30,399 nucleotides of DNA, from the NCBI RefSeq assembly GCF_004766125.1, contig NZ_SJSA01000004.1, positions 1 to 30,399 on the forward strand, written 5' to 3'. The stretch is from Duncaniella freteri. Its GTDB lineage: Bacteria > Bacteroidota > Bacteroidia > Bacteroidales > Muribaculaceae. A program made the position numbers and the translations under genes. The notes under the pieces are model-generated. The model searched no databases. It saw nothing but the letters and a program-made list of their open reading frames with translations, and was not told where the DNA came from. This document shows, one piece after another, positions 1 through 30,399 of this stretch. Positions within the stretch are counted from its first letter, which is position 1; every line of letters begins with the position of its first letter.

Positions 1-1653
1 AAAGCAGGATTGATGACTGCCGCCGACAAAGTAAAGTTACAGAGCGCATACGACACCGCCCAGGCAGCCAAAGATACGGCCAATACCGCCAAATCTAAGG
101 CCGAGTCCGCTCAGTCAAGCGTTACGGCACTATCCGATAAGATTGGTGCCCCTAATGGTATTGCTCCACTTGATGCCAATGCAAAGGTGCCTGCCGCCAA
201 CCTTCCCGGCTTCGTAGATGATGTCGTAGAGTTTAACGCTATGGTAAGTGGCGTTACTTCGCAAATGGCATCTTCAATCCATAAATCGACCGACGCAGGT
301 TGCATGGTAGTGTATGACACCGACAACGACGTATTCCTTCTCGCAGTGTCGAAAGTTGCTGTTTCAGATAATACTCAATGGGGAATTATCAAACGCCCCA
401 TCAAGAATCTGAATGCCGCCACTCCCGCTGTTGAAGGTGGAACCCTCCAACAGCAAATCAATGTGTCGGATTACTGGCAGATTCAAAACGGTGGCGCAAG
501 CCTCATTCTCACGCAGTTCACATACTACAACAACTGGCTCGACGCTGATGCCTATGGAACAGGCACAGCCGCAGGTCGTGTGCCCGAAGGAGGCAAGATT
601 TACACCTGCACCTCGGACAACAAGACCTTCCGTTGGAGCGGTTCTGAACTCGTAACCATTGGCTCTGACCTTGCACTTGGACACACTGCAAGCACCGCTT
701 TTCCCGGTGATGAGGGCGCACAGCTTCAAGAAGATTTAAAGGACACCCGTGATGAAGTTCAAAATGAGTCCATGCGTGTCAATAATATCGGTATATTACC
801 CTTTGACGGATTCTATGAGGACAACCCTGACCAAAGCACCGGCGTTTGGTATCGCCGTTATCCTGCCAATGAGGGAGGCACCTGCTGTATGTGGTCAAAC
901 AAATTTCCAGAAGGGTATCATCCTACCGACTACAACACCACTTTCCACGGGTTCCAAAAAATCCGTGAAGATAGAATTTTCCGTCTTGCAAACGACCTCT
1001 ACCGCTTTGATGGAGAGAATCTCGTTAAGGTCGGGGGCGCATCCGTCGGCAATGTCTATAACCTTACTGCCGAACTGCCGACACCTGACCCGGAAAAAAT
1101 CTTCTACACCCTCAACGATTCAACCGATAAATACTATGCCCCTGCCGCTGTATTAGCCCAGGGCAAAGCAAAAATCGGTATGGATATAACTTTCGCCATA
1201 GCCAAAGGCTCATGGAAAAGCTACAAATATATCGGTCTTACACTTGATGCCAACGATGTTCTTGACAAAGATAATTGGCTCGATCTTGCCGGAATGTCGG
1301 CAGGCTCGGAGCCGTTTGTCAACATCAATGCGGTATGTGAGGATAAGGATTACACCCTCTCACTTGCGATTCAGGCTCTGCTCGACCTCAAAGAGACCAC
1401 AGGCATAGACTATCGTAAGGAGGGTATGGTCATAACCTATCGCCGGAGTTCCAACCCCTTTGTTTGGGAGACCAAGCAATATCAAGGTGCGTTGACCGAC
1501 CTTACCGCAACCAATGAGGCCCAATGGGTTGACTTCGGCAATGGCGGAGGCGGTAAGGTGGAAACCTCAGACACGCCGGAGAAAGATGGCAAAGACGCAC
1601 TATCCACCGGCGGGGCCTACGAGATTCAACAAAAACCAGTTCGCCGGTCTTGA
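1..1653 (+). CDS. Large phage tail fibre/tail protein, N-terminal part (5' partial)
   Basis: The frame is already open at base 1 and reads K-A-G-L-M-T-A-A-D-K-V-K-L. This resembles the GLM(S/T)AADK-KL motif common in phage tail fibres, so the true start is probably upstream and TTG 10 or ATG 13 are internal. Residues about 15-45 are an Ala/Lys/Thr-rich probable coiled coil. The rest has repeated W/Y-rich segments typical of fibre shaft modules (FRWSG, NVYNLTAEL, TNEAQWVDFGNGG). The frame stops at 1651 just after the run of five A at 1631-1635. Removing one A would continue straight into the frame of the next ORF (EIQQ-NQFAGLEMV). I therefore read this as the front of the same giant tail protein, broken by a +1 frameshift or an assembly indel. 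The fibre family is inferred from composition and context. Confidence 0.7.
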   Translation, partial: KAGLMTAADKVKLQSAYDTAQAAKDTANTAKSKAESAQSSVTALSDKIGAPNGIAPLDANAKVPAANLPGFVDDVVEFNAMVSGVTSQMASSIHKSTDAGCMVVYDTDNDVFLLAVSKVAVSDNTQWGIIKRPIKNLNAATPAVEGGTLQQQINVSDYWQIQNGGASLILTQFTYYNNWLDADAYGTGTAAGRVPEGGKIYTCTSDNKTFRWSGSELVTIGSDLALGHTASTAFPGDEGAQLQEDLKDTRDEVQNESMRVNNIGILPFDGFYEDNPDQSTGVWYRRYPANEGGTCCMWSNKFPEGYHPTDYNTTFHGFQKIREDRIFRLANDLYRFDGENLVKVGGASVGNVYNLTAELPTPDPEKIFYTLNDSTDKYYAPAAVLAQGKAKIGMDITFAIAKGSWKSYKYIGLTLDANDVLDKDNWLDLAGMSAGSEPFVNINAVCEDKDYTLSLAIQALLDLKETTGIDYRKEGMVITYRRSSNPFVWETKQYQGALTDLTATNEAQWVDFGNGGGGKVETSDTPEKDGKDALSTGGAYEIQQKPVRRS

Positions 1654-4600
1654 AATGGTTCCCGACCCGACGGATTATATAATCCAGGGTGTGAGCAAAG
1701 CTGGCAACCCCATAGGCGACAGCATCAAGATTCCGAAGAGCAACGGGGCCGGAACAGCAAGCGGCAGCACACTTACAATCTACTGCGATCAGGCGGTATG
1801 GGGTGCTTTCGGCAGTGAGGTTTCACTTATGGTTGCTATCAAGAGCGTAAGTTACGATGGCGAGGATGAGGTTCTCGGAACAATCCGAACCATCAGTATC
1901 ATTGACCCCGTGACCAACATTGAACTCTGGAGCGAGGTTAAGAACGAGCGTTCATCAACGAGTGCCGCCGACTTGAAATTCAAGTTTGATTTCACCGACT
2001 TCATCACATCAGCATCGAGCCGAGATTTCATCATTCAGGCTACCGATGCCGATGGCAACCGCCGAACCAAGACCATCACCGTTACCGCTGTCGATGTTAC
2101 CTGCACCTGCATACAGACCCTCAACTATTCAACATCAACCGCACTGGAAGTAGGCGTTAACCGAGACAAGAGTCTGCCGATGTATAAGTTTGAGAACAAC
2201 GTGTCAACGCGCCTCGGTATTCTCGTTACTACCGAGATGTTCTACAACGGTGAGTGGCGTACACTCGGCACGGCCACTGTTGTTGATTCGTACTCCCACA
2301 ACATATCCATCAATCCGTGCAATGTATTCGGAGGTGGAGAGCGTCTGGAACACGGTGCATATCCAATCCGTATTCAAGGCAAAGACCTTGCGTCCGGCGT
2401 TGTCGGCAATATGGTGTATACCGCCGTGATGTGTGTTGATTCCACCAACGCCACGCCTATTGTCGTAATGCGTTACGATGATCGCACTGAGGGCAAAGTG
2501 CGCCTGTACGATTCAATATCTGTCGATGTGGCGGCATATACTCCCGGCAAGACCAATACTCCGGTAGAGGTGATGATTGACGGGCATATTGCGACCACCG
2601 TCAATTGTCCCATCGGTCAGCCTTACAATGTGAGCAAGCAGATACAAGGATATGCCACCGACGGCTCAAAGAGCTTTGATGTGTACGCCCGGAGCGGAGC
2701 AAGCAAAAGTGAAACTATCACGCTTACCGTTGAGGGGTCTGCTATCGACGCATCTTTGAAAGAGGGTGCGCTGTTCTCGTTTGATTTCTCCACCAGAAGC
2801 AACACCGAGACCGACCACAGAATCATTGACAACGGCTATGAGATGACTCTGAACGGCTGTAACTATAACTCCAATGGTTTTGTCAATGTTCTTGGCGAAA
2901 CGGTATGCCGTATTGCAGAGAATGTAACCGCTGAGATTCCTTATGCACCGTTCTCATCTGCCGCTTTGGAGACTGCCGGAGCCGCAATCCAGTTAGCGTT
3001 CTCTACAAAGAGTATCAAGGATAAGAACGCTATGCTCTGTGAGTGCTATGACCCGACAGCCGGTGTGGGTTTCTATATTCGCGGCAATGAGATTGTCCTC
3101 AGTGTCCTTAACGGAACACCCAAGCAGCAGCGCGTCGGATTCAAATGTGGTGAGAAGATCACTGTTGCCGTTGTTGTGGAACCCGGCACAAAGTATGTTA
3201 CCTACAAGGGTATCAACTATTCCTTTGTCAAACTGTATGTCAATGGTGAGGAATGTGCCGCCATCGGTTATCAGCCCGGTACAAGCGCACTCCGCCAAAG
3301 CAAGAACATCACGTTCAACTCTGCCAATGGCGATTTCAACCTCAACTACATCATGCCTTATTCAAGTTACATGGAATGGTTGCAGGCGTTCCGTAACTAC
3401 CTCTGCAAACTGAGTAATGTTACCGCCATGATTGCCGAGTATGACAAAGAGAATGTGCTTGATACCACCGGCAAACCCTCTATGTCGCTCATGGCGGCAA
3501 AAGGTATGCCTTACTATGTCATTGTTGCAGATCAGACCACGTTCAACAACTTTGACTATGCCCTCAACGGCGGAACTTCCACCTCTGACCAATTCGCCTG
3601 CACGCTTTACTACTACAATCCACAGCACCCGGAATGTAACTTTAAGGCGATAAATGTTCTTTGGCGTCGGCAGGGTACCACCTCGGCACAACGCCCGGAG
3701 AAGAATGACCGATTCAACTTCAATAAGAAGAACAAGACCACGGGACTCAAGGCGACTGTAACTCTGCTGAATCCCGATGACAGCACCGAACTCGGCCGTA
3801 AGGCGATACTTGCCGCCAAGCATAACAAAGTATTCGTTCACGAGACCGGGCATTTTGTCGATGTTATCACAGTAAAGAAAGACTACTCTGACAGCTCGAT
3901 GGCGAATGACTGTGGCGTTTGCGACCTCATGAACGCCACGTTCCGCTCCCTCGGCTCATCTTACCTCACGCCGGCGCAACGCGCCTTTGACGGTACCCAA
4001 GACCTCGGAGACGGTGATATACTCACGGGTATTCAGATGGATCACTCCACAAAGAATCACCCCATCGCTTATTTCCGTGCAACGACAGACACCTTGCAGG
4101 ATGCTTGGTTTCAGGCTCGTGGTAATTGGAAAGAGGATAAGGGCGAGCAGGTGGCTCTTGGATTCAAGGACACACCCGGCTACAACCTCGGATGTCTTAA
4201 CTACGGTGATTTTGTGGAGTATTTCGGTACACCCGATGAGACTCTTGCCCAGACAGAGGCGCGATTCAAGGCAGACCCCGAAACCAATACTGAAAAGGCA
4301 CACGGAAACGTGTATCTCATATCTCAGTATTGCGGTCGAGATTATGCAATATATCGCTACAAGAACGGAGCATGGACTCGTTCAACCGGCTCAATGAAGC
4401 AAGTAAACGGGAAATGGGTCGTTACTGGAGATGTTCTTAACCCCGTGACGGGTTATGAACTGTTGCAGTATGCCGGAATGGACTGGTGGCAGGGTGTAAA
4501 CACTGTCGAGGATATGATGAAACCGACTACGCAGAAATCCTCATGGGTGAACAAACTCGGACTCGCTGCCACTGAATACCCGGCTTGGACATACTACTTT

Positions 4601-6730
4601 GAGTGTATGGTCGATGATGATCAGCTTCAGGAAGACCTGGCACTCGGCAAAAAGGTTCCTTACGACCTGTTCAATATGCTCAGGTTCTTTGATTCATGCG
4701 ACTATTCTAAAGTAACGGGATGGGAGAAGATATGGAAGGAGAACGCCTATCGCTATATGTCGCTGGAGTCGGCTATGGCATACACCGCGTTCACCGACTA
4801 TCTCGCCGCCGTCGATCAGCGTGCAAAGAATATGCAGCCTATGTTCTTCCTTGAAGATGGGTGTTCTGTTGAGAATGGCGTTTACTCCGGCTACCGCAAC
4901 ATGGAGCCAACCCGAATGTATCTCAATAAAGTGTATGACTGCGATACTTGCAACGGAGCAGACAACGACGGTGGACGCGATATTGATGCGGAGGTTGACC
5001 CCAACAAGATGACTGATGAGGCTACCGGATACACTAACCCCTACATGGGTTATGGCTCCGTGCTGTTCAACAATATCGACCGTCAGCAAGAGTGCTGGAA
5101 TAGCAACGATCTCGGAGTAACGACAATCTCCTTAAAGAGCGTTGTGAACCGAATGCGCAATCAGACAGCCGAGATTGGCGGAAAGACAATGGCTCCATTC
5201 TCACCGGATGGCGCAATGTATTTCTTTGTAGAGAGCCGTCTGATGTTCTGGCCCAAGACCATAGCGACCTATGATTGCGAATCAAAGTATATTGACAAGA
5301 CACACTTTGCCAATATGCCATACTTCTATGCCCTGCATGGTCTCGGCTTGACATCGCTACCCCGATTCATCGAGCAGCGTTGGGCAATCCGCGACGGTTA
5401 CTATCAGACCGGCGATTTCTTCACCAATCCCCTCAGCGGTCGTGTGTCGGCAATTTCCTCTAAATCCAAAATCTATATCACGGCAGCCGCTACGGGCTAC
5501 TTCGGTATAGGTAATGATGCGAGCGGTCAGTTGTCTGAAACCGTCTATCTCGAGGCGGGTCAGAGCCATGCTTTTACTGATTTTGCACACGATTCGGGTG
5601 CGCTGCTCTACATCTACAATCCCGGGCGAATGAGTCGCATTGACCTGTCAGAGATGTCGCTTGCGTTCCACTTTGACGATTTGAGCAAGCTGGAACTTGC
5701 CGAAGAGATTATCCTTGGCGGTAACAAACACTCGGCAAATACCTCGCTTAACGGCTTTAACCCCCTCGGTTCAATAGTTCTTGGCGATTTGCCGTTCTTG
5801 CGTGTGCTTGATGTCAGCCTCACAACGGCTACGAGTATCGACGCAAGCGGATGCCCTCGTGTTGAAAGCATCATCGCCAACAATACGGAGCTGACAACGT
5901 GTAACCTTGCACAGACTTCCCCGATTGAGACGCTGACACTCCCGGCTACAATGACATCGCTTGAACTCGTCAACCTGCCTAACCTCTCTTTCCCCGGCGG
6001 TCTTACCATTGAAAGTGTCGGCAGTATCACGCGCCTTTGGGTTGAGGGTAGCAAGTATATCGACACCGAGACACTTCTGCTTGATGTGGCCCGCGCCGGT
6101 GCCATCCGAGAGGTACGAATACCCGATGTGAACGTAACGGCATCCGTTACCGTTCTGCGACTGCTCCGCAATTCCGGTGCCATAGGTCTTGATGCCTCCG
6201 GCGCCGCCTATGAGGAAAGCAATCAGTGTTCAGGTGTGATCGGCCGATGGATTCTTACAGAACTCATCAAGGAAGAGGATAGCGACGGTCTCGCCGGACT
6301 CAATAGCCTCAACCGCTACTTCCCCGAATTGGAGGTTATCAACTCACAGTATTCTCATATCTGCTTTTCAGATTTTGAGAACGACACCGAGAATATAACC
6401 AACATGGATGACAGCACGGGCTACAAGTTCGGCAATGCTTACACCGTTCCCGGCCACTGGGCGAAAATCGAAGAACTGAGCCACGCCTACAAAGCCACGT
6501 TCAACTCCCGTGATGGCAAAATGCACCTCCGCCAAATCAGCGATGCCGATTATGGCAAGATGAAAGACGGCACGGATTATGACCCGGCCGACCTTGCAGG
6601 TGAGGGTTTCGACATCATGAAAGACATTTACCCCATTGGCGTAAGGGTGTCAACGACTTCAAGACTCAGGAGAAGCACACCTTCATCAGCTCATGTCCGA
6701 ATGAACCCATCTCAACCGCAACAAGGGTGA
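1586..6730 (+). CDS. Giant CotH/LamG-like tail protein (central part)
   Basis: About 1,700 residues in one frame. After the junction come two to three Ig-like beta segments (GSTLTIYCDQAVW; SISVDVAAYTPG), then a jelly-roll/LamG-like segment (ALFSFDFSTRS to KLYVNGEECAAIG). Next is a region resembling CotH-type phage tail proteins (VLWRRQGTTSAQRP followed by ITVKKDYSDSSMAN). The C-terminal third has leucine-rich beta-solenoid-like repeats (RVLDVS, IDASGCPRVESI, LTLPATMTSLELVNLP). Probable role: distal tail structure or host adhesion. Start is uncertain: ATG 1586 is the first ATG with reasonable spacing, ATG 1655 directly follows the upstream stop, and a continuous reading from the upstream frame is at least as likely. 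At 6631-6634 a four-C run separates this frame from the DGR target frame; coding sense continues in frame 1 as P-H-W-R-K-G-V-N-D-F. The last 32 codons here are probably out-of-frame. Confidence 0.7.
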   Translation: MAKTHYPPAGPTRFNKNQFAGLEMVPDPTDYIIQGVSKAGNPIGDSIKIPKSNGAGTASGSTLTIYCDQAVWGAFGSEVSLMVAIKSVSYDGEDEVLGTIRTISIIDPVTNIELWSEVKNERSSTSAADLKFKFDFTDFITSASSRDFIIQATDADGNRRTKTITVTAVDVTCTCIQTLNYSTSTALEVGVNRDKSLPMYKFENNVSTRLGILVTTEMFYNGEWRTLGTATVVDSYSHNISINPCNVFGGGERLEHGAYPIRIQGKDLASGVVGNMVYTAVMCVDSTNATPIVVMRYDDRTEGKVRLYDSISVDVAAYTPGKTNTPVEVMIDGHIATTVNCPIGQPYNVSKQIQGYATDGSKSFDVYARSGASKSETITLTVEGSAIDASLKEGALFSFDFSTRSNTETDHRIIDNGYEMTLNGCNYNSNGFVNVLGETVCRIAENVTAEIPYAPFSSAALETAGAAIQLAFSTKSIKDKNAMLCECYDPTAGVGFYIRGNEIVLSVLNGTPKQQRVGFKCGEKITVAVVVEPGTKYVTYKGINYSFVKLYVNGEECAAIGYQPGTSALRQSKNITFNSANGDFNLNYIMPYSSYMEWLQAFRNYLCKLSNVTAMIAEYDKENVLDTTGKPSMSLMAAKGMPYYVIVADQTTFNNFDYALNGGTSTSDQFACTLYYYNPQHPECNFKAINVLWRRQGTTSAQRPEKNDRFNFNKKNKTTGLKATVTLLNPDDSTELGRKAILAAKHNKVFVHETGHFVDVITVKKDYSDSSMANDCGVCDLMNATFRSLGSSYLTPAQRAFDGTQDLGDGDILTGIQMDHSTKNHPIAYFRATTDTLQDAWFQARGNWKEDKGEQVALGFKDTPGYNLGCLNYGDFVEYFGTPDETLAQTEARFKADPETNTEKAHGNVYLISQYCGRDYAIYRYKNGAWTRSTGSMKQVNGKWVVTGDVLNPVTGYELLQYAGMDWWQGVNTVEDMMKPTTQKSSWVNKLGLAATEYPAWTYYFECMVDDDQLQEDLALGKKVPYDLFNMLRFFDSCDYSKVTGWEKIWKENAYRYMSLESAMAYTAFTDYLAAVDQRAKNMQPMFFLEDGCSVENGVYSGYRNMEPTRMYLNKVYDCDTCNGADNDGGRDIDAEVDPNKMTDEATGYTNPYMGYGSVLFNNIDRQQECWNSNDLGVTTISLKSVVNRMRNQTAEIGGKTMAPFSPDGAMYFFVESRLMFWPKTIATYDCESKYIDKTHFANMPYFYALHGLGLTSLPRFIEQRWAIRDGYYQTGDFFTNPLSGRVSAISSKSKIYITAAATGYFGIGNDASGQLSETVYLEAGQSHAFTDFAHDSGALLYIYNPGRMSRIDLSEMSLAFHFDDLSKLELAEEIILGGNKHSANTSLNGFNPLGSIVLGDLPFLRVLDVSLTTATSIDASGCPRVESIIANNTELTTCNLAQTSPIETLTLPATMTSLELVNLPNLSFPGGLTIESVGSITRLWVEGSKYIDTETLLLDVARAGAIREVRIPDVNVTASVTVLRLLRNSGAIGLDASGAAYEESNQCSGVIGRWILTELIKEEDSDGLAGLNSLNRYFPELEVINSQYSHICFSDFENDTENITNMDDSTGYKFGNAYTVPGHWAKIEELSHAYKATFNSRDGKMHLRQISDADYGKMKDGTDYDPADLAGEGFDIMKDIYPIGVRVSTTSRLRRSTPSSAHVRMNPSQPQQG

Positions 6731-8028
6731 ACCGCAAGCATCTTGCCGATATTATGGTAAAATCTCTTGCCGCAATCTTCACCGACAATGTTGTTGCCGG
6801 CGGAGATTATGAGATTACCGACAACCCCAACATGAATGTCTACGAACTTGATGTTGCGGGTATGAAACAAGTCCGCTGGCCCGGAGTCAACAACGCCATG
6901 ATTGGTGCCGTGTTTGTCGGAGAAGATGGAAAGGTTATCAAGAAGTTCAACATGAGCGTCGGTGCCGCACTGTTCGACTTTGTGAACGGCGAGTATGTCT
7001 ATACGGATGTTCCTAACGGAGCGGTCAAAATCGTGTTTACATCACCTGTCGGATTTGACAATCTGGAGGCGATAGCCGTTGACAGCTCGGCAGTCGAGGC
7101 GATAGAACCCGATTGGGTGTATATCGGTGGCTCCCTTGACAACCCTGCCATCCGTGAACTCGTAGGCGTGTATGGTATGACACTTGACTCTCTTATGCGC
7201 GCCCGCTCAATCAGCGGTGCCGTTACCAAGCGAGGCGAGAACAACAATACCATCAATCCCGATTGGCAGTATGATAACGATGGTAATCTTACCAACGCCA
7301 CGGTACCCTCATCAACTATGACGGGTTCCGCCGCCAACCTCATCAATCTGTGTCGTATGCGCGGCCCCGGTTTTTACAGCATCGACTACGAGATGAGAAT
7401 TGACATTGATAACCTTGTTCTCGGCATCATAGGTGATCGCGATGTTCAGGCAGTGTGCGGTTATGGTTGCGGTTCCGGATATTCCACCGGTGCCAACGGC
7501 ATGAACGCCTACGGCAACGTGACCAGACGCTGGAATGGCGGTAACACAGGCAATATCATCTTCGGCATTCAGAACTATGTCGGCTGTAACTCCGAGTGGC
7601 AGGACAATGTAGCGGTCAATGTGCCGAGCTTTGTAGAAATGCGCCGCCAGCGATATGCAGAGGTTGCAGCGTTCCCGATTGACGCCAAGTGGCATATCTA
7701 TAATCCGCTCACTAAGACGGAGCGTGTCGTGCAGGGTATCACGGATACCAACGGAATGTGTGTCGCCCGTGTCAAACATGGCCGCTATTGCGACATGATA
7801 GCCTCTCGCTGTACCACTGACACAAGCAAATACAACGAGAACTATTCCGACGGCCATTGGTACACAGCCGGGCGAAGCCGTGTCCCTCTGCGGTCGGGCT
7901 ACAGCGCGTATGCGCATGGCGGTCTCGCGGACTCGGCTGCGAATAACGCCGGGACGTACTCGGGCGTGAGCTGCGGCGTGCGGCTGGCCTTCAGAGGCGA
8001 GTGCGTGTTCGACGACGAGGCAGCGTAA
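6727..8028 (+). CDS. DGR target protein: receptor-binding tail tip with C-terminal variable region
   Basis: GTG 6727 is the first start in this frame, but coding sense extends upstream to about 6632 (W-R-K-G-V-N-D-F-K-T-Q-E-K), so it is probably the C-terminal section of the giant tail protein. Residues about 130-380 are Gly/Asn/Tyr-rich (RMRGPGFYSIDYEM, YGCGSGYSTGANG, WNGGNTGNIIFG). The last about 50 residues are the variable region: RVPLRSGYSAYAHGG to CGVRLAF, similar in shape to the C-type-lectin-like ends of known DGR targets (xRVPLRGG...NNAG...GVR). Compared with the template repeat, 13 changes fall on TR adenines and 2 do not. The protein ends in GECVFDDEAA with TAA inside the downstream hairpin. 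In known DGRs such proteins bind the host surface, and diversification alters ligand choice; that role is inferred here from family and tail context. Confidence 0.85.
   Translation: MNRKHLADIMVKSLAAIFTDNVVAGGDYEITDNPNMNVYELDVAGMKQVRWPGVNNAMIGAVFVGEDGKVIKKFNMSVGAALFDFVNGEYVYTDVPNGAVKIVFTSPVGFDNLEAIAVDSSAVEAIEPDWVYIGGSLDNPAIRELVGVYGMTLDSLMRARSISGAVTKRGENNNTINPDWQYDNDGNLTNATVPSSTMTGSAANLINLCRMRGPGFYSIDYEMRIDIDNLVLGIIGDRDVQAVCGYGCGSGYSTGANGMNAYGNVTRRWNGGNTGNIIFGIQNYVGCNSEWQDNVAVNVPSFVEMRRQRYAEVAAFPIDAKWHIYNPLTKTERVVQGITDTNGMCVARVKHGRYCDMIASRCTTDTSKYNENYSDGHWYTAGRSRVPLRSGYSAYAHGGLADSAANNAGTYSGVSCGVRLAFRGECVFDDEAA
7877..7986 (+). other. DGR variable region VR1 (expressed)
   Basis: Aligns without gaps to TR 8500-8609 at an offset of 623. 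Substitutions at TR adenines: 8520, 8523, 8527, 8532, 8538, 8559, 8560, 8580, 8586, 8587, 8589, 8593 and 8596 (13 of 25 TR adenines). Two others are not at adenines: T8553 to G and C8590 to T. The first 20 bases (no A in the TR) and the final CGGCGTGCGGCTG are invariant; the latter is the likely initiation-of-mutagenic-homing segment. In frame, TR Asn codons become Y, S, Y, H, A, Y, G and S. Confidence 0.95.
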
Positions 8029-8048
8029 AACGCAGAGCGCGTTTTGCG
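8024..8048 (+). other. DGR-type hairpin/cruciform downstream of VR1
   Basis: A 10-bp stem with one G-T pair (arms 8024-8033 and 8039-8048) and the 5-nt loop AGAGC. It contains the stop codon of the target gene and lies 37 nt after the end of VR homology. A short hairpin just past VR is known to stimulate retrohoming in the Bordetella phage DGR. The same hairpin is repeated after VR2. The role here is inferred from position and structure. Confidence 0.7.
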
Positions 8049-8101
8049 AAAAAACGACAGAGGGAGAGCCGACCAACGGGAGGCTGCTCCTCTCTCTTTA
8101 T

Positions 8102-8116
8102 CCCGCCTCTGGCGGG
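8102..8116 (+). terminator. Hairpin after tail gene (copy A), possible terminator
   Basis: CCCGCC-TCT-GGCGGG, a 6-bp GC-only stem with a 3-nt loop, followed by an AT-rich but not purely T tract (TCGATAAATTTTGATTTTT). It is a plausible weak terminator for the tail operon; a structural role in the DGR locus is also possible. Confidence 0.45.
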
Positions 8117-8154
8117 TCGATAAATTTTGATTTTTCTAATTGACCGATTTTTAG

Positions 8155-8162
8155 TAATTTTG
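8155..8162 (+). promoter_or_regulatory. Bacteroidetes -7 element in copy A
   Basis: TAATTTTG matches TAnnTTTG exactly. It lies 25 nt upstream of the VR2 cassette, so VR2 could be transcribed from here. No -33 TTG at the usual 19-21 bp spacing is obvious, so the call rests on the -7 element and on the identical copy before the TR. Confidence 0.5.
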
Positions 8163-8187
8163 TACCCAAAAGGTAGATAACCTCAAT

Positions 8188-8297
8188 GCCGTGTCCCTCT
8201 GCGGTCGAGCGACAACGCGAATGCGGGTGGCGGTCTCGCGTACTCGGTTGCGAATTACGCCGGGACGGTCTCGGTCACGAGCTGCGGCGTGCGGCTG
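8188..8297 (+). other. Second DGR variable region VR2 (no open start; silent cassette)
   Basis: Aligns to TR 8500-8609 at an offset of 312. It has 12 substitutions, all at TR adenines: 8523, 8538, 8539, 8559, 8560, 8568, 8580, 8581, 8586, 8587, 8593 and 8596. There are no changes at the 85 non-A positions. The translation in VR frame (RVPLRSSDNANAGGGLAYSV and on) is open to the TAA at 8337. Just upstream in that frame is TAA (8179-8181) with no start codon between, so VR2 is not part of an ordinary gene. Its first 35 bases are closer to the TR than to VR1, while everything 3' of it is VR-type. This is what a TR x VR unequal crossover would leave, followed or accompanied by adenine mutagenesis. 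Confidence 0.92.
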
Positions 8298-8334
8298 GCC
8301 TTCAGAGGCGAGTGCGTGTTCGACGACGAGGCAG

Positions 8335-8359
8335 CGTAAAACGCAGAGCGCGTTTTGCG
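8335..8359 (+). other. DGR-type hairpin downstream of VR2
   Basis: Identical to the hairpin at 8024-8048 (10-bp stem, AGAGC loop). Its presence means VR2 keeps all visible cis features of a retrohoming target. Confidence 0.65.
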
Positions 8360-8413
8360 AAAAAACGACAGAGGGAGAGCCGACCAACGGGAGGCTGCTC
8401 CCTCTCTCTTTAT

Positions 8414-8428
8414 CCCGCCTCTGGCGGG
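8414..8428 (+). terminator. Hairpin upstream of TR promoter (copy B)
   Basis: Second copy of CCCGCC-TCT-GGCGGG. It would separate VR2 transcription from that of the TR if it acts as a terminator; it has only an AT-rich tail, so this is uncertain. Confidence 0.4.
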
Positions 8429-8466
8429 TCGATAAATTTTGATTTTTCTAATTGACCGATTTTTAG

Positions 8467-8474
8467 TAATTTTG
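8467..8474 (+). promoter_or_regulatory. Bacteroidetes -7 element for the TR/RT transcript
   Basis: TAATTTTG, an exact TAnnTTTG match, 25 nt before the first base of the template repeat. A start a few bases downstream would give an RNA that begins shortly before the TR and runs through the spacer into the RT gene, as DGR RNAs do. It is the best candidate promoter for the DGR RNA and RT. Confidence 0.55.
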
Positions 8475-8499
8475 TACCCAAAAGGTAGATAACCTCAAT

Positions 8500-8609
8500 G
8501 CCGTGTCCCTCTGCGGTCGAGCAACAACGCGAATGCGAATGGCGGTCTCGCGTACTCGAATGCGAATAACGCCGGGACGAACTCGAACACGAACTACGGC
8601 GTGCGGCTG
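8500..8609 (+). other. DGR template repeat (TR)
   Basis: 110 bp that is the adenine-rich parent of VR1 and VR2. It has 25 adenines, none in the first 20 bases, mostly in AAC/AAT codons in VR frame (RVPLRSSNNANANGG, then NANNAGTNSNTN). AAC codons in the TR are the classic design feature, because adenine mutation at the first two positions gives many amino acids but no stop codon. VR/TR identity ends at CGGCGTGCGGCTG. The TR continues ACATTAAGG where the VRs read GCCTTCAG, giving the usual 3' difference that makes transfer one-way. Confidence 0.95.
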
Positions 8610-8773
8610 ACATTAAGGACTATAATCATGGGCGGGTTAACCGCTCTTATTATATAAATCGCCACACTGCAACGTCCACGTGCTGGGCAATGAAAGAGAC
8701 GAGAGGTTAGAGCCTCGGCAACCCTCGCGCAAGCAGAAAGCCGGAACATAACGAAGAGCCCTGAAGGCGCGTC
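8610..8773 (+). ncRNA. DGR RNA spacer between TR and RT
   Basis: 164 nt without a credible gene. It contains near-palindromic GCGGGTTAACCGC (8632-8644) and a G/C-rich segment with pairable GAGG/CCTC pieces (8699-8735). In studied DGRs the RNA downstream of the TR folds, binds the RT-accessory complex and primes cDNA synthesis. That function is inferred; I cannot fold it here. No Avd-like ORF lies in it. Confidence 0.6.
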
Positions 8774-10207
8774 ATGGAGATTCAGTATCCAATTGATAAT
8801 CTTATCCCAGAGATTGTCAGCGACTCCAATATGTATAGTGGCTATGATTATGTAATCAGCCATTTGGAGAGCAAAGAGCAACGGGCCAAATATGCTCCCG
8901 ACAAGGAGCCAAAGACGGAGTATGATTTTAATACTCCCGAAGAATACGCCGCATATCTGGAACAACAGATTTATGCGGCGAAAGTGCGTGATGCTATAAT
9001 CGGCACTCTGAAAAGGCAGATTGCCGATGGCTCTTTTAGGATCACGCTGAAAGATGTAAAGACACTACGGGTTAAGGATGGACCTAAAGAGCGGGAGTGC
9101 CAGGCACCTAAAGTCCCAAAGCGTGTCGGATGCCATTGTATAATGGTGGTGGTTGAGAAATACACTTATCCCTCACTGATTCACAATACGGGAGCCTCTA
9201 TCAAAGGAAGGGGTATGCACTGGATGCACCATATTATTGAGGATGATATTAAGGCGGTGCCGGGACTGTTTACCCACTATTATAAAAATGACATTTCCCA
9301 TTATTACGACAGTATAAGCCAGGAGCGGATGAAATGCGTAATCCGGCAATACATCAGTGACTCCGTTCTGCTTCCGATTCTTGATAGTTTCATAACGCTG
9401 CTCCCCGAAGGACTTTCAAAAGGATTGCGTTCATCGCAGACTTTCGGAAATCTCTTTATTTCGCCGGTCCACCATAAGATGCTCTCTATGGCAGAACGAT
9501 ATTTCATATCAAATGAGGATGGGAGTGTCGAGGTCAGATATCTCTACTACAACTATTGCGATGATACTGCAATCGGGGGCAATGACAAGAAACGGCTCTG
9601 GCAGTTGCGGGATGTCTATGTTGAGGAGATGGCAAAACTCGGTTTGACTGTCAAACCTAACGAGGCGGTTAGACCGCTTACGGATGGTCTTGATATGGTT
9701 GGTTATGTTCATTATCCGACTCACACCCTGCTCCGTAAGAGAACGAAACAAAATGCGGCCCGGAAGCTGGCTAAGGTTAAATCTCGAAAGCGCCGACAAA
9801 AAATCATAGGCTCTTTCAAGGGTATGGCTTGCCATGCTGACTGCAAGCATTTATATTTCAAATTAACACATCATCAAATGCAAAAATTTTCAGAGATGGG
9901 AATTTCCTATACTCCCGCAAACGGAAAGGAAATGCTCCCCGGCAATGTCGTAAGACTCGCCGCCCTCCAGAATAAGACCATCGAGGTTCACAAGTTCGTA
10001 TCCGGGCAGGAAACCGGCTACGGCAAAGACCGATATATCGTATCGTGCCGCGACCCGCAGACGGGAACTTGGATGAAATTCTTCACCTCCTCCGAAGAGA
10101 TGAAACAGATACTCGAAAAAGTTCGCGACGTTGACGGATTTCCATTTGAGACCATCATCCAAAGCGAGGTATTTGACGGAAACAAAGTAAAATACAAGTT
10201 TACCTAA
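8774..10207 (+). CDS. DGR reverse transcriptase
   Basis: A 477-residue RT that copies TR RNA into adenine-mutated cDNA. The palm is visible in order: the first catalytic Asp at residue 173 (KNDISHYYDSI); the DGR-typical motif with S-S-Q at 220-222 (GLSKGLRSSQTFGNL) in place of the QG seen in most RTs; Y-C-D-D at 261-264; and the KPNEAVRPL / GLDMVGYVHYPTHTLLRKR thumb-side segment. A basic stretch (KVKSRKRRQK) ends the catalytic body near residue 343. About 130 further residues (QETGYGKDRYIVSCRD, WMKFFTSSEE) form an extension I cannot assign. ATG 8774 fits the start of conserved sequence. No Avd gene is adjacent, so an accessory protein, if needed, must be elsewhere or built into the extension. 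Confidence 0.95.
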   Translation: MEIQYPIDNLIPEIVSDSNMYSGYDYVISHLESKEQRAKYAPDKEPKTEYDFNTPEEYAAYLEQQIYAAKVRDAIIGTLKRQIADGSFRITLKDVKTLRVKDGPKERECQAPKVPKRVGCHCIMVVVEKYTYPSLIHNTGASIKGRGMHWMHHIIEDDIKAVPGLFTHYYKNDISHYYDSISQERMKCVIRQYISDSVLLPILDSFITLLPEGLSKGLRSSQTFGNLFISPVHHKMLSMAERYFISNEDGSVEVRYLYYNYCDDTAIGGNDKKRLWQLRDVYVEEMAKLGLTVKPNEAVRPLTDGLDMVGYVHYPTHTLLRKRTKQNAARKLAKVKSRKRRQKIIGSFKGMACHADCKHLYFKLTHHQMQKFSEMGISYTPANGKEMLPGNVVRLAALQNKTIEVHKFVSGQETGYGKDRYIVSCRDPQTGTWMKFFTSSEEMKQILEKVRDVDGFPFETIIQSEVFDGNKVKYKFT

Positions 10208-10261
10208 GAATCAGCTTTTCGGTCATTTGGCTCAACCTGCCGTTTTTCGTTGTATATTAGC

Positions 10262-10277
10262 GCAAAAATCATTTTGC
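10262..10277 (+). other. Small hairpin at the start of the next gene
   Basis: GCAAAA-ATCA-TTTTGC ends one base before ATG 10279 and would cover the ribosome-binding region. It may tune translation. Confidence 0.3.
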
Positions 10278-10278
10278 A

Positions 10279-10785
10279 ATGAAAAAGATATACGGCGCCA
10301 AAGAGCGGCAAGATGGCTTATACTCTATCGGCCGCAACAAATGGGAGGTGTTCTTCGGGTTCTGGAAAGACAATGAAGAAGATGAAAACGGCTTCAACCT
10401 CCGCAAAAAATACACCAAGAAGCCGACAAATGAGGAGATTATCAGCGACATCTTCGATGCTCTGAACAAGATGTGCGATGATAAAATCCTCTCCGGCCAT
10501 ACATTCAAAGGTATGCCCGTGTGGTTGTCTAAGGAGAATCAGAGCAACTACGAGACAGCCCGGAACATTGCCCGTGATACCAACGGGGAATCTCTGCCGG
10601 AAACATTCAAGTTTGGCGGCGATTTCGACTTGTACCTCTACGACTTCAAGACATTTGAAGATATTGATGATTTCTATATGGGCTGTTACCGATTCATCAA
10701 GCAGTGTCTTGCCGAGTGTTGGGCGTACAAAGCCGAGGCGTTGGCATTATTCCCGGTTGCGAACATAAGCCTGCCGGAGTTATGA
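10279..10785 (+). CDS. DUF4376-like tail-associated protein
   Basis: 168 residues, soluble and acidic. The stretch MCDDKILSGHTFKGMPVWLS, then NQSNYETARNIA, LPETFKFGGDF and FETIDDFYMGC-like helices, resembles DUF4376-type proteins. These often sit next to phage tail-fibre genes and share the pattern I-L-S-G-(F)-x-W/F-x-G-x-x-V-W-L-S...NQ-N-Y. Function of that family is not established; tail-fibre assembly is a common guess. It follows the RT by 71 nt and overlaps the next start by ATGA, so it is co-translated with the membrane protein. Family match is from memory of motif shape, not a search. Confidence 0.55.
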   Translation: MKKIYGAKERQDGLYSIGRNKWEVFFGFWKDNEEDENGFNLRKKYTKKPTNEEIISDIFDALNKMCDDKILSGHTFKGMPVWLSKENQSNYETARNIARDTNGESLPETFKFGGDFDLYLYDFKTFEDIDDFYMGCYRFIKQCLAECWAYKAEALALFPVANISLPEL

Positions 10786-11246
10786 TAGCCAGTGTCGTTA
10801 TTTCGGCTGTCTTATTTGCGGCATTGATTATCGGCTATGCGTTGAGGCATAAGCATCCCGAATCATTGAGCGCGATTTATTACGGAATGGCAAACGGGTG
10901 GATGTTCCCACTTACTCTCGGAGTTTGTGCCGGGCTCATTATCGCGCCGATGTTTGAGATTACGCCGGAGAGGTTTCAGTTCCTTGTGTTCCTGCTTATG
11001 GCAGGTGCCATGTTTGTTGCCGCAAGTCCTAAGTATCGTGATGGTCTTGATGGCCCGGTACATTATACCTCTGCCATAATTATGTGTGCTGCTCTATTGG
11101 CATGGGTGATAGCAATGGGATATTTTCCATATTTCGGGATTACCGGAGGGATTGTAGGACTATTCAAGCGGAGGTATCTCGTATATGCCTTTGAGGTCGG
11201 GATGCTGGTCAATTTATTCTATGTCTTGATTTTTGAATTAGTGTAA
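10782..11246 (+). CDS. Unknown integral membrane protein
   Basis: 154 residues starting at ATG 10782, which overlaps the previous stop as ATGA (10782-10785). About five hydrophobic helices: IASVVISAVLFAALIIGYAL, FPLTLGVCAGLIIAPMF, FLVFLLMAGAMFVAA, SAIIMCAALLAWVIAMGYF and GMLVNLFYVLIF. No motif I recognise. Position between the tail/DGR block and the lysis terminator is compatible with a phage membrane accessory protein. It ends just before a strong terminator. Confidence 0.7.
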   Translation: MIASVVISAVLFAALIIGYALRHKHPESLSAIYYGMANGWMFPLTLGVCAGLIIAPMFEITPERFQFLVFLLMAGAMFVAASPKYRDGLDGPVHYTSAIIMCAALLAWVIAMGYFPYFGITGGIVGLFKRRYLVYAFEVGMLVNLFYVLIFELV

Positions 11247-11267
11247 TATATTAGTGAGTATGTGCAT

Positions 11268-11310
11268 GAGATGGTGCGAATCGAAAGGTTCGTGCCATCT
11301 CGCTTTTTTT
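11268..11310 (+). terminator. Strong rho-independent terminator closing the tail/DGR operon
   Basis: 13-bp stem (11268-11280 with 11289-11301, two G-T pairs), 8-nt loop TCGAAAGG, then GC and seven T. It separates the structural/DGR genes from the lysis genes. Confidence 0.9.
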
Positions 11311-11371
11311 GCAAGTCGCTTAAATAGGGCGATTTAAGGTGTTTTGCTTATGTCGGTTTTTCGGCAATTCG

Positions 11372-11401
11372 TTGAATGAGTGGCTTATTCACTTACTTTT
11401 G
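11372..11401 (+). promoter_or_regulatory. Lysis-cassette promoter (-33 TTG / -7 TACTTTTG)
   Basis: TTG at 11372-11374 and TACTTTTG at 11394-11401 with 19 bp between, a textbook Bacteroidetes sigma-ABfr spacing. It lies 16 nt before ATG 11418. This rules out the longer start at 11376, which would sit inside the promoter. Confidence 0.75.
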
Positions 11402-11417
11402 GGCAAAAATAAGACTT

Positions 11418-11681
11418 ATGAAGATAGCCAACGATAAAATCAAACATTTCTCGGCTTGCGCCGTAGTATCATTCACAGCATCAGCCATAGAGTTTAATGC
11501 GGAATATCACAACGCATGGATCGCCGGTTTTATCGCTGGCATGGCTATCGGTGTCGGCAAGGAGTATGGTGATAAATGTGCCATAGGAAACAAATGGGAT
11601 TGGTCAGACATAGGTGCCGATGCTCTCGGTTCGGTTGTCGGTGCGACACTTGGCTCCCTTTTCACATTACTGAAACATTAA
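11418..11681 (+). CDS. YfiM/DUF2279-like membrane protein, first gene of lysis cassette
   Basis: 87 residues from ATG 11418. It has the signature D-K-I-K-H-F near the N-terminus, G-x-x-x-G-x-G-K-E-Y-G-D in the middle and W-D-W-S-D-I-G-A-D-A-L-G-S-V-V-G-A at the C-terminus. That is the DK-H / GKE-D / W-D--AD-G pattern of DUF2279 (E. coli YfiM). Gly/Ala-rich helices suggest membrane insertion. The family's function is unknown, though it occurs next to lysis genes in Bacteroidetes phages. 11 nt precede the holin gene. Confidence 0.65.
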   Translation: MKIANDKIKHFSACAVVSFTASAIEFNAEYHNAWIAGFIAGMAIGVGKEYGDKCAIGNKWDWSDIGADALGSVVGATLGSLFTLLKH

Positions 11682-11692
11682 ATCTTTAAGAC

Positions 11693-12169
11693 ATGAACCA
11701 TATCTCTGAATTTCTCCGCTGGGTGTTCACGGCTATTGGAGCCATAGTAGCAATACTTGAACCAACATTGCCATATCTCATCATTTGCACCCTTATGATA
11801 TTCGCCGACTGTTTCACCGCCTGGCAACTATCCAAACGAGCCAGAAAAGCTCATCCCGAAAGAGTGAGCGACGACGGCAAAAAATTCAAATCTCAACATT
11901 TCGGCAAGGTCATAATGACGGTGTTGAAAGCATGGGCTCTTATCATCATGGCGTTTCTCATGCAGAAGCACATCACCGATGGTTTGCCTATCGACCTTAC
12001 CAAAGTGGCAGCCGGAGCGATATGCTTTTGGCAGTTGTGGTCCATCCTTGAGAACGAGTCCAGTTGTAACGGCGCAAAGTGGGCGAAACTTCTTCAGCGC
12101 ATCGTTGTCGATAAGACCGAGCGGCACTTTGACATAGACCTGTCCGAAATCAAATCTAAAACTGAATAA
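11693..12169 (+). CDS. Phage holin
   Basis: 158 residues. Two N-terminal hydrophobic helices (VFTAIGAIVAILEPTLPYLI and an adjoining CTLMIFADCFTA) and a third, ALIIMAFLM, at about residues 84-92. The middle helix carries D and the motif L-M-I-F-A-D-C-F-T-A-W typical of toxin-secretion/phage-lysis holins. A charged tail follows. It sits one base before the endolysin start (12171), with stop and start in TAAT-ATG arrangement. Holins form inner-membrane holes that release or activate the endolysin. Confidence 0.75.
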   Translation: MNHISEFLRWVFTAIGAIVAILEPTLPYLIICTLMIFADCFTAWQLSKRARKAHPERVSDDGKKFKSQHFGKVIMTVLKAWALIIMAFLMQKHITDGLPIDLTKVAAGAICFWQLWSILENESSCNGAKWAKLLQRIVVDKTERHFDIDLSEIKSKTE

Positions 12170-12170
12170 T

Positions 12171-12899
12171 ATGACTACAATCAAGAAAGGTAGCCGGGGC
12201 GATGATGTGAAGAAGCTCCAGCAGGCATTGAACAAAGCCTGCAACTGCGGTCTGAGCGAAGATGGTGTTTTCGGTGCAAAAACGGAAACCGCTTTGAAGG
12301 ACTATCAAAGGAAATATGGACTGACTCCCGATGGGATAGCCGGCCCCAAGACCTGGAGCAAGTTGGGCTATTCAACATCGGAGGTGCCTATGTCCCGTCT
12401 CATCGACGAGATTATTCTCCATTGTTCCGCCACCAAAGAGGGCGTGAACTTCACAAGCGACTCGGTCAATGCCGCCCACAAAGCGCGCAAGTTCTCAACC
12501 TATGTTGATTCCAAGACCGGGAAGACACTTTACATCGGATATCACTTCTATATCCGTCTTGACGGAACAATAGAGGAGTGCCGCCCCATAAACGTGCGCG
12601 GATGCCATGCGGTCAATCATAATGCACGCTCCATCGGCATCTGCTATGCCGGCGGTCTTGACAAAGCGGACACCAACGGCACGAAGATAAAGGACACAAG
12701 AACACCGGCCCAGAAAGCAGCAATCCTATCACTCTGCAAGCGACTGATTGCCGAGTATCCGACAATTAAGCGCATCATCGGGCACCGCGATACATCGCCC
12801 GACCTCAACGGCAATGGAGTTATTGAGCCGTTTGAGTATATCAAAGGCTGTCCGTGCTTTGACGCTATCCCGGAGTACAAACATCTTTTCAAAGTATGA
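12171..12899 (+). CDS. Endolysin: peptidoglycan-binding domain + N-acetylmuramoyl-L-alanine amidase
   Basis: 242 residues. Residues about 5-66 are a PG_binding_1 domain (SRGDDVKKLQQAL, DGVFGAKTETALKDYQ, LTPDGIAGPKTW). Residues about 76-235 are an Amidase_2 domain: H84 (IILHCSAT), Y124-H125 (GYHFYI), H205 (IIGHRDTSP) and C229 (CPCFD). The zinc ligands are likely H84, H205 and C229. It cleaves the amide between MurNAc and L-Ala. There is no signal peptide, so it depends on the holin. Residues 207-222 (DTSPDLNGNGVIEPFE) have a Ca-site-like Asp/Asn-rich look. Confidence 0.92.
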   Translation: MTTIKKGSRGDDVKKLQQALNKACNCGLSEDGVFGAKTETALKDYQRKYGLTPDGIAGPKTWSKLGYSTSEVPMSRLIDEIILHCSATKEGVNFTSDSVNAAHKARKFSTYVDSKTGKTLYIGYHFYIRLDGTIEECRPINVRGCHAVNHNARSIGICYAGGLDKADTNGTKIKDTRTPAQKAAILSLCKRLIAEYPTIKRIIGHRDTSPDLNGNGVIEPFEYIKGCPCFDAIPEYKHLFKV

Positions 12900-12903
12900 G
12901 CCG

Positions 12904-13437
12904 ATGAAGAACCTTGTTATAATCGTGGTATCACTTGCCTCTCTCATGCTTTCCGGGTGCCACTCATCTAAGCAGATGTTACCCTCAACGCCCGTCATTG
13001 TCAACAATACGGATAGCGTCAGGATTGAATATATCGAGACCGTCAGGATTGATACCGTTACCATTGAGGTGCCGGTTCCGATGGAATCAGCAAAGCAGGT
13101 AGTGCCGGATAGCACGAGCCACCTTGAAACATCTCTCGCCGAGTCCGACGCTTGGATAAATGAAGATGGTACACTCGGCCACTCGATCAAGAACAAGGAG
13201 CAGAAACTGAAAGCCGATGTGCCGGTGCCTGTCAAGGATACAAAGACCAACAACACCGAGGCAACAGTCAGAGAGGTGCCTGTTCCTTATCCCGAGCCGG
13301 TGTATATCGAGCGTGATTTCTCAAAATGGGAATCGTTCCGGCTTGATGCGTTCTGGTATCTTGTGGGATTAGTTTTGATTTCTTTAGGCTGGATTCTACG
13401 AAAGCCTTTGATTACTGCCATTAGGAAATGCTTATAG
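12904..13437 (+). CDS. Candidate unimolecular spanin (lipoprotein with C-terminal TM)
   Basis: 177 residues from ATG 12904, 4 nt after the endolysin stop. The N-terminal lipoprotein signal ends in LSGC with Cys19. The middle is Val/Pro/Glu-rich and periplasmic in character (VRIDTVTIEVPVPM, EVPVPYPEPVYIE). The C-terminus has one clear hydrophobic helix (FWYLVGLVLISLGWIL) and a short basic tail. An outer-membrane lipid anchor plus an inner-membrane helix in one chain, straight after holin and endolysin, is the layout of u-spanins such as T1 gp11, which fuse inner and outer membranes. Sequence similarity to known spanins is not apparent to me. Confidence 0.65.
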   Translation: MKNLVIIVVSLASLMLSGCHSSKQMLPSTPVIVNNTDSVRIEYIETVRIDTVTIEVPVPMESAKQVVPDSTSHLETSLAESDAWINEDGTLGHSIKNKEQKLKADVPVPVKDTKTNNTEATVREVPVPYPEPVYIERDFSKWESFRLDAFWYLVGLVLISLGWILRKPLITAIRKCL

Positions 13438-13455
13438 CAATTTTGATTATGTGTG

Positions 13456-13496
13456 AAAAGAGCCACGTTGTGAAACGCGGCTCTTTTGCTATGCGA
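13456..13496 (+). terminator. Terminator after lysis cassette
   Basis: Arms AAAAGAGCCACG (13456-13467) and CGCGGCTCTTTT (13476-13487) pair except for one A-C mismatch, with loop TTGTGAAA. T-run on the plus strand and A-run on the other side make it likely bidirectional. Confidence 0.8.
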
Positions 13497-13527
13497 ACTT
13501 TTAAGAATGTCGTTAGTAATTGGTAGT

Positions 13528-13569
13528 GGAGCGTCTTTGATGATGTAAATTGATGATGTGTGACGCTCC
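13528..13569. repeat. Inverted repeat GGAGCGTC/GACGCTCC with internal direct repeat
   Basis: Perfect 8-bp arms at 13528-13535 and 13562-13569. The 26-bp loop contains TGATGATGT twice (13538-13546, 13551-13559). It abuts a terminator hairpin. Possible protein-binding or recombination site near the integrase; role unknown. Confidence 0.5.
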
Positions 13570-13596
13570 GGGCTGTCGAGATGGCAGCCCTTTTTT
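13570..13596 (+). terminator. Second plus-strand terminator
   Basis: GGGCTG (13570-13575) pairs with CAGCCC (13585-13590), followed by six T. It blocks transcription running from the lysis genes into the oppositely oriented lysogeny block. Confidence 0.8.
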
Positions 13597-13861
13597 ATTT
13601 GGCGAGTGATAGACCGTGATAGGCGAGGAATTTTTCAAGCGTCTCAACTGAGATCCTGCCGAGTTGATTAATTTTTCTCAACCCTTTGGCGGTTTGATTT
13701 ACCAAATCGCCGAGTGTTCTGATTCCTGCTTTTTCAAGAGGGCAAAGGATGCGTAGGGAGATGTCAAACTCTACAAGGTGAGCTTTCAGCAACCTCTCCA
13801 TGTGGAGCCTCGGCTCATCGTATTTGTCAAATTCATTGCTTGTGGAGGGAGTGTCAAACAT
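13595..13861 (-). CDS. Stand-alone RNA polymerase alpha CTD-like protein
   Basis: 88 residues. From residue about 28 the sequence follows the alpha-CTD pattern: L-V-E-F-D-I-S-L-R-I-L-C-P-L-E-K-A-G-I-R-T-L-G-D-L, then LRKINQLGRISVETLEKFL and HGLSL, compared with RpoA L-x-x-S-x-R-x-x-N-x-L...G-I-x-T-x-x-D-L...N-F-G-K-K-S. There is no RpoA N-terminal assembly domain, only about 25 polar residues. A helix-hairpin-helix fold that binds DNA, and perhaps polymerase partners, is expected. Downstream of the integrase on the same strand but separated by a terminator. Could be a transcription modulator, a DNA-binding accessory factor, or possibly an HRDC-like DGR accessory. Function unproven. Confidence 0.65.
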   Translation of the reverse strand: MFDTPSTSNEFDKYDEPRLHMERLLKAHLVEFDISLRILCPLEKAGIRTLGDLVNQTAKGLRKINQLGRISVETLEKFLAYHGLSLAK

Positions 13862-13882
13862 GGCTGATTGAATTGATGGGTT

Positions 13883-13913
13883 AATAAAAAAGCGGAGGGA
13901 ACCACCCCTCCGC
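13883..13913 (-). terminator. Integrase terminator (minus strand)
   Basis: Read on the minus strand: GCGGAGGG (13913-13906), 6-nt loop, CCCTCCGC (13899-13892), then six T. It lies downstream of the integrase stop. Confidence 0.8.
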
Positions 13914-13914
13914 C

Positions 13915-13930
13915 AAAGTCAAACCAATAA
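13915..13930 (+). promoter_or_regulatory. Leader motif copy 1 with a 5-codon ORF
   Basis: AAAGTCAAACCAATAA, the same 16-mer found before three early genes. Here ATG 13941 follows after 10 nt and opens only M-E-R-T-Y-stop (13941-13958). It looks like the leader and start of a gene cut off beside the integrase, or a leader peptide. Confidence 0.55.
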
Positions 13931-13957
13931 GACCTTTCAGATGGAAAGAACTTATTG
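13925..13957. repeat. 33-bp interrupted palindrome, candidate recombination core
   Basis: CAATAAG-nn-CTTTC-nnnnn-GAAAG-nn-CTTATTG with matched spacing, 20 nt from the integrase stop. Paired inverted arms around a short centre are what tyrosine integrases bind at attP, but a transcription-related hairpin is also possible. No host sequence is present to compare. Confidence 0.45.
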
Positions 13958-13976
13958 ATAATGCAAAGTTAACACT

Positions 13977-15152
13977 TTATTTCAGATTATCCAACACCTG
14001 TCGCACGGCTTTTGTAGCTTTATCAGGCGTTACCGAGATATAGGCGTAAAGAGAGGTGCCGCCTTTGTCAACTCTATGGCCCAGGATATAGTCAATGACA
14101 CTCTCACTGATGCCGAGGTCAAAGGCGTGCTGGCTGAATGATTTTCGCGCCGAGTAGAATATGAGTTGTTTGATGCCCGTTATCTCTGCCAACTTGGGCA
14201 TATTGACATCGAAGAAGTAATGACAGTTTGATTTTCTCTGAAACTCCGTTACACGGATGAAACCATCGGTGCCCTTGTGACGGGCAATAATATCCTTAGC
14301 CTCGTCTGGAATACGGAACTCTACAAACTTGTTCATCTTTGGGCGATTCTCGGTCTTTGTCCTAACGTAGTGGATTGTGTCGGTCTGCTCATTGAAATTG
14401 ATGTTGAGCAGATCAATCATGTTGATACCGCCAAGATAGTATGAGAGCATGAAGAGGTCCCGGCATTTCATGATGTTAGGCTTAACGCTCTCTATGTCCC
14501 GGATTTTTCTTACCTCATCTACGGAAAGCCAAGATTGGCGAACCTCCATCTTTGGCAACTCATATCCGGCAAAGGGGTCCACTCGGAACTGCACATAGCC
14601 ACATCGCTTGGCATAGTTTAGCAAGACCATCAGGAACACGAGATAGTTGCGAACAGTAGTGGGTTTCAGCCCGCGTTCACGGAGATACTTGTCGAGTCCC
14701 AGGATTGTCCCGTGTGTAATGTTCTCAACAAGCATCTTCTCGCTGAGGTGCCCGCTGATAGTTTTCCAGATGTTCACATAGCCCTTGTATGTTCCCGGCT
14801 TGATGTGGGCGTTATCCATATACTCCTCGTAGATCGATAATAGGGTGCGGTGCTTATAATTTCCTGCGTTTTTGATTTGGTAAACGAGTTCCGAGCAGGT
14901 CAGACCGTTTGTGTATGCCAAATCATCGATCACGCCTTGATAGCGTTGTAGAAGACCACGGAGTTTGGTATTGAGAATGGCTGCATCCGGTCTTTTGACT
15001 ATTGAGCCATTCTTAAACTCTTTGAGGGATTCGATTGTGATGTCAGTTACTATGTAGCGAGTTTCTCCATTGTGCGCCACTGAGATTCTGACCTTATGCC
15101 GACCACCCTTGAGGACTTTCGCCGGCACAATAACTGCGTTCAAGATTGCCAT
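13977..15152 (-). CDS. int: Tyrosine-type site-specific integrase
   Basis: 391 residues. An N-terminal arm-type/AP2-like DNA-binding segment (HKVRISVAHNGETRYIV, residues 19-35), a SAM-like core-binding domain (about 100-200; SIYEEYMDN, TYKGYVNIWKTI, TVRNYLVFLMVLLNYAKR), and the catalytic domain. In the last, the box I position reads YLGGINMIDLLN (239-250) rather than having the usual Arg; then RTKTENRPK (264-272), Y-S-A-R336-K-S-F-S for the HxxR box (as in many Bacteroidetes enzymes with Y in place of H), L-G-H359 and the nucleophile Y371 or Y369. The missing box I Arg is notable but I cannot exclude that a nearby Arg serves. It catalyses prophage integration/excision. Confidence 0.92.
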   Translation of the reverse strand: MAILNAVIVPAKVLKGGRHKVRISVAHNGETRYIVTDITIESLKEFKNGSIVKRPDAAILNTKLRGLLQRYQGVIDDLAYTNGLTCSELVYQIKNAGNYKHRTLLSIYEEYMDNAHIKPGTYKGYVNIWKTISGHLSEKMLVENITHGTILGLDKYLRERGLKPTTVRNYLVFLMVLLNYAKRCGYVQFRVDPFAGYELPKMEVRQSWLSVDEVRKIRDIESVKPNIMKCRDLFMLSYYLGGINMIDLLNINFNEQTDTIHYVRTKTENRPKMNKFVEFRIPDEAKDIIARHKGTDGFIRVTEFQRKSNCHYFFDVNMPKLAEITGIKQLIFYSARKSFSQHAFDLGISESVIDYILGHRVDKGGTSLYAYISVTPDKATKAVRQVLDNLK

Positions 15153-15189
15153 ATTTCGGACAATTTTTAGGAAATGTTTTTAGCTCAAA

Positions 15190-15365
15190 GGGTCAATTTG
15201 ACGATTGTCGGCTATTGTCAAAAATGACCCGATTTGAAAAGGGTTACTAACAAATCCTATTGAAGTTCAGTTATTTCAGCCTCTTAGAGCGGATTTTACG
15301 GCATATTTACGAAAAATTTGTCGTACTTCTGCGTAGTCGGCTGAAAATCTTGTAATTTCAATAGG
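15190..15365. repeat. Nested inverted repeats upstream of integrase
   Basis: Gene-free 15153-15387. It has GGGTCA/TGACCC (15190-15195, 15225-15230, extended by TTTGAC/GTCAAA), CCTATTGAA/TTCAATAGG (15256-15264, 15357-15365) and, inside the latter, TTTCAGCC/GGCTGAAA (15274-15281, 15339-15346). Candidates are integrase operators, an att site, or a folded 5' leader of the integrase transcript. Confidence 0.6.
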
Positions 15366-15387
15366 TCTTAATTCCGTGCCGACAATT

Positions 15388-16113
15388 TTACGGAAATGTT
15401 TTTGAGGATGTTACAGGTCCATAATCTGCTACGAATGTGTCATATTGATTTTTAGTTTTACCAATTATTGAGAATGATTGAAATCGCTTGGTTAATTCTT
15501 GGAGTTCATGCTCTGATGCCTTAGGAATCACAACAGACCATTGGAGTGTTCCACAAATACTCTTGCCATAGAAATCAGATGCTGCTTGGGGAGAAGGATA
15601 TTCCCAGTGATAATTCGGCTCGGATACAAGAAATGACGCATCTATCATATTCTGAATGTTTTCATCATACCATTTGTTGAAATCTTCACTATTACTGTGT
15701 ATATAAGAGAAAGATTCCAGATACACTATCCTCCACGGTCCTGTAAATTGAGGATTGAATTTTCTATACGATGCTCCTAAAGTAGAGTTATCTGCTTTGC
15801 CAATCAAAGTATTGAAAGATTCAGTTTTGAATTTTGCTTCCTCCTCGGTATTTACATATTCTAACCACTTTATAATTAAAGTGGATTCATACGAAAATGA
15901 TGGCATATTGCGAACTGGGATTGAATATGTCATTATTTCCTCATTTTCTTGACACCATCGTAAATAGTCATTTATACATTCGGGGTTAACAGATATTCCG
16001 GATGCTTGATATTCAACAAGCCATTTGTCTTGTGCCATCGGCGTTGGATCATCAGAAGAGCATCCATATAGAAAGATGCTTAATATCCCGATTGTCCAAT
16101 ATAAGTATTTCAT
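15388..16113 (-). CDS. Prophage-encoded surface lipoprotein (unknown; lysogenic-conversion candidate)
   Basis: 241 residues with a lipoprotein signal ending LYGC (Cys18) followed by SSDDP. Acidic residues just after the Cys are like the export signal that sends Bacteroidetes lipoproteins to the cell surface. The rest is aromatic-rich (IIKWLEYVNTEEEAKF, WRIVYLESFSY, NYHWEYPSPQAASDFYG), with no domain I recognise. Its start overlaps the repressor stop by 4 nt (16110-16113), so it is expressed with the repressor in the lysogen. It looks clearly more AT-rich than its neighbours, a sign of separate origin. Superinfection exclusion by masking a receptor is a reasonable inference, not shown. Confidence 0.7.
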   Translation of the reverse strand: MKYLYWTIGILSIFLYGCSSDDPTPMAQDKWLVEYQASGISVNPECINDYLRWCQENEEIMTYSIPVRNMPSFSYESTLIIKWLEYVNTEEEAKFKTESFNTLIGKADNSTLGASYRKFNPQFTGPWRIVYLESFSYIHSNSEDFNKWYDENIQNMIDASFLVSEPNYHWEYPSPQAASDFYGKSICGTLQWSVVIPKASEHELQELTKRFQSFSIIGKTKNQYDTFVADYGPVTSSKTFP

Positions 16114-16472
16114 TTTCCGATTTGTTTTTCAAGTTGAGTAATACGCTCTTTGAGCATGGCGATAGTTTCTGATTTGGATTTGAGGGCATCGTTTAGAGTA
16201 GTGATTGTATCCACAAGACCATTTATACGCGCTATGTCCTCTGAGTTGTCTTCTTTTCTTATGAGCATTTCACCGTTGCCCCTTAGCAGCCACTCAGCAG
16301 AGATTTCAGGATATGCCTGAAGAATGCTTACAACTGTTTCGATACTGATACCTCTAAGACCCTTAATCTGGTTATCAAGGGTCTTTTGAGGTATTCCGCT
16401 TCTTATGGCAAGTGCGCGAATCGACATGCCGCTATATGCAACGATTTCCTTTAGACGGGTAAGAATGTCCAT
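16110..16472 (-). CDS. XRE-family phage repressor (CI-like, short)
   Basis: 120 residues. The HTH at about 14-50 (YSGMSIRALAIRSGIPQKTLDNQI followed by RGISIETVVSILQAYPEISAEWLLRG) is the pattern of XRE proteins found in Bacteroidetes phages. The C-terminal residues 75-118 form a heptad-like coiled coil (INGLVDTITTLNDALKSKSE; LKERITQLEKQ), presumably the dimer interface in place of a LexA-type peptidase domain. So induction is not by RecA-dependent self-cleavage. It faces twin operators in the adjoining 163-bp gap. Confidence 0.85.
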   Translation of the reverse strand: MDILTRLKEIVAYSGMSIRALAIRSGIPQKTLDNQIKGLRGISIETVVSILQAYPEISAEWLLRGNGEMLIRKEDNSEDIARINGLVDTITTLNDALKSKSETIAMLKERITQLEKQIGK

Positions 16473-16500
16473 ATTGCCTAAATGTTAATAATTCTAAAAA

Positions 16501-16518
16501 TTAGCCCAAACGAGCCTA
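16501..16518. promoter_or_regulatory. Repressor operator O1
   Basis: TTAGCCC-AAAC-GAGCCTA, an 18-bp imperfect dyad matching O2 half-sites (TTAGCYC). It lies 14 bp from O2, centre-to-centre 32 bp, about three helical turns, so dimers would bind the same face. Confidence 0.7.
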
Positions 16519-16524
16519 CATAAT

Positions 16525-16555
16525 TTGCATTATTAGCTCAAATGGGCTAACTTTG
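16525..16555 (+). promoter_or_regulatory. Rightward early promoter
   Basis: -33 TTG at 16525-16527 and -7 TAACTTTG at 16548-16555 with 20 bp between. O2 fills most of the spacer and the first bases of the -7 box, so repressor binding would block it directly. Confidence 0.75.
16533..16550. promoter_or_regulatory. Repressor operator O2
   Basis: TTAGCTC-AAAT-GGGCTAA, a near-perfect 18-bp dyad overlapping the early promoter. Confidence 0.75.
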
Positions 16556-16635
16556 CATCATCTTCAATCAAACACTACAAAATTAGCAAATTTGATTGAG
16601 ATGAGCAAGAACATAATCAACAAAATATAAGCAAG

Positions 16636-16992
16636 ATGACCCCAAACGAGACTAAACTCCAAAACCTCCGCAACTACCTTGATACCCTCATCGGGGAGTA
16701 TCGGGAGGCAATTTCATCATCCGTCCGCGAGATGGAGAAGTTCAATATCTCTCCCGAAGATTTCCGCAAAGAGTCCGTCAGCCTCAACGTAGCCGCCTTT
16801 ACCCTCGGCTATCTCAATCTGGCAAAAGAGGTATCCGAAAAATCGGACTACAAAACAACCGAGAATTATATCCGCTTCCACAAGCATCAGATTGAAACCA
16901 AGACAATCGGTGAGGCAGGTGTAATCACTCTTGCTCAAAACGCCACAATCTCGGCTCTCTCCACCATCATAGACCTCTACCTCGATAAATAA
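16636..16992 (+). CDS. Unknown early protein (first gene under the repressed promoter)
   Basis: 118 residues, mostly helical, acidic N-terminal half (LRNYLDTLIGEYREAISSSV), with a helix-rich C-terminus (ISALSTIIDLYLDK). No HTH or other motif I recognise, although the position is that of cro-like genes. Start ATG 16636 leaves an 80-nt leader from the promoter. It ends beside leader motif copy 2. Confidence 0.7.
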   Translation: MTPNETKLQNLRNYLDTLIGEYREAISSSVREMEKFNISPEDFRKESVSLNVAAFTLGYLNLAKEVSEKSDYKTTENYIRFHKHQIETKTIGEAGVITLAQNATISALSTIIDLYLDK

Positions 16993-17006
16993 AGTCAAAC
17001 CAATAA
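16991..17006 (+). promoter_or_regulatory. Leader motif copy 2
   Basis: AAAGTCAAACCAATAA, 10 nt before ATG 17017. Same 16-mer as at 13915, 19971 and 27632. Confidence 0.6.
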
Positions 17007-17016
17007 CCTTTTAACA

Positions 17017-17493
17017 ATGGATCAGAACACAGCCTATCAGTACAAGGCACTTAACGAGGACTCTTACAACAGCCTCGCCGCCTTTGCAGTATCCACTCCT
17101 GCAACCGTAACCCTCCACCCCGGACTTCTTACCATCGTAATCACCGGCGACGACGCCAACGAGGTTGGCAAGTTCATCGACAGAGAGGGTCTTGACTTCC
17201 ACATCAACCCGATTGAGTTTCATGACGAGACTCTCGGTGCTGTAATTGACTGCGAGACCACCGATGCTGGCACCCTCCGCAAAATCATCTACCGCATGAT
17301 GGGAGAGCGCTCCGCGATGGAAGAACACCACAATGGTGCTCTTGCCGAAATTACCGCCCAGCGCGACAGCGCGAAGAAAGACCGTGACATGTATATGCGC
17401 TGGTATTCTGATAGCACAAACCGAGAAGACCGCGTCAAAGGTCAGGTTCAGGCAATAGCATTGCTGCTGAACGAAATCTTCCCCGAGAAGTAA
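17017..17493 (+). CDS. Unknown early protein
   Basis: 158 residues. The N-terminal half is beta-rich (TPATVTLHPGLLTIVITGDD, FIDREGLDFHINPIEF). The C-terminal half is a charged helix, possibly coiled coil (RSAMEEHHNGALAEITAQRD, KDRDMYMRWY). Not recognised. It is followed by the RNA-rich gap. Confidence 0.7.
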   Translation: MDQNTAYQYKALNEDSYNSLAAFAVSTPATVTLHPGLLTIVITGDDANEVGKFIDREGLDFHINPIEFHDETLGAVIDCETTDAGTLRKIIYRMMGERSAMEEHHNGALAEITAQRDSAKKDRDMYMRWYSDSTNREDRVKGQVQAIALLLNEIFPEK

Positions 17494-17501
17494 CCCCCGC
17501 C

Positions 17502-17514
17502 AAAGTCAAACCAA
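17502..17514 (+). promoter_or_regulatory. Leader motif copy 3 (13 of 16 bases) before the RNA cluster
   Basis: AAAGTCAAACCAA followed by CCATAA. Unlike the other copies no ATG follows within 12 nt; hairpins and tRNA-like genes come next. Confidence 0.5.
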
Positions 17515-17524
17515 CCATAACGGC

Positions 17525-17583
17525 TGCTCAAGAGTGAGCACATAGCCCAGGGGCAAGAGAGCCCCGACCCCGAAAGGGGTTTT
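17525..17583 (+). ncRNA. Three consecutive hairpins upstream of tRNA-like gene 1
   Basis: TGCTCA-AGAG-TGAGCA (17525-17540), GGGGC-AAGAGA-GCCCC (17550-17565) and ACCCC-GAAA-GGGGT (17567-17580, GNRA loop, four T). All are perfect stems packed in 56 nt. The last could terminate transcription or mark a processing site before the tRNA. Confidence 0.6.
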
Positions 17584-17587
17584 AATC

Positions 17588-17662
17588 GGGAGTATCGCCA
17601 AGCGGTTAAGGCCGGGACCGAAAGTCCTAAGTCGGAGGGTTCGACTCCCCCTGCTCCCACCA
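17588..17662 (+). tRNA. tRNA-like gene 1, abnormal anticodon loop, encoded CCA
   Basis: Acceptor GGGAGTA (17588-17594) pairs with TGCTCCC (17652-17658), then A and an encoded CCA (17660-17662). The D-arm GCC/GGC has GG in its loop. The T-arm is GAGGG-TTCGACT-CCCCC with one A-C mismatch. The best anticodon stem GGGAC/GTCCT leaves only CGAAA in the loop. Forcing a 7-nt loop gives CCGAAAG, with C not U at position 33 and GAA in the anticodon slot. So the amino-acid identity cannot be assigned; it may be a degenerate or specialised tRNA. Confidence 0.55.
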
Positions 17663-18007
17663 CCAAAGAAGAGTACCTTGACAAGTCTGGAATTTCCGCT
17701 GACACGCCCGGACGGGAGACCGCCGGAACATCAGCGATGAGTAGTAGCCGATAAAGAAGCAGTCGAGTATGCCGAGAGGTGAAAGACACTTTGAAACGGG
17801 TCGGTGCTACGGTAAGAAAGAACCATCCGTGCTTATGCCGAAGAATGACGGATGGCGAGTTGAGTCGTGTCCGCTCGTGGCAAATGGACCGGTATAAACT
17901 GAATCAATAGCACGTCTGAATCCGAAATCAAAACGTAGCATACCTTATGACCGTCTGAAAATGGTTGACGGGTGAGACAAGGATAGGAACGTGAATGATT
18001 ATAAATC
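17663..18007 (+). ncRNA. Gene-free, structure-rich RNA region between tRNA-like genes 1 and 2
   Basis: No credible ORF on the plus strand; minus-strand ORFs here read through the tRNA-like genes and look spurious. Perfect inverted repeats include CGCTGA/TCAGCG, CGG-GAGA-CCG (GNRA loop) inside it, CCATCCGT/ACGGATGG with a 17-nt loop (about 17822-17856) and CCGTC/GACGG. Could be one or more structured phage RNAs in the same transcript. No known ribozyme or riboswitch core was recognised. Confidence 0.45.
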
Positions 18008-18079
18008 GAACGGTGTAGCTCAGTTGGTAGAGCGGTCTGTGAAACAGATGCGTCGGCGGTTCGAGCCCGCCCATCGTTC
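18008..18079 (+). tRNA. tRNA-like gene 2, probably derived from tRNA-His
   Basis: Acceptor AACGGTG (18009-18015) pairs with CATCGTT (18072-18078), and an extra G (18008) pairs with C (18079). That is the G-1:C73 hallmark of bacterial tRNA-His. D-arm GCTC-AGTTGGTA-GAGC and T-arm GGCGG-TTCGAGC-CCGCC are canonical. The anticodon arm is not: GTCTG/CAGAT closes only TGAAA. GTG is present (CTGTGAA) but would be partly in the stem. A forced 7-nt loop (GTGAAAC) reads GAA with a 4-bp stem. The RNA is 2 nt short in this arm. Confidence 0.6.
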
Positions 18080-18100
18080 CTCACTCAATTAACAACCTAT

Positions 18101-18319
18101 ATGGAAAAGACTATTAAAGTAGCCACTCTCGGCATAGCTGAAGAGCTTAGAAATATGGAGATAGGCGATGTCGTTCAGTTTCCTGTCCCCAAGTATAATT
18201 ACAATTCAATTCGCACCTCCCCCGGCACCACACTTGTAGCCGAAACAATGGAGGGGCGAAAGTGGAAAACAAGAAAAGACATAGATAACAAATGTGTCTT
18301 TGTAACCAGAACCGCATAG
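18101..18319 (+). CDS. Small unknown phage protein
   Basis: 72 residues, ATG 18101 after CCTAT. It carries GDVVQFPVPKYNYNSIRTSP, then METMEGRKWKTRKD-like basic aromatic residues and a C-terminal VTRTA. This resembles a small family I have seen in Bacteroidales mobile elements (pattern FP--Y-YNS-RTSP-T...GRKW-TR), without a known role. Basic residues suggest nucleic-acid contact. Confidence 0.65.
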   Translation: MEKTIKVATLGIAEELRNMEIGDVVQFPVPKYNYNSIRTSPGTTLVAETMEGRKWKTRKDIDNKCVFVTRTA

Positions 18320-18322
18320 ACT

Positions 18323-18571
18323 ATGGGAAGATGTCTTGTAACTTCGGTAAACCCTGCGGAGATCATGCTTGAGAATATCTTCCGCGTCATGGAGCGTGAG
18401 ACGTTCTGCAAAGATACAGCTGCGAAAATCGTTGGCGGTGTGAAGAAGTTAGAGGACTTGATTGCCGCCGGCGAAATTGATGCTGAAAAGGGATGCAATG
18501 CCCAAAACAGCAAATGGAAATGCAATGCCGCCCAAGTTCTGCGACATTGCCGGAATATGAGAAACAAATGA
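18323..18571 (+). CDS. Small unknown protein, HTH/excisionase-like
   Basis: 82 residues, 3 nt after the previous gene. The segment TAAKIVGGVKKLEDLIAAGE followed by KGCNAQNSKWKCNAAQVLRHC resembles winged-helix/MerR-like modules in which a 'selects-residues...W-C-N' wing follows the recognition helix. An excisionase or small regulator is possible, not established. Confidence 0.6.
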   Translation: MGRCLVTSVNPAEIMLENIFRVMERETFCKDTAAKIVGGVKKLEDLIAAGEIDAEKGCNAQNSKWKCNAAQVLRHCRNMRNK

Positions 18572-18586
18572 ACTTACCACATAGTA

Positions 18587-18646
18587 GCCCGTGAGGGTGT
18601 TTTTCATTATAAGAATCAATAGATTGCCTTGAGTGCCCGTGAGGGT
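18587..18646 (+). repeat. Twin GCCCGTGAGGGT hairpins
   Basis: The 12-mer GCCCGTGAGGGT occurs at 18587-18598 and 18635-18646. Each forms CCC-GTGA-GGG with a GNRA-type loop. They lie in the gene-free stretch between the small CDS and tRNA-like gene 3, and may be protein- or tertiary-contact sites in the RNA. Confidence 0.45.
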
Positions 18647-18701
18647 CGTGGCATCATCTTTAATCAAACCCCGATAGCCGAGCGGGTAATCTCGGCCACT
18701 T

Positions 18702-18790
18702 GGTCGGTAAAGCTCACGTGTTGGAGGCGTGAGGAGCGAAATAACCGATGGAGCCATCGGCCCTCATGGGTTCGATTCCCATACCGGCCA
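18702..18790 (+). tRNA. tRNA-like element 3, aberrant body
   Basis: Acceptor GGTCGGT (18702-18708) pairs with ACCGGCC (18783-18789), with A next. The T-arm ATGGG-TTCGATT-CCCAT is perfect. Between them is CTCACG/CGTGAG closing TGTTGGAGG, and CCGAT/ATCGG closing GGAGCC; neither is a normal D- or anticodon arm. Reading CACGT-GTTGGAG-GCGTG as the anticodon arm would give UGG (Pro) or, with a shifted loop, GGA (Ser) with a long variable arm, but then no D-arm fits. A further hairpin GCCGAG/CTCGGC lies just upstream (18678-18695), so the true 5' end is uncertain. Confidence 0.4.
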
Positions 18791-18819
18791 CACCCCAAAT
18801 TAGAATAATATCATTAACG

Positions 18820-18851
18820 CCGGATGGTCTGTGAAGATAGTCCGGTTTTTT
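18820..18851 (+). terminator. Terminator between tRNA-like elements 3 and 4
   Basis: CCGGA (18820-18824) pairs with TCCGG (18841-18845), then six T. A 16-nt loop makes it moderate in strength. Confidence 0.6.
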
Positions 18852-18855
18852 CACA

Positions 18856-18960
18856 TGAGAGACTGACATTTGGTGAGTGTCCCCCGGGTTGAACCGGGCG
18901 TAGGTGAATAATCGCGGCCGCTAAATAGCCTACAAGCAGGTTCGACTCCTGCTCTCTCAA
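18856..18960 (+). tRNA. tRNA-Ser(UGA)-like, long variable arm
   Basis: Acceptor TGAGAGA (18856-18862) with TCTCTCA (18953-18959); D-stem GACA/TGTC; long variable arm closed by GTAGG/CCTAC (18900-18904, 18929-18933), which is the class II form used by Ser/Leu/Tyr; T-arm GCAGG-TTCGACT-CCTGC. The anticodon stem CCCGG/CCGGG leaves a 6-nt loop GTTGAA; with one more C (a C-run) it would be the normal 7-nt GTTGAAC, anticodon UGA. No CCA is encoded. Confidence 0.6.
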
Positions 18961-18986
18961 CTACATCATCAAAACACATCATCAAA

Positions 18987-19220
18987 ATGGATAAGCCAAC
19001 AATCTCCAAGCGCATCAGCGCCGGAACTCGCGTCTATTACATCGACGCGCACAACGACCGCAAAGGTCAGCCGTATATTTCCATTTCGGAAATACCTACC
19101 GACAAATCGCCAGGCAAAAAGAAAAGGCAGCGTATCTTCCTCCATGCAGAGAACGTGGACCAATTCGCCCAGGCATTTGCCGAGGTCGCAAACCATATTA
19201 AGAATGAATCTCAAAGATGA
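18987..19220 (+). CDS. PUR-alpha-like (DUF3276) nucleic-acid-binding protein
   Basis: 77 residues. The pattern ISKRISAGTRVYYIDAHND, YISISEIPTDKS and RQRIFLHAENVDQFAQAF follows the single PUR repeat of the Bacteroidetes DUF3276 family (G-x-R-x-Y-x-x-D...I-T/S-E...I-x-L-x-x-E-x-x-x-x-F). Members bind single-stranded DNA/RNA. 17-nt overlap with the next gene suggests coupling. Confidence 0.65.
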   Translation: MDKPTISKRISAGTRVYYIDAHNDRKGQPYISISEIPTDKSPGKKKRQRIFLHAENVDQFAQAFAEVANHIKNESQR

Positions 19221-19611
19221 CCCGATTGTTCTTCTCGGCTGGAGTTGCCCGTATTGTGGTTCTCCAACGAAACTCGTTGACGACACGGAAATCTACGGGC
19301 GATCATACGGCACCAAGTGCTATCTCTGCAAACCGTGTGGGGCATGGGTCGGCTGTCATAAGAACTCGGACAAAGCACTCGGCAGAGTCGCAAACAAAGA
19401 ACTGCGACAACTGAAACATCAGGCTCACGAGGCTTTTGACCCCATCTGGAAAGACGGCTATCTCCCACGCACTGCCGCTTATGAGGTCTTGTCCGTTGCT
19501 TTCGGACTCCCGATAGAGCAAACTCACATAGGAATGTTCGATGAGGATATGTGCCGGAAAGTAATCTCATTGTCAAACACAATTCTTAAATACATCAGAG
19601 AAGATAGCTAA
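19204..19611 (+). CDS. Zinc-finger protein of the DUF3268 type
   Basis: 135 residues from ATG 19204. An N-terminal zinc ribbon C-P-Y-C-G ... C-Y-L-C-K-P-C-G-A-W-V-G-C-H (Cys pairs near 15/18 and 39/45 region) is followed by LGRVANKELRQLKHQAHEAF, then FDPIWKDG, RTAAYEVLSVAFGL, THIGMFDEDMCRKVI. This is the full DUF3268 layout. Function unknown; common in phages and mobile elements. A longer start would run inside the upstream gene and lacks the family signature. Confidence 0.75.
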   Translation: MNLKDDPIVLLGWSCPYCGSPTKLVDDTEIYGRSYGTKCYLCKPCGAWVGCHKNSDKALGRVANKELRQLKHQAHEAFDPIWKDGYLPRTAAYEVLSVAFGLPIEQTHIGMFDEDMCRKVISLSNTILKYIREDS

Positions 19612-19663
19612 ACAAATAACACGCGGCAAGTTTCTCCTTATAGAATGTACCGCTGGTGAGCTG

Positions 19664-19882
19664 ATGAATGCTGTCGGCTCCGACATCTGCATCTGCGATT
19701 GGTGCGGCAGACCATACCTCCCCTCTGATAAAGGGGTCTACATTGCAGTCCTTAATCATTGGTATTGTAAGGAGTGCTTTTATGAATGGGCGGCACAAGC
19801 CACCTGGTATCCCCAAGATGCCGATGTTGAGCGTAAGAATTTCAGCTTCTATGCTCCTCGTCTCGGAGTCAAATGTCAGTAA
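19664..19882 (+). CDS. Small zinc-binding protein
   Basis: 72 residues with C-x-C-x2-C (SDICICDWCGRPYL) and W-Y-C-K-E-C-F-Y-E-W further on, a likely treble-clef or ribbon metal site. No family recognised. It follows the previous gene by 52 nt and precedes a promoter. Confidence 0.6.
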   Translation: MNAVGSDICICDWCGRPYLPSDKGVYIAVLNHWYCKECFYEWAAQATWYPQDADVERKNFSFYAPRLGVKCQ

Positions 19883-19914
19883 ATGTTAAGGCGTAAAAAT
19901 GGCGGGCAATGCGT

Positions 19915-19945
19915 TTGCGTAACTCGTTAAAAATGACTAACTTTA
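19915..19945 (+). promoter_or_regulatory. Promoter of the recombination operon
   Basis: TTG at 19915-19917 and TAACTTTA at 19938-19945 (one mismatch from TAnnTTTG), 20 bp apart. CTAACTTTAC is shared with the ParB promoter at 27608 and, nearly, with the early promoter. Confidence 0.6.
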
Positions 19946-19970
19946 CTGTATATCAGAAACAATGATATTA

Positions 19971-19986
19971 AAAGTCAAACCAATAA
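19971..19986 (+). promoter_or_regulatory. Leader motif copy 4
   Basis: AAAGTCAAACCAATAA, 12 nt before ATG 19999, in the 5' leader of the recombination operon. Confidence 0.6.
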
Positions 19987-19998
19987 AAACCTACCTAT

Positions 19999-20787
19999 AT
20001 GGCAAAGGAAAAACAACCAAAAGTTGAGCAAGACCAAGAGGTCAACGATGCTCAGATGAAAACCGAGGCAGAGGCTAAGGCAATCATCGAAAACAACCTC
20101 CGCTTCTACTCGCAAGGATGCGAGGTTCCGGCAGACGCGCTCAAACCAATCAGAGCAGGCCGACTCAAAGGGATGTCCGATGTGAATCCGATGTGGCGCA
20201 TGAAGAGAATGACCGAGATTTTCGGTCCTATCGGATTCGGCTGGAAATACGAAATTGTAAAGCAGTGGACTGAGACCTACGGAAACGAGGTCAAGTGTTT
20301 CTGCGTTGTCAATCTCTTCGTCCGCGATCCCGAAACAAAAGAGTGGAGTGAGCCTATACCCGGCAGTGGAGGTTCTGCCATCGTATCAATGGAGAGCAAG
20401 GGTGCTTATGTGAATGATGAGGGCTACAAGATGGCTCTTACCGATGCACTCTCAATCGCTATGAAGCCGCTCGGAATCGGAGGCAATATCTGGTATGGTC
20501 CCAAAGCGTCAGGGCATAATGAGAGCAAGTATGAGGCATCCACAAGAGAAGATGCCAATCAGAACCAACATCCTCAGCAAAGTCAAGGCACCTCAGCGAT
20601 GGCGTTCACCGGCGCACAGCTCAACCAAGCCATTCAGGAAATGAACGCAACCACCACTGAGGCAGAATTTCAGGCTTGCTGGCAGAAATGGGCACAAATA
20701 TCTCCTGCGTTGACAAGCAATGGCACTGACTTCTACAAAGCCGCGTGTGCAAAAATCAACTCTATCAAAAATCCCTCCGCAAAATGA
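19999..20787 (+). CDS. Rad52-superfamily single-strand annealing protein (Sak-like)
   Basis: 262 residues. The core at about 45-165 (GRLKGMSDVNPMWRMKRMTE, IGFGWKYEI, GGSAIVSMESKG, DEGYKMALTDALSIAMKPLG) has the form of phage Rad52-like annealing proteins, including the Y-K-x-A-x-T-D-A-L/xKxLG helix. It is followed by a Gln-rich linker and a C-terminal helical domain (NQAIQEMNATTTEAEFQACW). It would coat resected ssDNA and anneal homologous strands. The gene overlaps the exonuclease gene by ATGA, the usual SSAP-exonuclease pairing. Confidence 0.7.
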   Translation: MAKEKQPKVEQDQEVNDAQMKTEAEAKAIIENNLRFYSQGCEVPADALKPIRAGRLKGMSDVNPMWRMKRMTEIFGPIGFGWKYEIVKQWTETYGNEVKCFCVVNLFVRDPETKEWSEPIPGSGGSAIVSMESKGAYVNDEGYKMALTDALSIAMKPLGIGGNIWYGPKASGHNESKYEASTREDANQNQHPQQSQGTSAMAFTGAQLNQAIQEMNATTTEAEFQACWQKWAQISPALTSNGTDFYKAACAKINSIKNPSAK

Positions 20788-21857
20788 TGCAGTTCAAACA
20801 ATCCCCTGTAATCTTCGACGAGGATAGCCACAGCTATCAACTCGACGGCAAGAGATTGCTCGGCATCACGGGACTTATACACTCAATCCTCGGATTGGGT
20901 GTATATCCCGATGCAAGTGAGCACGTCAAAGATTTCATCATTCCAAGAGCCGGAAGTCGCGGCACCGCCGTTCACCATGCCATTCAGACCTATGACCAAC
21001 TCGGTATCAAGCAGACTACTCAGATAGTCCACACTCGCTACGGATGCCGGGAGCGTGATAACATTTCCTATGTTGATGAGACGTGGGATGTGAGTTCAGA
21101 ACTTGAGGCATATATCCGACACCTCAACGGGTTCAAACCTCTTGCCAACGAGTTAACTGTTTCCGACAATGTGCGCTACGCCTCGCAGATAGACAATGTT
21201 TGGCAGTACGAGAAAACGGGTGGTATATGGCTTGTCGATACCAAGACTAACAACATCAAACTCTATCCGCTTTGCGGCTACTACAACGCCAACTATTTCA
21301 ATAGCGGTGAAGATGCCCTCAAAGAATACCTCTCCTGGCAGCTCTCAATCTACGCAGAGTTATTTGAGGCAGAGAACCCCGGACTAAAGGTGGAGGGGCT
21401 GGCTTGCAACTGGCTGAAAGCCGATGCTGATGCGTTCTGGGTTATAGAGCGCAAACCATCCGAGTTGGTTTTGGAACTCCTTAAAACCACCTATTTTTTC
21501 AGCGATAATGGACCTGTCTATTTCCATCCCGATCAGTCGGTGTTCGGCATCGGCTCAACTCTCCCTGCCGAAGTCAAAGAGCAAACTCCGATAGTAGCAC
21601 CCGATGTTGTGGATTATTTCACATCACTACTGAAAACATATAAGGAGGCAGAGGCGAAACTTGAAGAGGCTAAAACAGCATTGAGAGCCGCCATGACGGA
21701 GCATAAAGTGAAGTCTTTTGATTTTGGTTCATTCAGTGCCACAATCGGGGCCGACAGCGTTTCAACCTCCTTTGACACCAAAACATTCAAAAAGGATCAT
21801 CCCGAACTATACAAGAAATATGCCTCATCAAAAGCCAAAAAGGCAGTTTCACAATAA
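20784..21857 (+). CDS. PD-(D/E)XK exonuclease (RecB/Cas4-like), SSAP partner
   Basis: 357 residues from ATG 20784 (ATGA overlap with the SSAP stop). An early segment GITGLIHSILG, then RAGSRGTAVHHAIQ (helix with conserved G-x-x-x-H), a YASQIDNVWQ strand with the catalytic Asp, and WLVDTKTNN giving the D-x-K of PD-(D/E)XK. A downstream YLSWQLSIYAELFEAENPGL helix supplies the Q-x-x-x-Y motif. The C-terminal coiled coil (EAEAKLEEAKTALRAAM) and a basic tail follow. Predicted to resect dsDNA ends for annealing-based recombination. Confidence 0.8.
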   Translation: MMQFKQSPVIFDEDSHSYQLDGKRLLGITGLIHSILGLGVYPDASEHVKDFIIPRAGSRGTAVHHAIQTYDQLGIKQTTQIVHTRYGCRERDNISYVDETWDVSSELEAYIRHLNGFKPLANELTVSDNVRYASQIDNVWQYEKTGGIWLVDTKTNNIKLYPLCGYYNANYFNSGEDALKEYLSWQLSIYAELFEAENPGLKVEGLACNWLKADADAFWVIERKPSELVLELLKTTYFFSDNGPVYFHPDQSVFGIGSTLPAEVKEQTPIVAPDVVDYFTSLLKTYKEAEAKLEEAKTALRAAMTEHKVKSFDFGSFSATIGADSVSTSFDTKTFKKDHPELYKKYASSKAKKAVSQ

Positions 21858-21869
21858 AACTCAAAGACA

Positions 21870-22496
21870 ATGATTAAATTTTCAGCAACAAACGCCCTGG
21901 TTCACTCGGTTACTCCGGTGATTGAGATTGAGTCCAGATCCGGCGGTCAGCCGTTCTGCAAACGGGAACTCATCATTGATGACTCTTGGGAAAAGGATGG
22001 CAAACTTTATACTAACTTCGTTTCAATCGAGTTCACCGGCGACAAGATGGCTCAACTTGACAGAATCTATCCCGGTATGCGTGTGAACGTGGATGGACTT
22101 CTGAGCGGTCGAGAGTATAACAATCGTATCTACAACACCGTCAGTGGGCAGTCGGTTTCTCCTTATCAGGCTCAACAGCCCAGTGCGCCCGCCCCGGCAC
22201 CCATGCCCGGCAGTTATCCTCAACAACCGCAATATCAGCAGGCTCCCGGCTATCAAGCCGCTCCTATGCCCAGTGGTTATCCTCAACAACCGCAATATCA
22301 GCAGGCTCCCGGCTATCAAGCCGCTCCTATGCCCAGTGGTTATCCTCAACAGCCTGCCGCTCCTGCCTATCCTCAGCAACCCCAACAGTATGCCCCATCA
22401 CCTGCACCGGCAACCGCGCCCGTTACGGCTCCTGCACAGCGGCCATACAGTTCACCATCCTCGCCGGGTGTGAATGACTTGCCGTTTCCGCACTGA
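21870..22496 (+). CDS. ssb: Single-stranded DNA-binding protein-like (OB fold + repeat tail)
   Basis: 208 residues. The N-terminal about 100 residues form an OB-type beta barrel (KFSATNALVHSVTPVIEI, CKRELIIDDSW, FVSIEFTGDKMAQLDRIYPG). The Pro/Gln/Tyr-rich tail contains a 21-residue unit (MPSGYPQQPQYQQAPGYQAA+P) repeated. The end is NDLPFPH, close to the D-D-x-P-F tip by which SSB recruits partners, though with fewer acids and an added PH. Located between exonuclease and NinB-like genes. Confidence 0.75.
   Translation: MIKFSATNALVHSVTPVIEIESRSGGQPFCKRELIIDDSWEKDGKLYTNFVSIEFTGDKMAQLDRIYPGMRVNVDGLLSGREYNNRIYNTVSGQSVSPYQAQQPSAPAPAPMPGSYPQQPQYQQAPGYQAAPMPSGYPQQPQYQQAPGYQAAPMPSGYPQQPAAPAYPQQPQQYAPSPAPATAPVTAPAQRPYSSPSSPGVNDLPFPH
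22203..22391 (+). repeat. 63-bp in-frame tandem repeat in SSB tail
   Basis: Units start at ATG 22203, 22266 and 22329. The first two are complete and nearly identical at DNA level; the third diverges after CCTCAACAG. Recent slippage is likely, so tail length may vary between relatives. Confidence 0.85.
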
Positions 22497-22912
22497 TGGA
22501 AGCCAATCTCATTAAGCGCAACGGAGTAGTGACTATTGATAAGGATTTCGACCTCATGTGTTCACTACTCCGTAACGGAGAATACACAGTAAAGATAGTA
22601 CGAAAGACTCAACCTCGTACCATATCGCAAAACTCATTGATGTGGATGTGGTACAAGTGTATGGAAGAGGCAACGGGGACTCCCAAAGAGGACTTTCATG
22701 ATTATTATAAAGCCAAGTATCTTAGCCGTGATGTAGTCGTTGGCAGAAGGTGGTACCGGGTTCCCGGCAGTACCACCGACCTCAACACCTTGCAGATGAC
22801 AAACTATCTTGAAAAAGTCAAGGCGGACGCAGCAACAGAATTTGGGATAATGCTCCCACTTCCCGAAGATAGGAACTATCAAGCGTTCATATCTGAATAT
22901 AGGATAAGATAA
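22496..22912 (+). CDS. NinB-like recombination protein
   Basis: 138 residues. R-T-I-S-Q-N-S-L-M-W-M-W-Y-K-C-M-E-E-A-T-G (61-81), then EDFHDYYKAKYL and an LNTLQMTNYLEKVK helix, match the shape of lambda NinB/Orf (R-x-x-x-Q-N-x-x-x-W...F-x-x-x-L). Such proteins bind ssDNA and help RecA-independent recombination. Start overlaps the ssb stop by one base (TGATG). Confidence 0.7.
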   Translation: MEANLIKRNGVVTIDKDFDLMCSLLRNGEYTVKIVRKTQPRTISQNSLMWMWYKCMEEATGTPKEDFHDYYKAKYLSRDVVVGRRWYRVPGSTTDLNTLQMTNYLEKVKADAATEFGIMLPLPEDRNYQAFISEYRIR

Positions 22913-22915
22913 CAC

Positions 22916-22949
22916 GTCGGACGGTCAGAAATGGCCGCCCGGCTTTTTT
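22916..22949 (+). terminator. Terminator/attenuator within the recombination operon
   Basis: 11-bp arms 22916-22926 and 22933-22943 (one A-C mismatch, two G-T), loop AGAAAT, six T. It would lower expression of the helicase genes downstream. Confidence 0.8.
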
Positions 22950-22967
22950 ATTAACAATTTCAAAACA

Positions 22968-23543
22968 ATGGAAACCCAAGAAATCAAAATCAAAAAAGCC
23001 AAATTGAGCAAAGGCGGCTGTGTCGAGGCATCGTATATTGATGCCGACGGCAACGAGATTACTTTAAAGGGTAAAAACAAGTGCCATAATGACCTCAAAG
23101 TGGCACTTGCCGCTCTGGTCCCATTCTTTGCCGACCTTACCGAACAGAAGGAGGCAGACACCATCGACTGGAGCGACCTTGAAAGTGCCGAGAATGTTGA
23201 CCTCCTCCGTAAACTCGATGTAACGGGTCTCAGTATCGGCGGTGATGACAACAACCGCATCATCACTATGACAGGCCGGCGCACCCTCATCACATCAAGG
23301 GTTCTTAATCTCAACGCTCCCGGCGTAGAGATGGAATCCGAGACATTTGAGTGGAGCCACATCGACGACTTCGACTTAGCGGTGCAGGCTTTCATTTATG
23401 AGGTCAAGGAGTACATCGTAAACCGCAAATGGGAGGTTGTTCAGGCAACTCTCTTTGATGGTGATCCCGATGACCCCTTTGCCGGAGCCGAGCCGACCGA
23501 TGCCGCTCCCCCTGTTGAACAGCCTGCCGAAAATGTAGCGTAA
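22968..23543 (+). CDS. Unknown phage protein upstream of SNF2 helicase
   Basis: 191 residues. Beta-rich N-terminus (KLSKGGCVEASYIDADGNEI), central ITMTGRRTLITSRVLNLNAP, then an FDLAVQAFIYEVKEYIV helix and an acidic tail (DGDPDDPFAGAEP) similar in feel to SSB tips. Not recognised; likely a DNA-metabolism accessory judging by its place and the 2-nt gap to the helicase gene. Confidence 0.7.
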   Translation: METQEIKIKKAKLSKGGCVEASYIDADGNEITLKGKNKCHNDLKVALAALVPFFADLTEQKEADTIDWSDLESAENVDLLRKLDVTGLSIGGDDNNRIITMTGRRTLITSRVLNLNAPGVEMESETFEWSHIDDFDLAVQAFIYEVKEYIVNRKWEVVQATLFDGDPDDPFAGAEPTDAAPPVEQPAENVA

Positions 23544-23545
23544 GA

Positions 23546-25282
23546 ATGAAACCAATATATATTACCGAAACGCCCAACACTTTCCGCCTCTCCTTTGAGT
23601 ATAACAAGGAACTTGTAACAACCATCAAGCGTGTGCCGAGTGGCCCGCGATGGGATGCTCAAGAGAAAGAATGGATTGTGAAAAAGGAAAGTATCTGCTA
23701 TCCTCCCGGGCGTGATGCTCGGTGGTATGTAGAGGCTTTCGCTCAATGGGCAGTTGCCAAACACTTTTGTACTAACATTTCAAGGCGTAGCGAATCCCAC
23801 GATGTAGTATATGAGATTCCACCGATGAAGAATTTCACCGGCGAACATTATATGCTCCTCAATCCATACGAGTATCAGTTGGAGGGAGTGCGCTACGCCT
23901 TGGATCATAAGCGTTGCATTTTTGGCGACCAGCCCGGCTTGGGTAAAACTCTTCAGGCGATATGCTCAGTAGTCAAGGCTCACAAGGAAGCCGCTGTCTA
24001 TGGGGATTCATTTCCTGTACTCGTAATCTGCCCCGCTGCTCTCAAAGTCAACTGGCAGCGTGAGTTCAAAAAGTTTGCCGGCATCAACGCTGTTATTCTC
24101 GATGACAAAAACCGCGATAGTTGGCATCGTTTTTATGAGTTGAGGCGTGGTGATGGAGACCCCTATGCCCCGGTGTTCATCACAAATTATGAGAGCCTAA
24201 AAAAGTTCTTTGTGAGTGATGTCAAAGACCACGCACGAATGACTCTACGTTCCATAGTCTTCGATGAACGCATCAAACTGTTCAAGTCCATCATCATAGA
24301 TGAAAGCCATAAATGCAAATCAAGCAAGACACAGCAATCAAAGTATGTTGAGGGAATCTGCAAAGGTAAAAAGTGGGTGTTCGCTCTAACGGGTACGCCT
24401 GTTGTCAATAATAATACCGACCTTATCCAGCAGCTCAAAATCCTCGGCAGGCTTGATGACTTCGGCGGCTATAAGCAGTTTGTCGGCCGCTACTGCGATG
24501 GACCCAAACAATCCTCCAATCTGCGAGAGTTGAATTATCGCCTTTGGATGTGCTGTTTCTTTCGTAGAGAGAAAGCTAAAGTGCTTACTCAGTTGCCCGA
24601 CAAGATGCGCCAGTACATCACTTGCGACATTACCAACCGCAAGGAGTATGACGATGCAGAGAATGATGTTATCAAATATCTCCGTCAGTACAAGAATGCG
24701 AGTGATGACCGAGTGGCACGCGCCATGAGAGGTCAAGTGATGGTAAAGATGGGCATACTTAAACAGATTGCGGCGAGAGGTAAAATCAAAGCAGTTTCCG
24801 AGTTTATCCATGATGTCATAGACGGAGGGGAAAAACTCATCATGTTTGCATATCTGAAGGAGGTTGTGGAGGCTCTGAAAAAAGAGTTCCCCGATGCAGT
24901 AACCGTTACGGGTTCTGATGACATCAAAGCCAAGCAGAACGCAGTTGACCGCTTCCAGAACGACCCCGAGTGCAAACTCATAATCCTCAACTACAAGTCC
25001 GGCGGAACGGGTCTAACACTTACGGCTGCAAGCCGAGTTGGGTTTATCGAGTTCCCCTGGACCTATTCGGATTGTGAGCAGGCAGAGGATCGCGCCCATC
25101 GCAACGGACAAAAGAACGCTGTCAACTGTTACTACTTCCTCGGTGACAAGACCATTGACCGCTATATGTATAATGTCATTCAGACAAAGAAAGACATTGC
25201 CAACGAGGTTACGGGAACCACTACCCAAATCGAAGAGGATATGCTCAACATCACAATGAACCTGTTCCAAGACCGAATATGA
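23546..25282 (+). CDS. SNF2-family (SMARCAL1-like) DNA helicase/annealing ATPase
   Basis: 578 residues. Motif I GDQPGLGKT (GLGKT at 131-135), motif Ia VICPAALKVNWQREF, motif II D-E-S-H at 252-255, motif III ALTGTPVVNN, motif V NYKSGGTGLTLTAASRV and motif VI CEQAEDRAHRNGQ. Complete superfamily 2 Swi2/Snf2 set. An N-terminal HARP-like segment (FRLSFEYNKELVTTIKRVPS, RWDAQEKEWIV) is like that of bacterial/phage SMARCAL1 homologues. Probably remodels forks or recombination intermediates. ATGA overlap with the next gene. Confidence 0.9.
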   Translation: MKPIYITETPNTFRLSFEYNKELVTTIKRVPSGPRWDAQEKEWIVKKESICYPPGRDARWYVEAFAQWAVAKHFCTNISRRSESHDVVYEIPPMKNFTGEHYMLLNPYEYQLEGVRYALDHKRCIFGDQPGLGKTLQAICSVVKAHKEAAVYGDSFPVLVICPAALKVNWQREFKKFAGINAVILDDKNRDSWHRFYELRRGDGDPYAPVFITNYESLKKFFVSDVKDHARMTLRSIVFDERIKLFKSIIIDESHKCKSSKTQQSKYVEGICKGKKWVFALTGTPVVNNNTDLIQQLKILGRLDDFGGYKQFVGRYCDGPKQSSNLRELNYRLWMCCFFRREKAKVLTQLPDKMRQYITCDITNRKEYDDAENDVIKYLRQYKNASDDRVARAMRGQVMVKMGILKQIAARGKIKAVSEFIHDVIDGGEKLIMFAYLKEVVEALKKEFPDAVTVTGSDDIKAKQNAVDRFQNDPECKLIILNYKSGGTGLTLTAASRVGFIEFPWTYSDCEQAEDRAHRNGQKNAVNCYYFLGDKTIDRYMYNVIQTKKDIANEVTGTTTQIEEDMLNITMNLFQDRI

Positions 25283-25500
25283 AAAAGAGATTCAAACTCC
25301 TCAACCGCTCCGGCAAAGTCCATATTTTGCATTGGGCGGCTGATGGTAAGCTGTTCGGTCCCGACTGGGAAGCTGTGGCTACGTTTGATGACAAAGACTC
25401 AAATCTGGAAAGATGCAAGACTATAATATGGCTTATGAACGAGTGCGACAAGCACACAGACCACCCTAACGATGACAGAACAAGAGATAATAAAAAGTGA
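25279..25500 (+). CDS. Small unknown protein
   Basis: 73 residues, coupled to the helicase by ATGA overlap and overlapping the next gene by 29 nt. Basic N-terminus (MKKRFKLLNRSGKVHILHWA) and charged C-terminus. Not recognised. Confidence 0.6.
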   Translation: MKKRFKLLNRSGKVHILHWAADGKLFGPDWEAVATFDDKDSNLERCKTIIWLMNECDKHTDHPNDDRTRDNKK

Positions 25501-25920
25501 GCAGGGTTATTCGGAATCCAAGATACAGCATATATGTGTGAATTGGTTCCGGCAGACATTCCCCATGTCGGCAATCTTCTTTTTGCAGTGCCTAACGGCG
25601 GATGGCGTGGAGCCCGCGCCGGTGCCCAAATGGTATATGAGGGACAAGTCAAGGGCGTTGCTGACCTCATCCTGCTTTATCCGTCAGGAGGCAAGTCAAG
25701 CCTCTGCCTTGAGATGAAAGTACCAAAGAAGAAAGGTAGCAGCGCCGGAACCCAGAAACCGCACCAGATAGAGTGGCAGGCTCTCGTTGAGAAATATGGT
25801 AGCACCTATGTAGTGTGTCATGGACTCATCGAATTTATCAAGGCTGTTTGCGACTATCTCCAAATCAATTCAACAAAGTATATCGACGAAGCTCTTAATA
25901 AATATCCTCTTTACCGATGA
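25472..25920 (+). CDS. VRR-NUC nuclease, split by a -1 frameshift at a C-run
   Basis: The N-terminal part is in frame 2 (SEQGYSESKIQHICVNWFRQTFP) and the rest in frame 1 (HVGNLLFAVPNGGWRGARAG, QVKGVADLILLYPSGG, LCLEMKVPKKKGSSAGTQKP, EWQALVEKYGSTYVV). Together they make one complete VRR-NUC domain of about 149 residues: E-x-x-x-Q near the start, G-V-A-D, L-E-M-K and Q-x-x-W. The break is at CCCC 25561-25564; one extra C would restore the frame (T-F-P-H-V-G-N). Either a sequence error, a slip site or a mutation. Domain role: Holliday-junction/flap nuclease linked to phage replication. Confidence 0.75.
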
Positions 25921-26777
25921 TCAACTACATCGAAATGATTAACCGCTTTTGGCAGGAGGTTGAGATGAAGGATTTTCTTCCCTCGGAGGCTTGCGTATAT
26001 TTCAGACTTCTGGATATATGCAACAGGTTAGGATGGCAAAATCCGTTCCCCCTCTCCAACTCACGGGCAGTCGCGCTGATGGCGATGAATGAAAAGACCT
26101 TTCGTGCTATCAGAGACAAGCTCGGCGGGCGCGGTTTAATCGAGTTCAGGAAAGGCAAGAAGAGGGAGAGCGCACCGATGTATTGTTTCCCGGAAAAGAC
26201 TGATGATGGTTGTTGGGTTTTTCCTTGGGGGAATTTTTTGGAGGTAAAAAATACCGTTAAAACTACCGTTAACACGCCCGCTAACGCTACCGTAAACACT
26301 ACCGCAAACACACCCGTTAACACGCCCGCATATAATAAAACTAAAACTAAAACAAATAAATCTCCTAACGGAGATAGTGTGGGACAGCCCCAACCGGAAA
26401 TATCGTTGTTTGCAGAAGAGGAAAAGAAAGCCGGCAGGCGAAAGCCAAAAGCATCCAAAGACCCACCATCTACACCGCCGACGCTTGATGATGTCTTGCA
26501 ATATTTCCTAAGCCAAGATGCAGACAAGCGTCTTGAGAATTGGGAAGAATCCGCCAGGCGGTTCTTTGACAACTTCAACGCCGTTGACTGGAGAGATAAA
26601 TTCAACCGCCGGATCACAAGATGGGACAGCAGGGCTAACTCATGGATTCTTGATGATGAGAAACGGCAAAAAGAAAGGATAACCCCTAATGAAACTAAGC
26701 AAGCAGATAAACTTTCAGAACGTAGAGGCACTGAGCCAAATGCTACAAGCCGAAAGGGTTTCAAGGGAACGTTTTAG
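25917..26777 (+). CDS. Replication initiator / replisome organiser with embedded iterons
   Basis: 286 residues; ATGA overlap with the nuclease stop. Residues 1-90 are a winged helix of the phage initiator type (EACVYFRLLDICNRLGWQNP, NEKTFRAIRDKLGGRGLIEF). Residues about 113-140 are a low-complexity Thr/Asn/Pro/Val repeat (VKTTVNTPANATVNTTANTP). The end has a conserved FFDNFNAVDWRDKFNRRI plus W-D-S-R-A-N-S-W-I, typical of Bacteroidetes phage initiators, likely binding the helicase loader. It directly overlaps the dnaC-like gene, like lambda O-P. Confidence 0.75.
   Translation: MINYIEMINRFWQEVEMKDFLPSEACVYFRLLDICNRLGWQNPFPLSNSRAVALMAMNEKTFRAIRDKLGGRGLIEFRKGKKRESAPMYCFPEKTDDGCWVFPWGNFLEVKNTVKTTVNTPANATVNTTANTPVNTPAYNKTKTKTNKSPNGDSVGQPQPEISLFAEEEKKAGRRKPKASKDPPSTPPTLDDVLQYFLSQDADKRLENWEESARRFFDNFNAVDWRDKFNRRITRWDSRANSWILDDEKRQKERITPNETKQADKLSERRGTEPNATSRKGFKGTF
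26253..26363. other. Candidate replication origin: seven 12-bp iterons + AT-rich tract
   Basis: Units ACCGTTAAAACT, ACCGTTAACACG, CCCGCTAACGCT, ACCGTAAACACT, ACCGCAAACACA, CCCGTTAACACG and CCCGCATATAAT run head-to-tail from 26253 to 26336 with consensus (A/C)CCGYWAAMRCN. They are followed at 26330-26363 by an almost pure A/T tract of AAAACT units. Iterons plus an unwinding element inside the initiator gene is the lambda ori-in-O arrangement. Confidence 0.6.
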
Positions 26778-27393
26778 CCTTGAAATTTCCGAAAAGGATT
26801 GTGCCAACGGGCTGTATTCCGCCATGAAAGCAGAGGTTCAGTATCGTGGCGGTACATTCAATTTAGATGCTGACACTCGCTCCCATATCTTCACGGCTGC
26901 CAAATGGCTCATCAATCCGAATAGCACACCAGGTCTGTTGTTGTGCGGGTTGTGTGGCAACGGCAAGACTACCCTTGCAAGGGCTATCGCATGGCTAATA
27001 GGATACCTCTCGGAGCGTGAGTTGGGGTATTCCAACCGCAAGAGGATGCCGCTCTATACTGCAAAGAACATTTGCCGGCTATGTGCCGCAAGTGAGAAAT
27101 TCAAAGAGCAGTATGATGAGTATGGGAGATTGTTCACCGAGCCTATGATGATAATTGATGACCTCGGAGAAGAGCCAAAAGAGGTCATGGTCTATGGTAT
27201 GCCGCACACTCCAATCATTGACATCATCAGTGAGCGTTATGCCGCCCAACGGATGACCATAATCACGACCAACCTTGATGTTGACCAACTCAAAGGGAAA
27301 TATGGAGAGCGTATCACTGACCGCTTCCGAGAAATGCTAACCTCAATCATTTTTGAAAATGACTCATACCGAACCAGTCCGAGTGATAGTTAG
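26689..27393 (+). CDS. DnaC/IstB-like helicase loader ATPase
   Basis: 234 residues. Walker A GLCGNGKTT (from residue 87), Walker B MMIIDDLG (153-160), sensor 1 ITTNLD, and the box VII-like RITDRFREM with the arginine finger. An AAA+ helicase loader expected to bring the host DnaB helicase to the origin. It starts 89 nt before the initiator stop. Confidence 0.85.
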   Translation: MKLSKQINFQNVEALSQMLQAERVSRERFSLEISEKDCANGLYSAMKAEVQYRGGTFNLDADTRSHIFTAAKWLINPNSTPGLLLCGLCGNGKTTLARAIAWLIGYLSERELGYSNRKRMPLYTAKNICRLCAASEKFKEQYDEYGRLFTEPMMIIDDLGEEPKEVMVYGMPHTPIIDIISERYAAQRMTIITTNLDVDQLKGKYGERITDRFREMLTSIIFENDSYRTSPSDS

Positions 27394-27604
27394 ATGGACC
27401 ACACGCGATGAAGAAGCCATTGCCGCCATTCGCAAGCATTTTAATCTGCCCAATTATACCACGCTTAACGGCTGGACACCGGCTGAAATCAAGCCGGAAG
27501 ATATGGATATGTTTGAAGAATGTGCCCGACGAGGGTTCTTTGGCATTATCCGCGAAAAATGGTGTAAAAATGGTGGCCAATATATTTTTTCATCTCGTAA
27601 ATAA
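27359..27604 (+). CDS. Small unknown protein
   Basis: 81 residues from ATG 27359 (a TTG 6 nt earlier is in frame). W-T-T-R-D-E-E-A-I-A-A-I-R-K-H-F near the start, then DMDMFEECARRGFFGIIREK. Not recognised. It overlaps the dnaC-like end by 35 nt. Confidence 0.65.
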   Translation: MTHTEPVRVIVRWTTRDEEAIAAIRKHFNLPNYTTLNGWTPAEIKPEDMDMFEECARRGFFGIIREKWCKNGGQYIFSSRK

Positions 27605-27608
27605 TGGC

Positions 27609-27616
27609 TAACTTTA
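27609..27616 (+). promoter_or_regulatory. Promoter -7 element before parB-like gene
   Basis: TAACTTTA within GGCTAACTTTACAGTATA, nearly the same as the promoter at 19938. No good -33 TTG. Confidence 0.5.
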
Positions 27617-27631
27617 CAGTATAACAAACTA

Positions 27632-27647
27632 AAAGTCAAACCAATAA
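27632..27647 (+). promoter_or_regulatory. Leader motif copy 5
   Basis: AAAGTCAAACCAATAA, 8 nt before ATG 27656. Confidence 0.6.
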
Positions 27648-27655
27648 AACCAATT

Positions 27656-29511
27656 ATGGAAATTAGAAAAATTCCACTCTCATTGGTGTCTCCATCACCG
27701 ATGAACCCTCGCAAAACATTTGACGAGGATGAGTTGCAAGAGTTGGCGGACAACATCGAGAAGCAGGGGTTACTCCAGCCTATCACCGTCAGACCCATTG
27801 CAGACAAAAAACAGTTTGCCGTTGTAGATGGCAACGCCGACTTCCACCCGAGTATGAAATCATCTGCGGAGAGCGCCGCTTCCGCGCCTTTTGCAAACTA
27901 TCTGACAAGTGGCGGGAAATGGATTGTGTGGCTCCTAAGGGAGAGACATATGACCGCTTCTCTGAAATCTCTGCTATTGTGCGAGAAATGAACGATGAAG
28001 AGGCATTTGACGCGATGATAACCGAAAATCTTCAGCGCAAAGATGTTGACCCCATTGAAGAGGCTTTTGCTTTTGGTCAACTTATCCAAAAAGGCAAGAC
28101 CGCTGAAGAAATAGCGGCTCGATTTGGCAAGTCTATCAGATTTGTTCAGGATCGCGTCAAACTCAACAATCTCATCCCGGAACTCATGCTTGCTGTCAGA
28201 GATGACAAAATGAGCATATCGGCGGCGATGATAATTGCCAAGCTCGATGATGAGCATCAGCGTCGTTATCATTCATCCTACTCCAACAACTCCAGCGGAT
28301 TCACTAAACAGACCGCCGATAGTTTCACTAAATCTCTCTTTATGTCTATCGACGGGGCTCCCTGGTATCAGACCGATGACCAAGCCGATGAAGATTATGA
28401 GGGAGGGTGTGGTTGTAAGTGTTCGGAGTGTCAACTCAACACCGCCAATCATGGGTGCTTATTTTGGGATATGAAGACGGAAGATGCCGGGAAATGCACC
28501 AACCGGGATAAATTCTATGCCAAGCACTCTGCGTTCATCATAGATATGTTAAATCGCTTTGACCACCCGGTAATCAAGAAAGGTTCACCGCTTGAGACCG
28601 GGAGCGTTGTCATAATAGATGATGAGGAATGGTGCAGCCCAGCCACGAAAGAACTCAAGAAAGCCATCTATGAAAAGATTAGAGCGGCAGGCTTTGAGGT
28701 AATCAAGGCTAACGAGATATTTGAAGGCAAATGCCATTACACTGACAAGAGACTTGACCGTAACATCGAGATGGGATATGTCTATCAGTGTCTTAAAATC
28801 TTCACATACGACAATGTGAGCTTTGGGACACAGTGGCGGTACTTCAAGGGAAAAGGCAAGATGCTTGAGGCAAATGAGGGCAAAGATAAAACTCCGGCAA
28901 CCTCCACTCAATCAGCAGAAGCGATGAAACTCATACAGCAGCGCAACCGAATAAAGGAAATCGCTGTCGAGAAAATCACAGCCGAATCCCGAGCAATGGC
29001 CGGCAATCTCGCAGAGGCAAAGCGCAAAGGAGAGTTGAGCGATGCAGAGATGTTCGCATTTCAGTGTATAATATTCTCCCTCTGCGGATCTGATATGCTG
29101 AAAAGGTACGGGCATAAAGGTTTGGGCAAGGTGTCTGAGCGTTCTTTCATCGACGTAATCAAGCAGAATCGAGCAGACTGGTCAATGTGGATAAGAGAGT
29201 TTATCCGCACGATAATTGCCAGTGCTGATATAACCCACAATGGGTTCTATCAGTATTGCGCCGGAGAAGTGCTGAAGGAATGGATGCCCAAAGAGTGGAA
29301 AGAGATGATTGACAAATATCGAGTTAAACTTGATAAAGACCTCGCCAAAAATGCTGAGAAACTGAAAGGTCTTGGTTATGGCATAGACGGCAAGTTGCTC
29401 CCTCAACCTAAAGAATCGGTTGTCAAATCGGTTGTAGATTCGACAAAGATTGAGGCAGAGACAATCGCTATCCCAAAGGGAAGAACATACAAAAGCAATT
29501 CAAGGAGATGA
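27656..29511 (+). CDS. ParB/Srx-type DNA-binding protein, split by a -1 frameshift
   Basis: The N-terminus in frame 2 ([40 protein letters not shown]) gives way near CCC 27847-27849 to frame 1, where the ParB signature follows ([15 protein letters not shown], then [20 protein letters not shown] and the [23 protein letters not shown]). One more C would join them into about 618 residues. The second part is open from before ATG 27919. Beyond the HTH is a Cys-rich cluster ([20 protein letters not shown]) and a long C-terminal region I cannot assign. In phages such ParB-like proteins may act in partition, regulation or as nucleases/CTPases. As sequenced it would be non-functional unless frameshifted. 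Confidence 0.8.
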
Positions 29512-29759
29512 AAGCCAAGCATCCCGGTACTATTCTTCTCTTCCGTGTCAATGACTTCTATGAGTGCTTTGATGAAGATGCCGAGAAAGCAGCTAAGACT
29601 CTCAAACTGACGCTTACCACCGCAAAAGGCAACAAACTTGCCGGTTTCCCTCATCATGCTCTCGACACCTATCTTCCCAAACTCATAAGAGCCGGACATA
29701 AGGTTGCAATCTGCGAGCAACTTGAAGATCCGAAAAAGAAGAGTAACAAAGGGAAATAA
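29508..29759 (+). CDS. Stand-alone MutS domain I (mismatch-recognition domain)
   Basis: 83 residues. [22 protein letters not shown] contains the Phe-x-Glu mismatch-reading motif of MutS (DFYE). The domain continues to [20 protein letters not shown] and [12 protein letters not shown], exactly the boundary of MutS domain I, then stops. There is no ATPase or clamp. ATGA overlap with the ParB-like gene and AAGGAG immediately before the ATG. It could bind mismatches or interfere with host MutS; no activity is known to me. Confidence 0.8.
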
Positions 29760-29792
29760 GAATCTCCCTTAAATCACATCATCAACTCAAAC

Positions 29793-29824
29793 GCGGCACT
29801 ACTCAATCAAACGGGTGGTGCCGC
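29793..29824 (+). other. Hairpin in the leader of the last gene
   Basis: 10-bp stem GCGGCACTAC/GTGGTGCCGC (one G-T) with a 12-nt loop, ending 10 nt before ATG 29835. Weak T content, so more likely a translational or attenuation element than a full terminator. Confidence 0.45.
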
Positions 29825-29834
29825 TTGCTTTACT

Positions 29835-30399
29835 ATGGAATATCAAGAGTTTCTTAAATCCAAGATAAAAATATCCGAGGAGTTCGGCTTTACTGTCAAG
29901 ATAGAGGAAATCAACCCCAAGTTGAAACCTCACAACAAACTGATGGTAAAATGGCTCGTTGAGGGTGGCAAACGTGCCTGTTTCGCATCTTTCGGATTAC
30001 ATAAGACTGTTACACAGTTGGAGGCGGTAAGACTTACCCTCTCTAAAGTCGGCAAAGGGAGCGGCTTGATAGTCTGTCCTCTCTCAGTCCGTCAGGAGTT
30101 CGTAGAGGACTCCAAAAACATACTCGGCTGGGAGCGCCCCCCAAAGTTCATCAGACGTGCCGAAGAGATGGATGGCGATGGTATCTACCTCACAAACTAC
30201 GAAAGTATCCGAGACGGCAAGTTGGATCCAGAATTGTTTGTTGTCGCAAGTCTTGATGAGGCCTCCGTCCTCCGTGGTCTCGGCGGTTCAAAAACATTCC
30301 GGGAATTTATGAGGCTGTTCACCGGCGACGGTGGTCCCATGCAAGTGCGCCGGCAGGCAGAGCGTATCAAATTCCGCTATGTCGCCACTGCCACCCATC
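29835..30399 (+). CDS. Second SNF2/DEAD-like helicase (3' partial)
   Basis: 188 codons before the window ends. ACFASFGLHKTVTQLEAVRL is motif I with His where Gly of GKT is usual; GLIVCPLSVRQEF is motif Ia; VVASLDEASVLRGLGG is motif II (DEAS); FRYVATATH is the start of motif III. This resembles helicases in phages that carry DEAS/DESS and VATATP motifs. Whether the H is tolerated or this is a recombination-associated ATPase of a distinct clade cannot be judged. The rest lies outside the window. Confidence 0.75.
   Translation, partial: MEYQEFLKSKIKISEEFGFTVKIEEINPKLKPHNKLMVKWLVEGGKRACFASFGLHKTVTQLEAVRLTLSKVGKGSGLIVCPLSVRQEFVEDSKNILGWERPPKFIRRAEEMDGDGIYLTNYESIRDGKLDPELFVVASLDEASVLRGLGGSKTFREFMRLFTGDGGPMQVRRQAERIKFRYVATATH

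Follow-up and report, generated by a model that had tools for sequence, protein, structure and literature searches.

A recent tandem duplication as the probable origin of a TR/VR hybrid repeat in a prophage DGR of Duncaniella freteri

The window, that is, the whole stretch of 30,399 bases analyzed here, is the entire contig C4 (NZ_SJSA01000004.1) of a 3.55-Mb Duncaniella freteri genome in five contigs, and the parts of the DGR cassette lie on its forward strand. From left to right, the cassette consists of the tail gene with VR1 at its 3' end, VR2, TR, the RT-3 RNA and the reverse transcriptase (RT), with one copy of a 194-nt spacer between VR1 and VR2 and another between VR2 and TR. The target, a large tail gene, appears as two ORFs, a 5' part at 1514..6730 and a 3' part at 6727..8028 that ends just after VR1. 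A missing C at 6631 in C4 splits it; in the integrated copy of the phage on contig C2, a single open frame of 2792 codons (stop to stop) takes the tail gene across VR1. Both ORFs match phrog_14959 (unknown function) and the second also matches phrog_5302 (tail protein), while a comparison of the tail fragment with solved structures gave no match at E 0.1. VR1, the expressed variable repeat, occupies 7877..7994 by alignment to TR. It is followed at 7995..8187 by the first spacer copy (193 nt here, owing to a missing C at 8089, and 194 in C2), which contains the end of the tail gene, inverted repeats, a terminator-like stem, a promoter-like box and the leader of TR. VR2, at 8188..8305, is a hybrid repeat with a TR-type left flank and a VR-type IMH and right flank. 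The second spacer copy (8306..8499) separates it from TR, the template repeat, which was placed by alignment at 8500..8617. The RT-3 RNA (Rfam RF03068; 40.8 bits, the gathering score being 40.5) lies at 8657..8762, between TR and the RT gene at 8774..10207. The latter encodes 477 aa with a YCDD motif and matches phrog_1423 (reverse transcriptase, E 9.4e-68), its Pfam RVT_1 match reaching only 19.6 bits, below the cut-off of 29.6. With adenine-site TR/VR differences and an adjacent RT, the cassette is a DGR. VR1 lies inside the reading frame of the target (the 2792-codon frame in C2), whereas VR2 does not and, taken alone, is not a target-gene VR.

The integrated prophage copy is about 64.6 kb long and lies on C2 at 453,062-517,644. 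Contig C4 crosses the joined prophage ends, the two C2 ends overlapping at window positions 15,301-15,317 with two mismatches, and it is the excised form of the C2 prophage. Over 30 kb and outside the att joint, eight places distinguish C4 from C2 (window positions 1631, 6631, 8089, 21842, 25561, 27847, 29472 and 30397). All are single-base gaps in runs of at least two equal bases, which we read as long-read error; the gap at 8089, which makes the two flank copies of the window unequal by one base, is a contig error. VR1, VR2 and TR are unchanged in C4, in the C2 prophage and in IMGVR_UViG_2837005551, a record whose 12,379 compared bases equal C2 and which may derive from the same strain; C4 and C2 derive from one assembly. 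The presence of a joined-end contig and an integrated copy in one assembly suggests phage excision in culture. The same genome carries a second DGR (L011, G000:C3:26394-27173), with an RT 31% identical and TR/VR mismatches at adenines in 22 of 22 cases. Elsewhere in the window, a tandem repeat of about 63 bases at 22197-22351 codes for a proline- and glutamine-rich stretch of a 208-aa protein.

Aligned over their first 110 positions, VR2 and TR disagree at 12 sites, every one of them a TR adenine, which confirms the claim of a first-pass annotation of this DNA; given 25 adenines among these 110 TR positions, the hypergeometric P is 1.5e-9. VR1 differs from TR at 15 of the same positions, 13 at adenines, the other two being T54G and C91T. 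In the tail frame, a TAA stands just upstream of VR2, and inspection by eye revealed no start codon (ATG, GTG or TTG) in that frame either ahead of the variable part or inside it, both in keeping with the first-pass annotation; from there the frame stays open until it reaches a duplicate of the stop codon that ends the tail gene. Because of the stop just upstream and the lack of a start codon in this frame, VR2 is untranslated as a tail end. VR2 was also considered as part of a second gene and rejected as such: the two ORFs over it (8186-8455, 89 aa; 8191-8442, 83 aa) are both off the tail frame, and the frame of the former meets a stop in TR (by eye).

The IMH of VR2 is of the VR type. The IMH at the VR end reads GGCTGGCCTTCAG, against GGCTGACATTAAG for the IMH* at the TR end, and both VRs of the window carry the IMH-side changes that also mark the VRs of three related loci (L017, L018 and L019). 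An inverted repeat, AAAACGC-AGAGC-GCGTTTT, which could form a homing hairpin with a 7-bp stem, follows VR1 at 8027..8045 and VR2 at 8338..8356. Perfect stems of at least 7 bp occurred after the VR in just 7 of 100 relatives, L018 among them, and folding of the 70 nt after the VR gave z < -2 in 19% of 103 (mean z -0.9), so that a homing hairpin conserved across relatives was not convincingly found by either the stem search (n = 100) or the folding (n = 103). The earlier claim that VR2 keeps the homing hairpin is borne out as to the presence of the IMH and the downstream inverted repeats, the stem being a candidate homing hairpin. In phage BPP-1, according to the portion of PMC3240598 consulted, a target needs no more than the IMH, a hairpin and some homology, and can do without the sequence upstream of the VR. 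The parts relevant to such a target in cis (IMH, downstream inverted repeats and homology) are all present at VR2 in some form, and by this analogy VR2 could be rewritten by retrohoming.

The -7 promoter element of Bacteroidota is TAnnTTTG. The box TAATTTTG, which we take to fit this element, starts 33 nt before TR (8467..8474) and, in the copied leader, 33 nt before VR2 (8155..8162). Of 100 distinct relatives, 57 have TAnnTTTG in the 90 nt that precede TR, where shuffling gives an expectation of 3.2; in 50 of those 57 it starts 21-43 nt before TR. Considering this enrichment, TR probably has its own promoter in this RT/DGR family, and VR2 has probably inherited a copy of it. The box before TR also suggests a dedicated TR promoter in Bacteroidales DGRs. 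Terminator-like stems are present in both spacer copies, and VR2 may be transcribed into a short RNA. A role as a second template was considered for VR2 and judged unlikely; VR2 is not expected to act as one because it lacks the RT-3 RNA, which follows TR only.

The flanks of VR2 come from two different places. Its left flank is the leader of TR, including the promoter-like box, and its right flank is that of VR1, so that the first-pass description of its flanks as almost identical to those of VR1 applies to the right side and not to the left. In C2, the two 194-nt spacer copies are identical at all 194 positions. The repeat unit of 312 nt equals the VR-TR spacing (312) of locus L018, in sister phage G398 (IMGVR_UViG_3300006213_000052), and this spacing is 310-324 in L019-L023. 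L018 has a single VR. In the other sister phage (locus L016 in G397, IMGVR_UViG_3300035327_000252), a tail-flanked VR, of which 39 bases are unseen, is followed by spacer and TR, and we read it as a single VR because the spacing of about 309 leaves no room for another unit. Since the duplication is absent from both sister phages and its copies have not diverged, it is young, and the earlier view of it as recent holds.

The tail regions of these phages have been reshuffled as well. In C2 coordinates, both sister phages are 66-94% identical to the window's phage over about 501.6-504.6 kb, and at 505.4-506.0 and 507.8-510.2 kb G398 is 80-94% and G397 about 100% identical to it. Between 506.0 and 507.8 kb, and again from TR on, L018 matches the window at about 100% identity, but the last 2.4 kb of its tail gene do so at 81-94%, the divergence ending at the VR. 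The tail end of G397 is the window's version, with 1 difference in 2.45 kb. Because the tail-end divergence of L018 stops at the VR and the flanking parts are about 100% identical, these alignments point to recombination next to the VR. The picture is one of tail-region blocks exchanged between otherwise near-identical phages, the right boundary of the last block lying at the VR. In G397 (L223, 12498-12546), the 49 visible bases of the phage's VR equal, from position 13, the TR of Duncaniella muris-type DGRs (L032/L073) and not its own TR; in trans retrohoming from another DGR, recombination or a chimeric contig could each account for this match.

We found that the array is rare among DGR loci. 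A TR/VR pair was detected in 146 of 194 oriented RT loci of the same RT family; 22 loci that were fragments of the own phage or duplicates of counted loci had been removed beforehand. Some of the 146 are one locus from two collections, and 100 distinct TRs remain. More than one VR occurred only in L009 and L015, both belonging to the window's phage, and an extra VR in 0 of the other 144. A further set of 147 loci, 80 from a second RT group of Bacteroidales and 67 BPP-1-like, contained 91 with a pair (35 + 56), and none of these 91 had more than one VR in the stretch retrieved. In the first set, the flanks reached up to 3 kb upstream of the RT (about 1.5 kb in part of the loci) and 1.5 kb downstream, and distant second VRs would be missed in both counts. 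The 48 of 194 and 56 of 147 loci where no pair was detected are uninformative, some of the 48 starting close to the RT and others being fully flanked. The exact VR2 core was found in viral_contigs in the same phage only, and a flank-pattern search for more VR alleles returned only three contigs, namely those of the own phage, L018 and L017. A DNA search of 27 genomes of the genus found only the own genome and a 76% match in G090. Maintenance of the array across strains was therefore not found, as it is absent in the two closest phages and in 144/144 and 91/91 other pair loci. The first-pass annotation had named invariance of VR2 and its absence in all relatives as what would speak against its proposal; both were seen among the copies and loci compared, which weakens the idea of an archive, although the invariance may be that of one strain.

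Does VR2 nevertheless hold an old expressed allele? At 15 TR adenine units, VR2 equals the expressed VR of L018 at 8 (5 unmutated in both and 3 GT). The three shared GT all fall on AA units, which seldom carry GT (6% overall). With weights taken from the site-specific frequencies of up to 95 relatives (the loci kept after dropping those whose TR and VR lengths differ or which align poorly), the VR2-L018 score is 12.2. Of 3545 VR pairs taken from other loci (mean 3.5, 99th percentile 8.9), a single one scored that high; these pairs are of full-length VRs with at least 11 comparable units, some of them between related phages. A site-specific simulation gave P 0.002, and a cruder unweighted pooled null gave P 0.039 (units) and 0.025 (positions), all for a comparison that was chosen after seeing the alignment and is one of three. 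VR1 has no such likeness, values as high being found in 0.24 of pairs for VR1-VR2 and in 0.79 for VR1-L018. This is suggestive of VR2 containing part of an allele once expressed in the lineage of L018's tail. Because VR2 is untranslated, convergence by selection on it is not a ready alternative, and RT mutation bias at the shared sites may play a part. The first-pass annotation had suggested that VR2 may be a silent allele and had proposed looking for alleles shared between the VR positions. The search yielded the three rare GT units shared with L018 and no whole-allele match. The rare units lend the silent-allele idea some substance, which does not extend to a standing gene-conversion reservoir; that part of the proposal is not supported in view of the distribution of the array, the sameness of VR2 in the three copies and the restriction of its core to one phage.

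Considering the hybrid flanks, the agreement of the 312-nt unit with the L018 spacing and the identical spacer copies, we hypothesized a single non-allelic TR x VR crossover, and VR2 is in our view probably the middle product of a recent tandem duplication that such a crossover made in an ordinary DGR of a Bacteroidales phage. Within the repeat that the two share, TR in one phage copy would have crossed over with VR in another, either a replicating sister or a co-resident sister phage. The product would be tail-VR1-spacer-(TR leader/VR hybrid)-spacer-TR-RT, in which the length of the repeat unit matches the distance from VR to TR. The middle VR would lack the tail frame, because the leader of TR and not the tail gene precedes it, and VR1 would remain at the end of an intact tail gene. 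VR2 would then carry part of a formerly expressed allele and, having an IMH and downstream inverted repeats, might still be able to serve as a retrohoming target. If VR1 and VR2 recombined, the array would collapse, and residues of VR2 could be returned to the tail gene once. Neither retrohoming at VR2 nor its return to the tail gene was observed in the three assembled copies. What stands against the crossover alone is the left half of VR2, where A24G, A39G and A40G are found neither in TR nor in L018's VR. Because this half matches neither, the crossover has to be supplemented by retrohoming at VR1 or VR2 (one event or more) or by another parental allele. The backbone does not point to L018 as the parent either: in the 6.8 kb that extend rightward from TR, 5 differences separate the window from L018 and 2 separate it from L016, and the window's tail end is of the G397 type and not of the L018 type. 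We judge the arrangement to be incidental and unstable, with no sign of being maintained for allele return.

Several other readings of VR2 were weighed against this one. An assembler may loop through VR, TR and spacer, which are repeats, and might have built VR2 as a duplication out of heterogeneous VR reads; C4 and C2 are from one assembly, and the IMG/VR record is possibly of the same strain. Such an artifact is unlikely because the same array stands in the integrated C2 copy and in the excised C4, each with three copies, and only single-base gaps, the pattern of separately assembled long reads, distinguish the two off the att joint; we give it hardly any credence. The possibility that VR2 is a live second retrohoming target, an untranslated sink competing with VR1, is compatible with a crossover origin, and we hold it to be tenable, if somewhat doubtful. 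It would agree with the IMH and inverted repeats kept at VR2, with the modest demands of BPP-1 on a target as given in the consulted part of PMC3240598, and with a change pattern confined to adenines (12 of 12, and no other change in 110), VR1 with its two non-adenine changes perhaps being older. However, VRs free of non-adenine changes are common (54 of 100), so that the clean pattern dates nothing; the likeness to L018's VR points to inheritance of part of the sequence, and VR2 shows no difference among the three assembled copies.

A dedicated silent archive, donating tail alleles by gene conversion like the cassettes of antigenic variation, would profit from the fact that VR2 is stop-free in the tail frame, that the end of the tail gene is repeated after it and that 194 nt of homology lie to its right, and VR2 may indeed hold part of a formerly expressed allele. 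Yet there is one copy only, none in the other pair loci, and no exact core outside the same phage; moreover, direct repeats of this kind tend to collapse, and we consider an archive very improbable. Aberrant retrohoming could have made the duplication and the mutated VR2 in one step, if the cDNA ran past TR into the leader, was joined at the IMH and recombined in the leader. This would yield the same hybrid flanks and directly account for adenine-only changes across VR2, but the leader copy before VR2 is free of the adenine changes expected of mutagenic cDNA unless mutagenesis stopped at the TR edge, and the likeness to L018's VR is left unaccounted for, which makes this route quite unlikely. 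Finally, TR x VR recombination between co-resident sister phages might swap tail ends and park the displaced, formerly expressed VR allele, which a collapse of the array would return. The parked VR, untranslated, headed by a promoter and competent for retrohoming, would be a short-lived memory of an earlier receptor-binding allele; this extension of the crossover, too, seems to us rather unlikely. The duplication by TR x VR crossover remains our preferred explanation.

The cassette resembles the DGR of Bordetella phage BPP-1 in its adenine-biased TR/VR differences, its IMH/IMH* difference, the VR at the 3' end of a tail gene and the RT beside TR. Unlike BPP-1, it has an extra, untranslated VR between VR1 and TR with the leader of TR in front, an RT-3 RNA between TR and RT, and an RT of another lineage. 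With the multi-VR DGRs, as far as described in the excerpts consulted (PMC3521204, PMC8143477, PMC10743442), it shares one TR with more than one VR. Gene duplication is given there as the likely origin of extra VRs (PMC3521204), and Roux et al. classed the genes of further VRs as secondary targets in the part of their paper at hand (PMC8144416). In the descriptions available to us, most extra VRs of multi-VR DGRs lie in the frames of further target genes, whereas here a TR/VR hybrid lies in the spacer itself. One VR of Pelodictyon phaeoclathratiforme was placed outside any identifiable coding region (excerpt of PMC3521204). No description of a TR/VR hybrid repeat in a DGR spacer was found in the portions of one paper collection that we searched; multi-VR DGRs and, once, a VR outside any identifiable coding region had already been reported (PMC3521204). 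Like the silent cassettes of the Borrelia vls type, as outlined in the part of PMC11499132 consulted, the locus combines an expressed site with an unexpressed homologous sequence; unlike them, it has one copy, no transfer was observed and it was not found in relatives.

These results suggest that ordinary recombination can act on the two repeats of compact phage DGRs, whose VR and TR lie about 310 bases from each other, and can thereby double the spacer and give rise to a VR that is untranslated and possibly competent for retrohoming. The array would offer a natural test of whether DGR target choice needs translation or the tail context, of whether the tail gene diversifies less when an extra target is present, and of whether recombination can store tail alleles and return them. 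It may also represent a first step towards multi-VR DGRs.
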